A program made the translations under genes and the position numbers. Positions 1 to 64,000 of a DNA stretch of 64,000 bases are shown piece by piece. Every line of letters begins with the position of its first letter. Position 1 is the stretch's first letter. A model generated the notes under the pieces. That model saw nothing but the letters and a program-made list of their open reading frames with translations, was not told the DNA's origin and ran no database searches. The DNA is from a bacterium (GTDB lineage: Bacteria > Armatimonadota > UBA5829), in the NCBI GenBank assembly GCA_021371935.1, contig JAJFVF010000002.1, forward strand, positions 1-64,000, given 5' to 3'.

Positions 1-161
1 TCAAGTGCATATCAAATGCCGATGCAAGGCAATATCTTGCTAATATCAAACGTTTGATTGTATCAATCTGGCGATCACAGATAATATACGCAAATATGGT
101 CGATTATGTATATAAGGCTAATGGGATTTGAGACAGCCTCTGACGTCCCGAAATAGCCCTC

Positions 162-467
162 TCACTTATCATTCTCCTTGAGAAACCAATCTGCCGCCAG
201 GTCATCCCAATTCGGATTCATCGACTCTATAAGCTGAAGCTTCCAAGCCCTATTCCATTTCTTTATTTGTTTCTCTCGGGCTATGGCAGCATTCACATCT
301 GAAGTTTGGTCGAAATAGACAAGCATATTAACATTATACTTCTTGGTGAAGCCTTCTAGCTTTCCTTGCTTGTGTTCATACATTCTGCGCTGGAGATTAT
401 TAGTAACGCCGACATATAGTGTTCCATTTCTCTTGCTTGCAAGAATGTATACGTAGTATTGGTTCAT
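162..467 (-). CDS. GIY-YIG nuclease-domain protein
   Basis: The 101-residue protein is a single GIY-YIG domain of the UvrC/YhbQ-like superfamily. The first strand reads YYVYILASK and is followed by TLYVGVTNNLQRR, the expected tyrosine, glycine and arginine positions; a conserved glutamate and REKQIKKWNR follow. Small stand-alone members of this family are common in bacteria, often next to repeats or mobile DNA, and are presumed DNA-cleaving, but few have a known role. The gene lies 60 bases from a palindromic repeat and has no clear operon partner. The family call is secure; the biological role is not known. Confidence 0.85.
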   Translation of the reverse strand: MNQYYVYILASKRNGTLYVGVTNNLQRRMYEHKQGKLEGFTKKYNVNMLVYFDQTSDVNAAIAREKQIKKWNRAWKLQLIESMNPNWDDLAADWFLKENDK

Positions 468-527
468 CTTTTTCTAGATTCCCACATCCACATAAACAAT
501 GTTATTTCCGGCCGCTCCAACAACCGT

Positions 528-612
528 GTCATTCCCGACTTGATCGGGAATCCAGAGAGTTTGCGCCCTAATACGGCAACAGCGCCTAGATTCCCGCTTT
601 CGCGGGAATGAC
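528..612. repeat. Palindromic intergenic repeat (MITE/REP-like)
   Basis: An 85-base element is bounded by the perfect inverted ends GTCATTCCCG (528-537) and CGGGAATGAC (603-612). Each end itself forms a small hairpin, such as ATTCCCGCTTTCGCGGGAAT at the right end. Translation gives the peptide words FPRKRESR and WIPDQVGND, which I recognise as spurious ORFs that recur in unrelated bacterial genomes carrying this repeat class. It sits directly between two minus-strand genes and touches the 3' end of the 619-1263 gene. Confidence 0.7.
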
Positions 613-618
613 AGATTA

Positions 619-1263
619 TCACATCTGTTGTTTATTGCTTTTAGGATAACGGCTTTCCGTAACAACTGAATCATGTCCGGCATCAGGGGATGCCGAACCA
701 TTTAGTTTACTTCGCTTTCCTGTGCATCCAATGAACATGGGTTTCCGGCCTTTGAGCTGCTTATTGACGAATCTAATAATTTCACTGTCAAGCCGATATC
801 CGTGAATATTTTGGAAGAGCTCTTCAATCTTGCTCAAACCGGAGCAATCTTTGAGAATTTGTCGAGTTTGCGTAAGGTTATCGTAGAATTGCTTAGTCCT
901 GTGGGTTTTCTCATTGCTGTCAGTAATGTAATAGATGTCCTCTAAACCCATAAGAGCCGAGACACATTGAATTACTATTCTATCATCAAGATAGAATGCT
1001 TGTTGATCGCATAACTCTGCAACAGCAAGTACAGTTTCGTCTACGATCTCCTTACGTTCCTCAGGAGTATAATCATCATTTTCTAATACTTCAGCAGCCA
1101 CTTTAGAAAAGTTATTGGTAATTCGGAACAAGTCTTCATATACCTCTATGCGTTTTGCGAAAAGTTGCTGGGAATATGGCTCAACACGACTACTTCTTCT
1201 AAAGAATTCATTAATTACTAGGCCAATCACAACACCTATTATTCCAATCCAAGCAGATTCCAT
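619..1263 (-). CDS. Membrane-anchored protein of unknown function
   Basis: I do not recognise a family. The 214-residue protein starts with one hydrophobic segment (about residues 3-20, ESAWIGIIGVVIGLVINEF) followed by basic residues, so it is probably a single N-terminal membrane anchor. The rest is a soluble, probably mostly helical cytoplasmic domain rich in charged residues. The start at 1263 is preferred over the upstream in-frame codon at 1293 because AGGAG lies 8 bases ahead of it. The C-terminal tail is low in hydrophobics and ends next to the palindromic repeat, so the last residues may have been altered by repeat insertion. Confidence 0.55.
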   Translation of the reverse strand: MESAWIGIIGVVIGLVINEFFRRSSRVEPYSQQLFAKRIEVYEDLFRITNNFSKVAAEVLENDDYTPEERKEIVDETVLAVAELCDQQAFYLDDRIVIQCVSALMGLEDIYYITDSNEKTHRTKQFYDNLTQTRQILKDCSGLSKIEELFQNIHGYRLDSEIIRFVNKQLKGRKPMFIGCTGKRSKLNGSASPDAGHDSVVTESRYPKSNKQQM

Positions 1264-1360
1264 TACAAGTGCTCCTTGTTGGTTATAATACACAGCCTAA
1301 TCCGCATTCTATCCACAACCAGTCCGCCTGTCAACGCCAACCAGCCCCTCCCTTCCCCAG

Positions 1361-1400
1361 CACCCAACACCTAACACCTAACACCTAACACCTAACACCC
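1361..1400. repeat. Heptamer tandem repeat (ACACCTA)n
   Basis: Five consecutive copies of a 7-base unit (CACCTAA, the first as CACCCAA) plus a partial sixth copy lie in the gap before the ppdK ribosome-binding site. It matches the short-word repeats that fill other intergenic gaps in this window (about 50.2, 53.0, 54.4 and 55.5 kb). No function is evident. Confidence 0.8.
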
Positions 1401-1526
1401 ATCATCCACCTCACTAAAAGTTTATTAATTACCAATTGGGCGGAAGGAATTCTCTTGGCCGCCGAATAAGTTTTATGGTTGGTACGACAACTAATAAGCA
1501 AGTAGATATATAGGAGGAATTACTTG

Positions 1527-4187
1527 ATGTCTGACAAGAAACGCGTGTACCTCTTCCGCGAAGGTAACGCTACGATGAGAGACCTTCTCGGAGGCAAGGG
1601 CGCTAACCTGGCGGAGATGACCAATATCGGTCTGCCTGTTCCGCCCGGATTCACCATCACCACCGAGACCTGCAACGAATATACCAAGCTCGGTAAGCTT
1701 CCCGACGGACTTTGGGAAGATGTGCTAGCCGCTCTTGCCGACGTCGAGAAGGACATGGGCAAGAAACTGGGTGATGCCAACAATCCCCTGCTCGTATCGG
1801 TCCGCTCCGGCGCGAAGTTTTCCATGCCTGGTATGATGGACACCGTCCTTAACCTTGGTCTCAACGATGATACCCTCAAGGGAATCGTCGCCGCCAACGG
1901 TAACGAGCGGTTCGCTTACGACGCCTATCGCCGATTCCTGATGATGTTCTCCGACATCGTGCTTTCAGGCGATTATCCAAAGCTGGCCAAGCATCACTTC
2001 GAGATCATCTTCGACGCCCTCAAAGAGAAGAAAGGCGCCAAGGTCGATACGGAAGTAGATGCCGAGGGCCTCAAGGAACTGGTCGCTCAGTATAAAGTGT
2101 ATTATAAGGAAGTCACCGGCAGCGACTTCCCGACAGACCCGATGGAGCAGCTCAAACTGGCTATCATAGCCGTATTCAAGAGCTGGAACAACGAGAGAGC
2201 CATCATCTACCGCAACCGCGAGAAGATCTCCCACGACCTCGGAACCGCCGTCAACGTTCAGACGATGGTCTTCGGTAACATGGGCGACGACTGCGGTACC
2301 GGTGTTGCCTTCACCCGCAACGCCGCCAACGGTGAGAACAAGCTCTTCGGCGAGTTCCTCAAGAACGCTCAGGGCGAGGATGTCGTGGCCGGCGTGCGAA
2401 CCCCTGAAGAGATTGCGCAGCTTGCCAACGAGTTCCCCGCAATCTACAAGCAGTTCACCGATATCGCGCAGAAACTCGAAGATCACTATCGCGATATGCA
2501 GGACATCGAGTTCACCATCGAGAAGGGCCGACTCTTCATCCTTCAGTGCCGCAACGGCAAGCGCACAGGCGTTGCAGCCGTCAAGATTGCTGTAGACATG
2601 GTCAATGAGAAGCGCATCACAAAGGAAGAGGCTCTGATGAGAGTCCCGCCGGAAGCTCTCGAACAGCTCCTCCACCCGCGCATCAAGACTGCCAAGGGCG
2701 CCAAGGAGATCGCAAAGGGTCTGAACGCAGGACCCGGCGGCGCGTCGGGCAAGATCGCTCTGGATTCCAAGACCGCTATCGCAATGGCCTCCAAGGGCGA
2801 GAAAGTCATCCTCGTTCGCAAAGAGACCAACCCGGACGACCTCGGCGGAATGCTTGCCGCTAAGGGTGTTCTTACCCAGCTCGGCGGACGCACCAGCCAC
2901 GCGGCTCTCATCGCCCGCCAGTACGGCATCCCGACAGTCTGCGGATGCGGCGCCGTCAAGATCGACGAAGCCAAGAGGCAGGTCAACGTGGGCGATATCG
3001 TGCTCAAAGAAGGCGACGTCATCACAATCGATGGAACCCTCGGCCTGGTATACAACGTTCAGCTCGAGACCGAGCCCGCGACAGTCACCGGCGACTTCGG
3101 CACATTCATGGGCTGGGCTGATGAAGTCCGCAAGCTCAAGGTCTGCGCCAACGCCGACAACCCCGAGCATGCAGCCGACGCGGTCGCACTCGGAGCAGAA
3201 GGCATCGGACTCTGCCGCACTGAGCACATGTTCCTCGGTGCAGAGCGCACCCCGCTGGTAGCCAACATGATCCTTGCCGAAGACGAGAAGACCCGCCAGG
3301 AAGCTCTGGACAAACTGCTTCCTCTGCAGCGCAATGACTTCGTGGGTATCTTCAAGGCAATGGGCGGCAGGCCGGTCACAGTAAGACTGATCGACCCACC
3401 TCTGCATGAGTTCCTGCCTAACATGGACGAGCTGCTGGTCGAGGTGACTGAACTTCGCTGCAAGAACCCGAACTCTCCTGAGCTGCCTGAGAAGGAAAAG
3501 CTTCTCAAGAAGGTCGTGGATATGCACGAGCAGAACCCGATGCTCGGCCTTAGAGGCTGCAGGCTCTCGATCTACATGCCTGGCATCGTAAACATGCAGG
3601 TTGGCGCTATCATAGGAGCTGCCTGTGAGGTCAAGAAGTCCGGCATGGAAGTGCATCCTGAGATCATGATCCCGCTCATCGGCACCGTCAATGAGCTCAC
3701 ATATCTCAAGAAGCAGCTTACTCAGGTCGCAGATGAGACTATGAAGGCTGAGGGCATCAAGGTCGACTACATGATCGGCACGATGATCGAGATCCCGCGC
3801 GCAGCCCTTACTGCTGATGAGATCGCCAAGGAAGCTCAGTTCTTCAGCTTCGGCACCAACGACCTGACCCAGATGGGCTATGGTATCAGCCGCGACGATG
3901 CCGCCAAGTTCCTGCCTCTGTATATCGACAAGCAGATCTTCAAGACCGACCCGACCGACACTATCGATCAGAAGGGCATCGGTCGACTGATGAAGATTTG
4001 TGTCGAGGATGCCAAGGCAGTTAACCCGACGATCAAGCTCGGAATCTGCGGAGAGCACGGTGGAGAGCCGGACAGCGTCAAGTTCTGCCACAGGATCGGC
4101 CTGAACTACGTATCCTGCTCACCGAAGAGAATCCCGGTTGCCAGACTCGCTGCTGCACAGGCAGTTATCGAGGAGAAGAGCAAGTAA
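1527..4187 (+). CDS. ppdK: Pyruvate, phosphate dikinase
   Basis: This 886-residue enzyme interconverts pyruvate, ATP and phosphate with PEP, AMP and pyrophosphate. All three family domains are present at normal length: the N-terminal ATP-grasp part (GGKGANLAEM near residue 22, MPGMMDTVLNLGLND near 100); the swivelling phosphohistidine domain (GGRTSHAALIAR, catalytic His near 457); and the C-terminal PEP/pyruvate barrel ending in GICGEHGGEP, which carries the catalytic cysteine near 840. The ATG at 1527 follows AGGAGG by 9 bases; the TTG codon directly before it is less likely. The gene is alone on the plus strand and ends at a clear terminator, so it is monocistronic. Confidence 0.97.
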   Translation: MSDKKRVYLFREGNATMRDLLGGKGANLAEMTNIGLPVPPGFTITTETCNEYTKLGKLPDGLWEDVLAALADVEKDMGKKLGDANNPLLVSVRSGAKFSMPGMMDTVLNLGLNDDTLKGIVAANGNERFAYDAYRRFLMMFSDIVLSGDYPKLAKHHFEIIFDALKEKKGAKVDTEVDAEGLKELVAQYKVYYKEVTGSDFPTDPMEQLKLAIIAVFKSWNNERAIIYRNREKISHDLGTAVNVQTMVFGNMGDDCGTGVAFTRNAANGENKLFGEFLKNAQGEDVVAGVRTPEEIAQLANEFPAIYKQFTDIAQKLEDHYRDMQDIEFTIEKGRLFILQCRNGKRTGVAAVKIAVDMVNEKRITKEEALMRVPPEALEQLLHPRIKTAKGAKEIAKGLNAGPGGASGKIALDSKTAIAMASKGEKVILVRKETNPDDLGGMLAAKGVLTQLGGRTSHAALIARQYGIPTVCGCGAVKIDEAKRQVNVGDIVLKEGDVITIDGTLGLVYNVQLETEPATVTGDFGTFMGWADEVRKLKVCANADNPEHAADAVALGAEGIGLCRTEHMFLGAERTPLVANMILAEDEKTRQEALDKLLPLQRNDFVGIFKAMGGRPVTVRLIDPPLHEFLPNMDELLVEVTELRCKNPNSPELPEKEKLLKKVVDMHEQNPMLGLRGCRLSIYMPGIVNMQVGAIIGAACEVKKSGMEVHPEIMIPLIGTVNELTYLKKQLTQVADETMKAEGIKVDYMIGTMIEIPRAALTADEIAKEAQFFSFGTNDLTQMGYGISRDDAAKFLPLYIDKQIFKTDPTDTIDQKGIGRLMKICVEDAKAVNPTIKLGICGEHGGEPDSVKFCHRIGLNYVSCSPKRIPVARLAAAQAVIEEKSK

Positions 4188-4216
4188 TAAGCCTGATGGC
4201 TCAAATAAGATAGACG

Positions 4217-4254
4217 ATCCCCTGGTCGGCACAGAGCCGGCTGGGGGATTTTTT
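4217..4254 (+). terminator. Rho-independent terminator of ppdK
   Basis: The hairpin pairs ATCCCC (4217-4222) with GGGGAT (4244-4249), with a second inner stem CGGC/GCCG. It is followed directly by a run of six T residues, 30 bases after the ppdK stop codon. Confidence 0.85.
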
Positions 4255-4286
4255 GCATTTTAGTCAAAACGAACTGAGCGTAAAAT

Positions 4287-4709
4287 CTAAAAAATTGAGC
4301 GTGGGGAGTTCGTTTTGACTCCTTTTTTATGTGAAGTTGCTCTTTTCTTCTCCAGAGCCGCGATTGCGCGGTACAGATGGACATCGATAGAGCGTTCATA
4401 TCTGGTGATGCGCTCGTACGATGTAGTCGGGCGAAGTGGGTCTATCTGGCGGCACATTACGCGGTTCTCCATCGCCCGCGCACGCTCCAACCGGTACAGG
4501 CAGTCGGCTATACGCTTGACCAGTTCCTCTTCAAGTGCGTCCTCCGGCTGATAGTGGTCCCGCATGCGCTCGTGAATCTCCCGGGAGTTGACGCAGAGTT
4601 CCTCGGCAAGCTTTTCCAGGGCATGCGGAGCCCTGGCAGTAAGGCCGTGTTTCATGGCATTGAGCGAACTGCGCTTCTTGCCCTCTTCTGTTTTGGGTCC
4701 TGTGGCCAT
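4287..4709 (-). CDS. Conserved unknown protein with GPKTEEGKxRSSxNAxKHGL motif
   Basis: This 140-residue protein opens with MATGPKTEEGKKRSS and NAMKHGLTAR. I recognise this signature from small uncharacterised proteins scattered, often in many copies, through environmental bacterial genomes; no function is known to me. The rest is helical and charged (LEEELVKRIADCLYRLERAR). ATG 4709 is chosen because GGAGG stands 6 bases upstream, inside the end of the preceding tiny gene. It is the last of three minus-strand genes with gaps of 1 and 6 bases, so they are probably translated together. Confidence 0.65.
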   Translation of the reverse strand: MATGPKTEEGKKRSSLNAMKHGLTARAPHALEKLAEELCVNSREIHERMRDHYQPEDALEEELVKRIADCLYRLERARAMENRVMCRQIDPLRPTTSYERITRYERSIDVHLYRAIAALEKKRATSHKKGVKTNSPRSIF

Positions 4710-4710
4710 T

Positions 4711-4791
4711 TTAATCCTCCTCATCATCCATTTGCGCGCGTTTGATAATTTCGGCAAGAGCTTCAGACGGGTCGACCTGAGGCGCAGGCAT
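4711..4791 (-). CDS. Tiny acidic ORF (26 residues), middle gene of trio
   Basis: An ATG at 4791 opens a 26-codon frame (MPAPQVDPSEALAEI then IKRAQMDDEED). It ends one base before the start of the 140-residue gene, and its 3' end carries that gene's Shine-Dalgarno GGAGG. The product is acidic and may form a helix. Its support is positional only: the tight spacing on both sides. It could be a leader peptide for coupled translation rather than a functional protein. Confidence 0.4.
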   Translation of the reverse strand: MPAPQVDPSEALAEIIKRAQMDDEED

Positions 4792-4797
4792 AGTGAT

Positions 4798-4941
4798 TTA
4801 GGTCTTGATGATACCGGCTACAATCTCCGCGGCGACCTCCACCTCTGACTGGGCGAGCAGGGCCGGGAAATCATCGATCACCTGGGCAAGGACACGGGTG
4901 CACTTGCGAGCGATTTTCTGGTGCTGGGTTGGGTTTAGCAT
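4798..4941 (-). CDS. Small ORF (47 residues), first gene of trio
   Basis: The 47-codon frame starts at ATG 4941 after GGAGAAAACC and reads MLNPTQHQKIARKCTRVLAQ, then VIDDFPALLAQSEVEVAAEI. It is mostly helical and mildly amphipathic. It lies 6 bases ahead of the 26-codon frame and looks like the first gene of the trio. I do not recognise a family. Together with the 140-residue protein it may be the passenger set of a small repeated element. Confidence 0.45.
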   Translation of the reverse strand: MLNPTQHQKIARKCTRVLAQVIDDFPALLAQSEVEVAAEIVAGIIKT

Positions 4942-5039
4942 GGTTTTCTCCTTTCTGAACTGGTTGACGGTCGGCTTGTGGTGGTGGAGGTTGGATGGAT
5001 GTGAGTAAAAAATGCCTTCTATAATTAGAAAGCAACGAA

Positions 5040-5101
5040 TCGGCCAAAATGTAGTTAACAGGCCATGATATTTCAGTTAAATGTTGTGCGCCTGTTGTAT
5101 T
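5040..5101 (+). repeat. XRE-element repeat, fragment D
   Basis: About 60 bases match the non-coding part of the XRE repeat found at 11.25 and 19.1 kb, in the same orientation. The best-conserved block is 5071-5098, where the three copies share TTTCAG, TAAAT and a TTGT end. No HTH coding sequence accompanies this copy. It lies 44 bases from the stop codon of the large FG-GAP gene. Confidence 0.55.
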
Positions 5102-5141
5102 CAAAGAATTTTTGCTTTCAGAATGATAGGCAGGCGGCCGA

Positions 5142-8100
5142 TTAGTAGCCTGTGATATCATTTTTCGAACGCACTATAACTGTCTTTTGCAGCTCATTGT
5201 TATACTTTTCACATGAAGAAATGCCAATTATACATACATATGACCAGTTAGGATCAAATGAAAGCCCATTAGGAGCGATGCATTTTACGGTATCCCCGGA
5301 GCCGTCATCAATAACAAACGTTGATGATTGAGTATCAAGCTGTTTTATCTTGCCCCAGGTAGTAATGAGCAGCCCAATGTTGTTGACGCCACTATTTTTC
5401 ATCCATTTATGCATCGGTTTGCCATTTGAATCAAAAATAATCCCGTAGCCCCAAACGCCCATTTGTAGTCCGTATTGCCCTCCGCCGAGTAAGCGGTTGT
5501 TAAGGCCTAAAGGCTTTATACTCCCACTTCCAGAGCGTGTATAGACAGCATTATAAATATACCGTTCTCCATTGACGTTTGTTGCAACATTGCCGCCAAT
5601 ATTCAATTCATCGCCTATATTAGGAATGGTTGCACTCTCAACTCGAATTCCACATGTTCTATCAGCATTTTCCACATAGAAGAAACCATCATATACCGCT
5701 GTGACAATCATCAATGCGCATGCAACGAACTTTCCCTCCTGGGCGAATTTAAATGCTGACGGTTGTGACAGTGCAGTTGACTGCTCTGCTGCCCAGGCCG
5801 AACCTGTTAGTGCTGTATCTATGGCTTGGACACTCCAGTAAAAATTGCGGGTGCTAGGTATTTTTAGTGTCCAAGATGTAGTGTTTGCGTAGCCTGGCAC
5901 AGGTATACGCCTCTTGCCGGTAGTCAAATCAGCTTCACCGCTATAAATATCATCCTTACCTGGTTGAGTACCGACTTTAATTACATATGTCAGGTTGGCA
6001 GAAGCTGTTTGAGCATCGAATGAGGGGGCCCAATGGAATGTGGTACCTTCACCCGATACGATAGTGGTAAGGTGAGCAGGAGCTGACGGCGGTGTATTTC
6101 GCAATCCTGTGTCATTACGATATATGAGTATATGGTTTGGATATGCGTTATCATAAGCAAGTAAATCGATATCATTGTCGCCGTCATAATCGCCGACTGC
6201 CATTATTGTAGCTCCAGATATAATCGGATCTGTTGCCATAAACTGATTGTTGCCGAGGTTGTAGAAGCAGTAAAGAGATGTTCCAATGCAACACATAATA
6301 TTCAGACTTCCACAATTGTCACAATCGGCCCATTGAATCAGGGAACTACCGGAGAGTCTCAAATTGATGTCTGAGAACTTATCACTACCATCATTATGGT
6401 AAACACGAGTATAAGAAGGGCTAACAAGATAATCGCCTGCGAGTATATCCTGACGCCCGTCACCATCATAGTCGCCCCAACACATGCTGCTGCCTCTTAT
6501 GCTGTTTTCAGTAGCAACAAATAAGCCGTTGTCGCTGCGGTAGACGTGAATTGAATAGTCAAGTGGCATTTTATAGATTGCAAGATCCAAGTCACCGTCA
6601 TTATCATAATCAGCCCAAGCTGATCCACATCCCCACGGTAGGCCGGTATCGACCTCTGCAAACGTGCCGTTATCATTGTGCAATATCTTACTTCCTGTTG
6701 CTAGATCCAAGTGCCCATCGTTATCATAATCGCCCCAAACAACTGATGCAGCACCAACTGTTGTGAATGTGACTGACTCAGTAAACTTGCCGCCTCCATC
6801 ATTATGAAATATCTTAGTGACATAACCTCTCATATTTATTGGATCTGTGGTGCAGGACATTGCTAAATCCAGCCTGCCGTCATTGTCGTAATCACCCCAG
6901 GCCAGCGCGGTGCAGCATATTGCTGGAAGATTTGCCCCCGCATCTGTAAAGGTTCCACCATTATTGCGGTAGATTGCAATACTATAGACTCCGCCACTTA
7001 CAATACCTGCCAACGCCAAATCCAGTTGACCATCATTATCATAATCACCCCAGGCGGCAGTGGAGGCGCTAAGTGTGGGCAGCCCGCATGATAGCTTTGT
7101 GAAGCTTTGTGCAGTGGCTGTATAATTCTCCGTGCTGATGTCACTAGTTATATTCTGATAGGACTTATTGGGAGGAGCAAACCAATAGCCGGGCTGGCTG
7201 GCTGTCACCTTGCCACTCCAGCCCATCGGAACACCTAATGCGTATGAACCGTCGGCATTAGTTACTGCAGAGATTCCATCATTAGTGCGGATGACTACCT
7301 GAGCTACTCCGGCACCTCCCGAAGTGCGAACATAACCTCTGATGCCTGGTAATGCAACAAATGAAGCTACAGGAGCCCAAGATGAACCTGCATACGACGT
7401 ATCAATGGATTGAACACTCCAGTACAATGGGCCGCCCGGGCAGCCTTTGAGAGGACAAGACCACGACAGACATTTTTGAGCATTGCCGATGGCAGGTATG
7501 TAACGCAGTCCTGAGGATGCGTTGGCCATTGCAGAGATTACATCATTGCCACCCTGAATTGTTCCGACACGAACATTGTAAGAAAGCCCCAAGACAGGCG
7601 TTTCGGCATCACTACCAGGCAGCCATGAAAACACCACGCGACCATCGGCAACTTTAGCAGACAAGCCTGTGGGTGGTTGAGGTAGAATATTTCCAGCAAA
7701 GGTAGTGTTTTTAATTACACAAGTGGTGCTTGTGGAATATCCCCCAAGAAGTATATCCAGGTCACCGTCATTATTATAATCTGCCCAAATACATGAGTTA
7801 TACGGAATAGACGTCCCCACATTGGTGGGTGCAAGTGTAATGCCTGAGTTTACAAATCCTGCATTATTGTCATTATGGAAAATTCCACAGCCGTTGACAA
7901 GGAGATCAAGGTCACCGTCATTGTCATAATCACCCCAGGCAACTGAATCGCACATAGATGGAAATGTGAAGTCTGAATTGGTAAAATGACCGTTTCCATC
8001 ATTGGAATAGACTCTGACAAAACCTATGTTATTTTCTTTACCTGATACAGCTAAGTCTATATCACCATCGTTGTCATAGTCGCCTGCTGCCATATACCAA

Positions 8101-10409
8101 CAAGCCAGATTGGAAAGTGCAGTATCAACAAGAGTAAATATGCCGTTGCCGTCATTGCGATAATATCTGGTGCCTGTTGCTTGCAACGTGCCGTTGTAAC
8201 TTCCCTCACAATAAATAAGGTCCATGTCGCCATCATTGTCAAAGTCAGCCCAGGTAAGATCACCAAAAGCTCCTGGAAGATTCATTGTAGATGTAAATTT
8301 GCCGCCGCCATCGTTGTGATAGAACTTTATTGCTGGGGTGTTATACGGTATCGAACCAGCTAAAACAAGGTCGAGTTTGCCATCATTGTCGTAATCTATC
8401 CAACTTGCAGACCTTGCGTCAATACCTGATATTCTGATTTGCGAATCATTGAAAGTTCCCGAATCATTTCGGTAAATGGATGTTACATAGGTTGTCCAGT
8501 CGCTAGTGGCCAGGTCCAGGTCACCGTCGTTATCATAATCGCCCCAAGCAATACCACCTATAACTGAGCTAATAAGCGAAGTGTTGATATCGACGAGTTT
8601 TCCGTTATCGTTACGATATATGGCCTCTCCGTTAGTAAAATCAAGATCACCATCACCATCATAGTCACCCCAGGCTGCGCATTGGTTGACACCAAGTCCT
8701 GTATTGGCGTCGTCAAATCCGGCGATGAGGTAATCCTGATCCGGCATATCTGCGGTTACAGCCGAATATGACCTGCTTGCCGGGTCAAACCAGTGATTGG
8801 TTTTGCTCAGCACTATAGTTCCGCTCCAACCGGACAGCACGCCAAGGTTATAGTATCCACTAGAGTCCGTAAGCGTAGATCGGGAGCCGTCATCCGTTGC
8901 CACTATTACGCCTGAAACACCTGCGCCAAAACGAGTTTTTACATGACCTGTAATTGCCGGCAGGTACATGGATTGCTCTTGAGACCAAGCAGAGGCCGCA
9001 AAAGCAGAGTCGATAGCCTGAACTGACCAGTAATATGTCCCACCACTAAGGTTGTTAAATGTCCAGGACTGTGAGCTGGTCTTTCCAATCGTAGGCAAGC
9101 GTCGCTGTCCGGTAGCTATATCGGCCATACCGGAAGAGACATCCTGAGTTCCTGGAGATCTTCCTATACGGAGGTTGTATGTTAGTCCTGATGATGGGGT
9201 TTTATCATCTGTAGCCGGATCCCAACTGTATTTGATCCCCCCGTTTAATATCTGTGCGTTAAGGTGCTGAGGAGCGCTCGGAACTCCATTGGCAGCCTCA
9301 GCATCACTGTGCAGAATCTTGGTTATAAACTGGGATGACTGCGTCCCAGCTATCGCAAGATCAAGGCGCCCATCTCCGTCATAATCTCCGCAGGCAATTA
9401 CACCGGGCTGAAGTGCTGCAAGCTGCAATCCACTATTTATAAATGTACCGTCATCATTTCTGTATATTCCGGCCCCGGTACCGCCTTCAATGGCGAGATC
9501 CATATCTCCGTCATTGTCATAGTCATCCCAGACAATAGAACCATATAAAATCCCCGGAATCGACGCACCGATATCTACAAACTTACCGCTCTCATTATGA
9601 TAGATATTTGTCGCGGGTGTTAGTTTGTAATTGATGTTGGCGCCACCGCCGATAGCAAGGTCAAGTTGACCATCATTATCATAGTCACCCCAGGCAACAG
9701 AGCCATAATAAAGCGGCGGTAAACCAGCTTTGATGTCAGTGAACTTGCCGTTTCCGTCATTGCGCACAATAGCGCTGGCATATGATCCCACTATTACTAA
9801 ATCCAGGTCACCGTCGGAATCATAGTCTCCCCAAGCGATGGCATTACCAGATGTATAAGGAATACTCGCAGATATTTGCGTAAAGGAACTGCTATCGTTG
9901 CGATAAATAAATGTTCCACTAGAAACGCTGAGAGCAATATCCAAGTCGCCATCATTGTCGTAATCGCCCCAGGCAATACGACTGTATGTACCACCCATAA
10001 GTCCTATACCGGCGTCAACAAATACGCCGTTTCCATCATTGCGGTAGATTTTGCCAACGGACCCAGCACTTCCATATCCCGTGAGTGCTAAATCTAGGTC
10101 ACCATCATTATCATAGTCACCCCAGGTAAGAGAACCACGATAAATACCAGCTAGAACCGCACTTATATCAGTAAAATTGCCGCCACCATTGTTGTGGTAA
10201 ATTCGTGTGATGCATGAAGATGATGATATGCACCCTGCGATGGCAATATCCAGTTTTCCATCATTGTCATAATCGCCCCAGGCAATAGCCGCGTCAGTCA
10301 CGGCTGGAAACCCGGCGTTGATGTCTGTAAAAGTTACACATTGAGTAATTTGCAATGAGCCGAAGAAGAACCCGATAAATGATACGACAACGGCAATTGA
10401 TTTGGTCAT
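5142..10409 (-). CDS. Giant secreted FG-GAP/VCBS protein with three seven-bladed propellers
   Basis: This 1,755-residue protein begins with a signal peptide (MTKSIAVVVSFIGFFFGSL). The calcium-binding-type motif WGDYDNDGDLDLA and variants occurs 21 times, in three groups of seven (about residues 30-375, 575-910 and 1115-1440), as expected for three integrin-alpha-like beta-propellers. Each group is followed by a fibronectin-III-like domain with a YWSVQAIDS signature. The first two are followed by a carboxypeptidase-regulatory-like domain (ITGHVKTRFGAGVSGV near 485, and one near 1025). The last about 190 residues form a different beta-rich domain (FYVENADRTCGIRVES). Blade 20 has lost its acidic ligands (WADCDNCGSLN). 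It is probably exported and surface or periplasmic, with an adhesion or glycan-binding role inferred only. ATG 10409 is preferred to the GTG just before it. Confidence 0.85.
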   Translation of the reverse strand: MTKSIAVVVSFIGFFFGSLQITQCVTFTDINAGFPAVTDAAIAWGDYDNDGKLDIAIAGCISSSSCITRIYHNNGGGNFTDISAVLAGIYRGSLTWGDYDNDGDLDLALTGYGSAGSVGKIYRNDGNGVFVDAGIGLMGGTYSRIAWGDYDNDGDLDIALSVSSGTFIYRNDSSSFTQISASIPYTSGNAIAWGDYDSDGDLDLVIVGSYASAIVRNDGNGKFTDIKAGLPPLYYGSVAWGDYDNDGQLDLAIGGGANINYKLTPATNIYHNESGKFVDIGASIPGILYGSIVWDDYDNDGDMDLAIEGGTGAGIYRNDDGTFINSGLQLAALQPGVIACGDYDGDGRLDLAIAGTQSSQFITKILHSDAEAANGVPSAPQHLNAQILNGGIKYSWDPATDDKTPSSGLTYNLRIGRSPGTQDVSSGMADIATGQRRLPTIGKTSSQSWTFNNLSGGTYYWSVQAIDSAFAASAWSQEQSMYLPAITGHVKTRFGAGVSGVIVATDDGSRSTLTDSSGYYNLGVLSGWSGTIVLSKTNHWFDPASRSYSAVTADMPDQDYLIAGFDDANTGLGVNQCAAWGDYDGDGDLDFTNGEAIYRNDNGKLVDINTSLISSVIGGIAWGDYDNDGDLDLATSDWTTYVTSIYRNDSGTFNDSQIRISGIDARSASWIDYDNDGKLDLVLAGSIPYNTPAIKFYHNDGGGKFTSTMNLPGAFGDLTWADFDNDGDMDLIYCEGSYNGTLQATGTRYYRNDGNGIFTLVDTALSNLACWYMAAGDYDNDGDIDLAVSGKENNIGFVRVYSNDGNGHFTNSDFTFPSMCDSVAWGDYDNDGDLDLLVNGCGIFHNDNNAGFVNSGITLAPTNVGTSIPYNSCIWADYNNDGDLDILLGGYSTSTTCVIKNTTFAGNILPQPPTGLSAKVADGRVVFSWLPGSDAETPVLGLSYNVRVGTIQGGNDVISAMANASSGLRYIPAIGNAQKCLSWSCPLKGCPGGPLYWSVQSIDTSYAGSSWAPVASFVALPGIRGYVRTSGGAGVAQVVIRTNDGISAVTNADGSYALGVPMGWSGKVTASQPGYWFAPPNKSYQNITSDISTENYTATAQSFTKLSCGLPTLSASTAAWGDYDNDGQLDLALAGIVSGGVYSIAIYRNNGGTFTDAGANLPAICCTALAWGDYDNDGRLDLAMSCTTDPINMRGYVTKIFHNDGGGKFTESVTFTTVGAASVVWGDYDNDGHLDLATGSKILHNDNGTFAEVDTGLPWGCGSAWADYDNDGDLDLAIYKMPLDYSIHVYRSDNGLFVATENSIRGSSMCWGDYDGDGRQDILAGDYLVSPSYTRVYHNDGSDKFSDINLRLSGSSLIQWADCDNCGSLNIMCCIGTSLYCFYNLGNNQFMATDPIISGATIMAVGDYDGDNDIDLLAYDNAYPNHILIYRNDTGLRNTPPSAPAHLTTIVSGEGTTFHWAPSFDAQTASANLTYVIKVGTQPGKDDIYSGEADLTTGKRRIPVPGYANTTSWTLKIPSTRNFYWSVQAIDTALTGSAWAAEQSTALSQPSAFKFAQEGKFVACALMIVTAVYDGFFYVENADRTCGIRVESATIPNIGDELNIGGNVATNVNGERYIYNAVYTRSGSGSIKPLGLNNRLLGGGQYGLQMGVWGYGIIFDSNGKPMHKWMKNSGVNNIGLLITTWGKIKQLDTQSSTFVIDDGSGDTVKCIAPNGLSFDPNWSYVCIIGISSCEKYNNELQKTVIVRSKNDITGY

Positions 10410-10802
10410 CACCTTAAGAACCTATCCTCTGTAGCAATAGTATCTAATATCGTTAGTTTGCCATGTTATCGTGCAGAGGTCAAGTTCCATATTAGCATAA
10501 TTGCATAAATCAAGGGTTTTATCTTCAGATCATGAAATATATAATTGAGGAACTTGATTATGTAGAATGAATATTTGATTTTATGTGCTATTGCAATAAC
10601 AAGAATTAACATATAATGTGGATTAGAACTCATAATCGATAGAGGGAGGATAGCTGCGCGAGTGGTGTAATTAGTGTTTGGAAAACAAAAATATGCCAAA
10701 CACACAAAGACTATCCTCACCATCATTTTATGTTTTGTTGATAGTCATATATATCAATCAAAAGCTGCATAGACCAGGCTTAGCTATCAAATCACTTGTC
10801 GC
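10410..10802. other. Intergenic AT-rich stretch with a nested inverted repeat
   Basis: No convincing gene is present; an 86-codon minus-strand frame here has AT-driven composition and no ribosome-binding site. Bases 10646-10718 contain two nested perfect inverted repeats. The outer is GAGGATAG (10646-10653) with CTATCCTC (10711-10718); the inner is GTGTTTGG (10674-10681) with CCAAACAC (10696-10703). No T-run follows, so it is not a standard terminator. The side near 10409 must hold the promoter of the FG-GAP gene. Confidence 0.5.
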
Positions 10803-11201
10803 CTAATTCACATTAGGAGTAAGAATTAAAAAGTCTTTCAGTCGTTTCTGACTGCTCATTGTTGGCTCGACTCTGCCGTTTTCCCAAAATGAAATGGTAG
10901 TAGCAGTTACTTCTAAACGATTAGCCATTTCCTTCGTACTAGGCCCCAAGCGTTTTCGACACATCCGTATTTTCTCCCCAAGACTCATTGCCGAGATGTT
11001 ATCAAAGGGATTATAGCCTAAGAAATCAATTATCTTTGGTATTACTTTTACAGTAGGCGAGTAATCTCCCTTGCCCTAGTCTGATATGGAGCGATACGAA
11101 ACGCCTAGTAGTCTTTCAGCACCTCTTAATGTCAGTCCCAGATCAAGTCGTCGTTTCCTTATGTGTTCTCCTAAGGTCTTTGGATCATGTGGATAGCTCA
11201 A
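10803..11201 (-). pseudogene. Tandem XRE-type HTH gene interrupted by one stop codon (copy A)
   Basis: Read from the TTG at 11201, the frame encodes two helix-turn-helix domains. The first is KTLGEHIRKRRLDLGLTLRG to YRSISD, then TAG. The same frame continues as GDYSPTVKVIPKIIDFLGYN, PFDNIS and a second HTH (SLGEKIRMCRKRLGPSTKEM, TTISFWENGRVEPT). Relatives normally have a tryptophan where the TAG (about 11090) stands, so a single TGG-to-TAG change explains the break. The downstream part still has a possible ATG restart at 10988. This tandem-HTH family is commonly associated with integrated elements. Two further, more damaged copies lie at 18.8 and 25.9 kb. Confidence 0.75.
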
Positions 11202-11310
11202 TGAAAGCGGTTTTTGAGCTTGGAGGACTATATGGCAAAATGGCAACACAACCAGGCAAAATGTGATGAAATGACCGGTAAATTTCAGCTAAATGTTGTT
11301 CACTGGTTGT
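11202..11310 (+). repeat. XRE-element repeat, non-coding part of copy A
   Basis: The region upstream of the HTH gene aligns with 19007-19142. Both share TTTTTGAGCTTG or CTTTTGAGCTTG, then ACTATATGGCAAAATGGC, then ACACAACC, a CCGGTA box and the conserved 28-base block (11283-11310). A 66-codon plus-strand frame crosses it but is not conserved in the other copies. It may hold the promoter of the HTH gene or an end of the element. Confidence 0.6.
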
Positions 11311-11457
11311 GGACTAGCAATGCGTGTTTGGTGTTGAGTGATGATGTTTGGCTTTCAAAGAATCTGCGTTTTGTGGGTGAAGGATATGCTGTCATATTAT
11401 GTTTCACAGTTTAATGTGGCAGGATACTTCTGTACCCCGCCGCATTAAACACTCTCT

Positions 11458-14400
11458 CTAGACATCGGCAAGAACCGTCTCATGCTCTTGAGAGTCCGGC
11501 TTGCTTACCGACTTGCGATATGCTCTTGGGAAGAACTTGCGGAGAAATGCTTTCCAAGCGTCATCAACTATCGTGAAAACAACTGGTATTACGATCAAAG
11601 TCAGCAGCGTCGAAAGAGCTAAACCGCCGATAACCGCAATAGCCATTGGTGAACGTGATTCGGATCCCTGGCTGAGAGCTAGTGCAGTAGGCGTCATTCC
11701 TCCGATCATGGCAAGGGTCGTCATTAAAATAGGCCGCAGCCTGGTCGGTCCAGCTTCAAGCAGCGCTTCATTGCGGCTCTTGCCCCGGCTCATCAGTGTA
11801 TTAGTGTAATCGACCAGCAAAATCGCATTCTTTGTTACAAGACCGATCAGCATGATAATACCAATCATAGCAGTTACACCCATTGATTTGCCTGTAATCA
11901 GCAGAGCAAGTAACGCTCCGATAATAGCCTGGGGCAGACTGAACATAATTACAAACGGCGTCAGGAATGACTCGAACAGAGCGCCCATCAGCATATATAC
12001 CAACACTATCGCCAGCAGCAAAGCTGCAAACATTGCTGCAATAGATTCGCCCATCATTTTTGTTGAGCCGCCGGAAGTGACCGTGGTGCCGGTTACCATG
12101 GGCGATGTGGCCAGCGTTTTTTCAATCGACTGATTGACGTTACCCATGCTGTAGCCACCGGCAATGTTCGCGGTTACTTCGACAGACTTTTGCCTGTTCA
12201 GATGCTCGATCTTATTTGGAGAAAACGCATAGGCTACTTTTGCCACGTCGCTCAAGTAGATCGGAGCGCCATCCTTGGTCCCGATGATTAAGTTGTTGAC
12301 ATCAGATGCCTTGCTGCGCTGTGCCAAATCATAATGCACCCTTATCGGATACTCAGTTCCATTTTCGCGCAGTTCAACCGAGTCATCGCCATCAATGGCT
12401 ATTCGGACAGCCCTGGCCACCGCTGACTCCGTCATTCCCAGCTTTGCAGCCTTGTATTTATCGACAATTACCCTTCTTTCGGGCGTGCTTGCCTTGTAGG
12501 ATATGTCTATGTTAACCAGACCTGGAATCTTGCGCATTATATCGGCAACCCGATTGGCTTCCTCGACGACATCGTCCATTTTCTGACCCTGGACTTCCTT
12601 GGTGATTCCAGCGCTCGGGCCGGCATTGGACTGCATTGAGACCGTAACCAGTTCCGTGCCGGGGATATGAGCAGTCTTTTCAGATAACCAGTCGACAATC
12701 TCCTGCAGACTTCTCTTGCGGTATTGTTTGTCGACCACCTTGACCGAGATATTGGCATATTGAGAGCCGCTGTCACCTGACATCCTCATAGTGTTTGAAC
12801 CGGACATCGCCATACAATAGCCCGTCTGCGATTCCATGTGGCTCCTAAACCAGCTGAATGGGTTATACCAGACTCTATCGGACACTTTATACTTTACTGT
12901 CTTCATTTCAGGGAGCTGCTTTACTATCGCTTCGATCTTCTTGGTGACTGCATCAGTCTGTTTGAGCGAGGTTCCAGCGGGTGTTCTTGCCGTTATACTG
13001 ATCTGGCTCTGGTCGGTCTGGGTAAAGAACTCAAAGCCGAACGGCAGATAGATGGTCATTGCAATAAACGCCATCGCGACACCAAAGGTGATAGCAATGT
13101 TTTTGCTGCTCTTGTCGACAAAGCATGCTATGGCCGAGCAAAGTAAAGCGATGAATGCAATTACGAGCCTTGGCCCGCCAAGTCCGCTTTTGGGCATAAC
13201 CATCGCAAAGACCACCAGCAGCGATATTGTGCCGATGATGATTGTCATAAACCTGTTGTGGAGCGCCCACTCAAGGACTCCTCTGTATTTTGTGTCCAGG
13301 CTCTTGAGGAGGAACTCGAGAGTGGCGAATAGTTTGCCTGCAAACAGGTCAATCCTATCCTTGATCGTTGGACAGTCCTGTCTGAGGCGGCGCATGATCT
13401 CTTGTTCGTCACGTTCCTTGTCATCCTCGCTCTTCATCCACTTGGAGGCAAGCATTGGCGTCAATGTGAATGACATAAGCAGTGAGAACAAGGTTGCAAC
13501 AGCCACCGTTACACCAAATTGCCTGAAGAACTGCCCGGTCATACCTCCCATAAACGCAATCGGCAAGAATACGACCACGTCGACCATTGTGATTGTGATG
13601 GCGGCCAGACCTATCTCAGTGCGGCCGTTGATAGCGGCCTCAACCGGCGCTTCGCGTTTTCTTAAATGCCGCTCAATGTTTTCAAGAACGACAATTGAAT
13701 CGTCAACAAGAATACCTACAACAAGCGAAAGCGCCATCAAAACCATCTGGTTTTGTGTAAACCCGAATGCACCTGTCGGTATGTATGTGGCCATAAGCGA
13801 GGTCGGGATAGCGCAGGCAACGATAAATGTGGCTCTGGCCGTATGCAAGAACAAGAACACTATCAATACAACCAGCAATACGCCTTCAGCAAGGGTCTTG
13901 TTTACGTCATTTAGCGAATCGTTGACATAGACCGACTGATCTGTCGCAATTACTGGATATACACCTTTAGGCAGTATCGGCTTCATCTCTTCAAACTGCT
14001 TTTTCACGCCATCACATATCGCGACAGTGTTCGCGCCGGACTGCTTTTGAATTGTCAAAATGACGCTGGGCTTGCCGTTGAGACGGACTATCTTTTCCGG
14101 CTCTGCTACAGTGTCCTTTATGGCGGCGATGTCGCTGACATGTATTACATTCATAGAGCCGTCCGTATTGGTCCCAATCTGGATGGGCGTATTCGCAATG
14201 TCTTGAATGCTGGCAAACTCTCCAACAGTCCTGACTGTATAGTCTCTTGCATCCTCTTTGATCGAACCGGCAGGATTATTCGTATTTGCATCACTTAAGG
14301 CATCGACCACGCTGCTAATGCTTATCCCATAAGCATCAAGACGGTTCTTGTTGACCGCAACGGATATTTCACGTTCCTCTCCGCCGCTGACCGTTACGGC

Positions 14401-14913
14401 GCCAACACCGCCAATCTTAGCAAGCCTGTCCGAAATGGTGTTGTCGGCGAGAATCCGCATTTCCTTTGGCGTAAGATTGCCGGCAAGTCCGATCTTCATA
14501 ACAGGCATTGAAGATGAATCTATCTTGGTTACTTTAGGCTCGTCCGCATCATCAGGCAGGCTGGCTTTTACCTGAGCAATTTTGTCCCTGACATCTGCGG
14601 CGGCAGCCTCGACATCCGTTCCCATTTCAAACTCTACTGAAACAGTGGAAGTGCCTTCCTGCGAAGTGGAAGTGATATTCTTTACATGAGATATGGCGCT
14701 GAGCTGTTTCTCAATAGTTTCACTGACAAGTGACTCTATCTCGCTCGGTCCGGCTCCACTGTATGTCGTTGTTACAATGACATACGGAATATCGATGTTT
14801 GGGTTGAGTTCCTTGGCCATTTTAGACTTGGACTGGAACCCCATGACGATTAGCGCAAGCACGAACATTACAATGAATACCGGCCTGCTTATGGAAGTTC
14901 TAGTTAGCCACAT
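11458..14913 (-). CDS. RND-family efflux permease (AcrB-like)
   Basis: This 1,151-residue inner-membrane pump would export small molecules using the proton gradient. The family pattern is clear: SISRPVFIVMFVLALIVM at the N-terminus, the proton-relay motif VGILVDDSIVVLENIER near residue 400, and the matching lysine in LVTKNAILLVDY near 1026. It is about 100 residues longer than usual. The extra length lies at about residues 555-630, where the single expected helix 7 is replaced by three hydrophobic segments, an even-numbered addition that keeps the topology. It overlaps the adaptor gene by 14 bases and is the last gene of a TetR-TolC-HlyD-RND operon. Confidence 0.95.
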   Translation of the reverse strand: MWLTRTSISRPVFIVMFVLALIVMGFQSKSKMAKELNPNIDIPYVIVTTTYSGAGPSEIESLVSETIEKQLSAISHVKNITSTSQEGTSTVSVEFEMGTDVEAAAADVRDKIAQVKASLPDDADEPKVTKIDSSSMPVMKIGLAGNLTPKEMRILADNTISDRLAKIGGVGAVTVSGGEEREISVAVNKNRLDAYGISISSVVDALSDANTNNPAGSIKEDARDYTVRTVGEFASIQDIANTPIQIGTNTDGSMNVIHVSDIAAIKDTVAEPEKIVRLNGKPSVILTIQKQSGANTVAICDGVKKQFEEMKPILPKGVYPVIATDQSVYVNDSLNDVNKTLAEGVLLVVLIVFLFLHTARATFIVACAIPTSLMATYIPTGAFGFTQNQMVLMALSLVVGILVDDSIVVLENIERHLRKREAPVEAAINGRTEIGLAAITITMVDVVVFLPIAFMGGMTGQFFRQFGVTVAVATLFSLLMSFTLTPMLASKWMKSEDDKERDEQEIMRRLRQDCPTIKDRIDLFAGKLFATLEFLLKSLDTKYRGVLEWALHNRFMTIIIGTISLLVVFAMVMPKSGLGGPRLVIAFIALLCSAIACFVDKSSKNIAITFGVAMAFIAMTIYLPFGFEFFTQTDQSQISITARTPAGTSLKQTDAVTKKIEAIVKQLPEMKTVKYKVSDRVWYNPFSWFRSHMESQTGYCMAMSGSNTMRMSGDSGSQYANISVKVVDKQYRKRSLQEIVDWLSEKTAHIPGTELVTVSMQSNAGPSAGITKEVQGQKMDDVVEEANRVADIMRKIPGLVNIDISYKASTPERRVIVDKYKAAKLGMTESAVARAVRIAIDGDDSVELRENGTEYPIRVHYDLAQRSKASDVNNLIIGTKDGAPIYLSDVAKVAYAFSPNKIEHLNRQKSVEVTANIAGGYSMGNVNQSIEKTLATSPMVTGTTVTSGGSTKMMGESIAAMFAALLLAIVLVYMLMGALFESFLTPFVIMFSLPQAIIGALLALLITGKSMGVTAMIGIIMLIGLVTKNAILLVDYTNTLMSRGKSRNEALLEAGPTRLRPILMTTLAMIGGMTPTALALSQGSESRSPMAIAVIGGLALSTLLTLIVIPVVFTIVDDAWKAFLRKFFPRAYRKSVSKPDSQEHETVLADV

Positions 14914-16381
14914 CGCTTGCGCCTCCCCCGTCGTGTCGTTCCACTTTAGAGCCGTCCTTGAGGTTCTTTCTTCCCTGAGTGGCTACCATATCACCTACTT
15001 TCAAATCAGTCGGTAAGGAAACTTGGGCATAGTTTCTGTCCGTTTTGAGAATGGATATGATATGCTTTTTGGCGATATTGTCTTTGCCAATCACAAAGAC
15101 AGACTGTGTGCCTTCCTGGTCGTTTACCGCGTCCTTGGGAACCATCAGTATGTTGCACAGTCTGCCTGCAAGCACCTCACCTGTCGCAAACATGCCCGGC
15201 TTGATCTTATTACTTGCGCCTGCGATCGATATTCGCACTGAAAAGTTTCTGTTGGATGTAGAACCGGACGGATATACCTCGGTTATGGTGCCTTCTAATG
15301 CATCGTTGGGCAATGCATCTACTCTAACACTCACAGACTGGCCCTTGCTGATTTTGGCCATATACTGCTCGGAGACATCACCCTTGAAGTAAACACTGTT
15401 CAAATCAACTATCGAAGCAAGTTCCTGCCCGGCAGATACGACATTACCCGGATCGACGCTGCGAGAAGAAACGACTCCCGATATCGGAGACTTGATATAC
15501 GTGTTTCCAAGCTCGCGCCTTGCAGTATCGACGGCTGCCTTTGCCTGCAGGACAGTTGCCTTGGCAGCTGTGACCTCTTTTTCCTTGACTCTTACCTGAG
15601 CAGCATTTGCTTTGGCATCGATCAGCTCTCCCTGGGCTACATCGACATTCGACTGAGCGGCATTGACGTCTTCCTTTCGGCCGCCCTCATCGATTATGGA
15701 AAGGTCTTCGACTGCGCTGTTGTAATTGGCTTTCGCGACCAGATAATTGGCTTTTTTGACGTCGTAATCGGACTGAGAGACAGACCCCCGCTTGAGCAGG
15801 CGTTCATAGCGCTTGTAATCCGCTTCTGCCTGATCCAGTTCGGCCTTGGCTGAGTTGACCTTGTTTTGAGCCACTCTGCGCTCCTGTGAGCGAGAAGGCT
15901 GCTTTGCAAGCACAAGTTTGTTCTGTGCCGACTTCAAGGAAGCCTGAGCATTCCTGATTGCTGTCTGGGTCTGGATTTTTGTGACGTCAAGATTTGTGAC
16001 TGCCTGTTCCAGTTTTGCCTTGGCGGACTCCAGGCTGGCCTGGGCAGTCTCAAGATTGTCCTCGGCGTCTCCCTGGTCCAAGACCGCAACGACTTCACCT
16101 CTGGAGACTCTGTCGCCCTCACGGATGTTTATCGACATCAATCTGCCGGAAATTTTTGGAGAAATAACTGCGCTGTTAAGTGCGCTCAGGTCGCCGGTGA
16201 TTTGCACGGTATCGTCCATATCGCCGCGTATTACAGCGGCTGTCTGAACAGGCACACCGCTCTTCTGCCAGATTTCCTGAGTTGTGGGAGCGGGAGCTTT
16301 AGGCTTTCTTACGGCCGCCACGGCAAGCAGCGCGACAATGATTATGGCAAGCGTAACAATAACCGGTATGTTTCTTTTCAT
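14900..16381 (-). CDS. RND efflux periplasmic adaptor (HlyD/AcrA-like)
   Basis: The 493-residue membrane-fusion protein links the RND pump to the outer-membrane channel. It has an N-terminal membrane anchor (residues 5-24), a first half lipoyl/barrel region (PKISGRLMSINIREGDRVSR), a long alanine- and glutamine-rich coiled-coil hairpin (about 95-290), the returning lipoyl half (YIKSPISGVVSSRSVDPGNV) and beta-barrel domains (VSVRVDALPNDALEG). The coiled coil is longer than in AcrA, closer to HlyD/EmrA lengths. It overlaps the TolC-like gene by 4 bases (ATGA) and the pump gene by 14, so translation is probably coupled. Confidence 0.93.
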   Translation of the reverse strand: MKRNIPVIVTLAIIIVALLAVAAVRKPKAPAPTTQEIWQKSGVPVQTAAVIRGDMDDTVQITGDLSALNSAVISPKISGRLMSINIREGDRVSRGEVVAVLDQGDAEDNLETAQASLESAKAKLEQAVTNLDVTKIQTQTAIRNAQASLKSAQNKLVLAKQPSRSQERRVAQNKVNSAKAELDQAEADYKRYERLLKRGSVSQSDYDVKKANYLVAKANYNSAVEDLSIIDEGGRKEDVNAAQSNVDVAQGELIDAKANAAQVRVKEKEVTAAKATVLQAKAAVDTARRELGNTYIKSPISGVVSSRSVDPGNVVSAGQELASIVDLNSVYFKGDVSEQYMAKISKGQSVSVRVDALPNDALEGTITEVYPSGSTSNRNFSVRISIAGASNKIKPGMFATGEVLAGRLCNILMVPKDAVNDQEGTQSVFVIGKDNIAKKHIISILKTDRNYAQVSLPTDLKVGDMVATQGRKNLKDGSKVERHDGGGASDVAN

Positions 16382-18000
16382 GATTGAGCCTCCTTAACTT
16401 TCACTTTCACCTGGTCCTTATCTGCCAGCAGCTGAAGCTGGTTCAATTCCGGCTGGCTGGCTGTCGCTTTCTGAAGTTGGGCGAGTGCATTAGCATAATC
16501 AAATTGGGCATCCACATAATTGTATCTTGCCTGGGCCAGATCGGACTGCGCATTTGTAACCTCCACCCAAACAGCGACGCCCGAACTGTAACGGTCATTG
16601 GCTATTGCCAGGGCATCTTCGGCAAGTTTGACGGCATGCGCCGTAGTCTTGGTGCGAAGTGCCGCATTTTGAAGATCGAGAGCTGCTTTGCGAACTTCTT
16701 TTGCAACTGCAATTTTTTGTTTATTAAGACTTGCAAGTGAGTTTTGAACTTCTGCTCTTGCCTGTCTGACCTTTGCTTTAGTGACACCGCCGTCGCATAA
16801 GGGCACATTCAACGTAAGGCCCGCCTGCCACGATGCCTTATCTGTCGTTGTACCGCTAGGATTAAAATCATAACTGGGACCACCGCTAAGGCTCAGCGAT
16901 GGACGCATACCAGTTTTTTGCAGATTTACATTTGTTTGAGAGAGTGTGACTTGTATCTGCGCAGACTTGATTTCAGGGCGCTTTGCATAGGCCTGATTTA
17001 CACACTCCGGTATATTCACCGAATCTGTGTCTACCGGCACATCAATTGCTGCCACCTGGGTCGGATTGTTTACATCAATACCAAGCACCGCGTTAAGTGA
17101 TGACTGTGCCACACGAACATCGTTTTGAGAAGCGATAAGCTGCTGGTTCAGGTTATCGAGATTGACTTCGGCGCTTGTTACGTCATATTTGGCAACAGTA
17201 CCTTCTTTGAATTTGTCGCTGACAATGTCCAGACTCTGCTTGGCATCATCCACTGAAGCCTGGTTGACAGCCATCTGACCACAGGCTCGGAGCAGATCAT
17301 AATATGCGCTTTTCACGTCGACTATCAACTGCTCAGAAACAGACACCATAGACAAATATTCAGCCTGGAACTGATACTTTGCAATATCGGACGAGTATCT
17401 GAGTTGGTGTGAGACATCAAGCGGCAGAGTAACCGTCAGACCGGCAATATTATCAGGTGATGAAACAAGATCTACCGTTTGCCCACCTGAAGTTACCGTT
17501 TGCGTAATAGGTCCCTGAAGCGTAGCGGACAACGTTGCGTTAAAAGTCGGATTAAACTGAGCGCGTGCCTCTTCAACCGATCCTCTGGAACTCTCGACAT
17601 TGCTCAACGCAGCCTGAATCTCCGGGCTGTTCTTGAATGCGATCTCCAGAGCCTGCTCCAAGGTTATGGGCTCTCTCATGATATCCGGCACCGGCGCAGA
17701 CGAGACTTCAGGCGCTCGTGTGTTCATTGTCCTTCCGCATGAAGGTCCCGGCGTTGTAATAATATCCGATTTGCAGGGCTCTGCCAGATGTGTTTTTGCT
17801 GCCGGAATGCATATTGCTTCCGATTTCACTGCGGCCGGCTTTGGGGGAAGCTCAGGGCCTTTGTCTTGCGGACAGACCGACGGTATGATCGCCTGTGATG
17901 GGCTGAACTCCACATCCTGCGCAGTGGTTTCCGCTCCGGCGCAAGCAGAGACGACGCAAAAAACCATCGCTCCGATTGCAACTATCTTAAGTCTGGTCAT
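16378..18000 (-). CDS. TolC-family outer-membrane efflux channel
   Basis: This 540-residue outer-membrane channel subunit has a signal peptide (MTRLKIVAIGAMVFCVVSAC), a proline-rich linker to about residue 105, and then two OEP repeats. The first begins ITLEQALEIAFKNSPEIQAA; the second contains AYAKRPEIKSAQIQV. Both continue as long amphipathic helices and strands (LGLTVTLPLDVSHQL, AGLTLNVPLCDGG). The linker of about 75 residues is longer than in TolC and has several cysteines (SVCPQDKG, CIPAAK, CKSD, GPSCGR), which is unusual. It comes first among the three transport genes, just after the TetR gene. Confidence 0.92.
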   Translation of the reverse strand: MTRLKIVAIGAMVFCVVSACAGAETTAQDVEFSPSQAIIPSVCPQDKGPELPPKPAAVKSEAICIPAAKTHLAEPCKSDIITTPGPSCGRTMNTRAPEVSSAPVPDIMREPITLEQALEIAFKNSPEIQAALSNVESSRGSVEEARAQFNPTFNATLSATLQGPITQTVTSGGQTVDLVSSPDNIAGLTVTLPLDVSHQLRYSSDIAKYQFQAEYLSMVSVSEQLIVDVKSAYYDLLRACGQMAVNQASVDDAKQSLDIVSDKFKEGTVAKYDVTSAEVNLDNLNQQLIASQNDVRVAQSSLNAVLGIDVNNPTQVAAIDVPVDTDSVNIPECVNQAYAKRPEIKSAQIQVTLSQTNVNLQKTGMRPSLSLSGGPSYDFNPSGTTTDKASWQAGLTLNVPLCDGGVTKAKVRQARAEVQNSLASLNKQKIAVAKEVRKAALDLQNAALRTKTTAHAVKLAEDALAIANDRYSSGVAVWVEVTNAQSDLAQARYNYVDAQFDYANALAQLQKATASQPELNQLQLLADKDQVKVKVKEAQS

Positions 18001-18030
18001 TTCAACCTCCTACTAAGGTACTGCTTGTAT

Positions 18031-18045
18031 ACTGAACGGTCAGTC
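18031..18045. promoter_or_regulatory. Probable TetR operator upstream of the efflux genes
   Basis: ACTGAACGGTCAGTC is a near-perfect palindrome. It shares the TGAACG core and flanking ACT with the site at 18747-18762 on the other side of the tetR gene. It lies 30 bases before the start of the tolC-like gene, so the local TetR probably represses the pump genes here. Confidence 0.65.
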
Positions 18046-18126
18046 AATAAGCTGTGCAAAAAATACCTGCCACTTCCTCCAGCAGGTTGTTGTGCTCATC
18101 GGGCTGCTGATACCTCAAGCGTTGGA

Positions 18127-18726
18127 TCAGCAGTTATTGGAAATTCCATGTGCCAGAATATCCATTGCAAAATCAATGTCTTTTTCAGGATTCTGATCCT
18201 CATCTCCATGCAGATACATCATAATCAGGGAATGCATCAGCCCGTTTATCATATGCACAGCTTTTTGGGGATTCAATTCCCTAATCTCTCCCCGCTCGAT
18301 TCCCTTCTCCACTATTCTAGCTAGGATATATGAAATTTTGTTAAAATTCTCTCTGGCATGTTCGTCAAATACAAGACTCCCTTCAAGCTCCGCCCGCATG
18401 CCTAAACGACCGATATTGGGTCTGTTTATGTGCAACTGCCGAAACTGCTCAATAAAGTGCCGAATCTTCTCAAAGGCATTGCCGTTGAAATCATAAGCAC
18501 TTTCGGCAGTTCTGATAATATGCTCGCCTCCATCCTTGATAATAGAAATGTAGAGATCACGTTTATCTTTGAAGTAATAATATATTAGTGCTCGTCCTAC
18601 ACCCGCTGACTCTGTGATGTCGGTTATGGATGTTGCATCGTAGCCCTTATCAGCAAAAAGCTGCTCTGCAGCACTCATTATCCGCCGTTTCACATCAGGT
18701 TGTGCGCCAGACTTATTTGACATCAT
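18127..18726 (-). CDS. TetR/AcrR-family transcriptional repressor
   Basis: The protein is about 199 residues long. The N-terminal HTH is typical: VKRRIMSAAEQLFADKGYDA, TSITDITESAGVGRALIYYY and FKDKRDLYISIIKDGG. The C-terminal ligand-binding half is helical and ends in a region conserved in many YcdC-like repressors (LNPQKAVHMINGLMHSL). ATG 18726 is preferred because GGAGG lies 6 bases upstream; an earlier ATG at 18732 abuts that box. Similar palindromes flank the gene, so it probably represses itself and the pump operon, with release by a pump substrate. Confidence 0.9.
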   Translation of the reverse strand: MMSNKSGAQPDVKRRIMSAAEQLFADKGYDATSITDITESAGVGRALIYYYFKDKRDLYISIIKDGGEHIIRTAESAYDFNGNAFEKIRHFIEQFRQLHINRPNIGRLGMRAELEGSLVFDEHARENFNKISYILARIVEKGIERGEIRELNPQKAVHMINGLMHSLIMMYLHGDEDQNPEKDIDFAMDILAHGISNNC

Positions 18727-18746
18727 GCACATCCTCCGTATCTATA

Positions 18747-18762
18747 GACTGAACGTTCATTC
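18747..18762. promoter_or_regulatory. Probable TetR autoregulatory operator
   Basis: GACTGAACGTTCATTC contains the perfect 10-base palindrome TGAACGTTCA, about 20 bases upstream of the tetR start. It matches the 18031-18045 site, so the pair is internally consistent evidence for a two-site TetR regulon. Confidence 0.65.
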
Positions 18763-18819
18763 TAATTGTTCCACACGTAAAATAGATTGTCAATAGGAAA
18801 GCCATGAATGGATCTGGGG

Positions 18820-19030
18820 ACACCGAGCATGGGAAAGACGTCGAGCAGTATTTCAACACCTTTCAATGTTAATCCTAGATCCAATCGTCGTTTTCTTATG
18901 TGCTCTCCTAAGCAATTTACGCTAAGTAAATTGCACTTCTCAGCATAAAATCCGTATATGTTAAAGTACAATCTCTAATACAAGTTTATGGGCGTAATTT
19001 ACTTAGTGTCCTTGGCTCGTGTGGATATGC
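18820..19030 (-). pseudogene. Tandem XRE HTH gene remnant, N-terminal part only (copy B)
   Basis: The minus strand encodes LGEHIRKRRLDLGLTLKGVE, nearly identical to the first HTH of copy A, and then loses similarity at a proline-rich junction. The second HTH is absent. Compared with copy A, the sequence just ahead of LGEHIRK is split by about 95 extra bases (18912-19006), beyond which the matching upstream sequence (GTCCTTGG..GTGTGGATA) resumes. It is clearly non-functional. Confidence 0.7.
18912..19006. mobile_element. Short MITE-like insertion inside XRE copy B
   Basis: About 95 bases are present here but absent from the aligned copy A. The left end has CTAAGTAAATTGC (18922-18934), itself the right arm of a small palindrome GCAATTTA/TAAATTGC. 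The right end has GCGTAATTTACTTAG (18992-19006), an inverted match. The element is AT-rich and encodes nothing. The inverted ends and the clean interruption of an aligned repeat fit a non-autonomous miniature transposon; a target duplication is not certain. Confidence 0.5.
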
Positions 19031-19142
19031 AATCAGAAGTGGCTTTTGAGCTTGAAGCACTATATGGCAAAATGGCAACACAACCCAGCCAGAATTCCCC
19101 AAAAAACCGGTATCTTTCAGTTAAATACTGTTCACTGATTGT
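19007..19142 (+). repeat. XRE-element repeat, non-coding part of copy B
   Basis: It aligns with 11180-11310 in the same orientation and includes the ACTATATGGCAAAATGGC stretch and the 28-base block at 19115-19142. The block ends 44 bases before the stop codon of the Ycf46-like gene, the same distance seen for fragment D and the FG-GAP gene. The whole gap 18727-19185 holds only this repeat, the miniature insertion and the tetR promoter. Confidence 0.6.
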
Positions 19143-19185
19143 GATGACAATCAAACTAAACCGACTATCAGCAGTTAGCCATGCA

Positions 19186-20760
19186 TCACAGTTCAATCTT
19201 TCTTCCTGATATAAACCCGGTACTCTGAGTTGCACTTGCAGGACGAGCACGGTCTCGCGCCCAATCTCTGAGTTTTTCAATATCTTCTTTCATCGTGCGA
19301 TACAGAGGGACCGTTGCCCGAATACTAGCCAAGAGAGCATCAGTTGATAGTTCTTGACTCTTGTCAAACACATCGAATAGCGCCGAGGAAACAGCTTCCT
19401 CAATCTCGGCTCCGCTGAAGCCATCGGATGCCTCAGCGAGTTGGGGCAAGTCAAACGTCTCAGAATTGCGCCCGCGTTTTTTGATGTGAATTTTGAATAT
19501 CTCGACTCGGTCGGTTCGATCCGGTAAGTCGACAAAGAATATCTCATCGAAGCGACCTTTGCGGAGCAGTTCCGGCGGCAGTTGAGAAATGTTGTTTGCG
19601 GTAGCTATAACAAATACTGGTGCAGTCTTCTCCTGCAGCCAGGTAATAAACGTTCCAAAAACGCGTGAAGTCGTGCCGGCATCCGAGAAAGATGAACTCT
19701 GCGTCCCTGCAAAAGCCTTCTCTATTTCGTCCATCCACAATATTGCCGGAGCGACAGACTCCGCGACGCGCATTGCCTGTCTGACATTTTCTTCGGAGGA
19801 CCCGACAAGACTCGAAAACACTCGGCCCAAGTCGAGTCTTAAGAGTGGAACGCGCCAATAAGAAGCGAGAGCTTTCGCACAAAGACTTTTTCCACAGCCT
19901 TGAACGCCGATTAGAAGTGCTCCCTTTGGGGACGGCAGCCCGAACTTTCGAGCTTCGGATGAAAAAGCTGACCGACGCTTTCTGAGCCAATCCTTAAGCT
20001 CTTCCATGCCGCCCACATTGCCGAACTCCTCAGATGCCCTGTAATATTCCAGCATTCCAGACTTGCGGATGATCTGCTCTTTCTCCGACAGGATGATCGG
20101 AACATCTTTGTCGGAGAGACCGCCTGTCTTTACGAGAGTTTTAGCGAATACGTTCTCTGCCTCGTTAATTGTCAGACCCATCGCCGCGTTAACCAGTGAT
20201 TCCTTGGAAGCATCACTCAGATTGACATTTAATCCTGCGTTTTTGTTGACCTCGTCTACGGTGTTTTCGAGCAGTTCGGTCACATCCTCGCGTCCGGGCA
20301 GGCCGAAATCGATTACACTGATCTCTTTTTCCAGTTCGAACGGCAAACGAAGAGTCGGAGAAACCAATATAAGCGTTTTATAGCTGTTTTTGAGGAATAG
20401 CGCCACCTCACGCACCTTGCGAATGACTGCCGGGTCTGAAAGATAAGGATGAAAGTCCTTAAAAACGTATATGGCGGGGTCCATCATATCAAGAACCTGG
20501 TTTAGCGCAACAACCGGATCACATGTCTTTGCATCGACATTGCGCTGTGACTGGGGTGATGTGCCATGCGGGACTATTCCACGGCAGACGGACCAGGAAA
20601 AGACTTTCTTTTCGCGCTTTGCTGCTATCTCAGCAATTGAATCCTCCACACGTGTCTCCTCCCAACTGACAACATATATTACCGGATATCTGGCCCTGAC
20701 CAATACCTCTATCTCGTCCAGTGCCGCATTCCTATTTGATTTCTTGGTTTGTTCCGCCAT
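19186..20760 (-). CDS. Ycf46-like AAA ATPase
   Basis: The 524-residue ATPase resembles the plastid/cyanobacterial Ycf46 family. An N-terminal part of about 240 residues (LVRARYPVIYVVSWEETRVE, IYVFKDFHPYL) precedes one AAA module: Walker A GVQGCGKSL near 285, Walker B ILWMDEIEKAF, sensor VFVIATANN and arginine-finger region LLRKGRFDEIFFVDLP. A helical lid follows (SDGFSGAEIEEAVSSALFD). ATG 20760 is chosen over 20781 because GGAGG lies 8 bases before it. It overlaps the radical SAM gene by 29 bases and ends the seven-gene operon that also carries DUF1257-like and DUF2997 genes, known partners of this family. The target protein is unknown. Confidence 0.9.
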   Translation of the reverse strand: MAEQTKKSNRNAALDEIEVLVRARYPVIYVVSWEETRVEDSIAEIAAKREKKVFSWSVCRGIVPHGTSPQSQRNVDAKTCDPVVALNQVLDMMDPAIYVFKDFHPYLSDPAVIRKVREVALFLKNSYKTLILVSPTLRLPFELEKEISVIDFGLPGREDVTELLENTVDEVNKNAGLNVNLSDASKESLVNAAMGLTINEAENVFAKTLVKTGGLSDKDVPIILSEKEQIIRKSGMLEYYRASEEFGNVGGMEELKDWLRKRRSAFSSEARKFGLPSPKGALLIGVQGCGKSLCAKALASYWRVPLLRLDLGRVFSSLVGSSEENVRQAMRVAESVAPAILWMDEIEKAFAGTQSSSFSDAGTTSRVFGTFITWLQEKTAPVFVIATANNISQLPPELLRKGRFDEIFFVDLPDRTDRVEIFKIHIKKRGRNSETFDLPQLAEASDGFSGAEIEEAVSSALFDVFDKSQELSTDALLASIRATVPLYRTMKEDIEKLRDWARDRARPASATQSTGFISGRKIEL

Positions 20761-21910
20761 TGTGCTTTCCTCCACATTCAAGCGCTCTTATCACATCTAA
20801 AAGCTCGCTATGTAAATGCAATATGCCGACCCGTCCATCAGGTCGAATTGTGACTGTAGTCGATATTTCGCCTTTACCTATACTCCTGTCATTACAACAA
20901 GCTGCATAAAGAGGCTTTTTCCAACTTCGAGTGTTTAGACCGTATGACTCAACAATCTCCAACGCCCGCTTTTCTTCATCAGGCAGCAATGAGCGGCACA
21001 GCGCCGGATCATCAAGAGCCCCGAAGTATGGAGTGTATTGGAACATTAGATTAAACGGCACACCCGGCAAGTTTTCGCTGACCCACTTGGCAATCGGGAT
21101 CAAGCAGCAATCAATATGTCCGGGTAACAACAAGTGTCGAATTATCAGGTCACCGGATTCGTAGGCCAGCTTAAAGTTCCGCTTTGCAATAGACACATAT
21201 CCGTTCACCGCGCCTAAGTCTTTGGCGCACGCGTTGCAGCCGAACTTAAAATCGCCGAGGTAGAGATCAACAATACCATCAAGCAGCCGCATTGTCTGAT
21301 TGGACATAAAAAAATTCGAATTCCAGACTATTAGCACCGGCGTATCAAGCAACTGAAGAGTACGCAAAATCGTTGGCAGATGGCACGTCGGCTCTCCGCC
21401 TATGAGGTTCAGGTTGATCGAGCCTTCGGCATGTCTGGCCGATATCAGCTTTGCAAAATCCTCCGGAACCACGCAATCCCCTAGATCAGAATGCTGAAGC
21501 GATTGCCAGCTATAGCAAAACTTGCATCGGAGATTACACCCCGAAAAAAACACTTCATGCGACGGAACCAGCGGAGGCTCTTCTCCCCACAGTATCTGCT
21601 CAAAGAAATAGTGACTGTCTCGTCTTATTCCACATATCCCGACTTCACCTGCCTGCCTGTTGGCCCCACACCTATGCTCACACAAATTGCACGATTCGAG
21701 CATATGACTTGCTATTTCCGATTTCACATCCAACAAAGAAGTCGAACCGGCATGGTTGCTGTCAATCGAATAATCGAGTGCCGATTCGTGGATATGCCAA
21801 AGCTCTTCTACCGCTGCATACCTCTCAACGCTAATATGCCGGTGCGCTGACTGCCAAAAAGCAGGCAATCGTTTTCCAGTGGCGATATGCTTGTAGTTAT
21901 CCAATTCCAT
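20732..21910 (-). CDS. Radical SAM protein (PflX/COG1313-like)
   Basis: This 392-residue enzyme has the radical SAM iron-sulfur motif CNLRCKFC near residue 123. Upstream is a cysteine-rich stretch CNLCEHRCGANRQAGEVGIC near 73-92 that typifies PflX/COG1313 proteins, often labelled putative pyruvate-formate-lyase activating enzymes although this activity is generally unproven. The barrel core is recognisable (INLNLIGGEPTCHLPTIL, VDLYLGDFKFG). The first about 70 residues lack known motifs. It overlaps pilT by 14 bases and the Ycf46-like gene by 29, so it is a firm member of the operon. No glycyl-radical enzyme is nearby, which argues for another substrate. Confidence 0.85.
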   Translation of the reverse strand: MELDNYKHIATGKRLPAFWQSAHRHISVERYAAVEELWHIHESALDYSIDSNHAGSTSLLDVKSEIASHMLESCNLCEHRCGANRQAGEVGICGIRRDSHYFFEQILWGEEPPLVPSHEVFFSGCNLRCKFCYSWQSLQHSDLGDCVVPEDFAKLISARHAEGSINLNLIGGEPTCHLPTILRTLQLLDTPVLIVWNSNFFMSNQTMRLLDGIVDLYLGDFKFGCNACAKDLGAVNGYVSIAKRNFKLAYESGDLIIRHLLLPGHIDCCLIPIAKWVSENLPGVPFNLMFQYTPYFGALDDPALCRSLLPDEEKRALEIVESYGLNTRSWKKPLYAACCNDRSIGKGEISTTVTIRPDGRVGILHLHSELLDVIRALECGGKHNGGTNQEIK

Positions 21911-22982
21911 CTGTAGAAACCGCAGCGCGCCTATCTTTTAGCGAACGCATTTCAGCCGGCACTTTGGCACGCGTCGCCGCAGTGTCGTATGTAATAATGC
22001 CCTGTTGATAGAGGTCACGCAAGCTGGAGTCCATGCTTTGCATATTTTGCGATTGACTAGTGGCGATGACGTTATACAGCGACTGAGTCTTGTTTTCTCT
22101 GATTATATTTCTGACGGCAGGATTAGCTATCATTACCTCAGTTGCCAATATGCGTCCGGGTTTATCCACTCTAGGCAGCAATTGTTGTGATATCACGGCT
22201 TCAAGGCTGGAGGCCATTTGCATGCGGACTTGTGTTTGTTGGGCAGGTGGGAAAACATCGATTATTCGGTCAACAGTCTGAGATGCATCAGGTGTATGAA
22301 GAGTGCTTATGACGAGATGTCCTGTTTCAGCCGCAGTCAACGCAGTAGCAATAGTCTCGAGATCCCTCATCTCACCAACTGCGATCACATCAGGATCTTG
22401 TCTCAGTATATGCACCAACGCTTTGCTGAATGAGTGGGTGTCGGTATGCACCTCCTGTTGAACAATTATACTCCGCTTGTTCGGGTGTACATACTCAATC
22501 GGGTCTTCGACCATAATGATCTTGCACCGTCTATCCCGATTGATAAGGTCGATCATTGAGTTCAGAGTGGTTGTTTTGCCGGATCCGGTCGGACCTGTAA
22601 TCAGTATCAAGCCCGATGGTTTCCTAGTGAGTTCTGCAGCGACAGGAGGTAAATTCAACTCCTCAAGGCTGTAGATATGCGTCATACCCACGCGCACAGA
22701 TGCTCCCAGTTCGCCTTGCTCGAAGTATATGCTGACTCTGAAGTATCCTACTTCAGGAATCTTCATGGAATAGCACAGCTGCAAGTCCTTAGTAAGCGTC
22801 TGTTTCTTCTCCTCAGAAAGTGTGTCAAGCAGCAGCCTACTAGTATCGGCGGGAGTCAGCGAATCGCCATTAGCCACAATTATCTCGCCGTTTATCCTCA
22901 AAACCGGCGGAACACCAACCATCAGATGCAGGTCCGATGCGCGTTTATTTACAGCTATCTTTAGTAAATCGATAAGTTCCAT
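21897..22982 (-). CDS. pilT: PilT-family type IV pilus retraction ATPase
   Basis: This hexameric ATPase normally drives pilus retraction from the cytoplasmic face of the inner membrane. At 361 residues it has the usual PilT length. Motifs in order: ASDLHLMVGVPPVLRINGEI, Walker A ITGPTGSGKTTTLNSM, the His/Asp boxes around VQQEVHTDTHSFSKAL, Walker B VIAVGEMRDLETI, and TGHLVISTLHTPDASQT. No other pilus gene is in the window; it sits inside the Ycf46-type operon, 7 bases from the signal-peptidase-like gene. An alternative is a PilT paralogue with a secretion role. Confidence 0.93.
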   Translation of the reverse strand: MELIDLLKIAVNKRASDLHLMVGVPPVLRINGEIIVANGDSLTPADTSRLLLDTLSEEKKQTLTKDLQLCYSMKIPEVGYFRVSIYFEQGELGASVRVGMTHIYSLEELNLPPVAAELTRKPSGLILITGPTGSGKTTTLNSMIDLINRDRRCKIIMVEDPIEYVHPNKRSIIVQQEVHTDTHSFSKALVHILRQDPDVIAVGEMRDLETIATALTAAETGHLVISTLHTPDASQTVDRIIDVFPPAQQTQVRMQMASSLEAVISQQLLPRVDKPGRILATEVMIANPAVRNIIRENKTQSLYNVIATSQSQNMQSMDSSLRDLYQQGIITYDTAATRAKVPAEMRSLKDRRAAVSTDGIG

Positions 22983-22989
22983 TCTTGTC

Positions 22990-24048
22990 CTATTTTCCTG
23001 TTGCTGATTTTCTGCCTATTATTTTCCGATGTTCGGGTGGTCCTGTTATTGCGATCACTCTTCCCAAAATGTTCGATCTCGATATCGTACCGGCATCAAG
23101 TATATCTCGAACACTTGGGGCATAATTGAAGTTTGGGACAATCCAATATTCGTTTTTGGCAAGAGCCTTGGCGCACTTGTTATATGATGAAGGCGCAAGG
23201 GCTTCTCCATGTGCTCCTGCAATGGGAGGAAGTCGAACATGCGCGATTTGTCCATTGACGCGTACCTTGCTGCCTATCTCTATTCTGTCACCGGGTGAGC
23301 CTACCAATTGACCGATGGATAGGACATGATAGTCGTTCCACCGAACTAAACCCACTACTGTGTCGCCTCGTTTCATATTGCCGGCAGACCATAGCAGTAA
23401 GGTATCACCACGTTTGAGGTCTGTAGAATAAGGCTCAGCAACTACCGTCATTACTCTCATAAATGGAGCAGCCGCAATCCGAAGAACCCAGTAATTCCCA
23501 CAATATAAACAAAACACTATCAGTCCAATGCCTATCCACACATAAGATCGATTGCTGATATCTCTCCTGCCAGGCCGAAGTGTGCAGATTGCTGCCGACA
23601 TCGAAAACATCGACAATGCCAGCAGGCAATACATAAACCAGCCTGAAACTGATGATCTGATAAAGGTGACTGTGAGCACAACCAGAACCATAGAGATGGT
23701 CAAAAGCTGCAAACCAGTCAGCTTTCGACCAACGATGTAGATATGTGCAATCCCCGGTACTGCAGAGAGCAATATCAGTCCAAACGTTTTAGGGGTTAGC
23801 CAGGTTCGCTGACAACTAAGTCTTTCCAACACAAACTTTGCCCGCTGGCTTGATCTTTCCAGGTCACGCCTCAGCATTCCAAATCCCCGGACGTTTTCCA
23901 GAGTCATACCTACTTTTTGACCAAGGGTACGGTCTTTTGCTCTTGGCGGCATAATACTTTCGCCGGCTACAGTTGTCAGCGACGTTGAGCACACGGCACA
24001 CTGTTTTCTACCCGGCATGTTCTCAAAACCGCAACTCGGACACTGCAT
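22990..24048 (-). CDS. Zinc-ribbon membrane protein with an inactive-looking signal peptidase I fold
   Basis: The 352-residue protein opens with a zinc ribbon (MQCPSCGFENMPGRKQCAVC). Several hydrophobic segments follow (about residues 90-195). A C-terminal domain is laid out like signal peptidase I (S26): LKRGDTLLLW, VGSPGDRIEI, VRVNGQ, EYWIVPNF and ILGRVIAITG match the GDxVLV, GLPGDxVEI, NG, GDN and IxGRA boxes. The usual catalytic serine aligns to Pro in PYSTDLKRGD, and the usual Lys-Arg before the GLPGD-like box is IGQLVG, so both catalytic residues appear to be missing. It may bind rather than cleave N-terminal segments. The genes on either side are 4 and 7 bases away. Confidence 0.7.
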   Translation of the reverse strand: MQCPSCGFENMPGRKQCAVCSTSLTTVAGESIMPPRAKDRTLGQKVGMTLENVRGFGMLRRDLERSSQRAKFVLERLSCQRTWLTPKTFGLILLSAVPGIAHIYIVGRKLTGLQLLTISMVLVVLTVTFIRSSVSGWFMYCLLALSMFSMSAAICTLRPGRRDISNRSYVWIGIGLIVFCLYCGNYWVLRIAAAPFMRVMTVVAEPYSTDLKRGDTLLLWSAGNMKRGDTVVGLVRWNDYHVLSIGQLVGSPGDRIEIGSKVRVNGQIAHVRLPPIAGAHGEALAPSSYNKCAKALAKNEYWIVPNFNYAPSVRDILDAGTISRSNILGRVIAITGPPEHRKIIGRKSATGK

Positions 24049-24052
24049 AGTA

Positions 24053-24274
24053 TTAGGTCCCTAGAGTTTTTGTGTGAGCCTGGGTGTGATCTATGATAGA
24101 AACATCCTGCCCCGGTTCATAAAACTCGCTCGTTAATTGCTGATCAGACACTTTGCCTATAGTACTAAATATCTGCACATAGTCGAGGCATTTCTTTCCC
24201 TTGGCGCCCTTGACCTTTACCTCGACTTGCCCTTTAGCGCTAATTTCTATTTCAAGTTCATGCTTATTTGCCAT
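24053..24274 (-). CDS. DUF2997-family small protein
   Basis: This is a 73-residue protein starting MANKHELEIEISAKGQVEVK. The pattern of two beta strands and the VKGAKGKKCLDYVQIF motif is that of DUF2997. These proteins are encoded next to DUF1257 (Ycf35) and Ycf46-like AAA genes in other bacteria, and the same three occur in this operon. ATG 24274 has GAGGGG upstream; a much longer in-frame extension to 24589 overlaps the TPR gene and is not credible. The C-terminal tail (residues 45-73) is variable. The function is unknown. Confidence 0.75.
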   Translation of the reverse strand: MANKHELEIEISAKGQVEVKVKGAKGKKCLDYVQIFSTIGKVSDQQLTSEFYEPGQDVSIIDHTQAHTKTLGT

Positions 24275-24291
24275 TTCGACCCCTCGCCTGA

Positions 24292-25077
24292 TTATCTTGC
24301 TCCAAACAATCGCCTGATTGCACTCATCAATTTTGACATCGGTCCACGCTCTTCTATGCTGCGCAAAGCATCTTGGGCTTTTATATAACTTGGCTTGGCA
24401 GCAAGCGCTCTTCGATATGCGATCTTTGCTTCGTCGATTTGCCCGAGCGCCTCCGAGCATTTTCCGATCCAATACCAGCATGTAAATCGTCCCGAGTCCA
24501 GTTTCACAGCCTGGTTCAAGTGTTCGAGAGCCTGGTGGTAGCACTTGCGAATAATGTAAGCTCTTGCTATCCAAAAACGTATAGACCACTCACTCGAAGA
24601 AATCTCGATAGCTTTAGCAAAGCATGCTTTCGAGTTGACCTCGCTTGTCAACAAAAGCACTTCACCTCTTGCAATCCAGGAGTATGCTCCAACTCCTTGG
24701 CTGGAAAAAGCTGAGTCTGAGTATCCAATGGCAGCACCAAACCTACCGGACCTAGCCTCCGCAACCGCTCTTGCCGAAAGAATAGAAGCTGATTTCGGGA
24801 ATTTTTCAAGCGCTCTGTTCGACCACGTCAGAGCTTCAGGAAGTTCTCCAAGCTCTATTAGGCAGCGAAGCTGTCCGAACCAGCCTTCCTCCATTGTTAT
24901 GTCATACTGGAGTGTTCTGGAATAGAACGCTAGTGCCTTCTCATAGTCATCTTCAGCGAATGCTTCATCGGCCATTGACAGATAGTAGTGCTGATCGATG
25001 ACGCCGGAATACTCCGGGCTAACCTTTGGCTTCTCAGGCTCCTGGTCGCCCATCTCAAGGTGTTCGAATCTCCCCAA
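24292..25077 (-). CDS. TPR-repeat protein
   Basis: The 261-residue soluble protein is built mainly from tetratricopeptide repeats, for example YYLSMADEAFAEDDYEKALA, LPEALTWSNRALEKFPKSA, YHQALEHLNQAVKLDSG and IDEAKIAYRRALAAKPSY. Five or six repeats span about residues 28-245. There is no signal peptide or membrane segment, so it is a cytoplasmic scaffold by inference. It lies 17 bases before the DUF2997 gene and 15 bases after the DUF1257-like gene, so it probably helps assemble the complex encoded by the operon. Confidence 0.8.
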   Translation of the reverse strand: MGRFEHLEMGDQEPEKPKVSPEYSGVIDQHYYLSMADEAFAEDDYEKALAFYSRTLQYDITMEEGWFGQLRCLIELGELPEALTWSNRALEKFPKSASILSARAVAEARSGRFGAAIGYSDSAFSSQGVGAYSWIARGEVLLLTSEVNSKACFAKAIEISSSEWSIRFWIARAYIIRKCYHQALEHLNQAVKLDSGRFTCWYWIGKCSEALGQIDEAKIAYRRALAAKPSYIKAQDALRSIEERGPMSKLMSAIRRLFGAR

Positions 25078-25092
25078 CTACGTTCCTTTCGG

Positions 25093-25560
25093 TCAAACAT
25101 ATTTTGTTACATGTATCCTTATCGCCTGGTCTGCTGTCATTTCCTCATCTGTTACAGTAAATCCCTGGTTCTTGAGTTCGGTGACCACTTTATTGTATGC
25201 GTACTGCTGGGTTACCTTGCCAACAAGTTCCTGCCCGATTGCCTGCAACTGCTCATCCGTCTTGTTTTGCCCTGAAACATGTACTGTGCATCGGCCATTA
25301 GCAGACCTGCTGAATGTGGCCGTTACATCGCCGTTTGCTATCGTGAACTGGCTTTCACGAGCCATAGACTCTGCGACTATTTGGCTGCTTTCTATCGGTA
25401 TCTCTACACGGCAGTCAGATTCACTGTTAGTATCAACGACGCCTGCATGCTCGTGGGACAAGGCTTTATAGCCTAATGCACCTGCTGCTGCGGCGATTGC
25501 ACCACACATAACTGGCCATCCAGCAACTACCATCGGAGCAACAACAAATACTACAGACAA
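25093..25560 (-). CDS. DUF1257 (Ycf35)-like protein with N-terminal membrane segment
   Basis: The TTG at 25560 is taken as start because GGAGG lies 8 bases before it; a frame from 25644 has no such site. The 155-residue product begins SVVFVVAPMVVAGWPVMCGA, a hydrophobic segment to about residue 30, and ends with QQYAYNKVVTELKNQGFTVT and a beta strand. This resembles the C-terminal half of DUF1257/Ycf35 proteins (RYAYHxVxxxLxxQGF). With DUF2997 and Ycf46-like partners the operon matches the conserved Ycf35/DUF2997/Ycf46 association. It is the first gene of the seven-gene operon. Confidence 0.65.
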   Translation of the reverse strand: MSVVFVVAPMVVAGWPVMCGAIAAAAGALGYKALSHEHAGVVDTNSESDCRVEIPIESSQIVAESMARESQFTIANGDVTATFSRSANGRCTVHVSGQNKTDEQLQAIGQELVGKVTQQYAYNKVVTELKNQGFTVTDEEMTADQAIRIHVTKYV

Positions 25561-25876
25561 TGTCTGCACCTCCTCGCACTTTACATATAAACTTTCTTGG
25601 TAATATGGTGAAACAAAGAAAGCATTAAAGGTTCCATATAGCATGACGCTCTATGCCATATTTATTTTGTACTGCCAAAAAACTCCCTTATTGAGTAATG
25701 GTGCTGTAATACAAGAAGTTGGAACATCCACTAAGTAAGAGGTAGTCAGGTATTGGTTTTGTTTGATTGCACGATGATTATAGGAGCCCATGCGGCATGA
25801 TTTGTGTGCTGAGAATTCTTTATGGCGTGTAAGTAAATGCTACTTTGGCTTAAGTAACTGCGTCTAGTGCAGGGGG
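25561..25876. other. Leader/intergenic region of the seven-gene operon
   Basis: These 316 bases contain no credible gene. The part next to 25560 holds the GGAGG box for the TTG start and should contain the operon promoter, which I cannot place with confidence. A possible -35-like TTGGCA lies on the minus strand near 25678. The far end runs into XRE copy C. Confidence 0.4.
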
Positions 25877-26185
25877 TTATATGACTCTAGTTTGTTTATG
25901 CCTTGAATCTGATAAGGTAAAAAACCACAAGCTGCTTTCTGTTGCTACTGTTGGCACAACTATTTCTCTCTCCCAGAATAAAACAGTAGTGGCAGTAACA
26001 CCCAAACGCTTAGCTGCTTGTTTGGCGTTTTGCCCCAAGCGTTTTCGGCACATTCGTAATTTCTCCCCATTGTTTATTGGGGTGAAATCTTCAAATGGAT
26101 TGTAGCCCAAGACCTTAATGATTTTTGGCATCTGCCTGGCACTTGGCGTAAATCTGTCAGTCTCCCATACCTTAATCGAATATGC
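25877..26185 (-). pseudogene. Tandem XRE HTH gene remnant, C-terminal part (copy C)
   Basis: The frame reads VWETDRFTPSARQMPKIIKV, LGYNPFEDF and then the second HTH GEKLRMCRKRLGQNAKQAAK, matching copy A after its stop codon. The first HTH is missing: stop codons and unrelated sequence precede it, close to the 3' end of the HAD gene at 26198. The C-terminus has also drifted (VATESSLWFFTLS). It is a truncated relic of the same repeated gene. Confidence 0.7.
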
Positions 26186-26197
26186 GGGTTAGTTATT

Positions 26198-26851
26198 TCA
26201 ATCTTCGATAATCGCCAACAGCTCTTGCGGGGTATTGATAATATAATCCGTACCCAAACTCTGCAAGACTTCACGATCGCGGAATCCCCATGTCACACCC
26301 ACGCAGGGCAGACCGGCATTTTTGGCTGTGGCTACATCCACTTCAGAATCACCGACGTAGATGGTATGCTCGGGAGTTGCACCTAGCTCAGCCATTGCCT
26401 TGATCACTGTATCCGGCGCAGGCTTCTTGGTCACACCCGCCGACTCGCCGATTGTAACCTGGATATAGCTGCCGAAATATTGCTCAGAGAGTTGTTTGAC
26501 TGCAGCGTCGAACTTGTTGGATACGATAGCGGTGCGGTAGTTATGGCCGGCAAGGTATGCCAGCAGGTCAATAATCCCCTCGTATGCTGCTGTCTTGCAT
26601 TCCATATGCGCTGAGTAATATTTGCGAAAATCAGCCAGGCATTGATCGAAGCTGGGATTACTGCGGCCATCGGGGATAGCGCGAGAAATCAGATTGGCAA
26701 CACCGTTGCCAACAAAAGCTCTTATTTCGGCCAAAGTGCGTGTGGGGAAGCCATGGAGATTTAGTGCGTAGTTTACGGCGTCTGTGAGGTCGGCCAGAGT
26801 ATCGAGCAGGGTGCCGTCAAGATCAAAAATTACCGCACTGTACCTGCTCAT
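26198..26851 (-). CDS. gph: HAD-family phosphatase, phosphoglycolate phosphatase-like
   Basis: The 217-residue HAD hydrolase has motif I VIFDLDGTLLDTLADLTDAV, a helical cap (residues 20-85), motif II IVSNKF, a motif III lysine in VTKKPAPDTV and motif IV YVGDSEVDVATAKNAG. This pattern fits Gph, which dephosphorylates 2-phosphoglycolate from DNA repair or oxygenase reactions. Close relatives hydrolyse other small phosphates, so the substrate is inferred. ATG 26851 is placed just before the first strand; a GTG at 26875 is also possible and neither has a strong ribosome-binding site. Confidence 0.85.
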   Translation of the reverse strand: MSRYSAVIFDLDGTLLDTLADLTDAVNYALNLHGFPTRTLAEIRAFVGNGVANLISRAIPDGRSNPSFDQCLADFRKYYSAHMECKTAAYEGIIDLLAYLAGHNYRTAIVSNKFDAAVKQLSEQYFGSYIQVTIGESAGVTKKPAPDTVIKAMAELGATPEHTIYVGDSEVDVATAKNAGLPCVGVTWGFRDREVLQSLGTDYIINTPQELLAIIED

Positions 26852-26978
26852 AGGTTTATTATAGATGGGGCGCACACCACTGTCAATCGGATTCGCTGTG
26901 CTTCAGGAAAGAATCCAGCCGAATATGTGCCGGTTGCAATCATTCCTGAAGCATAGCCGCTGAGTTACCAGCTAAAGA

Positions 26979-28019
26979 TTAGTCTATCAAGACCTCTCTG
27001 CCTTCATCGCTCGATTTATACAGAGCATCGAGGATCTTCATGACGTTCAGAGCCTGTTCGCCGGTTACAGGCGGCTCGGTGTCGTTTCTGATGCTGTCAT
27101 AGAAGCCCTTGAATTCTTCCTCATATGTATTTACGGTGGGGATAAATTTCGGGGTCATATCGAATACCGTTTCTCTCTGCTCGCCAAAGATGCGGACAGG
27201 ATTGGTCTCCGCGCCGCCTTTGGTCCCCAGTATATGAGAACGCATTATATCCTCGCCTATGTTGGCGGCAAAGCTGGACTCGATAATCAGAGACGCGCCG
27301 TTATCCAGCCTCACAAAACCGGCTGCATAGTCCTCGACCGTGTAATTCTCCCATTTCCATTTTCCATATGCCCCCACATGGCCGGGAGTGTTGCCTATCT
27401 TTGTAAAGCACTGGCCGGAAGCAGCAATCGGTTTGGGATGCCCCATAAGATAGAGCGTGAGGTCGAGCACATGCACGCCTATATCGATCAGAGGGCCGCC
27501 GCCCTGTTTTTCTTTATCAGTGAATACACCCCAACTCGGCACGCCTCTGCGTCTCAAAGCCCATACTCTGCCAAAGTAGATGTCACCCAGGTCGCCAGCG
27601 TCGATAAATCGCTTGAGAGCCTGTATATCGGCTCCAAAACGTACACAGTGTGCGACCATGAACTTTTTGCCGCTCTTTTTTGCGGCCTCGACCATCGCTT
27701 TGCCTTCAACTGAGTTTCGTGCAATCGGTTTTTCGACAATGACATGTTTGCCTGCGTCGAGGGCATCTATCGTGGGCTGGGCATGCAAAAAGTTTGGAGT
27801 GCATACATGGACGGCCTCGATCTCGTCCATTTCCAGCATTTTTTTGTAGTCGGTGAATGTGTTGGGTATATCGAACTTTTCCGCGGCGCTCTTCGTACAT
27901 TCCTCGGCAACGTCGCAGATTGCCATAATCTTTACATCCGGCACGTTCTGCAGAGCCGGCATGTGCGCTCGTGTGGCGATGCCACCACATCCTATGATGC
28001 CAATGTTGATCGTTTTCAA
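26979..28019 (-). CDS. Gfo/Idh/MocA-family NAD(P)-dependent oxidoreductase
   Basis: The 346-residue sugar or polyol dehydrogenase relative begins with a Rossmann fold (IGIIGCGGIATRAHMPALQN). The conserved catalytic lysine sits in VIVEKPIARN, and the mixed alpha/beta C-terminal domain contains GGGPLIDIGVHVLDLTLYLM. Length and motifs are normal for the family, which acts on diverse sugars, inositols and sugar-nucleotides; the substrate cannot be read from sequence. It is transcribed alone with no sugar-transport gene nearby. Confidence 0.92.
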   Translation of the reverse strand: MKTINIGIIGCGGIATRAHMPALQNVPDVKIMAICDVAEECTKSAAEKFDIPNTFTDYKKMLEMDEIEAVHVCTPNFLHAQPTIDALDAGKHVIVEKPIARNSVEGKAMVEAAKKSGKKFMVAHCVRFGADIQALKRFIDAGDLGDIYFGRVWALRRRGVPSWGVFTDKEKQGGGPLIDIGVHVLDLTLYLMGHPKPIAASGQCFTKIGNTPGHVGAYGKWKWENYTVEDYAAGFVRLDNGASLIIESSFAANIGEDIMRSHILGTKGGAETNPVRIFGEQRETVFDMTPKFIPTVNTYEEEFKGFYDSIRNDTEPPVTGEQALNVMKILDALYKSSDEGREVLID

Positions 28020-28174
28020 AACTGGACCCCTCTTATATCGAAACTATCAGCCATGATTTAGCCCTGATAAATCATTTATCCTTCAAGTATGAACATTTTG
28101 CCCGGTAAGCTCCAGAGGTTCATGCTGGACACGGCGTCACTTAGCTGCTATCTTATCCATAGGAGGAGTGCATC

Positions 28175-29026
28175 GTGTTTTTTAAATCATCACACAGCCG
28201 GTGGAAGGTGCCTGCAGTATGCATTACACTCATTGCAGTGTGCTTGCCGTGCCGCTCGTCAGTCCCGGATTATTACATAGACAAGGTGGAATCGACGCCC
28301 GATCTGCCGCAGTGCGACCCGAATTCTGGATTCTGGCAGGACGGAGAACTCTTTTGCGGACCCGCGGCTGTCTCCAATTCGCTGATGTGGCTGGCCGATC
28401 ATGGCTTTGAACGCCTCAGCCCGAAACTGGAGACCGATAGGAAATCGCAGATCGCAATGGTAAAAATTCTATCCTCTCGCTATATGATGAACACCACCGA
28501 AGACGGCACTTTAGCTGATGGGATCATGCGAGGTGTGGATGGGTATGTCACAAAAGCGGACTATCGGTGCAAGAGGTTGGAGTATCGCGGCTGGAGAAAG
28601 CTGTATGGCAAATATAAAAGCAGCGGCGACATAGCCGATATGAAATGGATGCAGGGCATCATCAGCGATCCTGCAGGCGCGCTGTGGCTGAATGTCGGGT
28701 TCTATAAGCACGATAAGGACTCATCGACATATGAGCGCTTGGGAGGCCACTGGGTCACGGTGGTCGGATACGGGATGGATGCGAATGGAAAACGCGACCC
28801 GTCGGTGCTCATAATTCATGACCCGTCACCTCGCTCAGGAAATAAATTGTCACACGACTATTGCCACATGATCGAGATACAAGATGGCGGCACGCTGACC
28901 GGCGACAGTGACGGCCTGCCGCGCAGCGCTAATGGCTGCTATATGTTCAAAGACGGCCTGCGTGGTTGGAGGATTTCGGACTGCGGCATTATAGACTGCG
29001 CAGTCGGGCTGGTTATAGGCAAATAG
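28175..29026 (+). CDS. Secreted C39-like cysteine peptidase-fold protein
   Basis: The protein has 283 residues. It starts at a GTG with AGGAGG 8 bases upstream. The N-terminus is a signal peptide (WKVPAVCITLIAVCLPC). The body has the papain-like C39 layout: nucleophile Cys61 in ELFCGPAAVSNSLMWL, His192 in GGHWVTVVGYG and an Asp in LIIHDPSP. C39-like domains in secreted proteins without an ABC transporter are common, and many have unknown substrates. It is unlikely to process bacteriocin leaders here because no transporter or leader peptide is nearby. It is monocistronic on the plus strand. Confidence 0.75.
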   Translation: MFFKSSHSRWKVPAVCITLIAVCLPCRSSVPDYYIDKVESTPDLPQCDPNSGFWQDGELFCGPAAVSNSLMWLADHGFERLSPKLETDRKSQIAMVKILSSRYMMNTTEDGTLADGIMRGVDGYVTKADYRCKRLEYRGWRKLYGKYKSSGDIADMKWMQGIISDPAGALWLNVGFYKHDKDSSTYERLGGHWVTVVGYGMDANGKRDPSVLIIHDPSPRSGNKLSHDYCHMIEIQDGGTLTGDSDGLPRSANGCYMFKDGLRGWRISDCGIIDCAVGLVIGK

Positions 29027-29030
29027 GCAG

Positions 29031-29879
29031 TTAACCCTGAAGTTTGTGAAGCTCGTTCAGATTTCGTTTGTCCCACTCTATATCGTCAGGGGTCTCAATG
29101 ATTCCAGGCAGATTATGCGTGATCGGATGCTGCAATATCGCACGAAAGCCCTCCAGCCCAATCCGGCCATGGCCGATGTGGTAATGGCGGTCGGCATGAG
29201 ATGCAAGGTCCTTTTGGGTGTCATTGAGGTGGACGATCTTCAGCTTATCCAGCCCTACATAACGGTCCAACTCGCCAAACATCGAGTTTACTCCCTCTAG
29301 CGTCGAGATATCATAACCCGCACCCCAGAGATGAGCAGTATCTATGCAGACTCCTACGCGGTCTGTCACATCGGGCAGGTGCTCCATGATGTCTGCTATG
29401 TGCTCGAAGCGTGAGCCTATGCTGTTGCCCGCGCCAGCACCCAGTTCGAGCGCGATTGTGGGGTATGGATCGGCATCAAGAGCAAACCGTACTGCATCGG
29501 CTATGCGCCTCACCCCATTCGTGTATCCAGAACCTTTATGGCTACCGATGTGTGTCACGATATACTCGGCTACGAGCATAGGCGCTTTCTGAACTGCGTC
29601 GACCATTGCGGCTTTGCTCTTTTGCCAGATTACATCATCCGGCGAGGCGAGGTTGAGCAGATACGGAGTATGAAGAATGATGGGATGTATGTCGAGTTCG
29701 GATGTGCGTGCTCTAAATTTATCCGCGACATCATTCGGCAGTTGTGTCCTGGTCCAGCCGTTAGGGTTGCCTGAAAAGAGCTGGACGCTCTCACAACCCA
29801 GATACTGCGCGCGGTCCAGCGCTTTGACCAGCCCGCCGGCTATTCTTATATGGACTCCTAAACGCACTTCTTCTCGCAC
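29031..29879 (-). CDS. nfo: Endonuclease IV (AP endonuclease)
   Basis: This 282-residue TIM-barrel nuclease cuts DNA at abasic sites in base-excision repair using three metal ions. Motifs include LGVHIRIAGGLVKALDRA, SVQLFSGNPNGW, LHTPYLLNLASP, ALELGAGAGNSIGSRFEHIA, VCIDTAHLWGAGYD, VHLNDTQKDLASHADRHYHI and GHGRIGLEGFRAIL, the expected metal ligands in order. It overlaps the upstream methyltransferase gene by 22 bases, so the two are probably one transcript. Confidence 0.95.
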   Translation of the reverse strand: MREEVRLGVHIRIAGGLVKALDRAQYLGCESVQLFSGNPNGWTRTQLPNDVADKFRARTSELDIHPIILHTPYLLNLASPDDVIWQKSKAAMVDAVQKAPMLVAEYIVTHIGSHKGSGYTNGVRRIADAVRFALDADPYPTIALELGAGAGNSIGSRFEHIADIMEHLPDVTDRVGVCIDTAHLWGAGYDISTLEGVNSMFGELDRYVGLDKLKIVHLNDTQKDLASHADRHYHIGHGRIGLEGFRAILQHPITHNLPGIIETPDDIEWDKRNLNELHKLQG

Positions 29880-30562
29880 AAATATGCCGCAAACATACCG
29901 CCCGTATATTCAGCGCTGATGATCTCAAAGCCGGTATGCCGGATTATCTCCTCCATAAGCCATGATGTGGTGGAGTATTCATCGCGAATATGGTTCCGGC
30001 AATTGACACTGCCGCAGCATTCCTTAAGTGTCTTTACCCAAGTATCCAGCGCCTGTCTGTAGTCCTTCATATCGAATGAGAACACAACGTCTCTGAGAAA
30101 GAATCTGCCGCCGGGTTTCAGCATATCGTTTATTCTGCCGAGTGCCACGACCTTCCAGAAGTCGGGCAGATGATGAAGAGCAAGTTGGGTCGCGACAATA
30201 TCCGCAGGCTCATCTGCGTGCTCATATGTGAGAAAGCCTGCCCTGTGGAACTCCACATTGCCCACACCGCGCGACTCGGCCTTTGATTTTGCGTAGTCGA
30301 TCATTACCTGAGATATATCTACGGCATGCACTTTGCGGCAAAGGGCTGCCGCGGTGATGGAAAGCTCACCCGTGCCGCATCCGAACTCGACAAGTGTGCT
30401 CTCCGAACTGATGCCGAGCCTGCCGATGGTGTCTGCAGTCTCCTTGGGGATATCGCGGAGGCTGTGCATACGCTCGTCATACCGGCGGACTTCGTCGATG
30501 AGGGCATAGTCGGTGCCTATCTGTTTGAACTCATCGTAATACCAGGAGGGTGTTTCCATCAT
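29858..30562 (-). CDS. Class I SAM-dependent methyltransferase
   Basis: The 234-residue protein has the Rossmann-type SAM-binding core: motif I LVEFGCGTGELSITAAAL, a motif II acidic residue in VHAVDISQVMIDYAKS and a later YEHADEPADIVATQLALHHL. The N-terminal MMETPSWYYDEFKQIGTDY resembles small-molecule methyltransferases of the UbiE type. The substrate is unknown. It is the first gene of a pair with nfo. A short inverted repeat (30583-30596) lies just upstream of its start. Confidence 0.85.
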   Translation of the reverse strand: MMETPSWYYDEFKQIGTDYALIDEVRRYDERMHSLRDIPKETADTIGRLGISSESTLVEFGCGTGELSITAAALCRKVHAVDISQVMIDYAKSKAESRGVGNVEFHRAGFLTYEHADEPADIVATQLALHHLPDFWKVVALGRINDMLKPGGRFFLRDVVFSFDMKDYRQALDTWVKTLKECCGSVNCRNHIRDEYSTTSWLMEEIIRHTGFEIISAEYTGGMFAAYLCEKKCV

Positions 30563-30582
30563 TTTTGCAATCCTTTTACATG

Positions 30583-30596
30583 AGACTATTTAGTCT
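30583..30596. promoter_or_regulatory. Short inverted repeat upstream of methyltransferase/nfo
   Basis: AGACTA-TT-TAGTCT lies 20 bases upstream of the methyltransferase start in the gap between divergent genes. The arms are perfect (6 bases). It could be an operator, but no regulator gene adjoins it. Confidence 0.3.
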
Positions 30597-30796
30597 ATAT
30601 AGATTAATGATAGCAAATCGATAAACGCAAATAACAGCATGTCATTGGTATTTCGGGTTTTCAGCAGCGGTTTTTGTTAATTAATGAGTTAGTCTTCGCT
30701 GTTACAAATGCAGGAAATGTGCTGTCAAAAAGATATATTTAGCAAGCGGCCTATTGTGCCGATAGTTTAGTGGAGCAATATATGGGAGGAAAGAAC

Positions 30797-31450
30797 ATGG
30801 TAGTCATTCGGATGTTGTTGGCAGCAATTGTTATTTGTGCACTACCTGGAAATGCCTACGCTGCGCCTGATACGGACTGGCATATAAACTTTTCTGTGTC
30901 AATAGGTGATAGTGCGAACGTCAATTCATCTTTTGGAACGAAACCAGGAGCAACCGATTGGTTTGGAGTTGAGGATTGCCCGCCTGCTGATGGAATCCAT
31001 GTGCTTTACGGTGACAACACAAAACATGCATTTGCGTATACGGTATTGCAAGGAAATATTCTTACATGTGATTATAGAGCGCCAATCACAAACAAAGCTA
31101 AAACATGGGACATTTGGCTTACTGCATCAGAGCCGGGAACAATACAGCTTTGTACTTCTTCGTTAATGCTTGATCTAACTAATACTAGTGAAACAGGCGC
31201 TATATCCATAATCAGCAGCTATGATGGGGGCTTGGCATCACTGGCTTTGTGGCATGGCTCTGATATGTTATGGGACTGGAAACCTGGTCAGATTATAGCT
31301 CCGACTCAGTTTTTTGCATACAATAGCAGTGCAATAGCCCTCCGTCTTGTTGCAACACCTATGCCTGCACCGGAGCTGGGCTCGGTTGTTGTGATTCTTG
31401 TAGGAGTGTGTGGATTTGCCGGGTTCGTCGGAAAGCGATTCAGCCGGTAA
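30797..31450 (+). CDS. Secreted protein with PEP-CTERM-like C-terminal sorting signal
   Basis: The 217-residue protein starts at ATG 30797, with GGAGG 7 bases ahead. It has a signal peptide (MVVIRMLLAAIVICALPGNA) and a beta-rich body without a family I know. The C-terminus has the tripartite arrangement of PEP-CTERM proteins: a short proline/glutamate motif (PAPELGS), a hydrophobic helix (VVVILVGVCGFAGFVG) and a basic end (KRFSR). Such tails are usually removed by an exosortase during export. The motif is PAPE rather than the usual PEP, so this is a relaxed match. No exosortase is in the window. Confidence 0.65.
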   Translation: MVVIRMLLAAIVICALPGNAYAAPDTDWHINFSVSIGDSANVNSSFGTKPGATDWFGVEDCPPADGIHVLYGDNTKHAFAYTVLQGNILTCDYRAPITNKAKTWDIWLTASEPGTIQLCTSSLMLDLTNTSETGAISIISSYDGGLASLALWHGSDMLWDWKPGQIIAPTQFFAYNSSAIALRLVATPMPAPELGSVVVILVGVCGFAGFVGKRFSR

Positions 31451-31482
31451 TATTTTCTCCCTACAGGTATTTTGATATACCT

Positions 31483-31546
31483 AATCCCTCCAGCTAAGAT
31501 ACCCGGAGGGATTGCAACTACCGTTTCGGGACTGAAGTCCCGAAAC
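31483..31546. terminator. Two adjacent hairpins between convergent genes
   Basis: AATCCCTCC (31483-31491) pairs with GGAGGGATT (31505-31513), and GTTTCGGGAC (31523-31532) pairs with GTCCCGAAAC (31537-31546). Both stems are perfect. They lie between the convergent 30797-31450 and 31576-31917 genes but lack T-runs, so bidirectional termination is probable rather than certain. Confidence 0.45.
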
Positions 31547-31575
31547 ACCTTCAATCATCAAACATCAAACCAAAA

Positions 31576-31917
31576 TCAGTCTTCATCGTCCTCGGGACCG
31601 AAGTCGCCCATGTCCATAGGAGAATAGCTGAATGAACTTATCTCTTCAGCTCTGAAAACTGTCACCAGCAGGTCTTCACGCTCAAAGCTGGGCAGATATG
31701 ACGAGACGATATCCTCATCTATCGCCTCGAGCAGGTCCTCTTCCTCAGGCACGGTCAGGTCGATTTCCAGAAGCAGTGCAGCATGGATGGTGTCGTGCGC
31801 ATAGTGCAGGTGAGCCTGCCCTACCCGCGTTTCGCCTTCCCAAATTACGTATATCTCCGAGGCAGCAGTGCGCACAAGGCGTGAGAGCTTGAACTGGGTC
31901 TTGCCGCTGTTTTCCAA
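31576..31917 (-). CDS. Small acidic protein of unknown function
   Basis: The protein has 113 residues. It starts at TTG 31917, supported by a perfect AGGAGG 6 bases upstream. The body is an alpha/beta mixture (SEIYVIWEGETRVGQAHLHY, AALLLEIDLTVPEEEDLLEA) and ends in an acidic tail GDFGPEDDED. I recognise no family. It lies divergent from the PocR/AraC regulator 115 bases away, so the two may share regulation. Confidence 0.6.
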   Translation of the reverse strand: MENSGKTQFKLSRLVRTAASEIYVIWEGETRVGQAHLHYAHDTIHAALLLEIDLTVPEEEDLLEAIDEDIVSSYLPSFEREDLLVTVFRAEEISSFSYSPMDMGDFGPEDDED

Positions 31918-32031
31918 GGGGAACCTCCTGATAAACCGAACCGAATCGGTGATGGGCTTAGTATGACACTTTTGGCGTATAAGGTCAATACTTGCGCGAT
32001 CAGCGAATCTCGGCTAGAATCACACTATACT

Positions 32032-33204
32032 ATGAAAACACTCTGTCCTAACACAGCCGATTTGGAAAAGGTGATACCCGCATTCAAGCAGCTCGCAGAT
32101 GAGTATGGCCGAGCATGGGGACTTTGCTGCGTGCTTGCGGATTTGCAGGGAAATGTGGTCGCAGGCAGCGTGGCATGCTCCGACAATTGTTCACCATGCA
32201 GAAAAAGAGCCATCGAAGAAGCGCTGCGATGGGGTGAGCCATCTATGCTCCAGTGCCCTGAAGGATATGTGATCTGGGCTGTGCCGGTGATGCACAACTC
32301 AGTCCTTGTCGGCGGGATTGTGGCCGAGAAGGTTGTCGTGGGAGCGCAATCAAAAGACCGAGGCTCTCTTTCACCTGCGGACACACGGCGTGCGGCCTCC
32401 GACCTGCTTAACATGGCCGAAGAGGCCAACCTCACAAACGCGGCTCTGCTTGAACTCAATCGAAATGCTGCCGAGCGTGAGTCTGAGCGTGCCGAAGCGA
32501 TTCACGAACTCAAGGGGCAAAACTATCAATCGATCCGGGATATCTACCTTGTGGAGGAACCCGCGCTTATCGCTGCGATTAAACGCGGCGACAGGCCTTC
32601 CGCACGAGAGATCATAAATCGCATTCTCGTCGGAATTTACTTCTTCGGGCGTGAGAGACCAACCCTGCTTAAAAGTCTTATCCTGGAACTGGTGGTGAAT
32701 ATGTCCAGGAGCGCGGTCGAAGCTGGCGGTGACCCTACCGAACTTTTGGGCACCAACTATTCATCCGTCGCGGACCTTGCTCGGATCGACTCGGAAGAAG
32801 AATTATGCGCATGGCTCGTAGATATGCTCGAAAGGATGATGGACGCTATCAAGTCCAACAGGCAGTATCCCAGCACTGTGCTTTTGGGTGAGGCTATGAA
32901 GTATATGCAGGAGCATCTGAATGAAGAAATCTCGCGCGATGACGTGGCGGAGATTGCATGCCTGTCCCCATCTCACTTCAGCAGGGTCGTTAAGAGCAGC
33001 TTCGGGCACTCCTTTACAGACCTTTTGGCGAGAATGCGGGTGGACAAGGCTCGAGAACTGCTGATACGCACGGAAAAGAGTCTGATTCAAATATGTCTGG
33101 AGTGCGGGTTCAGCGACCAGAGTTACTTCACCAAGGTCTTTCAAAAATATGTGGGCAGGACTCCCGGCGATTACCGGCGCTTTCACAGGTCGTCATTCAG
33201 ATAA
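32032..33204 (+). CDS. PocR-domain AraC-family transcriptional regulator
   Basis: The 390-residue regulator has an N-terminal PocR-type sensor (LCCVLADLQGNVVAGSV, CSDNCSPCRKRAIEEALRWG, YVIWAVPVMHNSVLVGGIV) in which the clustered cysteines are typical. A helical linker of about 100 residues follows, then an AraC HTH pair (about 290-390: SRDDVAEIACLSPSHFSRVV, IQICLECGFSDQSYFTKVFQ, GRTPGDYRRF). PocR sensors are known for 1,2-propanediol regulation and occur beside one-carbon genes. Its position just before the tetrahydrofolate cluster suggests control of that cluster, by inference. The start lacks a good ribosome-binding site; an in-frame ATG at 31963 is the alternative. Confidence 0.85.
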   Translation: MKTLCPNTADLEKVIPAFKQLADEYGRAWGLCCVLADLQGNVVAGSVACSDNCSPCRKRAIEEALRWGEPSMLQCPEGYVIWAVPVMHNSVLVGGIVAEKVVVGAQSKDRGSLSPADTRRAASDLLNMAEEANLTNAALLELNRNAAERESERAEAIHELKGQNYQSIRDIYLVEEPALIAAIKRGDRPSAREIINRILVGIYFFGRERPTLLKSLILELVVNMSRSAVEAGGDPTELLGTNYSSVADLARIDSEEELCAWLVDMLERMMDAIKSNRQYPSTVLLGEAMKYMQEHLNEEISRDDVAEIACLSPSHFSRVVKSSFGHSFTDLLARMRVDKARELLIRTEKSLIQICLECGFSDQSYFTKVFQKYVGRTPGDYRRFHRSSFR

Positions 33205-33222
33205 AACTCAGGGGGACAGGTT

Positions 33223-33756
33223 TTGACGTACGCTATCGAGCTATTCTTGGACCCTGCAGGCGATGCCGCAGTGCAAAGCATATGGCAGCAGATAAAAGAG
33301 GCTGGGATATCCGACTATCTCTCAGACAGCGGCTCCAGACCGCATATAACGCTTGCCGTCTACGATACGCTTGATGTGATTTCATTCAGTAAAAGACTGC
33401 CTGCTTTTGCCCGGAAAATAGAACCGATCAGCATTGTGCTGAGGTCTGCTAGTTCATTTTCAGGCAAATTAACCACTGTTTTCCTATCGCCGGCGGAAAG
33501 TGACAGATTATATTCAGTGCAAGAATATTATTATGAATATTTCGATGATATGCAAACGGCAACTCAGGAGTATTATCTGCCTGTCAACTGGACTGCCCAT
33601 TGTACATTAGCAGTGGACCTGCAAAACAATGTTGTGTCAAAGGTACGGCAGATCACTGAAGCGTTATTACCGATTTCAGCTGCGCTTATGAGCATAGGTA
33701 TAGTTGAGTTTCGTCCTGTGAAGCATCTGTTTTGTTGTGATCTTGGGATGAAATAG
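33223..33756 (+). CDS. 2H phosphoesterase (2'-5' RNA ligase superfamily)
   Basis: This 177-residue protein has two HxT motifs, the hallmark of the LigT-like 2H superfamily: RPHITLAV (His41, Thr43) and AHCTLAVDL (His126, Thr128). The spacing of 85 residues is normal. Such enzymes act on 2',3'-cyclic or 2'-5' phosphodiesters; the actual substrate is unknown. The TTG start at 33223 has an AGGGGG box about 8 bases upstream and lies 18 bases after the PocR/AraC gene, so they are probably cotranscribed. A terminator follows at 33870. Confidence 0.82.
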   Translation: MTYAIELFLDPAGDAAVQSIWQQIKEAGISDYLSDSGSRPHITLAVYDTLDVISFSKRLPAFARKIEPISIVLRSASSFSGKLTTVFLSPAESDRLYSVQEYYYEYFDDMQTATQEYYLPVNWTAHCTLAVDLQNNVVSKVRQITEALLPISAALMSIGIVEFRPVKHLFCCDLGMK

Positions 33757-33869
33757 CACTTGAGGGCACTAGGTTACCAAACAGCACAGCAATACCAGGC
33801 AACCGCACGAGATTGCAAATAATACCGCACGAAAGTGCCTGATATATAAACCGTTGTGTTGTAAAATTC

Positions 33870-33903
33870 GAGGGTAGCAATTAGTAACACCCTCTCCTTT
33901 TTA
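33870..33903 (+). terminator. Terminator after the 2H phosphoesterase gene
   Basis: GAGGGT (33870-33875) pairs with ACCCTC (33889-33894), followed by TCCTTTTTA. It lies 114 bases after the stop codon and directly before a second hairpin. Confidence 0.6.
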
Positions 33904-33933
33904 GATGGCCGCCCAAAAGCGGCCGTCCTTTTT
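33904..33933 (+). terminator. Second terminator-like hairpin before the one-carbon cluster
   Basis: GATGGCCGC (33904-33912) pairs with GCGGCCGTC (33919-33927), one G-T pair included, around a CCAAAA loop, and is followed by CTTTTTAT. It lies only 24 bases ahead of the methyltransferase TTG start. It may simply back up the preceding terminator or act as an attenuator for the cluster. Confidence 0.55.
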
Positions 33934-33956
33934 ATAAAGTTTGCGGAGGTGCAATA

Positions 33957-34781
33957 TTGCTTATAGTAGGCGAAAGGATCAATACATCCAGAAAAATAAA
34001 GGGCGAGGATGTGATAGAGGCGGCGGTTGTAAGCCGTGACGCCGGTTATATCGCGGACCTTGCTAAGAGACAGTTTGAGGCGGGCGCGACATATATAGAT
34101 GTCAATGCCGGAACTTTGACCTCTGGGGAGCCTGAAGCGCTTGAGTGGCTCACAAAAGTTGTAATGGAATCCGTGGATGCGCCGATCTCATTCGATACAC
34201 CAAATGCAGCCGCTTTGGAGCGTGCACTCAAGGTGTATGACATGGGCAAAGGTCAGCCTATGATTAACTCGATCACCGCCGAATCCACTCGCTATAACAA
34301 CATCCTGCCGTTCGTATTGGAATATAAGGCAAAGGTGATTGCCCTCGCTATGGACGATGGCGGCATTCAGCAGGACCCGGCGAAGCGCCTGGCAGTCGCC
34401 AAAAAGCTCATATCCGACCTGACAGGCGCTGGTGTGGCGCTGGATGACATATATGTCGATCCGCTCACATTTCCGATAGGCACCGGCAGCGACGTTGCAG
34501 TGACCATGCTCGATATCATAGACAAACTTCGAGCCGAATATACGGGGGTTCATATAATCGCGGGTCTGAGCAATATCTCGCACGGCATGCCCGCGCGCAA
34601 GCTCCTGAACCAGGCAATGACGGTGCTTTGTATGGGCAAGGGACTGGACGCAGGTATAGTGGACCCGAACGACAGATATCTTATGGCTCTTATCGCTGCG
34701 ACTGAGTCGTTACTCGGTCTGGACGATTATTGCATGAACTATATATCGAAATCGCGCGAAGGAGCCTTTGAAGGGCTGTAA
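33957..34781 (+). CDS. Methyltetrahydrofolate-dependent corrinoid methyltransferase (AcsE-like pterin-binding)
   Basis: The 274-residue TIM barrel belongs to the pterin-binding group that includes AcsE and MetH domain II. These enzymes move the methyl group of 5-methyltetrahydrofolate to a corrinoid protein. Visible motifs: LIVGERINTSRKI, FEAGATYIDVNAG, DAPISFDTPNAAAL, INSITAES, DDIYVDPLTFPIGTG and AGLSNISHGMPARKLLNQA. TTG 33957 is used; GGAGG is 7 bases upstream. It sits 3 bases before metF, so methylene- and methyl-tetrahydrofolate steps are co-expressed. The acceptor corrinoid protein is not in the window. Confidence 0.88.
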   Translation: MLIVGERINTSRKIKGEDVIEAAVVSRDAGYIADLAKRQFEAGATYIDVNAGTLTSGEPEALEWLTKVVMESVDAPISFDTPNAAALERALKVYDMGKGQPMINSITAESTRYNNILPFVLEYKAKVIALAMDDGGIQQDPAKRLAVAKKLISDLTGAGVALDDIYVDPLTFPIGTGSDVAVTMLDIIDKLRAEYTGVHIIAGLSNISHGMPARKLLNQAMTVLCMGKGLDAGIVDPNDRYLMALIAATESLLGLDDYCMNYISKSREGAFEGL

Positions 34782-34784
34782 TTT

Positions 34785-35711
34785 ATGATATCCGGCAGCA
34801 ATCTGGAACAAATCTTATGTGAAGGCCACTTTGCGGTTTGTGGGGAGATGAGCCCTCCGCTCGGAGCGGACAGGTCCGCCATCCTCAAAAAGTGCGGTTA
34901 CTTCAAGGGTTTTGTCGATGCTGTGAACCTCACAGACAACCAGGCTGCCATCGTGCGCATGAGTTCTGCTATCTCCAGCGTGTTTGCAATAGAGGGCGGT
35001 GTCGAGCCTATCATGCAGATGACATGCCGCGACCGTAACCGCCTGGCGCAGCAGTCTGAAATATTGGGGGCGTGCGCTGCCGGGGTAAAGAACATTCTGT
35101 GCCTGACCGGCGACTATATGAGCTTCGGCAACCATCCGGACGCAAAAGGCGTGTTCGACCTCGATTCTGTCCAACTCATTAAAACCTGCGCCATGATGAA
35201 CGAGGGCAGGTTTCTTTCATGCGATGAGATAAAGACTCCACCAAAGATATTCATAGGCGGCGCTGCCAACCCCTTTGCCGAGCCTCTGGAGATGCGGATC
35301 ATCCGCCTGGGCAAGAAGATACGGGCGGGAGCGAATTTTATACAGACCCAGCCTGTCTTCGACTTTCCCAAATTCGTGCGGTGGATGCAGGCTGTGCGTG
35401 ATGAGGGATATGATCAGAATGTATATATTCTTGCGGGTGTGATGCCGGTGAAGTCGATAAAAGCTCTGGAGCATATGCGCGACAATGTGCCGGGTATGAG
35501 CATAGCGGATGAATATTTTTCGCGAATGAGGTCCACAGATGATCCGAAAGAAGAAGGCGCGGCCATCTGCGTAGAGACGATCAAGCGGATTAAGGAGATA
35601 CCCGGTGTCAGCGGGGTACACATTATGCCTGTAATGTGGGAATCGATCACACCGAGAATAGTCGAAGAGGCGGGTCTGCTTCCAAGACCGGAGTCAGGTG
35701 ACATAAATTGA
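34785..35711 (+). CDS. metF: Methylenetetrahydrofolate reductase
   Basis: The 308-residue flavoprotein barrel reduces 5,10-methylene- to 5-methyl-tetrahydrofolate. Matching features are FAVCGEMSPPLGADRSAI, VDAVNLTDNQAAIVRMSS, PIMQMTCRDRNRLAQQSEIL, NILCLTGDYMSFG, ANFIQTQPVFDFPKFVRWM and VMPVKSIKALEHM. It overlaps the next gene, a MetV-like zinc protein, by 4 bases. MetF with a MetV partner is the arrangement found in acetogens and other Wood-Ljungdahl organisms, where MetV helps deliver electrons. Confidence 0.93.
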   Translation: MISGSNLEQILCEGHFAVCGEMSPPLGADRSAILKKCGYFKGFVDAVNLTDNQAAIVRMSSAISSVFAIEGGVEPIMQMTCRDRNRLAQQSEILGACAAGVKNILCLTGDYMSFGNHPDAKGVFDLDSVQLIKTCAMMNEGRFLSCDEIKTPPKIFIGGAANPFAEPLEMRIIRLGKKIRAGANFIQTQPVFDFPKFVRWMQAVRDEGYDQNVYILAGVMPVKSIKALEHMRDNVPGMSIADEYFSRMRSTDDPKEEGAAICVETIKRIKEIPGVSGVHIMPVMWESITPRIVEEAGLLPRPESGDIN

Positions 35712-36145
35712 GCAAACTCAGCGAGAGTGTTGGAAATTTCGTTCTCAGGCATTCGGCTCTCCATAAATGTGCGCTTTTTGCCGAGAACTGTATTAAGAAG
35801 CCTGTATTCGGCTGCCAGGACTGCGGACAGTGCGTGCTGGGCTATGACGGCTTTACATGCCCTATGCGCTGTCCGAAGCAGATCAGAAACGGCCCATGCG
35901 GAAGCACTCGCGCAGACGGACACTGTGAAGTTTATCCAGAGCGATACTGCGTCTGGTGGCTGATATATCAGCGATCTAAAAAACTGGGTATGACGGGGAA
36001 GCTGAGAAAATACCACGTGCCGGTCGACCGCAGGCTGGAGCACACCAGTGCATGGATGAACATGTTCGCGGGCAAGATATTGCCCATATCGCTGTGCAAA
36101 GACCTCAAGAAGGGCGAAGACGACGAGATAGAGAAGAAAAAGTAG
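35708..36145 (+). CDS. metV: MetV-like cysteine-rich partner of methylenetetrahydrofolate reductase
   Basis: The 145-residue protein matches the methylenetetrahydrofolate-reductase C-terminal family (MetV-like). It has a dense cysteine pattern: FGCQDCGQCVLGYDGFTCPM, RCPKQIRNGPCGSTRADGHC, PERYCVWWLIY. These probably bind zinc or iron-sulfur and form part of the electron path to MetF. The TTG start overlaps the metF stop codon (TTGA), a coupled arrangement. The C-terminal KKGEDDEIEKKK is a charged tail. Confidence 0.82.
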   Translation: MSKLSESVGNFVLRHSALHKCALFAENCIKKPVFGCQDCGQCVLGYDGFTCPMRCPKQIRNGPCGSTRADGHCEVYPERYCVWWLIYQRSKKLGMTGKLRKYHVPVDRRLEHTSAWMNMFAGKILPISLCKDLKKGEDDEIEKKK

Positions 36146-36176
36146 TTGGCAATACTTGACGGAGAACTGGCAGCAT

Positions 36177-37013
36177 ATGTCTACAAAACCTGTGAAGTTA
36201 GCCGATTTGGATGAACTAAATACACAAGTGCTTGACGCAGTTTTGGGTAAAGTCAAGGCGCATGAAATATATGGATCGATATATAAAGAGATCAGGCGAG
36301 CCAGATCGAGACTGAATGTTGATAGAGAAATACAGCTTCGGCTGATGATGGCACGCCTTGAATTCTTCGGAAAGCACAAAATACGCAGCGAGAGACAATG
36401 CCGTGCAGTTCTGAAAAAACAGCCGGAATCCGTCGATGCAATGCATGTAATGGCGAGTATAGCGTTTGCAAGAAGAGACTCAGCAGACGCAATTCAATGG
36501 TTGGAGGCTGCTAGGCAAATATCTGAACGGCGAGGCGACTTTGTAGGTCAACTGGAAGCTCTGGACAAAATGATATTTGCCGCTGACACTGTTGACATAG
36601 CAGCAATATTTCGCCAAATGCAGGAACTCTTGAATGTAGAAAAAGAGGTAGATGCGTCTCAGACATCGGGTGCTCAATGGCTCTTGATGAACGGCAGAGG
36701 GACGGAGGCTCTTGGTTATCTTGAGGATCTGCTCAGGCACATACTTAAAAGAAACAATGCACTAAAGAAAAGCCGGACATATGGATACCTGATACGAGTT
36801 GTACAGTCACTTGTGGCAGTGTATTGCCAACATGGCCTGACTTTCGATGAGGCACGTGCAAAAGTCGAAGAGTTTCGCGAGTTGTATCTGAATGATGATC
36901 CGAGACAATACTTTGATCGTGCCGCCGAGTATGCATTCAGTCCAAATCATTATATACCTGATCCCGAGACATTTGGAATAAAGCCTAATTGGTTTGAGAA
37001 GAAACAAGCCTAA
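36177..37013 (+). CDS. TPR-like protein of unknown function in the folate cluster
   Basis: This 278-residue all-helical protein lacks a signal peptide. Helical repeats reminiscent of TPRs are visible (ECRAVLKKQP-type segments near CRAVLKKQPESVDAMHVMAS, FARRDSADAIQWLEAARQIS), and the C-terminal half is unique (YFDRAAEYAFSPNHYIPDP). Its base composition is somewhat more AT-rich than its neighbours. It sits between metV-like and fhs genes with short gaps and is presumably cotranscribed, but nothing in it suggests a role in folate chemistry. ATG 36177 is preferred over TTG 36156. Confidence 0.65.
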   Translation: MSTKPVKLADLDELNTQVLDAVLGKVKAHEIYGSIYKEIRRARSRLNVDREIQLRLMMARLEFFGKHKIRSERQCRAVLKKQPESVDAMHVMASIAFARRDSADAIQWLEAARQISERRGDFVGQLEALDKMIFAADTVDIAAIFRQMQELLNVEKEVDASQTSGAQWLLMNGRGTEALGYLEDLLRHILKRNNALKKSRTYGYLIRVVQSLVAVYCQHGLTFDEARAKVEEFRELYLNDDPRQYFDRAAEYAFSPNHYIPDPETFGIKPNWFEKKQA

Positions 37014-37031
37014 GACATTGGAGAATCTTTT

Positions 37032-38699
37032 ATGTTATCCGACGTTGAAATAGCTCAGCAGGCCAAGCCTGACCATATAAGAAATATTGCCGCCGGTCTG
37101 GGACTTACCGAAGATGACCTGCTCTTTTATGGCAAAGACAAGGCGAAAATCTCGCTGGACGTGATGGACAGGCTCTCCGGCAAACCTGACGGTAAGCTCA
37201 TACTTGTCACAGCGATCACCCCTACCCCTGCAGGTGAGGGAAAGACCACCACGACTGTCGGTCTGGGGGATGCGCTGAGGAAACTGGGCAAGTCCACCTG
37301 CATAGCGATACGCGAACCCTCCCTTGGACCATGTTTTGGTATTAAAGGCGGGGCGGCGGGCGGCGGTTACGCTCAGGTTATCCCCATGGCGGATATCAAT
37401 CTGCACTTTACCGGAGACTTTCATGCCGTCACCACCGCGCACAACCTTTTGGCTGCGATGCTCGATAACAACATTCACCAGGGCAATGCGCTGGATATAG
37501 ACATACACTCGATCACATGGAAGCGAGTGATGGATATGAACGACCGCGCGCTGCGTGAGATCGTGATCGGCCTGGGCGGCAAAGCAAACGGCACCCCCAG
37601 GCAATCTGGTTTCGATATCACTACCGCATCAGAAATTATGGCTCTGCTGTGTCTCGCTACGGATCGCGAAGACCTGGAAAACAGGCTTGCTAATATTGTT
37701 GTCGGGTTCAACAAATCCGGGATGCCCATTACCGCAAAAGACCTTAACACGAGCGGCGCGATGGCTGTGGTGCTCAAAGACGCGATTCTGCCTAATCTGG
37801 TCCAGACTCTGGAGCATACGCCCGCGTTTGTCCACGGCGGTCCGTTCGGCAATATTGCGCACGGATGCAACTCGATCATTGCAACGAAGATGGCTCTGAA
37901 GCTGGCGGATTATGTGGTGACGGAGGCAGGATTCGGTTCTGACCTTGGAGCTGAAAAGTTTTTCAACATCAAGTGCCGTGCAGCGGGACTAAAGCCGATG
38001 ACTGCGGTGGTGGTGGCTACTATTCGTGCGCTGAAGATGCACGGGGGCGTGGCTATTGCCGACCTTGCACAAAGCAATCCGTCCGCCGTGGAGTATGGGA
38101 TCGAAAACCTCAAAAAGCACATCGAGAATGTCAGAAGCGCGGGTCTGGAGCCGATTGTCGCGATCAACAAGTTCCCTTCGGACTCAAGTGAGGAGATCGA
38201 GGTGTTATCGGCGTACTGCGGCAAGATGGGAGTCAAGTGGGCACTCTCGGATGTCTGGGCAAAGGGTGGCGAAGGCGGCATCGAACTTGCCGAGTTAGTT
38301 CTCAAGGCATGCGACGGCAAAAGTAATTTCCACCCGACATACTCGACAGACCAGCCGATAAAAGACAAAGTGGACCAGATCGCCAAGCTCTTTTACGGTG
38401 CGGACGGAGCCGATTACCTGCCCGCTGCAAATACTCACATCAAACAGATCGAATCGCTTGGTTTCGGCAAGCTGCCTATCTGCATCGCAAAAACTCAAAG
38501 CTCTCTCTCGGACGACCCCAAAAAGATCAACCGTCCCACAGGTTATAAAATTTGCGTCCGTGATGCAAAAGTGAGCGCAGGCGCTGGGTTTATAGTTATC
38601 TATGCAGGCAGCATCATGACCATGCCCGGGCTGCCGAAAAACCCGGCAGCCGAAAAGATAGGCATGAATGCCGACGGAGAGATATACGGGCTGTTTTGA
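37032..38699 (+). CDS. fhs: Formate-tetrahydrofolate ligase
   Basis: This 555-residue enzyme makes 10-formyltetrahydrofolate from formate, ATP and tetrahydrofolate. The ATP loop [20 protein letters not shown] is intact, and the family signatures [20 protein letters not shown] and [16 protein letters not shown] are present, as is the C-terminal [17 protein letters not shown]. Length is normal. GGAG lies upstream of the ATG. It is the last gene of the plus-strand one-carbon cluster; its final 100 bases overlap the convergent UroD-type gene. Confidence 0.97.
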
Positions 38700-39793
38700 A
38701 GTCTGAATCCGCCGGCATCCGGTCGACTCTCCGTAACCGCGCGCTCAAACGACTTTAGATTCTCAATACTTGTGCCGGGTGGTATATCGCAGCCCGAAGA
38801 AATGATATATCTGCTGCAGCCTGTCATTCTTTCGAGCAGCGCAGTTGTCTCACGCTGCACTTTCTCTGCATCTGCACGCAGAAAGACTTCGGTTGGGTCC
38901 AGATTGCCCATCAATACAACGTCATCGGGTATACGCGGGTAAATCTCGAATGGGTCGCATACGGACCCGATGTGCAGAGCTTCGATTCCCGTTGCGCAGA
39001 GGCTCTCTATCAGGTGATCGATATTGCCGCAGTTGTGAAGTGACGGCGTTTTGCCCCGCTGCTTGATTACACCTGCCAACTCCTTTATATATGCATTTGA
39101 AAACTCGTTTGCATCATCTTCGCGGAGCATCCCCGAAGCCGGTTCCAGGATCATTACTCCGTCCGCGCCCGCATCGATCAATGCGTTTATCTGCTGCTTG
39201 AGCAGTTTATCGGCTTTTTTGAGTGCTGCATGGACTGTCTCCGGCTCCAGCTTTATTGCTATAGCGACTTCGGTCATGCCCATAAGCCTGCCCGCAATGG
39301 AGAACGGTCCCAACACATACGCCCATAATATCTTACCGGGAAATGCCCTTCGGAAAGCTGCGCATGTCTCGATGGAGACATTCAATCTGTTGCCCTTGCC
39401 GATCCCCGGGATTACCAACGAATCCGCATCGGCCCTGGTCTCTACCGATATCCCATCAATTGTGGGCATTTCGTCCCTGTCCCAACTCATTTTGCCGCCT
39501 AGAGCCTCGGTCTCGACTGTAAGGTCCATCATAGGAAAGATGATATCGAAATCCACGGCATTGTTGAGAGCGATCAGTGTCTCGATCTGTTTGGAGCTTT
39601 CGCGCAGATTCTCGGCCAGGCTCGTGCCGGTAAGCTCAAGCCCCGGAAAACCAACAAGCGGAGCCGTCAGCATTCTGCCTGCGCCGGTTACATATTCACA
39701 AAACATTTCCTGAAAAACCTCTGCTGTGCCCGGTGATATTCCGAGCGTCCGTTGCTTACAATTTGTATTATAACCACAGGCAGGTCTATTCAC
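38600..39793 (-). CDS. Uroporphyrinogen decarboxylase-family methyltransferase (MtaA/CmuA-like)
   Basis: This 397-residue UroD-fold protein has the zinc-thiol motif of methylcobamide methyltransferases: HNCG (His-x-Cys) in [13 protein letters not shown] and a distal cysteine in [19 protein letters not shown]. Other family features are [16 protein letters not shown] and [13 protein letters not shown]. It probably moves methyl groups between a corrinoid and a thiol rather than making haem, fitting the tetrahydrofolate cluster beside it. The last about 33 residues are encoded on the strand opposite the fhs 3' end and look like read-through rather than conserved protein. The start is uncertain: GTG 39793 or a later codon. 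Confidence 0.8.
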
Positions 39794-39982
39794 AATAGTT
39801 TCGCGACACTTTGCTACGAAGTTACAAACAGCACAAAATTACAATAAATGTGCATAAAACGCACCGAAATTACCAGCAGAGCACGAGACTACCATATGAA
39901 TCGCATGAGGCAGCGCAGTTGGCTCTAACGGCTGATCTAGGCCATTGGAGCTGGAGAATATATGAAGCAGACAGGAAGAGGG

Positions 39983-42124
39983 CTAGACAGCCGTCTGATC
40001 GCTGCTGTCCTTGGGCTCGTCCTCAGGGGCACCCTCTTTGCCGCGGGCTTTCTGATAGTCGCACTCCTGATTTGTGCAGCGGTAGCCCGTGAGTCGGCCT
40101 CTGAACCGCCGCTCGCCCAAAATTCTGCCGCATTTGGGACATGTCTTGTTTGTCGGTTTGTCCCAGGAGACCCATGAGCATTCGGGATACCGGTTGCAGC
40201 CGTAGAAGGTCCTGCCTTTTTTGGACTTCTTCTCAACAATATCACCCTCGCCGCAGGCAGGGCATTTGACGTCCACCGGCTTGGTAAGCGGCGCAGTGGT
40301 CTTGCACTCGGGATAGCCCGCGCATCCCAGAAACTCGCCGAATCTGCCTTCGCGGATCAGCATCTTCCTGCCGCAGTTCGGGCATATCTGGTCGCTTTCT
40401 TTGGGCTGAATCTTGACCCGTTCCATATTCTCCTGAGCCTCTTCCAGGTCTTTCTCAAACGGCCCATAGAACTCACTCAGGAGCTGCACCCAGTCGAGAT
40501 TGCCCTCCTCGACGGTGTCGAGTTTGGTCTCGACACCGGCGGTAAACTCCACATCCATGATCGCCGGAAAATGCTTTACGAGCTGGTCGGTTACGATAAA
40601 ACCAAGCTCGGTGGGGAAGAATTTCTTCTCCTTCAGCTCGACATATTTCCGGTCTTGAATCGTAGAGATGATGCTGGCATAGGTGCTCGGTCTGCCGATG
40701 CCATTCTCTTCGAGTGTACGTACAAGGGTGGCTTCAGTATAGCGGGCTGGAGGCTCCGTGAAATGCTGCTCAGGCTTGAGTTCACGCAGATCGAGTACCT
40801 GCCCCTCCACCATCGACGGAAGTGGTGGCTGCTCCTCATCGGCGACGATTTTGTCATCGTCTTTGCCCTCGGTGTAGACTTTCATAAACCCCTGGAATTT
40901 GATTGTGGAGCCTGTGGCGCGGAAGGTCATCCCCGCCGCCTCGATATCGACAGATACCACATCGAACAGTGCAGTAGACATCTGGCTGGCCAGAAAGCGC
41001 TGCCAGATTAATTTATAGAGCCGATATTGATCGTTATTCAAGAAGTGCTTGATCTCGTCTGGATGGCGCGTTACGGATGTTGGGCGGATCGCTTCATGCG
41101 CATCCTGTGCCCCTTTACGAGAGACTTGCCTGGCTTTATCGGGTATGTATGTGGAGCCGTAAGTCTTGACTATGTAATCCCGCGCTTCTTCCTGGGCTTC
41201 TTTGGCAACACGTGTTGAGTCGGTTCTCATATAGGTGATAAGGCCGACGGAACCCTGTTCGCCCAACTCAATGCCCTCATAGAGTTGCTGAGCGATCATC
41301 ATAGTGCGGCGGGCGCCGTAGCCGAGTTTTCGAGAAGCTTCCTGCTGGAGCGTGCTTGTAATAAATGGCGGGGAAGGATTGCGTTTGCGCTCGCTCTTCC
41401 TAATTCCCTTTACTACATAATCAGCGCCTTCGAGTGCCTTGAGCAGATTGTCGGCTTCCTGCTGGTTATGAATCTCCAGCTTCTCGCCGTCTTTGAGCAC
41501 CAGTTTCGCGTTAAACAGATGCTCTTTGTCTTGGGGAGTAAGCGCCGCAGTTATGGACCAGTATTCAACCGGCACAAAGGCAAGTATTTCCCTCTCGCGA
41601 TCACATATCAGTCTAACTGCAACCGACTGCACCCTGCCGGCACTCAAATTACGCTTCACCTTGCGCCAGAGCAGAGGGCTGAGTTTATAGCCGACCAGAC
41701 GGTCCAGAACCCGACGAGCCTGCTGCGCGTTTACCAAGTTTATGTTTATCTCATGAGCATTCTGCAGAGCCTCGGTGACGGCAGTCTTGGTGATCTCATT
41801 GAACTGAATTCTCTTGGCATCTTTGAGCTTCAAGGAATTTTGCAAATGCCATGCAATTGCTTCACCTTCGCGGTCAGGGTCCGAAGCGAGATATACAGAA
41901 TCCGCCTTGCCCGCAGCAGCCTTGAGCTTTTTGAGGACATCCCGCCTCTCGGGAATAGAGACATACTGCGGCTCGAACCTGTTCTCCACATCCACACCGA
42001 GCTTGCTTTTAGGCAGATCGCGGACATGACCCATACTTGCTTCGATTATATAATCCGAGCCAAGAAAATTTTTCAGAGTCTTTGTCTTGGCCGGTGACTC
42101 GACTATGATCAATGATTTGGACAT
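39983..42124 (-). CDS. topA: DNA topoisomerase I
   Basis: This 713-residue type IA topoisomerase relaxes negative supercoils. It has the TOPRIM domain (SLIIVESPAKTKTLKNFLG, YLASDPDREGEAIAWHL), the catalytic tyrosine in VGLITYMRTDSTRV, and a C-terminal run of three four-cysteine zinc ribbons (CPNCGRKMLIREGRFGEFLG, CPACGEGDIVEKKSKKGRTF, CPKCGRILGE). Normal architecture. An acidic tail EGAPEDEPKDSSDQTAV ends it. The gene is transcribed away from cdsA, with a hairpin-rich gap between them. Confidence 0.97.
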   Translation of the reverse strand: MSKSLIIVESPAKTKTLKNFLGSDYIIEASMGHVRDLPKSKLGVDVENRFEPQYVSIPERRDVLKKLKAAAGKADSVYLASDPDREGEAIAWHLQNSLKLKDAKRIQFNEITKTAVTEALQNAHEININLVNAQQARRVLDRLVGYKLSPLLWRKVKRNLSAGRVQSVAVRLICDREREILAFVPVEYWSITAALTPQDKEHLFNAKLVLKDGEKLEIHNQQEADNLLKALEGADYVVKGIRKSERKRNPSPPFITSTLQQEASRKLGYGARRTMMIAQQLYEGIELGEQGSVGLITYMRTDSTRVAKEAQEEARDYIVKTYGSTYIPDKARQVSRKGAQDAHEAIRPTSVTRHPDEIKHFLNNDQYRLYKLIWQRFLASQMSTALFDVVSVDIEAAGMTFRATGSTIKFQGFMKVYTEGKDDDKIVADEEQPPLPSMVEGQVLDLRELKPEQHFTEPPARYTEATLVRTLEENGIGRPSTYASIISTIQDRKYVELKEKKFFPTELGFIVTDQLVKHFPAIMDVEFTAGVETKLDTVEEGNLDWVQLLSEFYGPFEKDLEEAQENMERVKIQPKESDQICPNCGRKMLIREGRFGEFLGCAGYPECKTTAPLTKPVDVKCPACGEGDIVEKKSKKGRTFYGCNRYPECSWVSWDKPTNKTCPKCGRILGERRFRGRLTGYRCTNQECDYQKARGKEGAPEDEPKDSSDQTAV

Positions 42125-42451
42125 CTATCGTTTGCACCTTTTGTCTTTCTTGCAATATGATTCCCTGCAGGGTTTGTTGCCAAACGGCCGGGGAGATATT
42201 CAAAATATGCCCTGTCTGAGGCTTTAGACCCGCATTATTCACGAAGATCGTGAATAATGCTCTCGGAGCCCCGGATTATGCGGAAAGTGCATTATCCGGG
42301 TTAGAGGACACGGAGAGTGATAATAGCACAACTGAGAAAACCTGTCAAACATTGTTGCGATACAAGCATCCGAATGCTATAATGCCCTTGAAAAACGGGC
42401 GAGATTATCTCTGCTCCGCTCGCGGCCATTTTAAGGAGCGCAAGACAAATC
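42125..42451. other. Intergenic region with two adjacent strong hairpins before cdsA
   Basis: No gene is visible. GCATTATTCACGA (42232-42244) pairs perfectly over 13 bases with TCGTGAATAATGC (42248-42260) around a 3-base loop. CCCGGATTATGC (42270-42281) pairs with GCATTATCCGGG (42289-42300) with one mismatch. Both share GCATTAT, suggesting a duplicated unit. Neither is followed by a T-run. The region also contains the promoters of topA (leftward) and cdsA (rightward). Confidence 0.6.
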
Positions 42452-43294
42452 GTGCTGAAAAGAATCATTACGGCGCTGATTGGTATTCCACTTGCCGTTA
42501 TATTGATATTCTACCCCAACGGCCTGCCGTTCGCCGTTGCAATTGGCTTAGTCTCAATCCTCGGTGCCCACGAGTTCTACAGCGGCGTTCGTAAGCTCGG
42601 GTCTCAACCTGTGGAGTGGGCAGGGCTTGCGGCTGTAGCTTTGTTTGTGGTCTCGGCACGCACATATGGTCCCAAGACGATCGGCGCAATCTTCCCAGCA
42701 GTTCTTACCCTCCTTCTGATCCTTTCGTTCTGCGTTGAGATAATACGGCGAAAACGCGCCCCTCTGATCAACGTAGGCGCAACAGTATTTGGCGCCATAT
42801 ATGTAGGCTGGCTGATCATGCACCTGGTCGTCCTCAGAGGGATTGATGGCACTATTACAGTCGGAGCATACACCAAGGAAGCGGGTGCTTGGCTGGTCAT
42901 GTTCACATTTCTGGCGACCTGGGCGTCTGATACAGGCGCATATTTTGTAGGCAGGTTTCTTGGCAAAACCAAGATTGCCCCGACATTAAGTCCAAACAAG
43001 ACCGTTGAAGGCTCAATAGGCGGGTTTGTGGGCGCACTTATCCTGTCTATGGTCGCCGGAATGATTATTCATCTGCCATGGTATCATGGATTGGCGCTTG
43101 GCGTGATCTTCGGTGTGCTCAGCCAGCTTGGAGATTTGTCAGAATCTGCAATCAAGCGTGAGATAGGCATCAAAGACTTCGGTAATGTCATGCCTGGGCA
43201 TGGCGGAATTCTCGACAGGTTCGACAGCATGCTCTTTGCCGGACCTGCGATGTATTATTATGTGGTGCTGTTTTTGAGGCAGTGGATAGGCTGA
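42452..43294 (+). CDS. cdsA: Phosphatidate cytidylyltransferase
   Basis: This 280-residue integral membrane enzyme makes CDP-diacylglycerol from phosphatidate and CTP. It has about eight hydrophobic helices, and the family signature near the C-terminus reads SESAIKREIGIKDFG then MPGHGGILDRFDSML. SDTGAYFVGRFLGKTKIAP is also typical. The GTG start at 42452 has AAGGAG 13 bases upstream. It stands alone, without the usual uppS or dxr neighbours. Confidence 0.95.
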   Translation: MLKRIITALIGIPLAVILIFYPNGLPFAVAIGLVSILGAHEFYSGVRKLGSQPVEWAGLAAVALFVVSARTYGPKTIGAIFPAVLTLLLILSFCVEIIRRKRAPLINVGATVFGAIYVGWLIMHLVVLRGIDGTITVGAYTKEAGAWLVMFTFLATWASDTGAYFVGRFLGKTKIAPTLSPNKTVEGSIGGFVGALILSMVAGMIIHLPWYHGLALGVIFGVLSQLGDLSESAIKREIGIKDFGNVMPGHGGILDRFDSMLFAGPAMYYYVVLFLRQWIG

Positions 43295-43402
43295 TATTTG
43301 CCGCCTTTGGCAGCGTTATGCTAGAATTGATTTGTAATCAATACAAAGATGATGATGCATCTTGCATTTCATCTCCCTTCTAAAAAGTAAGAGGATCTAT
43401 AT

Positions 43403-44599
43403 ATGCCACTTGTTGTGGGTGTCTCCTTTAGAAGGGTGGGTAAAGTCTACTACTTCGACCCCGGTGAGCTTGCGCTCCACGAGGGTGATTTTGTTATAGC
43501 CGAGACCGCGCGCGGAATTGAGTTCGGCGAAGTCGTCCTTGAACCGCGCGAGGTGTCCGAAGAGGAACTAGTAGCCCCACTCAAGGCTGTTGTGCGCGTT
43601 GCCACAGGCGATGACTTGCAGCGTGAAGCATCCAATCGGGAAAAAGAGAAACACGCTTTTGAAGTGTGTGAACGCAAGATCGCCGAGCATGGCCTTCCAA
43701 TGAAGCTGCTGGAAGCTGAGTGCGCATTCGACGGCTCACAGGTCACATTCTCATTCTCGGCGGACGGCAGGATCGATTTCCGCGAACTGGTCAAGGATGT
43801 GGCCGGAGCATTAAAGACCAAGGTCCAACTCCATCAGATTGGTGTCCGTGACGAGGCCAAGTTGATCGGCGGCTACGGAGGCTGTGGGCGTTCGCTGTGC
43901 TGTGCGACTTTTCTGAGCAACTTTGAACCCATCTCAATGAAAATGGCAAAAGACCAGAGCCTGTTTCTTAATCCGGCGAAGTTTTCCGGTGTCTGTGGAA
44001 AACTGATGTGCTGCCTGAGATATGAGCACGAACACTATAAATACGCTCAAAAAAGGCTGCCGGCCGTGGGGGCAATACTGCAGCTCGATGACGGCAGGGC
44101 GAAAGTGATCGACGTCAATGTGATAAACAACATGATCACAGTCGAGACTGAGCAGGAAGTCCAACTCCATATCCACGCCAGCCAGCTCAAGCTCGAAGGT
44201 CTGTGCAGGCGTCACGGTGTGGCATGCAATATGACCGAAAAGAACTGCCAATGCCTGCTTGCCGGTGATGCAGACGAGTCCGCCGATATAGATATAGAAG
44301 ATGAGATCGATGATGAAATCGAGGATGAGATCGAGCAAAACCCTGAGGTAGCCGATCTGCTCGACGATGTGGTTTCATCTGCGCCAAAATCCAGTGGAGT
44401 GACTTTCCGTGACCCGCATCGAAGCGTGGATCAGAACGCATACAATTCTTCGCCTGACAGCCATAACGGCAATAATAACGGCGGTAATGGTCACGATCAC
44501 CCCCAGCGAAAGAATAGAAATCACAGGAATCGCTCACAAAAAAGTCGCAATGGCAGCCATTCAAACCGCAGCCAGCCCGAAACGCCGGGGGAGAGCTAA
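43403..44599 (+). CDS. ricT: PSP1-domain protein, RicT/YaaT-like
   Basis: This 398-residue member of the PSP1 family in Bacillus is RicT, part of the Y-complex that assists RNase Y and binds iron-sulfur clusters through cysteines. The conserved cysteines are visible in YGGCGRSLCCATFLSNFEPI and FSGVCGKLMCCLRYEHEHYK. A middle cysteine set CRRHGVACNM and CQCLL follows. The last about 120 residues are low-complexity: acidic (IEDEIDDEIEDEIE), then Asn/His/Arg-rich (RKNRNHRNRSQKSRNGS), probably RNA-binding or disordered. The zinc-ribbon gene follows 3 bases later. Confidence 0.92.
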   Translation: MPLVVGVSFRRVGKVYYFDPGELALHEGDFVIAETARGIEFGEVVLEPREVSEEELVAPLKAVVRVATGDDLQREASNREKEKHAFEVCERKIAEHGLPMKLLEAECAFDGSQVTFSFSADGRIDFRELVKDVAGALKTKVQLHQIGVRDEAKLIGGYGGCGRSLCCATFLSNFEPISMKMAKDQSLFLNPAKFSGVCGKLMCCLRYEHEHYKYAQKRLPAVGAILQLDDGRAKVIDVNVINNMITVETEQEVQLHIHASQLKLEGLCRRHGVACNMTEKNCQCLLAGDADESADIDIEDEIDDEIEDEIEQNPEVADLLDDVVSSAPKSSGVTFRDPHRSVDQNAYNSSPDSHNGNNNGGNGHDHPQRKNRNHRNRSQKSRNGSHSNRSQPETPGES

Positions 44600-44602
44600 T
44601 AA

Positions 44603-44827
44603 GTGCCGATATATGAGTACGAGTGCAAATCCTGCGGCAAGTGCTTTGAAAGATTGATCAGTATGAGCCGCGCAAATGAGGTCGAGTGCCCGGCATGCGG
44701 ATCGGCTGAGGTTAAGCGGCTTATGTCTTTGTTTGCATCACGCGTTGCCGGCGGGTCGTCTTCACACTCCAGCAGCTGCGCCGGGTGCGCGTCCGGCAAT
44801 TGCGGCTCCTGCGGATGCGGCCATTAA
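44603..44827 (+). CDS. FmdB-family zinc ribbon protein
   Basis: This 74-residue protein begins MPIYEYECKSCGKCFERLI and contains VECPACGSAEV, the two CxxC pairs of the FmdB/CxxC_CxxC_SSSS family. The C-terminus is serine-, glycine- and cysteine-rich (SCAGCASGNCGSCGCGH), possibly a second metal site. It starts at GTG, 3 bases after the ricT-like gene. Members are linked with formamidase regulation by name only; the function here is unknown. Confidence 0.9.
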   Translation: MPIYEYECKSCGKCFERLISMSRANEVECPACGSAEVKRLMSLFASRVAGGSSSHSSSCAGCASGNCGSCGCGH

Positions 44828-44857
44828 ACCAAGGAAGAGTGTATTGTAAGTTGGACC

Positions 44858-45790
44858 TCACTGCGGAGGATACACTGTAATCGGCGCCTTGAACTCCAAT
44901 GGGTGCGATGAGTTCAAGCGGATCTTCAGGAACCAGAGAACGGATATTGCAGTGCCTTCGACTGTTGGAACAGAGTCTTCGGGCACGTGAAGCTCAAACC
45001 TGCCTTCGATGAACCCGGCATCAGGGCTGGCGGGCACTATTGTCATCGATTGCACGACCTCACATGCTATCTCCTTGCGCGCAGTACCCCTTGCCCATTC
45101 ACAGTTTTCAAGAGATGCAACCACCTCTTTGATATGTATGTGCTTCGGGTTGGCTATCACATAACGCCCCGTCACTCGTTTGCCCTGTTCCACAGCATGC
45201 TGCATCATCTCGACATTGATGCTGACTCCGCCGCTTTGGAGCGTCCCATCAGCCGACGGATAGCTCAATGCCACTGGACCACTCTTGCGGTTGCGAGGCA
45301 CGAATACGACAGGAATCTGCTTTGAGACCTCGATTTTTTGGCCGAGAAGCAGTTCCAGGCGTGCTGTGACCGTGTAATCGATTCTGCCGGCCTTTCCCTC
45401 ATAACTTGGAGGCAGCGAGGAAGGAAGGGGAATTGAAAATGGATACAGGTGCTCGCCGGAACTCAGACTGCGTCCTGTGTCTCTGCCCAGAAATTCGTTC
45501 CACAGCCTTGACATGCGTTCATGTCGAAATCCTGGATTCTCTCTACCCGTAAGGAGTATCTCTCTACTGAAAAACGGTATAGGTTTGCTGTGTGGTAACA
45601 ACGAATCGGCGACGGTTTCACTTCCGGTTATCGATATAGCAAGAGAGCGGATATTGATCTGTTTGGAGACACGAAAGAGAGCCACACCGCTAAGCTGCCT
45701 GCCGGTGGTGAAAGCATTCCGACCCAAATGCAGCTCGAGCGCTGGACTGGGACCGCGCATTATCCGAAATACATCACCTTTGATTTCCAT
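44858..45790 (-). CDS. Arrestin-fold protein
   Basis: The 310-residue soluble protein has an arrestin-like layout. It begins with an N-terminal beta sandwich (ALELHLGRNAFTTGRQLSGV, LFRVSKQINIRSLAISITGS). Next come a proline-rich connector with YPFSIPLPSSLPPSYEGKAG and IDYTVTARLELLLGQKIEVS, as in arrestin N-domains. A second sandwich follows (GGVSINVEMMQHAVEQGKRV, KHIHIKEVVASLENCEWARG). Bacterial arrestin-domain proteins such as Spo0M exist, but this is not close enough to name. The partner is unknown. It is alone between the FmdB-type gene and an opposing small gene. Confidence 0.65.
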   Translation of the reverse strand: MEIKGDVFRIMRGPSPALELHLGRNAFTTGRQLSGVALFRVSKQINIRSLAISITGSETVADSLLPHSKPIPFFSREILLTGRENPGFRHERMSRLWNEFLGRDTGRSLSSGEHLYPFSIPLPSSLPPSYEGKAGRIDYTVTARLELLLGQKIEVSKQIPVVFVPRNRKSGPVALSYPSADGTLQSGGVSINVEMMQHAVEQGKRVTGRYVIANPKHIHIKEVVASLENCEWARGTARKEIACEVVQSMTIVPASPDAGFIEGRFELHVPEDSVPTVEGTAISVLWFLKIRLNSSHPLEFKAPITVYPPQ

Positions 45791-45970
45791 TATGCCTATG
45801 GTAACTCAGAAAGGGCTTGTTTTCAAGAGGTTATCAAGACGCCGCAACTGTATATTTTCAGCAGGGGTTTTATTATTGTACAGTTTGTGCAATAATAATA
45901 CGCTCATAGGAACCAATTGACCATATTGAGCGTCTATAAGCAAGATAATCGTGGAAGGGAGGCGGTATTG

Positions 45971-46231
45971 ATGGCACAAGAGGCTGTTGAGTTTATCGAA
46001 ACTCCCGATTCCTGCGAGGTGACAACTGAATACGACAACCGGATAGAAAATGATATCGAGATCGAACCCGACTCAGAAGAACCCGAGGACATGGAGTCCT
46101 ATCATAAAAGGGAAGAGATCGAGCAGAAGTTCGCCCGGTATGAGCGGAACTACAGGGCTCGCAGGATAAGGGAAATAACGATTGCCCCAGTTAAGAGAAA
46201 ACGGGGCAGACCATCTAAGATTGCAGCTTAG
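45971..46231 (+). CDS. Small acidic protein ending in an AT-hook-like motif
   Basis: The 86-residue protein starts at ATG 45971, with GGAGG 8 bases before. An acidic middle (IENDIEIEPDSEEPEDMES) is followed by a charged helix (YHKREEIEQKFARYERNYRA) and a basic end KRKRGRPSKIAA. The GRP core flanked by lysine and arginine is the AT-hook motif that binds the minor groove of AT-rich DNA. A strong terminator follows 15 bases later. A possible nucleoid-associated role is inference. Confidence 0.65.
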   Translation: MAQEAVEFIETPDSCEVTTEYDNRIENDIEIEPDSEEPEDMESYHKREEIEQKFARYERNYRARRIREITIAPVKRKRGRPSKIAA

Positions 46232-46245
46232 CCGAATACGGAATT

Positions 46246-46288
46246 GAGTCCGTCTCGAATGAGTATCTCTGAGGCGGACTCGATTTTT
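46246..46288 (+). terminator. Terminator after the AT-hook gene
   Basis: GAGTCCGTCTC (46246-46256) pairs with GAGGCGGACTC (46271-46281), 11 pairs with one G-T pair, followed by GATTTTT. It also lies just downstream of the convergent FKBP gene's stop codon. Confidence 0.8.
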
Positions 46289-46293
46289 GTCGA

Positions 46294-46794
46294 TCAAGCA
46301 CCTATCTTCAACAGCTCTATCTCAAAATGCAGGGTCGAGTTTGGAGGAATTGTGCCCATGTCTTCAGAACCATAGCCAAGAGCTGGCGGTAAAATGAGCT
46401 GGCGTACGCCGCCCTTTTTCATGCCCTGCAAACCCTCATCCCAACCTTTTATTACCTGGCCCGATCCTACGTTGAATGAAAAGGGTCCCGCACCCGGCTT
46501 TTTCGTTGAGTCAAAAACCGTGCCGTTATCCAACCAGCCCTTATACTCTACAGTGACGCTATCGCCGACCTTGACCGCTGGACCGGTTCCGACTTTTGTA
46601 TCTTTATATTGTAAGCCGGACTCTGTGGAGATGAAGCCGTCTTCTGATTGTGTCTGAGCATCTGATGTGGCAGCAGACTCAGATTTTTCTTTAGCCGGAG
46701 CAGGTGTCTGCGTCTGTTTGGTCTCCTCTTTACCGCATCCGATAAGTGCGAAGATAACGCCAACGGCTAATAGTATCGCGAGAAGTGATCTCAT
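46294..46794 (-). CDS. FKBP-type peptidyl-prolyl isomerase lipoprotein
   Basis: The 166-residue protein has a lipoprotein signal ending LIGC (Cys20), a low-complexity linker (residues 24-50) and a complete FKBP domain: VGDSVTVEYKGWLDNGTVFD, GSGQVIKGWDEGLQGM, LILPPALGYGSED and FEIELLKI. It would assist folding of exported proteins in the periplasm. It is followed, on the same strand, by salvage genes upstream (apt, mtnA) but with its own gap of about 35 bases. Confidence 0.93.
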   Translation of the reverse strand: MRSLLAILLAVGVIFALIGCGKEETKQTQTPAPAKEKSESAATSDAQTQSEDGFISTESGLQYKDTKVGTGPAVKVGDSVTVEYKGWLDNGTVFDSTKKPGAGPFSFNVGSGQVIKGWDEGLQGMKKGGVRQLILPPALGYGSEDMGTIPPNSTLHFEIELLKIGA

Positions 46795-46830
46795 ATTCTA
46801 AGTCCTTTCCTGATGGATTTGCGGTGATTT

Positions 46831-47034
46831 TTAATTAGAATCTTTCAATAGGGCTTTAAGCAGTACATACACCACATAGCCCACCAGCACTACAATAGCT
46901 GCGCCTATCGCGAAGGAAACAACGGCAATGGTCAGCCCTATGACAATCCTGATCACGGCCAGAGCCACAGCCACAGCAACTATCCCGACAATGACGTAGG
47001 CTATAATAGTCAGCCAGTTTTTCTTTCCACTCAT
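46831..47034 (-). CDS. Small membrane protein
   Basis: This 67-residue protein has two hydrophobic helices covering most of its length (WLTIIAYVIVGIVAVAVAL, TIAVVSFAIGAAIVVLVGY) and a short basic C-terminus. ATG 47034 has GGAGG 8 bases upstream; an ATG two codons earlier is too close to it. I recognise no family. It lies between apt and the FKBP lipoprotein gene on the same strand. Confidence 0.6.
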   Translation of the reverse strand: MSGKKNWLTIIAYVIVGIVAVAVALAVIRIVIGLTIAVVSFAIGAAIVVLVGYVVYVLLKALLKDSN

Positions 47035-47088
47035 ATGCATCGCCTCCAGGTAATGACTGTTATTCGACAGGCAATACCCAACTCCTCT

Positions 47089-47613
47089 TTAATACCTCAC
47101 CAGCGAACACACCTCATAGTTGTTCAGAGATTTTCGCCCTTTGAGAAATAGAAGCTCGATGATGAAGCTCAGGCCCATAACAGTGCCACCCAGTTCTTCA
47201 ACCAGTTGAACAGCAGCCTTTGCAGTGCCTCCTGTGGCGAGCAGGTCATCGACTATTGCAACCCTCATACCCGGCTCAATGGCGTCTTTATGCATCTCGA
47301 CCGTGTTTGTGCCGTATTCGAGATCATATTCCGCCTGGATGGTATCCCATGGCAGCTTGCCCTTTTTGCGGACCGGAACAAACCCCAATCCTAATTCTAT
47401 GGCTACAGGAGCGCCTAGGATAAAGCCGCGTGATTCGATTCCCACGATCACATCGGGTTTCATTGGTTCGACACATTGGGCAATCGAGGCGACAACCTCA
47501 TTGAAAGCTTTCGGATTTTGAAGAACAGGGGTTATGTCATAAAACAAAATGCCGTCCGAGGGAAAGTCGGGCACATCGCGTATGATCTGTTTCATAGTCT
47601 CTTCGGTTATCAT
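47089..47613 (-). CDS. apt: Adenine phosphoribosyltransferase
   Basis: The 174-residue enzyme converts adenine and PRPP to AMP. The family start IRDVPDFPSDGILFYDITPV and the PRPP loop VAIVDDLLATGGTAKAAVQL are present. A good ribosome-binding site (GGAGG, 8 bases) precedes ATG 47613. It follows mtnA by 21 bases. MtnP, two genes upstream, releases adenine from methylthioadenosine, so apt completes purine recovery in this group. Confidence 0.96.
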   Translation of the reverse strand: MITEETMKQIIRDVPDFPSDGILFYDITPVLQNPKAFNEVVASIAQCVEPMKPDVIVGIESRGFILGAPVAIELGLGFVPVRKKGKLPWDTIQAEYDLEYGTNTVEMHKDAIEPGMRVAIVDDLLATGGTAKAAVQLVEELGGTVMGLSFIIELLFLKGRKSLNNYEVCSLVRY

Positions 47614-47634
47614 AGTGGCGGCCTCCGGTCTGCT

Positions 47635-48663
47635 TTATATGAGATTCTTTTTGTACGGCGGTCTGATAATACCCTTCTCAGTTATTATCGCCCCCACATA
47701 TTCCGCTGGGGTGACATCAAAACTGGGGTTTGCGACCTGAACACCCACCGGCGCAATCCTGCGCCCGTCTATGTGAGTCACTTCTTCGTGCGGTCTCTCC
47801 TCGATGGGTATTTCATCACCCGAAGCTATAGAAAAGTCGATTGTAGAGAATGGGGCTGCTACGTAGAATGGAATCTTGTGATGGTGAGCGAGCAGCGCGA
47901 CTGAATATGTGCCAATCTTATTGGCAACGTCTCCATTTGCCGCAATACGGTCCGCACCGACCACCACACAGTCTATCTTGCCCTGGCGCATAAGCCAGCC
48001 CGCCATGTTGTCCGAGATTAGGGTGACCGGTATATTGTCGCTCGCGAGTTCGAAGCAGGTCAGTTTCATACCCTGGAGCCGGGGGCGAGTCTCGTCGGCA
48101 TATACATGAATCTGCTTGCCTGACTCGACCGCCGCACGAATGACTCCCAGAGCCGTGCCGTACGCAACACAGGCAAGCGAACCTGCATTACAGTGAGTGA
48201 GCACATTTCCATTATCCGGCAATAGTCCGGCTCCATTTTTGCCGATCAAGCGGCAGACATCTTCATCCTCTACGAGCATCATCTCGCCGAGTGATTCGAG
48301 TGCTTGGACTATATCATCGACACCTGAACCGGCCCTTACAGCCGCATGTGCAGCATCGAGCATCCGGTCTATTCCCCAGAACAGATTGACTGCAGTCGGG
48401 CGGGTATTCTTGAGCACATTCGCTGCGTGTGTCAGTTTATCAAGCAAGATATTGGCATCGGATGTATGCGATGCTCTGGCGGCTATCACGATTCCCAGTG
48501 CGCCAGTGACGCCAATCGCCGGCGCACCGCGGACTTTCATGGTCTTAATGGCGTCTGCTATGCTCTCATAGTCAGAAAGCTCGATTGTGACCAGTTCAGA
48601 TGGAATCCGCGTCTGGTCGATCAATATTACTTTGCCGTCTTTGTAGTCTACTGTGCGCTGCAA
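47635..48663 (-). CDS. mtnA: Methylthioribose-1-phosphate isomerase
   Basis: The 342-residue enzyme of the eIF2B-like family isomerises 5-methylthioribose-1-phosphate to the ribulose form in methionine salvage. The catalytic cysteine region NVLTHCNAGSLACVAYG and the aspartate motif DCVVVGADRIAANGDVANKI are present, as is KVRGAPAIGVTGALG. The start is a TTG at 48663. No mtnB, mtnC or mtnD is in the window, so the later salvage steps lie elsewhere or a shunt is used. Confidence 0.95.
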   Translation of the reverse strand: MQRTVDYKDGKVILIDQTRIPSELVTIELSDYESIADAIKTMKVRGAPAIGVTGALGIVIAARASHTSDANILLDKLTHAANVLKNTRPTAVNLFWGIDRMLDAAHAAVRAGSGVDDIVQALESLGEMMLVEDEDVCRLIGKNGAGLLPDNGNVLTHCNAGSLACVAYGTALGVIRAAVESGKQIHVYADETRPRLQGMKLTCFELASDNIPVTLISDNMAGWLMRQGKIDCVVVGADRIAANGDVANKIGTYSVALLAHHHKIPFYVAAPFSTIDFSIASGDEIPIEERPHEEVTHIDGRRIAPVGVQVANPSFDVTPAEYVGAIITEKGIIRPPYKKNLI

Positions 48664-48700
48664 TCTCTATCATCCTACCAAATATCTGTGTTTTGGCATC

Positions 48701-49333
48701 TTAAGTATCAATCACAAATACTCCGCCGCAAACAGAAACTTGCTTATATGCAACTGTCATGCCCATAGAACTCAATATGTCAACAGCATTGTCGGCAATC
48801 CAATAGTACTCATCCGGATCCCATAGCTGGGCAAATATTTCACGAGCGGAATCGAAAATTTGCTGAGACGGAAATGCAATGTCGCCAATTATCATACGAC
48901 CGTGATCAACTAGATAATCGTTCTTTAGGCGCCTAAGCAATTCGACTTTAGTGGGTATGTCGAACTCATGAAACACATAGGCAGACACTATCCGGTCGAA
49001 GCGACGGTTCAAGACTTCCGGCCATTGACCGAGCAAGTCAGCCTGAACGAAATGACAATTGGGCAAGATAGCCTTTGACTTAGCAAGCATTTCAGAGGAG
49101 AAATCAATTCCCCATACCTCGCGTGTGGAACCAGCGAACAAAGACGCAAGATTACCGGTTCCCGTTCCCAAGTCAAGTATGGAAAGCGATCTTATCGGCC
49201 TGGCACAGTCGACTATCTCATTAAGAACTTGATCGTAGCCCGCAAATGGAAAGGCGTTTGCTCCAGCGCCGGATGGATCGTAGTTGCGTGCCCACTCATC
49301 AAAAAGCGCTATTCTCTCCGAATTGCTCATCAT
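48701..49333 (-). CDS. SAM-dependent methyltransferase in the methylthioadenosine salvage group
   Basis: The 210-residue methyltransferase has LDLGTGTGNLASLFAG (motif I) and VWGIDFSSEMLAKSKAILP (motif II). The N-terminal FDEWARNYD resembles the small-molecule methyltransferase YrrT, whose gene lies beside S-adenosylhomocysteine recycling genes in Bacillus. It overlaps mtnP by 4 bases (ATGA), so both are coupled. A role that produces or handles SAM-derived products is likely; the substrate is unknown. Confidence 0.85.
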   Translation of the reverse strand: MMSNSERIALFDEWARNYDPSGAGANAFPFAGYDQVLNEIVDCARPIRSLSILDLGTGTGNLASLFAGSTREVWGIDFSSEMLAKSKAILPNCHFVQADLLGQWPEVLNRRFDRIVSAYVFHEFDIPTKVELLRRLKNDYLVDHGRMIIGDIAFPSQQIFDSAREIFAQLWDPDEYYWIADNAVDILSSMGMTVAYKQVSVCGGVFVIDT

Positions 49334-50136
49334 CCCAGCCGGGCATTCTCAAGGGCGTGTGCGCACGAGCAGTCTCGAGTCTCGGGCATCTTCTCGACCA
49401 TCTCAAATATCAAGTTCTTCACGCGCTCGTTATTCGCAGTGAGGACTTTCACTACCTCGCTTGCATTAACCGGTTCTGCTCCGCCCTCTGCTACAATGCC
49501 CACGTCATAGTCGGTTATAAGTGCGATATTGACATAACAAATCTCCTGCTCAAGAGCAAGGATGCACTCAGGATATTGGGTCATGTTGACCACATGCCAG
49601 CCCATTCTGGTAAACCACAAACTCTCGGCTCGACTTGAAAACCTCGGTCCCTGGATGCAGACAGTCGTGCCGCCATCGTGCATCGTCACTCCCTGGCTCC
49701 TGCCTATCTCCACGGCAAGTCTGCGCAGCACAGGGCAGTATGTATCGGCTGAGGAGACATGTGTCACTATAGGACCGTCATAGAAAGTATCTTTGCGGCC
49801 ATATGTGCGGTCGACGAACTGATTGCAGACTACGAAATCACCCGGCTTGATATCCGCCTGCAGGCTGCCGACCGCATTTGGACCTATTATACGTGTAACG
49901 CCAAGCTTTTTCATCGCCCAGATATTCGCTCGGTAGGGGATCATGTGGGGAGGAATATTGTGCGTCTTACCATGTCTGGGTATGAATGCGACACGCTTGC
50001 TCGCAATTGTGCCGAGCGCAATCACATCACTCGGTGCGCCGTATGGAGTGTCGAACTTGACTTCCTCGACATCATCCAGAAGCGAATAGAACCCGGAGCC
50101 GCCTATGACTCCTATTTCAGCCTTGAGTTCTGCCAT
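49330..50136 (-). CDS. mtnP: S-methyl-5'-thioadenosine phosphorylase
   Basis: The 268-residue phosphorylase splits methylthioadenosine into adenine and methylthioribose-1-phosphate. The phosphate site GGSGFYSL, AFIPRHGKTHNIPPHMIPYR and the substrate site MTQYPECILALEQEICYVNI are those of MtnP rather than purine nucleoside phosphorylase of other types. ATG 50136 follows GGAGG; a longer frame to 50217 runs through an intergenic repeat. It heads the group mtnP-methyltransferase-mtnA-apt. Confidence 0.94.
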   Translation of the reverse strand: MAELKAEIGVIGGSGFYSLLDDVEEVKFDTPYGAPSDVIALGTIASKRVAFIPRHGKTHNIPPHMIPYRANIWAMKKLGVTRIIGPNAVGSLQADIKPGDFVVCNQFVDRTYGRKDTFYDGPIVTHVSSADTYCPVLRRLAVEIGRSQGVTMHDGGTTVCIQGPRFSSRAESLWFTRMGWHVVNMTQYPECILALEQEICYVNIALITDYDVGIVAEGGAEPVNASEVVKVLTANNERVKNLIFEMVEKMPETRDCSCAHALENARLG

Positions 50137-50159
50137 GTTGCCTCCATATGCGTCGAAAA

Positions 50160-50245
50160 GTTGGAAAGTCAAAAGGTTAAAGAGAATATGGCAAACACCC
50201 AACTTTTTGACTTTCAAACTTTCAGACTTTTTGACCCTCTATTTT
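50160..50245. repeat. Intergenic short-word hairpin (GACTTTCAAA type)
   Basis: The gap between rnc and mtnP is filled with variants of GACTTT and CAAACTTT: GAAAGTCAAAAGG near 50166 and the inverse TTTTTGACTTTCAAACTTTC at 50205-50224, then GACTTTTTGACC. The halves are self-complementary. The stem reaches into the 3' end of rnc. Confidence 0.6.
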
Positions 50246-50926
50246 TTCCAAAGCCTGCAGAGCAGCAGCTTGTTCGGCCTGTTTTTTACTTTTGCCGACA
50301 CCGCTTCCGAGCCGCCTGTCATCGAGCATGACTTCTACAGTGAATGTCTTATCATGGTCTGCGCCTTTTTCGTCTATGACCACATAGAGCGGCGCTTTCT
50401 TGTGAATACCTTGAGTGTATTCCTGGAGGAGAGTCTTGTAATCGCGGATGTGTTGTTTGCGTTCGACATCCTTGAGAATTGAGTCCAGGGCTCTGAGAAT
50501 GAACTGTCGTGCGGCCTCCAGACCTGAATCCAGGTATATGACCGCCACCAGTGCCTCGAACGCATCCGCCATGATCGAGTGTCTTTTTCTGCCGCCGCTG
50601 GCTTCCTCGCCCGAACTCATCAGAATCATATCCTGTAAACCGAGCTGTTTGGCGCTTTCACTGAGCACTGGCTCGCTCACGGCCACCGCTTTGGCCTTGG
50701 CGAGCTCGCCTTCACTGCGTTCAGGGAATTGTGTGTAGAGGTACTCGGCGATTACAACACCCAACACTGAGTCGCCCAGAAACTCAAGCCTCTCATTTGA
50801 CACGGCCTCAGCCGATTCCCCCAGATATGACCTGTGGGTAAGAGCTTGCCGCAGAAGCCCCAAGTCTTTTATCTCTACACGCAGCTTTTGAACAATCTGT
50901 TCGAGTGTTTTCTGATCGAGGGTCAT
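50222..50926 (-). CDS. rnc: Ribonuclease III
   Basis: The 234-residue double-strand RNA nuclease has the signature NERLEFLGDSVLGVVIAEYL with catalytic acids, ADAFEALVAVIYLDSG in the nuclease domain and a C-terminal dsRNA-binding domain (residues 158-230: YKTLLQEYTQGIHKKAPLYV, GVGKSKKQAEQAAALQALEK). Length and order are normal. An rnc gene near acpP and fabF is a very common arrangement, but here an aminotransferase and a nucleotidyltransferase pair intervene. Confidence 0.96.
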   Translation of the reverse strand: MTLDQKTLEQIVQKLRVEIKDLGLLRQALTHRSYLGESAEAVSNERLEFLGDSVLGVVIAEYLYTQFPERSEGELAKAKAVAVSEPVLSESAKQLGLQDMILMSSGEEASGGRKRHSIMADAFEALVAVIYLDSGLEAARQFILRALDSILKDVERKQHIRDYKTLLQEYTQGIHKKAPLYVVIDEKGADHDKTFTVEVMLDDRRLGSGVGKSKKQAEQAAALQALEKIEGQKV

Positions 50927-50935
50927 CTCTGGTGT

Positions 50936-50983
50936 CAGCCCTCAGCTGTCGGCAATAATTGTTGCAGACGGCTGAGAGTTGTT
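50936..50983. repeat. Imperfect palindrome (CAGCCCTCAGCTGTC type)
   Basis: CCCTCAGCTGTCGGCAATAA and TTGTTGCAGACGGCTGAGAG form an imperfect inverted repeat that fills the gap between the small basic gene and rnc. No T-run follows. It belongs to the short-word hairpins seen in neighbouring gaps. Confidence 0.5.
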
Positions 50984-51223
50984 CTACCCTTTCTTAAAAT
51001 CGATCCGCCACTTAATGCGCCGTGAGCCGAGAATCTCCATTTTCCCTGTTTCAATATAGCGTGTACGCCGGGCTTTGTCCAGGTCCAACAGGACTTTCTC
51101 TTTCTCAGGGTCGCGAGGACGCCGGCCAGGAACACGGCCTTCAAATCTATTCTCAGCATCTATAAGCTTCAGAAAGATTTCCTGTTTGCGGCGTTTCCAA
51201 TCGCGGTAGTCAACTTTTTTCAT
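50984..51223 (-). CDS. Small basic protein coupled to a nucleotidyltransferase
   Basis: The 79-residue protein is very basic (YRDWKRRKQEIFLKLIDAEN, RVPGRRPRDPEKEKVLLDLD) and helical. Its ATG overlaps the stop codon of the nucleotidyltransferase gene (ATGA), a strong sign that both act together. A longer frame upstream of 51223 lies inside that gene and is not credible. I recognise no family. The pair resembles the compact two-gene layout of toxin-antitoxin systems, but this is inference. Confidence 0.55.
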   Translation of the reverse strand: MKKVDYRDWKRRKQEIFLKLIDAENRFEGRVPGRRPRDPEKEKVLLDLDKARRTRYIETGKMEILGSRRIKWRIDFKKG

Positions 51224-51786
51224 ATCCCGGCACTCTTCGCAAGATCGTTCAGTGCATCGGATACTCTTTCTTCCTCTGCTCGCTGGATGATATATTCCCA
51301 ATCCATGTCTTTTCCGCCAAGTGTAATCAAACGGCTTGCCCATCGTCCGTCCTCGGTGGATTTCCAGTGCACATAAGCATTCAGCCTATCGATGATCAAA
51401 TCCTCAATTCCGAGAATGCATACGAGCATATCATCAATCTGAACTTCAATTACACGAGCCATGCCCTCCGACAGTGATGCTGAAGGAGCTTCAATTGCGA
51501 TATCGATATCCTCTCTGACCCAGTATCGACCGCGCTTAATGAAACCCAATTCGGACATTGCATCCTCTACTTTAGGGGATGTCGGCATAACCACATCTAT
51601 GTCCTTAGTCGTATAACCGCCGAGTGTATAGAACTGGACTGCTCCTCCACCTACCAGAACAGGCGTAATTCCCAACTCCTGCAGACGCCATGTAATTACG
51701 GCAAGCGTAAACAGCCGCCGATCAAGTATATCATCTATCTCGGCAGCTTTGTCCAGTCGTATTCTAGGGTCGTCCCGGCTTGCCAT
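51220..51786 (-). CDS. Nucleotidyltransferase-fold protein (DUF6036-like)
   Basis: This 188-residue protein has a nucleotidyltransferase-superfamily core: PVLVGGGAVQFYTLGGYTTK then DIDVVMPTSP (G-[GS]-x9-DxD-type metal site) and a later EDIDIAIEAP. The C-terminal half (LGIEDLIIDRLNAYVHWKST) is typical of DUF6036/AbiEii-like or MNT-type proteins that often pair with a small partner. Here the partner is the overlapping basic gene. Whether it transfers nucleotides and to what is unknown. Confidence 0.72.
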   Translation of the reverse strand: MASRDDPRIRLDKAAEIDDILDRRLFTLAVITWRLQELGITPVLVGGGAVQFYTLGGYTTKDIDVVMPTSPKVEDAMSELGFIKRGRYWVREDIDIAIEAPSASLSEGMARVIEVQIDDMLVCILGIEDLIIDRLNAYVHWKSTEDGRWASRLITLGGKDMDWEYIIQRAEEERVSDALNDLAKSAGI

Positions 51787-51823
51787 TTAAGATGTGCTTC
51801 CTTTGAATTATCAAGTGAACACC

Positions 51824-53020
51824 TTACTTCAGTCTGCCTACAGCCTCAGCTATTCTATCCATGCCCTTTTCAATATTATCCATGGAAGTTGCATACGAAA
51901 GGCGAATATAGTTGTCTGCGCCAAATCCTGCCCCAGCCACTACCGCCACCTTTGCCTCATCCAACAGCCAGCTCTCCACACAGCCCGAGCACTTCAGCAC
52001 TCTGCCATCCACACTTTTGCCGAAAAGACCGCTGATATTCGGAAACACATAGAATGCGCCGCCCGGCATAGCGCAGGTAATGCCGTCAATGGCGTTAAGC
52101 CTTTCGACAATATACTTCCTGCGCTTGTCGAACTCGGTGACCATTTCATCGATTATCTCCCGCGGGCAGGCAAGCGCTGCAACCGCAGCAGGCTGGGTAA
52201 ACGAAACCAGGTTCGATGCACTATGGCTCTGAATCGCCTCCATTGCATCAACAATCTCTTTCTCTGCAGCCGCATAGCCCAAGCGCCAGCCAGTCATAGA
52301 AAATGCCTTTGAGAAACCGTTGATCGTGATCGTCAGTTTCTTGATCTCATCTCCAAAGGACGCAATGCTCACATGCTCACGTCCATCATAGATGATCTTT
52401 TCGTATATCTCATCAGAGAGCACGTAAAAGCCTTTTTCGACAGCCAAGTCGGCAATCTGCTTGATCTGTTCGCGATTATAGACCCCGCCTGTCGGGTTAG
52501 ACGGGCTGTTTAAGATCAGCATTCTGGTCTTGTCTGTAACCGCCGCCCGTAGTTTTTCAATTGGAACGGTAAAGCCAGTGGATTCGTCCGCATCGACATA
52601 TACGCACTTGCCGCCGGCAAGCCCGACTATCTCAGGATAGCTGACCCAGTATGGAGCAGGAATAATCACTTCGTCACCGGGGTCGACTGTCGCCAGCACG
52701 GCATTATAGATCGAGTGTTTTGCGCCGAGGGAAACAATCACCTGATTGGGAGCATAATCCAACCCGTTATCGCGTTTGAGCTTTTCGCAGATCGCTTTTT
52801 TCAGATCGGGAATGCCACCGGTTGGAGTGTATTTTGTGAACCCGGACTGAAGCGATTTGACTGCTGCATCTTTGATACACTGTGGAGTATCAAAATCAGG
52901 CTCACCTGCACCGAAACCGATGACGTCTATTCCATCCGCCTTCATCTGCTTTGCCTTCGCAGTCACAGCCAATGTCGGTGAAGGTGATACTTTTTTTGCT
53001 CTCTGCGATATATTTGGCAT
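51824..53020 (-). CDS. Aspartate/aromatic-type aminotransferase (class I, PLP)
   Basis: The 398-residue class I aminotransferase has the PLP lysine in INGFSKAFSMTGWRLGYAAA, NSPSNPTGGVYN and the N-terminal ISQRAKKVSPSPTLAVTAKA and FGAGEPDFDTP typical of bacterial AspB. It probably makes aspartate from oxaloacetate, but substrate preference within the family varies. ATG 53020 is used; the frame extends upstream to 53080 only through an intergenic hairpin. It shares the strand and region with fabF but has a repeat-filled gap between. Confidence 0.93.
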   Translation of the reverse strand: MPNISQRAKKVSPSPTLAVTAKAKQMKADGIDVIGFGAGEPDFDTPQCIKDAAVKSLQSGFTKYTPTGGIPDLKKAICEKLKRDNGLDYAPNQVIVSLGAKHSIYNAVLATVDPGDEVIIPAPYWVSYPEIVGLAGGKCVYVDADESTGFTVPIEKLRAAVTDKTRMLILNSPSNPTGGVYNREQIKQIADLAVEKGFYVLSDEIYEKIIYDGREHVSIASFGDEIKKLTITINGFSKAFSMTGWRLGYAAAEKEIVDAMEAIQSHSASNLVSFTQPAAVAALACPREIIDEMVTEFDKRRKYIVERLNAIDGITCAMPGGAFYVFPNISGLFGKSVDGRVLKCSGCVESWLLDEAKVAVVAGAGFGADNYIRLSYATSMDNIEKGMDRIAEAVGRLK

Positions 53021-53032
53021 TTCCTTACTCCT

Positions 53033-53119
53033 GGTTTGATGGTCGGATAGCTTGATGGTTTGATAGTAACCCTCCGGCACTGTCTGCCTTAACTATCAAA
53101 CCATCAGTCCATCGAACTA
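53033..53119. repeat. Long imperfect intergenic hairpin (TTTGATAGT type)
   Basis: GATGGTTTGATAGT (53054-53067) pairs perfectly with ACTATCAAACCATC (53092-53105); the pairing extends outward imperfectly to about 36 bases per arm. It fills the whole fabF-aminotransferase gap and is built of short words repeated with variation. It could fold in mRNA from either strand and stop polymerase, but has no clean T-run. Confidence 0.65.
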
Positions 53120-54352
53120 TCAAACTTTTTTAAATATCAGCGTTGCATTCTGGCCGCCGAAGCCGAATGAGTTGTTCATCGCATACTCGATCTTGGCTTG
53201 GCGCGCCTCATTCGGGACAAAGTCCAGATCGCACACCGGATCGGGTTCTACTAAATTTCTTGTAGGCGGGATCACCCCATCTGTTAAAGCCTTGATGCAG
53301 GCAATACTCTCGACTGCGCCTGCCGCCCCCAGCAAATGGCCGATCATGGACTTGGTGGAGCTGACCATCACATTATAGGCATGATCGCCGAACGCTCTCT
53401 TTATGGCTTCAACCTCACCAGGATCACCCACAGGAGTCGAGGTGGCGTGTGCATTTATGTAATCGATCTTTTCAGGAGCAAGCCCAGCACGACTGAGCGC
53501 ATTCTGCATACTCCTGCATGCGCCGTCAGGGCTGTTTGCGACCATGTCATAAGCATCAGCTGAACACCCATATCCGACAATTTCAGCATAAATCTTTGCA
53601 CCGCGAGCCTTGGCATGTTCCATATCTTCGATGACCAATATACCAGAGCCTTCACCCATCACAAAACCGTCTCTGTCTTTATCGAATGGACGGCTTGCAT
53701 GCTCAGGGTCGGCATTGTTGGTGGACATAGCCTTCATAGTGCAAAAACCCGCGCATGAAAGTGGCCTGATTGCTGCTTCCGCCCCGCCCACCATCATAAC
53801 GTCTGCATCACCGCGCTTTATCATGTGCCACGCCTCTCCAGTCGAGTGGCTGGCTGTGGCACATGCCGTCACTACGGCCATATTCGGACCCTTAGCGCCG
53901 GTTATTATCGCAACCACGCCGCTCGCCATATTTGAGATCAGCATCGGCACAAAGAACGGGCTTACTCTCCGCGGGCCGCTTTCCCAGATTACTTTCTGCT
54001 GAGTCTCCCATGTCTCGACCCCGCCAATACCCGAGCCGATGAGCACACCCACGCGAGGCGCGTTTTGCTCGGTGATGATAAGACCGCTGTCATCGAATGC
54101 CATCTTTGCCGCCGCGACACCAAATTTGGTGAATTGATCCATTCGTCGCGCAAGTTTGGCATCGGCATAGTGTGTTATGTCAAAATCTTTTACCTGCGCC
54201 GCTATCTGGGTCGGGTGCTCAGAGGCGTCGAAGTGAGTGATGGGAGCGATGGCGTTCTTGCAGGCCTTAATCGACTCCCAAAATTCATCGACCGTGTTTC
54301 CCAACGGGGTGACGGCGCCAAGACCGGTTATGACTACTCTTCTATCCTGCAT
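53120..54352 (-). CDS. fabF: Beta-ketoacyl-ACP synthase II
   Basis: This 410-residue condensing enzyme elongates acyl-ACP in type II fatty-acid synthesis. The catalytic Cys lies in VVTACATASHSTGEAW, and the His residues in NAHATSTPVGDPGEVEA and MIGHLLGAAGAVESIACIKA; the start VVITGLGAVTPLGN is typical. It follows acpP in transcription, separated by a hairpin-filled gap of about 110 bases. Confidence 0.97.
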   Translation of the reverse strand: MQDRRVVITGLGAVTPLGNTVDEFWESIKACKNAIAPITHFDASEHPTQIAAQVKDFDITHYADAKLARRMDQFTKFGVAAAKMAFDDSGLIITEQNAPRVGVLIGSGIGGVETWETQQKVIWESGPRRVSPFFVPMLISNMASGVVAIITGAKGPNMAVVTACATASHSTGEAWHMIKRGDADVMMVGGAEAAIRPLSCAGFCTMKAMSTNNADPEHASRPFDKDRDGFVMGEGSGILVIEDMEHAKARGAKIYAEIVGYGCSADAYDMVANSPDGACRSMQNALSRAGLAPEKIDYINAHATSTPVGDPGEVEAIKRAFGDHAYNVMVSSTKSMIGHLLGAAGAVESIACIKALTDGVIPPTRNLVEPDPVCDLDFVPNEARQAKIEYAMNNSFGFGGQNATLIFKKV

Positions 54353-54381
54353 AAAATCCTCATAGAATACAGTTATAAACC

Positions 54382-54458
54382 ACAGGTTACAGTAGGCAAG
54401 GCTCAGCAGGAGCTTCGCCCTCCCGTTTACTGTAACCTGTTAGCCTGTTGCCTGTAAC
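54382..54458. repeat. Intergenic hairpin (GGTTACAG type) between acpP and fabF
   Basis: ACAGGTTACAGTA (54382-54394) pairs perfectly with TACTGTAACCTGT (54428-54440), and a further copy of the right word, CTGTAACCT, lies at 54452-54460. It is again a locus-specific word repeated in both orientations. It may lower fabF expression relative to acpP. Confidence 0.65.
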
Positions 54459-54462
54459 CTAA

Positions 54463-54699
54463 TTAAGCCGACTTGCTGTCGATATAATCGACTGCCTGCT
54501 TGACTGTGGTGATCTTTTCGGCGTCTTCGTCCGGTATCTGGACCTGGAACTCGTCCTCAAAGCCGATTACGAGGTCGACCACATCCAGCGAGTCTGCGCC
54601 GAGATCGTCGACAAATGACGCTGTCTCAGTGACTTCGCCCTCGGACACCTTAAGCCTGTCAACTACTACTTTCTTTACTCTCTCCAGAGTTGTTGCCAT
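54463..54699 (-). CDS. acpP: Acyl carrier protein
   Basis: This 78-residue acidic protein carries the growing acyl chain on a phosphopantetheine at the serine in [20 protein letters not shown]. Size and net charge are typical, and [20 protein letters not shown] closes the domain. It lies 13 bases after fabG within the fatty-acid operon. Confidence 0.97.
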
Positions 54700-54712
54700 A
54701 ATAACTTCCTCC

Positions 54713-55462
54713 TCACATAACCATTCCGCCGTCTACGGCGATTACTTGTCCGGTGACGTAGCTCGACATCGGTGAACATAAGAAAAGCACCACTTCAGCC
54801 ACATCATCCGGGCTACCGAGTCGCCTCAACGGTATCTGCTGAGCGATTCCAGCCTTTGCATCCTCAGGCATCTCCTCGGTCATCACTGTCTGAATAAAGC
54901 CGGGCGCGACCGCATTGACATTAATACCACGCGAACCAAGCTCCTTGGCCGTGGTCTTGGTCAATGCAATAACACCACCCTTGGAAGCGGAATAGTTTGC
55001 CTGTCCCGCATTCCCCATAATCCCCATCACGCTCGCCATGTTCACAATCCTGCCGCTGCGCTGGCGCATCATCAACTTGGCTGCCGCTTTGGAGCAAATG
55101 AACACTCCCTTGAGGTTTGTGTCCAAAACCATGTCCCATTCCTGCTCGCTCATGCGAACCAGCAGGTTATCACGAGTGATCCCGGCATTGTTGACTAGTA
55201 TATCGATCCTGCCGAACTTGTCAACAGCAGTCTGGACCATCTTATCGACATCGTCGGGGTTAGAGACGCTGCCGTAGACTGCAAGAGCCTGGCCGCCCAT
55301 ATCCTCGACTTCCTTCGCCACCGCCTGAGCGGCTTCCGGCACAAAGTCCGCGATCACGATCTTCGCACCCTCTTTGGCAAGCCTCAAGGCTATCGACCTG
55401 CCGATGCCTTTGCCTGCTCTGCCCGCGCCCGTAATCAGCGCTATCTGTCCTTCTAGTAACAA
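54713..55462 (-). CDS. fabG: 3-oxoacyl-ACP reductase
   Basis: This 249-residue short-chain dehydrogenase reduces beta-ketoacyl-ACP with NADPH. The nucleotide motif [20 protein letters not shown], the catalytic YSASKGG and its lysine, and the C-terminal [19 protein letters not shown] match FabG. The gap to fabD upstream (38 bases) carries a short repeated word, GTTCTTAGTTATGAGTTTTT. Confidence 0.95.
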
Positions 55463-55500
55463 TTTGATACTCCGTTTTGTGAGTTCTTAGTTATGAGTTT

Positions 55501-56442
55501 TTAGTTATTGGTTATCAGAGCTTCCAGCGATGCCTTATCACCGACGGAATACACCTCGACGTCCTTTGCGATCCGTTTGATAAGCCCGGCAAGCACTGAG
55601 CCTGACCCTAATTCTATAAATACTTCGGTGCCCAAGTCAAGCATCGCGTTTACGGACTCTACCCACCGCACACTGCCGGTGATCTGCTTCGATAGATTAA
55701 CTTTGACCTCTTCCGCTTCACTTTCGGTCTGGGCGCTGTAGTTTGCCACCACTGGAATAGATAGATTACTTATCCGGCTGGCATGCAAAGCCTCGAGCAG
55801 AGCATCTGCCGCATCTTGCATAAGAGGCGAATGAAATCCTCCACTGACACTGAGCGGCACAACTCTTTTCGCACCCATCTCTGAGGCTATCTCAGATGCC
55901 CGCTTAACTGCATCCGTTTCGCCCGATATCACTGTCTGGATTGGGCTATTATAGTTAGCTGCCACTACAACCCCTGCATCCGATGCCTTTGCGACCACAT
56001 CGCGTACCTGATCGGAAGACAGACCCAGGATGGCGGCCATGGTTCCATGGTTGGCCTGGGCAGCATCATTCATCAGCTTGGCGCGCTCACGCACGAGCTT
56101 GAGCCCGTCGACAAAATCATAAGCTCCTGCGGCAAAAAGCGCAGCGTACTCACCCACACTGTGACCCGCCGCAACAATTGGCTTTAGCCCTGAAGCCGCG
56201 GCGACAATATATGCAGCGCAGGATGTGACATAGAGCGCAGGCTGAGTGTTGATAGTCAATGTCAGCTGGTCTTCGGGTCCATTGAAACAAAGACCGGAAA
56301 GCGAAAACCCCAGCGCTTCATCGGCCATATCAAACAGGACTTTGGCCTCGTCAAACGACTCGTAGAGGTCTTTGCCCATGCCTATAGCTTGTGAGCCCTG
56401 CCCAGGAAAAACAAATGCCAGTTTCTTATCTAGTAGACCCAC
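55501..56442 (-). CDS. fabD: Malonyl-CoA:ACP transacylase
   Basis: The 313-residue enzyme loads malonyl groups on ACP. FVFPGQGSQAIGMGKDLYES, the active serine in AAGHSVGEYAALFAAGA, the arginine region LVRERAKLMNDA and the His in SGGFHSPLMQDA are all present. The GTG at 56442 (AGGAG 7 bases upstream) is preferred over the ATG at 56463; it overlaps the fabH stop region by 13 bases, so translation is coupled. Confidence 0.95.
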   Translation of the reverse strand: MGLLDKKLAFVFPGQGSQAIGMGKDLYESFDEAKVLFDMADEALGFSLSGLCFNGPEDQLTLTINTQPALYVTSCAAYIVAAASGLKPIVAAGHSVGEYAALFAAGAYDFVDGLKLVRERAKLMNDAAQANHGTMAAILGLSSDQVRDVVAKASDAGVVVAANYNSPIQTVISGETDAVKRASEIASEMGAKRVVPLSVSGGFHSPLMQDAADALLEALHASRISNLSIPVVANYSAQTESEAEEVKVNLSKQITGSVRWVESVNAMLDLGTEVFIELGSGSVLAGLIKRIAKDVEVYSVGDKASLEALITNN

Positions 56443-57425
56443 TTCATCACTCCTGCCGCCCATGTGAGGCCTGCACCAAAACCGACTGTGACGACCGTAT
56501 CGCCTTTTTTAACCTTGCCTGCCCCCAATGCTTCGTCCAGAGCTATCGGTATGGAAGCTGCCGATGTGTTGCCGTATTTATGTATGTTTACAAAAAACTT
56601 GTCTTTGGGAAGCCCGAGCCTTTGGACAGCGGAATCGATTATCCTGACATTTGCCTGATGAGGGATAACCATATCGATGTCATCAGTTGTCATACCGAGG
56701 CTTTTAAGTAACCGCTCAGTCGCTTCACTTTGAATCTTTACAGCAAACTTGAATACTTCGCGGCCTTCCATGTGAGTCTTGTTGGCATGGGCATCGAGTG
56801 ATTCATGCGTAAGAGGATTCCGTGTCCCGCCGCCTGGAATACACAAAACATTTGAACTCTTGCCGTCCGAACCAAGATCGAACCCGAGCATACCCTCGTC
56901 CTTGTCGACAGGACCAACAACCGCTGCGCCTGCACCGTCTCCGAAGAGGATGCAAGTGGAGCGGTCAGTCCAGTTTGTGACTCGGGTGAGCAGGTCAGCG
57001 CCGATAACGAGTATGTGGTCATACATGCCGCTGGTAATAAAGCCGTTTGCAACAGCAAGCGAGTATACCCAGCCCGAGCAGCCTGCTCCCAGATCGAATG
57101 CAGCGGCTTTTGTGCAGCCGAGAGCATTTTGGACTATGGAGGCCGTGGCGGGATATTGCATGTCCCCCGTCACTGTGGCCAAAATTATCATGTCGATGTC
57201 ATCCGGCGCCAGCCCGGCGCGGCCGAGAGCGATCTTGGCAGCCTTTGTCGCGTAGTCGCTTGTCGCTTCTCCATCGGCAGCCATACGCCGTTCGGAAATT
57301 CCGGTCATCGTGCGGATCCATTCATCGCTTGTATCGACCATCTTCTCCAGATCCGCATTTGAGAGAACCTTATCAGGTACGGCCGAACCGACACCTATAA
57401 TTCCCGCATTCCTATGGTTAGACAT
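56430..57425 (-). CDS. fabH: Beta-ketoacyl-ACP synthase III
   Basis: The 331-residue initiating condensing enzyme joins acetyl-CoA (or a branched starter) with malonyl-ACP. The catalytic triad is visible: Cys in FDLGAGCSGWVYSLAVANGF, His in VIPHQANVRIIDSA and Asn in HKYGNTSAASIPIALDEAL. GVGSAVPDKVLSNADLEKMV is the usual start. It lies between plsX and fabD. Confidence 0.96.
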   Translation of the reverse strand: MSNHRNAGIIGVGSAVPDKVLSNADLEKMVDTSDEWIRTMTGISERRMAADGEATSDYATKAAKIALGRAGLAPDDIDMIILATVTGDMQYPATASIVQNALGCTKAAAFDLGAGCSGWVYSLAVANGFITSGMYDHILVIGADLLTRVTNWTDRSTCILFGDGAGAAVVGPVDKDEGMLGFDLGSDGKSSNVLCIPGGGTRNPLTHESLDAHANKTHMEGREVFKFAVKIQSEATERLLKSLGMTTDDIDMVIPHQANVRIIDSAVQRLGLPKDKFFVNIHKYGNTSAASIPIALDEALGAGKVKKGDTVVTVGFGAGLTWAAGVMKWVY

Positions 57426-57473
57426 GACACATCCATTCTTTCATAAACATCATATAAAGGTCAGAACCCACGG

Positions 57474-58493
57474 CTAGGCGTTGCTTCCTACCTGCTGCTC
57501 CTGCTTTTCCGTCGCCAAAACACTTTCACGTATCGTTTTGACAACGTGACCATTCACCGCTTCTTTTGCTGCCCGCACGGCATTGGCAACCGCCCACGCA
57601 TTAGACCGGCCATGACCGATAATGCACACACCGCTAAGACCGAGCAGGGGCGCACCGCCGTATTCGGCGTAGTCCAGCTTCTTCTGCAGACGCTTGAACA
57701 TCGGCGCAAGCAATAATATTGGAATCTTGGCGAGTGGATGCACATTAAGGTCATCTTTGATGACCCCCATCACATGCTCGATCAGGCCTTCGGCCACTTT
57801 GAGTGCCACATTGCCCGCGAAACCATCCGCGACGATGACGTCTGCATCGTTGCTCAGCAGGTGTCTGCCTTCGACATTGCCGACAAAGTTTAGTGAACTT
57901 GCTGCCAGTTCTTCATATGCGGCTCTGACGACCTCGTTACCCTTGCTCTTCTCTTCACCAATGGAGAGCAGCGCAACACGCGGATTCGGAATTGAGAAAA
58001 CTTTCTCCGCATATACACTGCCCATCACAGCAAATTGCTTCAAGTTATCGGCGCTGCAGTCTGCGACCGCACCTGCGTCAAGCATTATTGTCGGGCCATT
58101 TTTCCCCGGCCAGACGCACGCAATGGCCGGGCGATCAATACCCTTGATCCTGCCCAGCCTGAGTGTTGCGACCGCCATGGCCGCAGCTGTATTGCCGACA
58201 CTGACCATGGCATCGGCCTCACCTTTTTTGACCATAGACGCGGCAACAACCATGGACGCGTCACGCTTCGTGCGGACGGCATCCACATGGTCGTCCATCG
58301 TGATCACTTCCGAGGTGTGTCTTATCGTAACTCTATCAGACGCGGCAAACTCAGCCGGCAGATGATGACGTATTGCCCCCTCATCACCGACAAGAACTAC
58401 ATCCACGTCGTGCAGTTTGCTGCCCTGCGCCGCTCCCTTGACTATCTCAGCGGGAGCAAAATCGCCACCCATCGCATCGACGGCAATTATCAT
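57474..58493 (-). CDS. plsX: Phosphate acyltransferase
   Basis: The 339-residue enzyme makes acyl-phosphate from acyl-ACP for phospholipid synthesis. IIAVDAMGGDFAPAEIVKGA and VMSVGNTAAAMAV-type motifs (DAMVSVGNTAAAMAVATLRL) are present, as is LLGLSGVCIIGHGRSNAWAV. It works with PlsY (not in the window) upstream of cdsA's substrate. Its place between rpmF and fabH is the classic order. Confidence 0.96.
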   Translation of the reverse strand: MIIAVDAMGGDFAPAEIVKGAAQGSKLHDVDVVLVGDEGAIRHHLPAEFAASDRVTIRHTSEVITMDDHVDAVRTKRDASMVVAASMVKKGEADAMVSVGNTAAAMAVATLRLGRIKGIDRPAIACVWPGKNGPTIMLDAGAVADCSADNLKQFAVMGSVYAEKVFSIPNPRVALLSIGEEKSKGNEVVRAAYEELAASSLNFVGNVEGRHLLSNDADVIVADGFAGNVALKVAEGLIEHVMGVIKDDLNVHPLAKIPILLLAPMFKRLQKKLDYAEYGGAPLLGLSGVCIIGHGRSNAWAVANAVRAAKEAVNGHVVKTIRESVLATEKQEQQVGSNA

Positions 58494-58526
58494 GCGTGAA
58501 TCCCTTCAACGCCGCCAGTTTGCAAC

Positions 58527-58721
58527 TTATTCGGCTTTCTGCTTTTCCTTGATTTCTATCACCAGCCGGCCGTTGTAATAGCCACACGACGGGCAGGCAT
58601 GGTGCGGCTGCGATGGAGCATGGCAGCGCGGGCATTCCGAAACGGTCGGCACGTTGAGCTTGTAATGCGTTCTGCGCAGACGCGTCCTTTGATTTGAATG
58701 TCTTCTTTTCGGTAAAGGCAT
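58527..58721 (-). CDS. rpmF: Ribosomal protein L32 (zinc-binding form)
   Basis: This 64-residue L32 starts MPLPKRRHSNQRTRLRRTHY and keeps both CxxC pairs (CPRCHAP and CPSCGYY), so it is the zinc-binding C+ form. The yceD-rpmF-plsX order is a widely conserved arrangement. The about 80-base gap before it contains GTGGAAAGTGGAGAGC, another short-word repeat. Confidence 0.96.
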   Translation of the reverse strand: MPLPKRRHSNQRTRLRRTHYKLNVPTVSECPRCHAPSQPHHACPSCGYYNGRLVIEIKEKQKAE

Positions 58722-58803
58722 TTAGTTCTCCTTAATCAATAGCGAAGAGTGGAAAGTGGAGAGCTAAGAGTCCACTTACACCCTTGAAATTCACGACGAA
58801 TTA

Positions 58804-59331
58804 TTACTCGTCTTCTTCGAGCAACTCTGCGAGCGCACCAAACGGAGATTCATCACTCTCCGCCGGGCATCCGCATGGCCCCTGATTGAGGTCCTTGCCG
58901 CAGTGCGGACAAAGACCCTTGCACTCATCTGAGCACAAATTCTTGATCGGAACAGCGACCGCTATATTCTGGCGCAGCAGCTCTGTCAGGTCGAGAACAT
59001 AGTCCACAAACAGCGGCTCTTTCTCGTCCTCGGGAAGCTCCTGCTCTTCCAGCACCTCGATCGTGTGTCCCGGTATTTGCAATTCTTCTTCTATCGGCAG
59101 CCTCAGATCGATTGTATACGTTTTAAGACACCTGGTGCACTCAAGCTCAATGATTGTCTCAAAGTGTCCCCGTGTCACTATATGCTTGCCGGTATTACTA
59201 AAAGTTACTTCACCGCTTATCGGCTTGATGCATTTGATCCCGCTCTCCGGGTCATCAATAGGCGGCTCATCTATATTATACTTGATTCGCTTGCCAAGGT
59301 GCGATGCTATTTCACTTAGATCGAGTTTCAT
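58804..59331 (-). CDS. yceD: DUF177/YceD-family protein
   Basis: The 175-residue member of the YceD (DUF177) family, encoded before rpmF in most bacteria, is linked to 23S rRNA or ribosome assembly. The cysteine-rich end DECKGLCPHCGKDLNQGPCG is typical and probably binds zinc. The N-terminal half is beta-rich (ISGEVTFSNTGKHIVTRGHF, IIELECTRCLKTYTIDLRLP). Length is normal. AckA follows upstream at 27 bases. Confidence 0.93.
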   Translation of the reverse strand: MKLDLSEIASHLGKRIKYNIDEPPIDDPESGIKCIKPISGEVTFSNTGKHIVTRGHFETIIELECTRCLKTYTIDLRLPIEEELQIPGHTIEVLEEQELPEDEKEPLFVDYVLDLTELLRQNIAVAVPIKNLCSDECKGLCPHCGKDLNQGPCGCPAESDESPFGALAELLEEDE

Positions 59332-59358
59332 TGGTCAGCACCTGTATTCTATGACTTG

Positions 59359-60573
59359 CTAAGCGCCTTCAACAACCTGCACGGTCTCACGCGCGATGAC
59401 CCGCTCTTCATTGGTCGGGATCAGCAGGATTCTCACGTTGGAGCCGTCTTTGCTGATGTCCGCCGGGCCCTTGAGCTTGTCGTTCTTGTCGGAATCCATC
59501 TCGATACCAAAGAAATCCATGCCGTCGCAAACTCTGGCGCGAATGGTCTTGCTGTTTTCTCCGATCCCGCCTGTAAAGACAATTGCGTCAAGTCCGCCCA
59601 TAGCCGCAATGTAAGCGCCGATATATTTGCGGATCCGGTAGCAGAAGATATCAAGCGCCAGCTTAGCGCGTTTGTTGCCTTCATCCGCTGCATTCTCTAC
59701 ATCGCGCATATCGCCGGATACGCCGGATACACCCAGCAGGCCGCTCTTCTTGTTTATCAGATCATCCAGGTCTTCAGGTGTGGCGCTTAGTTTCTTGCCC
59801 AAATATGTCAGTATTGCCGGATCGATATCCCCGCATCGTGTGCCCATCATAAGTCCCTCTGCCGGTGTCACACCCATCGAGGTATCCATTACTTTTCCGC
59901 CCACTACGGCAGCCATACTCGATCCATTACCCAAGTGACAAGTAATTATACGCGATTTATCCGGGTCGATGTTCATCGACTTGAGCATCTTCAGAGCCTG
60001 GCCGGTGACATATCTGTGGGAGGTGCCGTGGAAACCATAGCGCCTGATCCCGTAATCCTGATAATACTTATATGGCAAGGCATATGTATAAGCGTAATCG
60101 GGCATGGTGGCATGAAAAGCCGTATCAAAGACCGCCACCTGAGGCACACCGGGCATCAGCTTCATACATGCTCGAATGCCTTTGGCGTTGGCCGGATTGT
60201 GCAGAGGACCGAGGTCACTGAGCTTCTCGATCTCCAGCACGACTTCTTCATTCACCAATGTCGGCTGAACGAACCGCTCGCCGCCATGGAGCACTCTGTG
60301 GCCGACTGCGGATATCTCGTCCATGCTCTTTACCGCACCGACTTTGGGGTCCTTGAGCAGGCTGAATACATGGTCTATCGCATCGGCATGATCGGCCATA
60401 TCCACATCCACTTCAGCCTTGCCATTGGCGACGCACTCGTGTTTGACTCTGCCTCCGCCGCCTGCCGCTCCAATGCGCTCGGCTAAGCCCTTTGCCAGAA
60501 CCTCTTCACTCTCTGAATCGATCAACTGATATTTTAGTGAGCTTGACCCACTGTTTAATATTAAGATTTTCAT
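59359..60573 (-). CDS. ackA: Acetate kinase
   Basis: The 404-residue ASKHA-fold kinase interconverts acetate and acetyl phosphate. ILILNSGSSSLKYQLIDSES, RYGFHGTSHRYVTGQALKML, CHLGNGSSMAAVVGGKVMDT and IVFTGGIGENSKTIRARVCD are present. ATG 60573 is preferred over the TTG just before it. It follows pta by 27 bases, and together they make ATP from acetyl-CoA, which would fit the folate one-carbon genes in an acetogenic-type metabolism. Confidence 0.97.
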   Translation of the reverse strand: MKILILNSGSSSLKYQLIDSESEEVLAKGLAERIGAAGGGGRVKHECVANGKAEVDVDMADHADAIDHVFSLLKDPKVGAVKSMDEISAVGHRVLHGGERFVQPTLVNEEVVLEIEKLSDLGPLHNPANAKGIRACMKLMPGVPQVAVFDTAFHATMPDYAYTYALPYKYYQDYGIRRYGFHGTSHRYVTGQALKMLKSMNIDPDKSRIITCHLGNGSSMAAVVGGKVMDTSMGVTPAEGLMMGTRCGDIDPAILTYLGKKLSATPEDLDDLINKKSGLLGVSGVSGDMRDVENAADEGNKRAKLALDIFCYRIRKYIGAYIAAMGGLDAIVFTGGIGENSKTIRARVCDGMDFFGIEMDSDKNDKLKGPADISKDGSNVRILLIPTNEERVIARETVQVVEGA

Positions 60574-60600
60574 CAATACACCAGTTCTAAAAATTCTGAA

Positions 60601-61599
60601 TTACTGTATGGCTTGCACTGCTGTTATGGCAGCTACATTTACTATATCCTCCGCGTTGCATCCGCGGGAAAGATCATTTACAGGCTTTCTGAGACCCTGC
60701 AGAACGGGTCCGTAAGCCTCGGCCTTGGCAAGTCTCTCGGTCATCTTATAGCAGATATTGCCGGTGTTGAGGTCAGGGAAGATAAGCACGTTCGCCTTAC
60801 CCGCCACAGGACTGCCCGGAGCCTTCTTTTGGCCGATCCAGTCGACCAGAGCAGAGTCTGCCTGAAGCTCGCCGTCCAGCATGAGGTCAGGCATTCTCTC
60901 TTTTGCAATCTTCGTCGCTTCGACTACTTTGTCTACCAGTGGGTCGGATGCACTTCCTTTGGTGGAGAATGAGAGCATAGCCACCCGAGGCTCATAGCCA
61001 AGCAGGTTCTTCATCGTCTTCGCGCTCTGCAGCGCAATCTCTGCAAGCTCATCTGCCGCTGGGTTAATCACAAGCCCACAGTCAGAGAAAATAAAAGTTC
61101 CATCCTCACCATATTCGCAGTCCGGCACGATCATGACAAAGAAACTCGACACCAGCTTGCAGTCCGGTGCGGTGCGCAGAATCTGCAGAGCGGGTCTGAC
61201 TGTGTCGGCTGTCGAGTGAGTGGCGCCGGAGACCTGTCCGTCGGCCTGGTTATCGGCGACCATCATGCAACCGAAGTGCAATGGGTCGGCGATCATTGTG
61301 CGAGCTTTATCTTCGGTCATACCCTTGTGCTTGCGCATTTCATAGAACTGCTTTGCGTATTCGTCGAACTTGGGTGACTTGACCGGATCGATCACTTTGC
61401 ATCCAGAAATATTAGCCCCCGACTTTTCGACTGCGGATACGATCTTGTCCTCAGGATTGACCAGGATAACCTCGGCCAAGCCCTGCTCCACTATCTTTTG
61501 AGCGGCAGTGACTGTCCTGACATCTTCAGCTTCCGGCAGCACAATTCTTTTCTTGGCAGTCTTTGCTCTGGCATAGACTGTTTCCATTACATTTGGCAT
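60601..61599 (-). CDS. pta: Phosphate acetyltransferase
   Basis: The 332-residue short-form phosphotransacetylase exchanges acetyl-CoA and acetyl phosphate. KKRIVLPEAEDVRTVTAAQK, GATHSTADTVRPALQILRTA, AMLSFSTKGSASDPLVDKV and NVLIFPDLNTGNICYKMTER are signatures. ATG 61599 is chosen, with GGAG about 10 bases upstream, over a GTG at 61614. It is followed directly by ackA. Confidence 0.96.
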   Translation of the reverse strand: MPNVMETVYARAKTAKKRIVLPEAEDVRTVTAAQKIVEQGLAEVILVNPEDKIVSAVEKSGANISGCKVIDPVKSPKFDEYAKQFYEMRKHKGMTEDKARTMIADPLHFGCMMVADNQADGQVSGATHSTADTVRPALQILRTAPDCKLVSSFFVMIVPDCEYGEDGTFIFSDCGLVINPAADELAEIALQSAKTMKNLLGYEPRVAMLSFSTKGSASDPLVDKVVEATKIAKERMPDLMLDGELQADSALVDWIGQKKAPGSPVAGKANVLIFPDLNTGNICYKMTERLAKAEAYGPVLQGLRKPVNDLSRGCNAEDIVNVAAITAVQAIQ

Positions 61600-61626
61600 T
61601 GTTTTCAACTCCACTGTACAGCGCCA

Positions 61627-61695
61627 AACGTCATAAGGTCACAACGCCACAGAATTCTATTTTCTCGATATGTGGCGCACTGACATTATGACGTT
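61627..61695. repeat. Large imperfect inverted repeat between pta and the coiled-coil gene
   Basis: The 25-base arms 61627-61651 and 61671-61695 match at about 21 positions, beginning AACGTCATAA and ending ATTATGACGTT, around a 19-base loop. No T-run follows. It may fold in the transcript upstream of pta, or be a relic element; its words differ from those of the other gaps. Confidence 0.6.
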
Positions 61696-61715
61696 CAGAC
61701 GTAAGACATTTCGAC

Positions 61716-62306
61716 TTATCTTCTGATTCCGCGTCCGACGGGAATGATCGGTTCCGAAGTCTGCACGGCGCTGATGCGCACATCCAGCTTCTCGCGGCCT
61801 TTCTGAATTGTACCCATAACTTTGGCCAAATGATTCTCAATGGCCGAAAGAACATCACGCGCATATTCGTCGGACCCACGCCTGATCTCCCTTGCTGCAT
61901 TCTCGGCACTGGCCATAATTTCCTGAGCCTGGGCTTTGGCCATACGGTTTATCTCGCTGGTGTCGACCAGCTTGGAAGCCATCTGTCGTGCCTCCTCCAT
62001 AACCCGGTTTGACTCTTCTATGGCCTGCTCTTTAATCATTTCGGCTTCTTCTTTGGCTGCAAGCACGATCTTGTCGCTGTCATTGGCGACCCGGCTGGCT
62101 CTGCGCACTTCATCGGGCAGCGATGCTCTGATCTTGTTGATCAGCATATGAAACTCTTCCAGATCCAACCCCCATGCCTTGCCGAAGAAAGATGTGCTGC
62201 TTTCAGCCAGATCTTCCAGGTCATCAAGTAATCTTAATATGTCTCCCTGATTGCCTCCCCCGTTCAGAAAAGGTCTGCGCACAACCATCTGTTCTTGATC
62301 TATCAT
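61716..62306 (-). CDS. Coiled-coil (DivIVA/ATP synthase b-like) protein
   Basis: The 196-residue protein consists largely of charged alanine-rich helix: VLAAKEEAEMIKEQAIEESN, MAKAQAQEIMASAENAAREI. The N-terminal about 50 residues (GDILRLLDDLEDLAESSTSF) are a conserved domain seen in proteins encoded beside coaD in several Terrabacteria. There is no membrane segment. It ends 4 bases after coaD's stop region and may be a cytoskeletal or division-site protein; no direct evidence. Confidence 0.65.
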   Translation of the reverse strand: MIDQEQMVVRRPFLNGGGNQGDILRLLDDLEDLAESSTSFFGKAWGLDLEEFHMLINKIRASLPDEVRRASRVANDSDKIVLAAKEEAEMIKEQAIEESNRVMEEARQMASKLVDTSEINRMAKAQAQEIMASAENAAREIRRGSDEYARDVLSAIENHLAKVMGTIQKGREKLDVRISAVQTSEPIIPVGRGIRR

Positions 62307-62309
62307 CTT

Positions 62310-62801
62310 CTAAGCCTCCTGCCCTCTCTGATGCAGTCTTTCAAGTACTCTCGCTTCAATGACTTTCGGCACCATCCCCTGTATCGGGGCACCGAGTTCC
62401 ACAACTTCCTTGACCAAACTGGAACTTAAAAACAGGTGCTCAGGGCTTGTCATCATAAAAAGTGTTTCAACCTGATCATTCAGGCTCTTGTTCATTAGCG
62501 CCTGCTGGAACTCGGCCTCGAAGTCCGATATGGCCCTGAGTCCCTTTATGACAGCCCTTGCGCCCTGGCTTACTACATAGTCTACCGTAAGTCCATGGAA
62601 ATAGTCTACATTAACATTGGCTAAGTGTCCACATGCTTCGCGTAAAAATTGCATTCTTTCAGGCACATCGAAGAGTGGAATTTTTTTCGGGTTGACGGCA
62701 ACAGCCACCACGAGTTCATCAAAAATACTCGCCGCACGCTCTATTATGTCCAGATGACCGCTGGTCACCGGGTCGAAACTTCCAGGATAAACTGCTTTCA
62801 T
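62310..62801 (-). CDS. coaD: Phosphopantetheine adenylyltransferase
   Basis: The 163-residue enzyme of coenzyme A synthesis adds AMP to 4'-phosphopantetheine. The nucleotidyltransferase motif AVYPGSFDPVTSGHLDIIER and YVVSQGARAVIKGLRAISDF, MMTSPEHLFLSSSLVKEVV are characteristic. It lies just ahead of the coiled-coil gene (3-base gap). Confidence 0.97.
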   Translation of the reverse strand: MKAVYPGSFDPVTSGHLDIIERAASIFDELVVAVAVNPKKIPLFDVPERMQFLREACGHLANVNVDYFHGLTVDYVVSQGARAVIKGLRAISDFEAEFQQALMNKSLNDQVETLFMMTSPEHLFLSSSLVKEVVELGAPIQGMVPKVIEARVLERLHQRGQEA

Positions 62802-62845
62802 TTTATAGTTATTATTGATTATTTTCTATTTGATTTCGGGCTTTG

Positions 62846-63161
62846 CTATAAATCTGACAATCTACATTTTTTGCGAAAAAGCATGACTATCATAACAATG
62901 CCCAATATACCAGCAACGTGGCCGATTATCTCTGCCGGCCAGGCAACCTTAGTCAACAATTCCAGCGCCTGAGTTAAGCATAGAAGTGCCCATGCAAAAT
63001 ACACCAACTTCATAAACTTGCTCTTCACATACAGCGCACCAATAAGCGCAAATACGGCAATGATGGAATGCATTCCAAAGATCGTTTTTTACGAACGTTC
63101 CGTAAATCACTACTGATGAAACCAGAAGCGCTAGTAAGATCAAGGCTATTCTTCGTATCAT
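62846..63161 (-). pseudogene. Small multi-helix membrane protein split by a frameshift
   Basis: Two frames fit one protein: MIRRIALILLALLVSSVVIY and GTFVK in one, then TIFGMHSIIAVFALIGALYV to CRLSDL in the next. They join if one A is removed from the A6 run of the coding strand (T6 at 63085-63090). The joined product would have about 105 residues and four membrane helices. A homopolymer indel of this sort may be a real mutation, a programmed slip or a sequencing error. I recognise no family. Confidence 0.6.
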
Positions 63162-63194
63162 AACCCAATCCTCCCATAGTGTCGCAGGTGACGT

Positions 63195-63779
63195 CTAGTA
63201 AGCTGTCTTTTCCGTCTTACCCTTGGCATGCTCAGAGTCTTGAGCTTTCAGTTTTTTTGCCAAGTCATCGGGTTTGAAGTCGGCGTTGTCCAGTTCTCTC
63301 TGGATGGCCCGCGCAAACTTATCAACCAGACTGCTATCGTTTGTGACCCCAAAACTTGTGGAAGCATCGCGCCCGTCTTTGGGTGTCGTGTTCTCAGACG
63401 AAGTAGTAAATCCAGTTTTCTCGTTCGTCTTTATAACGACCCAGGTCAATCCTTTTTGCTTAGCCATGCTGTCTCCCACATAGACATTCAAGTCTTTAGG
63501 GTTAACGCTGATCACAGCGCTCCAACGCATGGTGTTCTTTTCTATATTACTGCCCTGCCATTTTGATTCGACGTGCTCACCCCTAACTACAATTGTCCGG
63601 GACTGTACATCAATAGACTGCGGCTCATGGCCGGTAAAATCTTTTACTGCTCGCAGGGTAGCTCTCCATGTGGACTCCTGGTCCGCGCGAAAACTTCTGA
63701 CGGCTGTCGTTTTAGACGAATTGCACCCAACGACAAAGATAATTGCTAATAGCAGTAATACCAATAAGCTCTTTTTCAT
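63195..63779 (-). CDS. Lipoprotein of unknown function
   Basis: The 194-residue protein starts at ATG 63779 (GGAGGAG upstream); a longer frame to 63974 is not credible. The signal ends in VVGC with the lipid-modified Cys19. The body contains YBTFC-unlike but structured segments: TWRATLRAVKDFTGHEPQSI, RWSAVISVNPKDLNVYVGDS and a C-terminal charged helix. It resembles small periplasmic lipoproteins that bind or mask surfaces, but I cannot assign a family. Confidence 0.65.
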   Translation of the reverse strand: MKKSLLVLLLLAIIFVVGCNSSKTTAVRSFRADQESTWRATLRAVKDFTGHEPQSIDVQSRTIVVRGEHVESKWQGSNIEKNTMRWSAVISVNPKDLNVYVGDSMAKQKGLTWVVIKTNEKTGFTTSSENTTPKDGRDASTSFGVTNDSSLVDKFARAIQRELDNADFKPDDLAKKLKAQDSEHAKGKTEKTAY

Positions 63780-63880
63780 TGAACTCCTCCAATAAAGCAC
63801 CGGCGATTTTCGCATTCTTCGATGGAACTCAGGGCAAACACGTGCACTATCTGAGCTTTCAGCTTTCCACTCTCGGCTAA

Positions 63881-64000
63881 CTAACCACTGCCAACTGCAG
63901 TTCGTCATACTTCTTAACCAGGTCTCTTCGCAGAGCCTTGAAAGCAGGATGCCCCAAATCCGGGTCTTTGTCAATAAGGTCGAACGCTTCTTTTCTGGCA
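63881..64000 (-). CDS. recG: ATP-dependent DNA helicase RecG, 3' end only
   Basis: Forty-odd codons run to the TAG at 63881: ARKEAFDLIDKDPDLGHPAF and KALRRDLVKKYDEL, ending AVVS. This matches the C-terminal helix of RecG (A-R-x-x-A-x-x-L-I-x-x-D-P-x-L). The gene continues beyond the right edge of the window. recG just upstream of coaD is a common order, usually with rsmD between. Confidence 0.7.

Follow-up and report, generated by a model that had tools for sequence, protein, structure and literature searches.

A two-motor operon that joins a Ycf46-type AAA ATPase to a dedicated PilT-family ATPase, and a terminal RFxxLE peptide on candidate AAA partners

Ycf46, Ycf35 and DUF2997 proteins have been retained in plastids and in many bacterial phyla, yet they have no assigned molecular function. 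In cyanobacteria, gene cluster g consists of duf2997, ycf35 and fed7 (PMC4284462). Inactivation of slr0374, which encodes the cyanobacterial Ycf46, lowers EcaB activity, as PMC7496141 reports with reference to Jiang et al. 2015. The operon described here lies in a 64,000-nucleotide stretch of an Armatimonadota genome (the window) and encodes homologous AAA, DUF1257 and DUF2997 proteins. It differs from the cyanobacterial cluster by the addition of PilT, TPR, pseudo-S26 and radical SAM proteins and by a hydrophobic variant of DUF1257; no ferredoxin gene was present among its seven genes, in contrast to fed7 in cyanobacteria.

The AAA rings of ClpX and ClpA read ssrA or other terminal degrons. 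The operon AAA would likewise read short peptides at the ends of proteins that have nothing else in common, but the Ycf46-type ATPases form another AAA clade, the peptide (RFxxLE) occurs at either end of the protein, is genetically encoded and conserved within each partner, and no protease is linked. With Cdc48/p97 the operon AAA shares a predicted D1–D2 tandem arrangement. In contrast to Cdc48/p97, it lacks a first-ring Walker A motif, the N-domain, Ufd1/Npl4 and a ubiquitin system, and its recognition of partners would be via a terminal peptide.

The operon and its small and membrane proteins

Seven open reading frames on the minus strand span positions 25560 to 19186 of the window, with intergenic gaps of 15, 17, 4 and 7 bases and overlaps of 14 and 29 bases. 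These coordinates confirmed the tight seven-gene operon of the original prediction, which had been made from the sequence before this analysis. Domain calls were obtained with Pfam/NCBIfam profile searches. The features are, in order of transcription:

25093..25560, minus strand: DUF1257 (Ycf35-type) variant (PF06868, 2.4e-8; alignment, hydropathy and AF2 model)
24292..25077, minus strand: TPR protein with a TTG start, beginning M-G-RFEHLEMG (TPR Pfam matches, 6.5e-18)
25051..25071, minus strand: proposed tag R-F-E-H-L-E-M at the N-terminus of the TPR protein
24053..24274, minus strand: DUF2997 protein, 73 aa (PF11211, 1.9e-13)
22990..24048, minus strand: zinc-ribbon/TM/degenerate S26 protein (PF10502, 5.6e-5; DZR, 0.009)
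21897..22982, minus strand: PilT-family ATPase of an operon-specific clade (TIGR01420, 427.8 bits; clade support 100/99)
20732..21910, minus strand: radical SAM protein, PflX/COG1313-like (PF04055, 1.5e-10; Fer4_12, 6.9e-7)
19186..20760, minus strand: Ycf46-type AAA ATPase (PF00004, 4.3e-29)

Shine-Dalgarno-like runs were found 5' of the DUF1257 TTG (GAGGAGG), the TPR TTG (AAAGGA), the DUF2997 ATG (GAGGGG) and the AAA ATG (GGAGGAAAG). Scans for operon promoters and terminators performed no better than on shuffles.

The DUF2997 protein scored 50.5 bits (PF11211 cut-off 24.1 bits). The match of the DUF1257 variant to PF06868 (34.6 bits, cut-off 22.2 bits) covered only profile positions 62–102, the C-terminal 41. 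Alignment and hydropathy revealed that the canonical N-terminus, MSHFxTxxTKIxDxxxLxxAL, has given way to a hydrophobic segment, a correction to the original DUF1257-like reading. Since the AF2 model was of moderate confidence (pLDDT 70.6) and had no significant match in the PDB (best E 0.02), we make no claim about the fold.

The zinc-ribbon protein combines a CPSC...CAVC pattern with about four hydrophobic segments and a C-terminal degenerate S26 fold, and had no sequence match in the PDB. It resembles signal peptidase I in a weak fold match (Peptidase_S26, 5.6e-5, barely above the cut-off) and a GxPGD box, but has a zinc ribbon and a multi-pass region and lacks both residues of the catalytic Ser-Lys dyad: where true signal peptidases have SSSMEPT and IKRIIGLPGE, it has VVAEPYS and IGQLVGSPGD in the alignment. 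The catalytic Lys is also lost in related proteins of loci L008, L010, L013 and L108. The original reading of a signal-peptidase-like protein needs this correction, and an active signal peptidase was rejected because the dyad is lost.

The radical SAM protein carries an N-terminal CxxC..C..GxC cluster, the pattern of which we take to resemble PflX/COG1313, and the CxxxCxxC SAM motif CNLRCKFC. These cysteines were kept in the six operon copies compared.

Recurrence across phyla and the PilT clade

All seven families recur together in Planctomycetota (L009, L010, L011, L017) and at a further Armatimonadota locus (L108). Six genes of the set were found at each of the Armatimonadota loci L114, L115 and L008, the last of which is cut by a contig end, and a partial set at L111. 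The Chloroflexota locus L013 has the set without the radical SAM gene, which was also not found at L114 and L115 and is the least constant member of the operon. The seven-gene operon is conserved in at least three bacterial phyla, with rearranged gene order. This recurrence of the same set across phyla makes the association more than chance and rules out a single-strain accident. The refuting condition given with the original prediction, that the set never recurs outside this strain, did not hold: it recurs in Planctomycetota, in other Armatimonadota and, without the radical SAM gene, in Chloroflexota.

The operon PilT scored 427.8 bits against the TIGR01420 cut-off of 319.1 (pilT_fam E 3e-128). 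Like PilT of type IVa pili it exceeds this cut-off and has the catalytic motifs; unlike it, it belongs to a separate clade and has no adjoining pilus genes. In the tree, all twelve operon PilTs formed one clade (support 100/99), separate from the other PilT-family proteins of the window genome. Five of these other proteins were above the family cut-off, and PilB-like ATPases adjoin other PilTs in the genome. Neither the operon nor related operons contained a pilin, PilB, PilC or secretin gene, and because of this PilT is the operon's sole link to pili. A housekeeping pilus retraction gene is unlikely, given the separate clade and the five other PilTs.

Recurrence and the dedicated PilT clade support the view that an undescribed system joins the Ycf46/DUF1257/DUF2997 set to PilT, radical SAM, TPR and zinc-ribbon proteins. 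Among the papers searched there was no record of the RFxxLE motif string or of the seven-family gene combination. The operon would be an undescribed two-motor membrane module. A known defence system was rejected since PADLOC models gave no full-length match and only domain-level matches, to parts of the AAA (IetA, 84 bits) and of the radical SAM protein (viperin, 38 bits).

The AAA ATPase and the RFxxLE terminal motif

The operon AAA was 47–49% identical to cyanobacterial Ycf46 proteins (Leptolyngbya and others) over residues 16–512 (about 480 aa), including both domains. The second AAA domain has a Walker A motif (GVQGCGKS at 286) and a Walker B motif (ILWMDE at 341), and the first AAA module has no Walker A motif. 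The AF2 model (pLDDT 89.5) aligned in Foldseek with D1–D2 of p97/Cdc48 over about 570 columns (E to 1e-24, TM up to 0.67). Its predicted fold resembles the double ring of Cdc48/p97, the first ring being dead.

The best clue to AAA recruitment, which the original prediction did not mention, is the start of the TPR protein, M-G-RFEHLEMG, the sole terminal RFxxLE in the window. An N-terminal RFxxL[ED] was present in 11 of the 12 operon TPR proteins compared, and the twelfth has RIERLEL. About eleven unrelated families, encoded close to Ycf46-type AAA genes or in genomes that for the most part have one, bear RFxxLE at their very N- or C-terminus, at opposite ends of unrelated folds. Examples are MSDRFDFLEL of an NHL protein and EGRFGKLEL of a J-domain tail. 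Among 436 proteins encoded within 3 kb of the AAA and on its strand, 16 had the motif at a terminus, compared with 3 of 1070 elsewhere (Fisher 8e-7), and the motif ranked first of 360 letter permutations beside the AAA (permutation mean 0.35). In 40 held-out AAA loci it again ranked first, with 18 terminal matches (mean 0.41), mostly from two protein families of the discovery set and at loci that, within one phylum, are not independent. RFxxLE is often carried by the gene that immediately follows the AAA, in several phyla and also in proteins without a J domain. This conserved terminal peptide on many unrelated, probable AAA partners suggests a protein tag that is read by the motor.

The motif is absent beside the cyanobacterial AAA genes inspected and, in Myxococcota-like loci, was seen only in one opposite-strand protein (L055); therefore it is not universal in the AAA family. 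Raw-DNA scans for C-terminal RFxxLE codons yielded mostly noise (forward counts about equal to the control); they served to discover families and did not enter the statistics. Such a scan of 25 genomes reached via loci in further phyla turned up no tail that stood out convincingly from chance. Within the family to which the window genome belongs, a J-domain protein with the ending RFGxLEL is confined to the six genomes that also bear a second-type AAA. Phylum-wide, presence of the J-tail protein was associated with presence of the AAA (odds ratio 11, p 1e-16), and in two J-tail genomes (G128 and G177, both >90% complete) no Ycf46-type AAA was found.

A membrane remodelling module and its alternatives

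Our tentative reading, to which we give slightly less than an even chance, is that the operon encodes a membrane-associated remodelling module in which the Ycf46-type AAA docks on terminal RFxxLE and PilT is a second motor. It builds on the predicted Cdc48-like fold and on four findings from the sequence: the conserved set of genes, the dedicated clade of PilTs, the loss of the peptidase dyad and the AAA-enriched terminal motif. From these we infer that the AAA binds the tag directly, that the complex assembles at the membrane and that remodelling is the outcome. The Cdc48/p97-like AAA, a stack of two rings with a dead first one, would be the motor, and its family would dock on proteins with a terminal RFxxLE followed by a hydrophobic residue. 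The TPR protein, by displaying RFxxLE at its N-terminus, would tether the AAA to a complex that contains the zinc-ribbon/multi-pass/pseudo-S26 protein, the putatively membrane-inserting DUF1257 variant and DUF2997, with a dedicated PilT-type hexamer as its second motor. Modification of one component is the probable task of the radical SAM enzyme, which would be dispensable in some lineages. Against this reading, no gene for a protease, a pilin or a substrate points to the output.

Chance gathering of unrelated genes in one strain has a negligible probability. In its favour, DUF2997 has only a scattered occurrence across the phylum (27 of 291 genomes), but recurrence in three phyla in shuffled order with a monophyletic PilT already refutes it. 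We consider it unlikely that the operon PilT is a type IV pilus accessory that retracts an ordinary pilus and is governed by the AAA and the proteins associated with it. Its family score, Walker A/B and AIRNLIRE-like motifs and the PilB-like ATPases beside other PilTs in the genome would fit this role; the five other PilTs above the cut-off, the clade of its own and the lack of pilus genes in all these operons speak against it.

Just as doubtful is a different reader of RFxxLE, for instance an Hsp70 machine or a common adaptor, with the AAA as no more than a frequent neighbour. The J-domain family does bear the tail phylum-wide, also in the two nearly complete genomes in which no AAA was detected, but J presence tracks AAA presence, and the motif is concentrated beside the AAA in non-J proteins of several phyla, often in the very next gene. 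Quite improbable is a peptide modification system in which the radical SAM enzyme acts on DUF2997 or DUF1257 and the AAA, the pseudo-peptidase and PilT process the product. A radical SAM protein with an extra N-terminal cysteine cluster does adjoin the AAA in complete copies, and a different one does so in a Treponema cluster. However, the gene was not found at three loci, DUF2997, DUF1257 and the AAA are widespread without it, and the S26 dyad is lost.

The remodelling module may be one case of a wider pattern. With a little more reserve than for the module itself, we suggest that Ycf46-type AAAs could be widespread Cdc48-like remodelers that read a terminal RFxxLE plus hydrophobic residue on J-domain proteins, NHL propellers, TPR proteins, SNF2 helicases, rhomboids, hopene cyclases and contractile-injection-cluster proteins, the window operon being a membrane version with its own PilT. 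A short, mutable peptide that marks probable partners would turn the function of Ycf46 into a binding or pull-down question, and would make partners predictable from genomes. For docking on the AAA hexamer, a candidate peptide is MGRFEHLEMGDQ.

Layout and recurrence of the operon

25560 to 19186, minus strand: seven-gene operon in the order DUF1257 (Ycf35-type), TPR, DUF2997, zinc-ribbon/TM/S26-like, PilT, radical SAM, AAA

ORFs were called mechanically, and the resulting coordinates matched the intergenic gaps and overlaps of the original prediction. The DUF1257 and TPR genes start with TTG and the other five with ATG; Shine-Dalgarno-like runs precede the DUF1257, TPR, DUF2997 and AAA genes. 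The operon is flanked by approximately 300 intergenic bases on the 5' side, up to a small HTH-like ORF, and by approximately 450 on the 3' side, up to a TetR gene. Promoter and terminator scans of the operon gave signals no better than shuffles. The genes for a TetR regulator and an outer-membrane efflux protein that follow the operon (16378-18732) are apparently unrelated to it.

Named genomes, many of the compared ones being metagenome assemblies, were scanned once with the AAA protein, yielding 80 loci, and then with profiles of all seven proteins. The original prediction had joined the seven genes into one candidate system, and the co-occurrence search bore this out: all seven lie together at four Planctomycetota loci (L009, L010, L011, L017) and at L108 in genome G048, one of the 27 of 291 genomes of the window's phylum, Armatimonadota, encoding DUF2997. 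Among these 27, loci L114 and L115 hold six operon genes each and L111 at least five. Six are present in a relative from the window's order (L008), where the contig then ends, and six in Chloroflexota (L013), where the radical SAM gene is absent. A fifth Planctomycetota locus on a truncated contig (L015) retains AAA, TPR and PilT. Gene order is shuffled among loci (radical SAM-AAA-DUF1257-TPR-DUF2997-S26-PilT at L108); since membership is kept while order is permuted, the comparison argues for the seven genes forming a functional unit. The DUF1257 gene is duplicated in tandem at L017 (5034-6005), and some planctomycete copies begin with a further gene:

L010 1867-2541, L017 1725-2408, L009 8233-8898: rhomboid-family membrane protein, first gene of the operon copy

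A terminal RFxxLE peptide near Ycf46-type AAA genes

The TPR protein of the window begins M-G-R-F-E-H-L-E-M-G. An N-terminal RFxxL[ED] was found in 11 of the 12 operon TPR proteins compared (window, L008-L011, L013, L015, L017, L108, L111, L114), that of L013 lying in a frame that lacks a standard start codon; in the twelfth (L115) the peptide reads RIERLEL. The residue after RFxxLE is usually L, I, F, V or M. Unrelated proteins whose genes lie close to one for a Ycf46-type AAA also bear the motif at their extreme N- or C-terminus:

N-terminal: zinc-ribbon/TM proteins, Omnitrophota (twice in L014 and L019)
N-terminal: NHL propellers
N-terminal: SNF2 helicases, Chloroflexota
C-terminal: rhomboids of the planctomycete operon (L010 and L017, ending GFVDLE and RFADLD; weaker in L009)
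C-terminal: protein of a Spirochaete contractile-injection-like cluster (L036, L058; ending RFSNLEL or RFKNLEL)
C-terminal: pentapeptide-repeat protein (L055, opposite strand to the AAA gene)
C-terminal: TPR/propeller protein of roughly 570 residues

The Treponema/Spirochaete contractile-injection-like cluster (L036 1968-13021, L058) holds a Ycf46-type AAA and a DUF2997 protein; at L036 it includes tail sheath, tube and baseplate OB proteins, and the gene immediately preceding that of the AAA encodes a radical SAM protein. Near Myxococcota-like AAA genes the motif was seen only in L055.

Across 99 AAA loci, 16 of the 436 proteins encoded on the same strand within 3 kb of the AAA gene had terminal RF..LE, versus 3 of the remaining 1070 (Fisher 8e-7). 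Of the 360 possible orderings of R, F, L, E plus two wild cards, this one scored highest (mean ordering 0.35), and it did so again in 40 AAA loci fetched afterwards (18 hits versus a mean of 0.41). Most of these held-out hits belong to two families: NHL proteins encoded immediately downstream of the AAA (MSDRFDFLELGD), and TPR proteins tagged at the C-terminus, likewise encoded after the AAA. Since both had been met in the first set (L024, L165), the pattern was replicated with few new families added.

Whole-genome codon-pattern scans were noisy and served solely to find candidates. The window's genome, G000, encodes two proteins of interest here:

C9:230594-232051: second Ycf46-type AAA (58% identical; L163), without adjoining DUF1257 or DUF2997
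C19:210143-210550: unlinked J-domain-like protein (L151, L155), ending EGRFGKLEL*

Close homologues of this J protein are confined, within the window's class, to the six genomes of its family with such an AAA, and in all six they end in RFGxLEL*. Phylum-wide, hand counts gave a clear J homologue in 162 genomes and the AAA in 148 of these (odds ratio 11, p 1e-16, kinship ignored). Four of the 14 J-positive genomes without the AAA hold AAA fragments, and most others are incomplete assemblies; G230 also lacks the RFxxLE tail. G128 and G177 are J-positive and >90% complete, yet no AAA was detected. The tail was present in 44 of 50 sampled J homologues under a strict rule, most of the rest having an altered or slightly internal tail. 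In one family of the phylum, squalene-hopene cyclases are extended at the C-terminus by RFANLEV (L189, L192, L193, L195-L198). Two related genomes, one being G048 with the full operon, encode a zinc-ribbon protein with RFNHLEL or RFRHLEL at its end.

The operon proteins and a possible assembly

The operon AAA is predicted (model pLDDT 89.5) to have a Cdc48-like fold, its two modules aligning with the D1-D2 tandem of p97/Cdc48; no Walker A motif is present in the first of its modules, and the second is intact. A quick, uncompleted tree groups the operon AAAs, and AAAs of Verrucomicrobiota and Sumerlaeota branch within this group, so the operon module appears to have undergone more than one gain or loss.

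A single clade (support 100/99) unites the twelve operon PilTs; outside it fall one PilT-family row from Sumerlaeota and six others of the window's genome. That genome (3.5 Mb) encodes several PilB/GspE-like ATPases, and its PilT-family proteins above the cut-off number six. The signal-peptidase-like protein of the original prediction does have an S26 domain, preceded by a zinc ribbon at the N-terminus and by multiple hydrophobic segments, both conserved among operon copies; activity as a peptidase was rejected, the catalytic Ser and Lys being lost in the copies compared. The L114 copy is much shorter. Operon DUF1257 proteins keep the C-terminal half, and in the alignment a hydrophobic segment replaces the canonical N-terminal helix; a PDB search with the AF2 model (pLDDT 70.6) gave no significant match. 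In the radical SAM proteins CxxxCxxC is conserved, as is a cluster of four cysteines at the N-terminus.

On the most economical interpretation, Ycf46-type AAAs bind their partners or clients through the terminal RFxxLE peptide, which may be a degron, a docking site or an assembly signal. In the window, the TPR protein would then recruit the AAA to a membrane complex comprising DUF2997, the zinc-ribbon/pseudo-S26 protein and the hydrophobic variant of DUF1257, in which the operon PilT would be a second motor. The AAA may remodel this putative complex, and the radical SAM protein may also have a role in it. Among the loci compared, the operon travels without any protease gene.

Known relatives

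The cyanobacterial duf2997-ycf35-fed7 cluster is a known relative (PMC4284462). According to PMC7496141, citing Jiang et al. 2015, Ycf46/Slr0374 belongs to a stress-responsive operon and its inactivation lowers EcaB activity. No RFxxLE was seen near cyanobacterial AAA genes. No description of the seven-gene set or the motif was found in the literature searched, which covered a minority of subscription papers.

In 24 cyanobacterial loci (L042-L088), a gene for a small protein (105-150 aa) lies just before Ycf46; one copy had no match in Pfam. Its N-terminal part is reminiscent of ribbon-helix-helix regulators, its C-terminal part has a CPxC zinc-ribbon-like motif, and many copies end LVPC. JADZEW010000035.1 (L026), titled Methanoregulaceae archaeon SJ84, matches a genome of the window's bacterial phylum (L304), and its name looks wrong.
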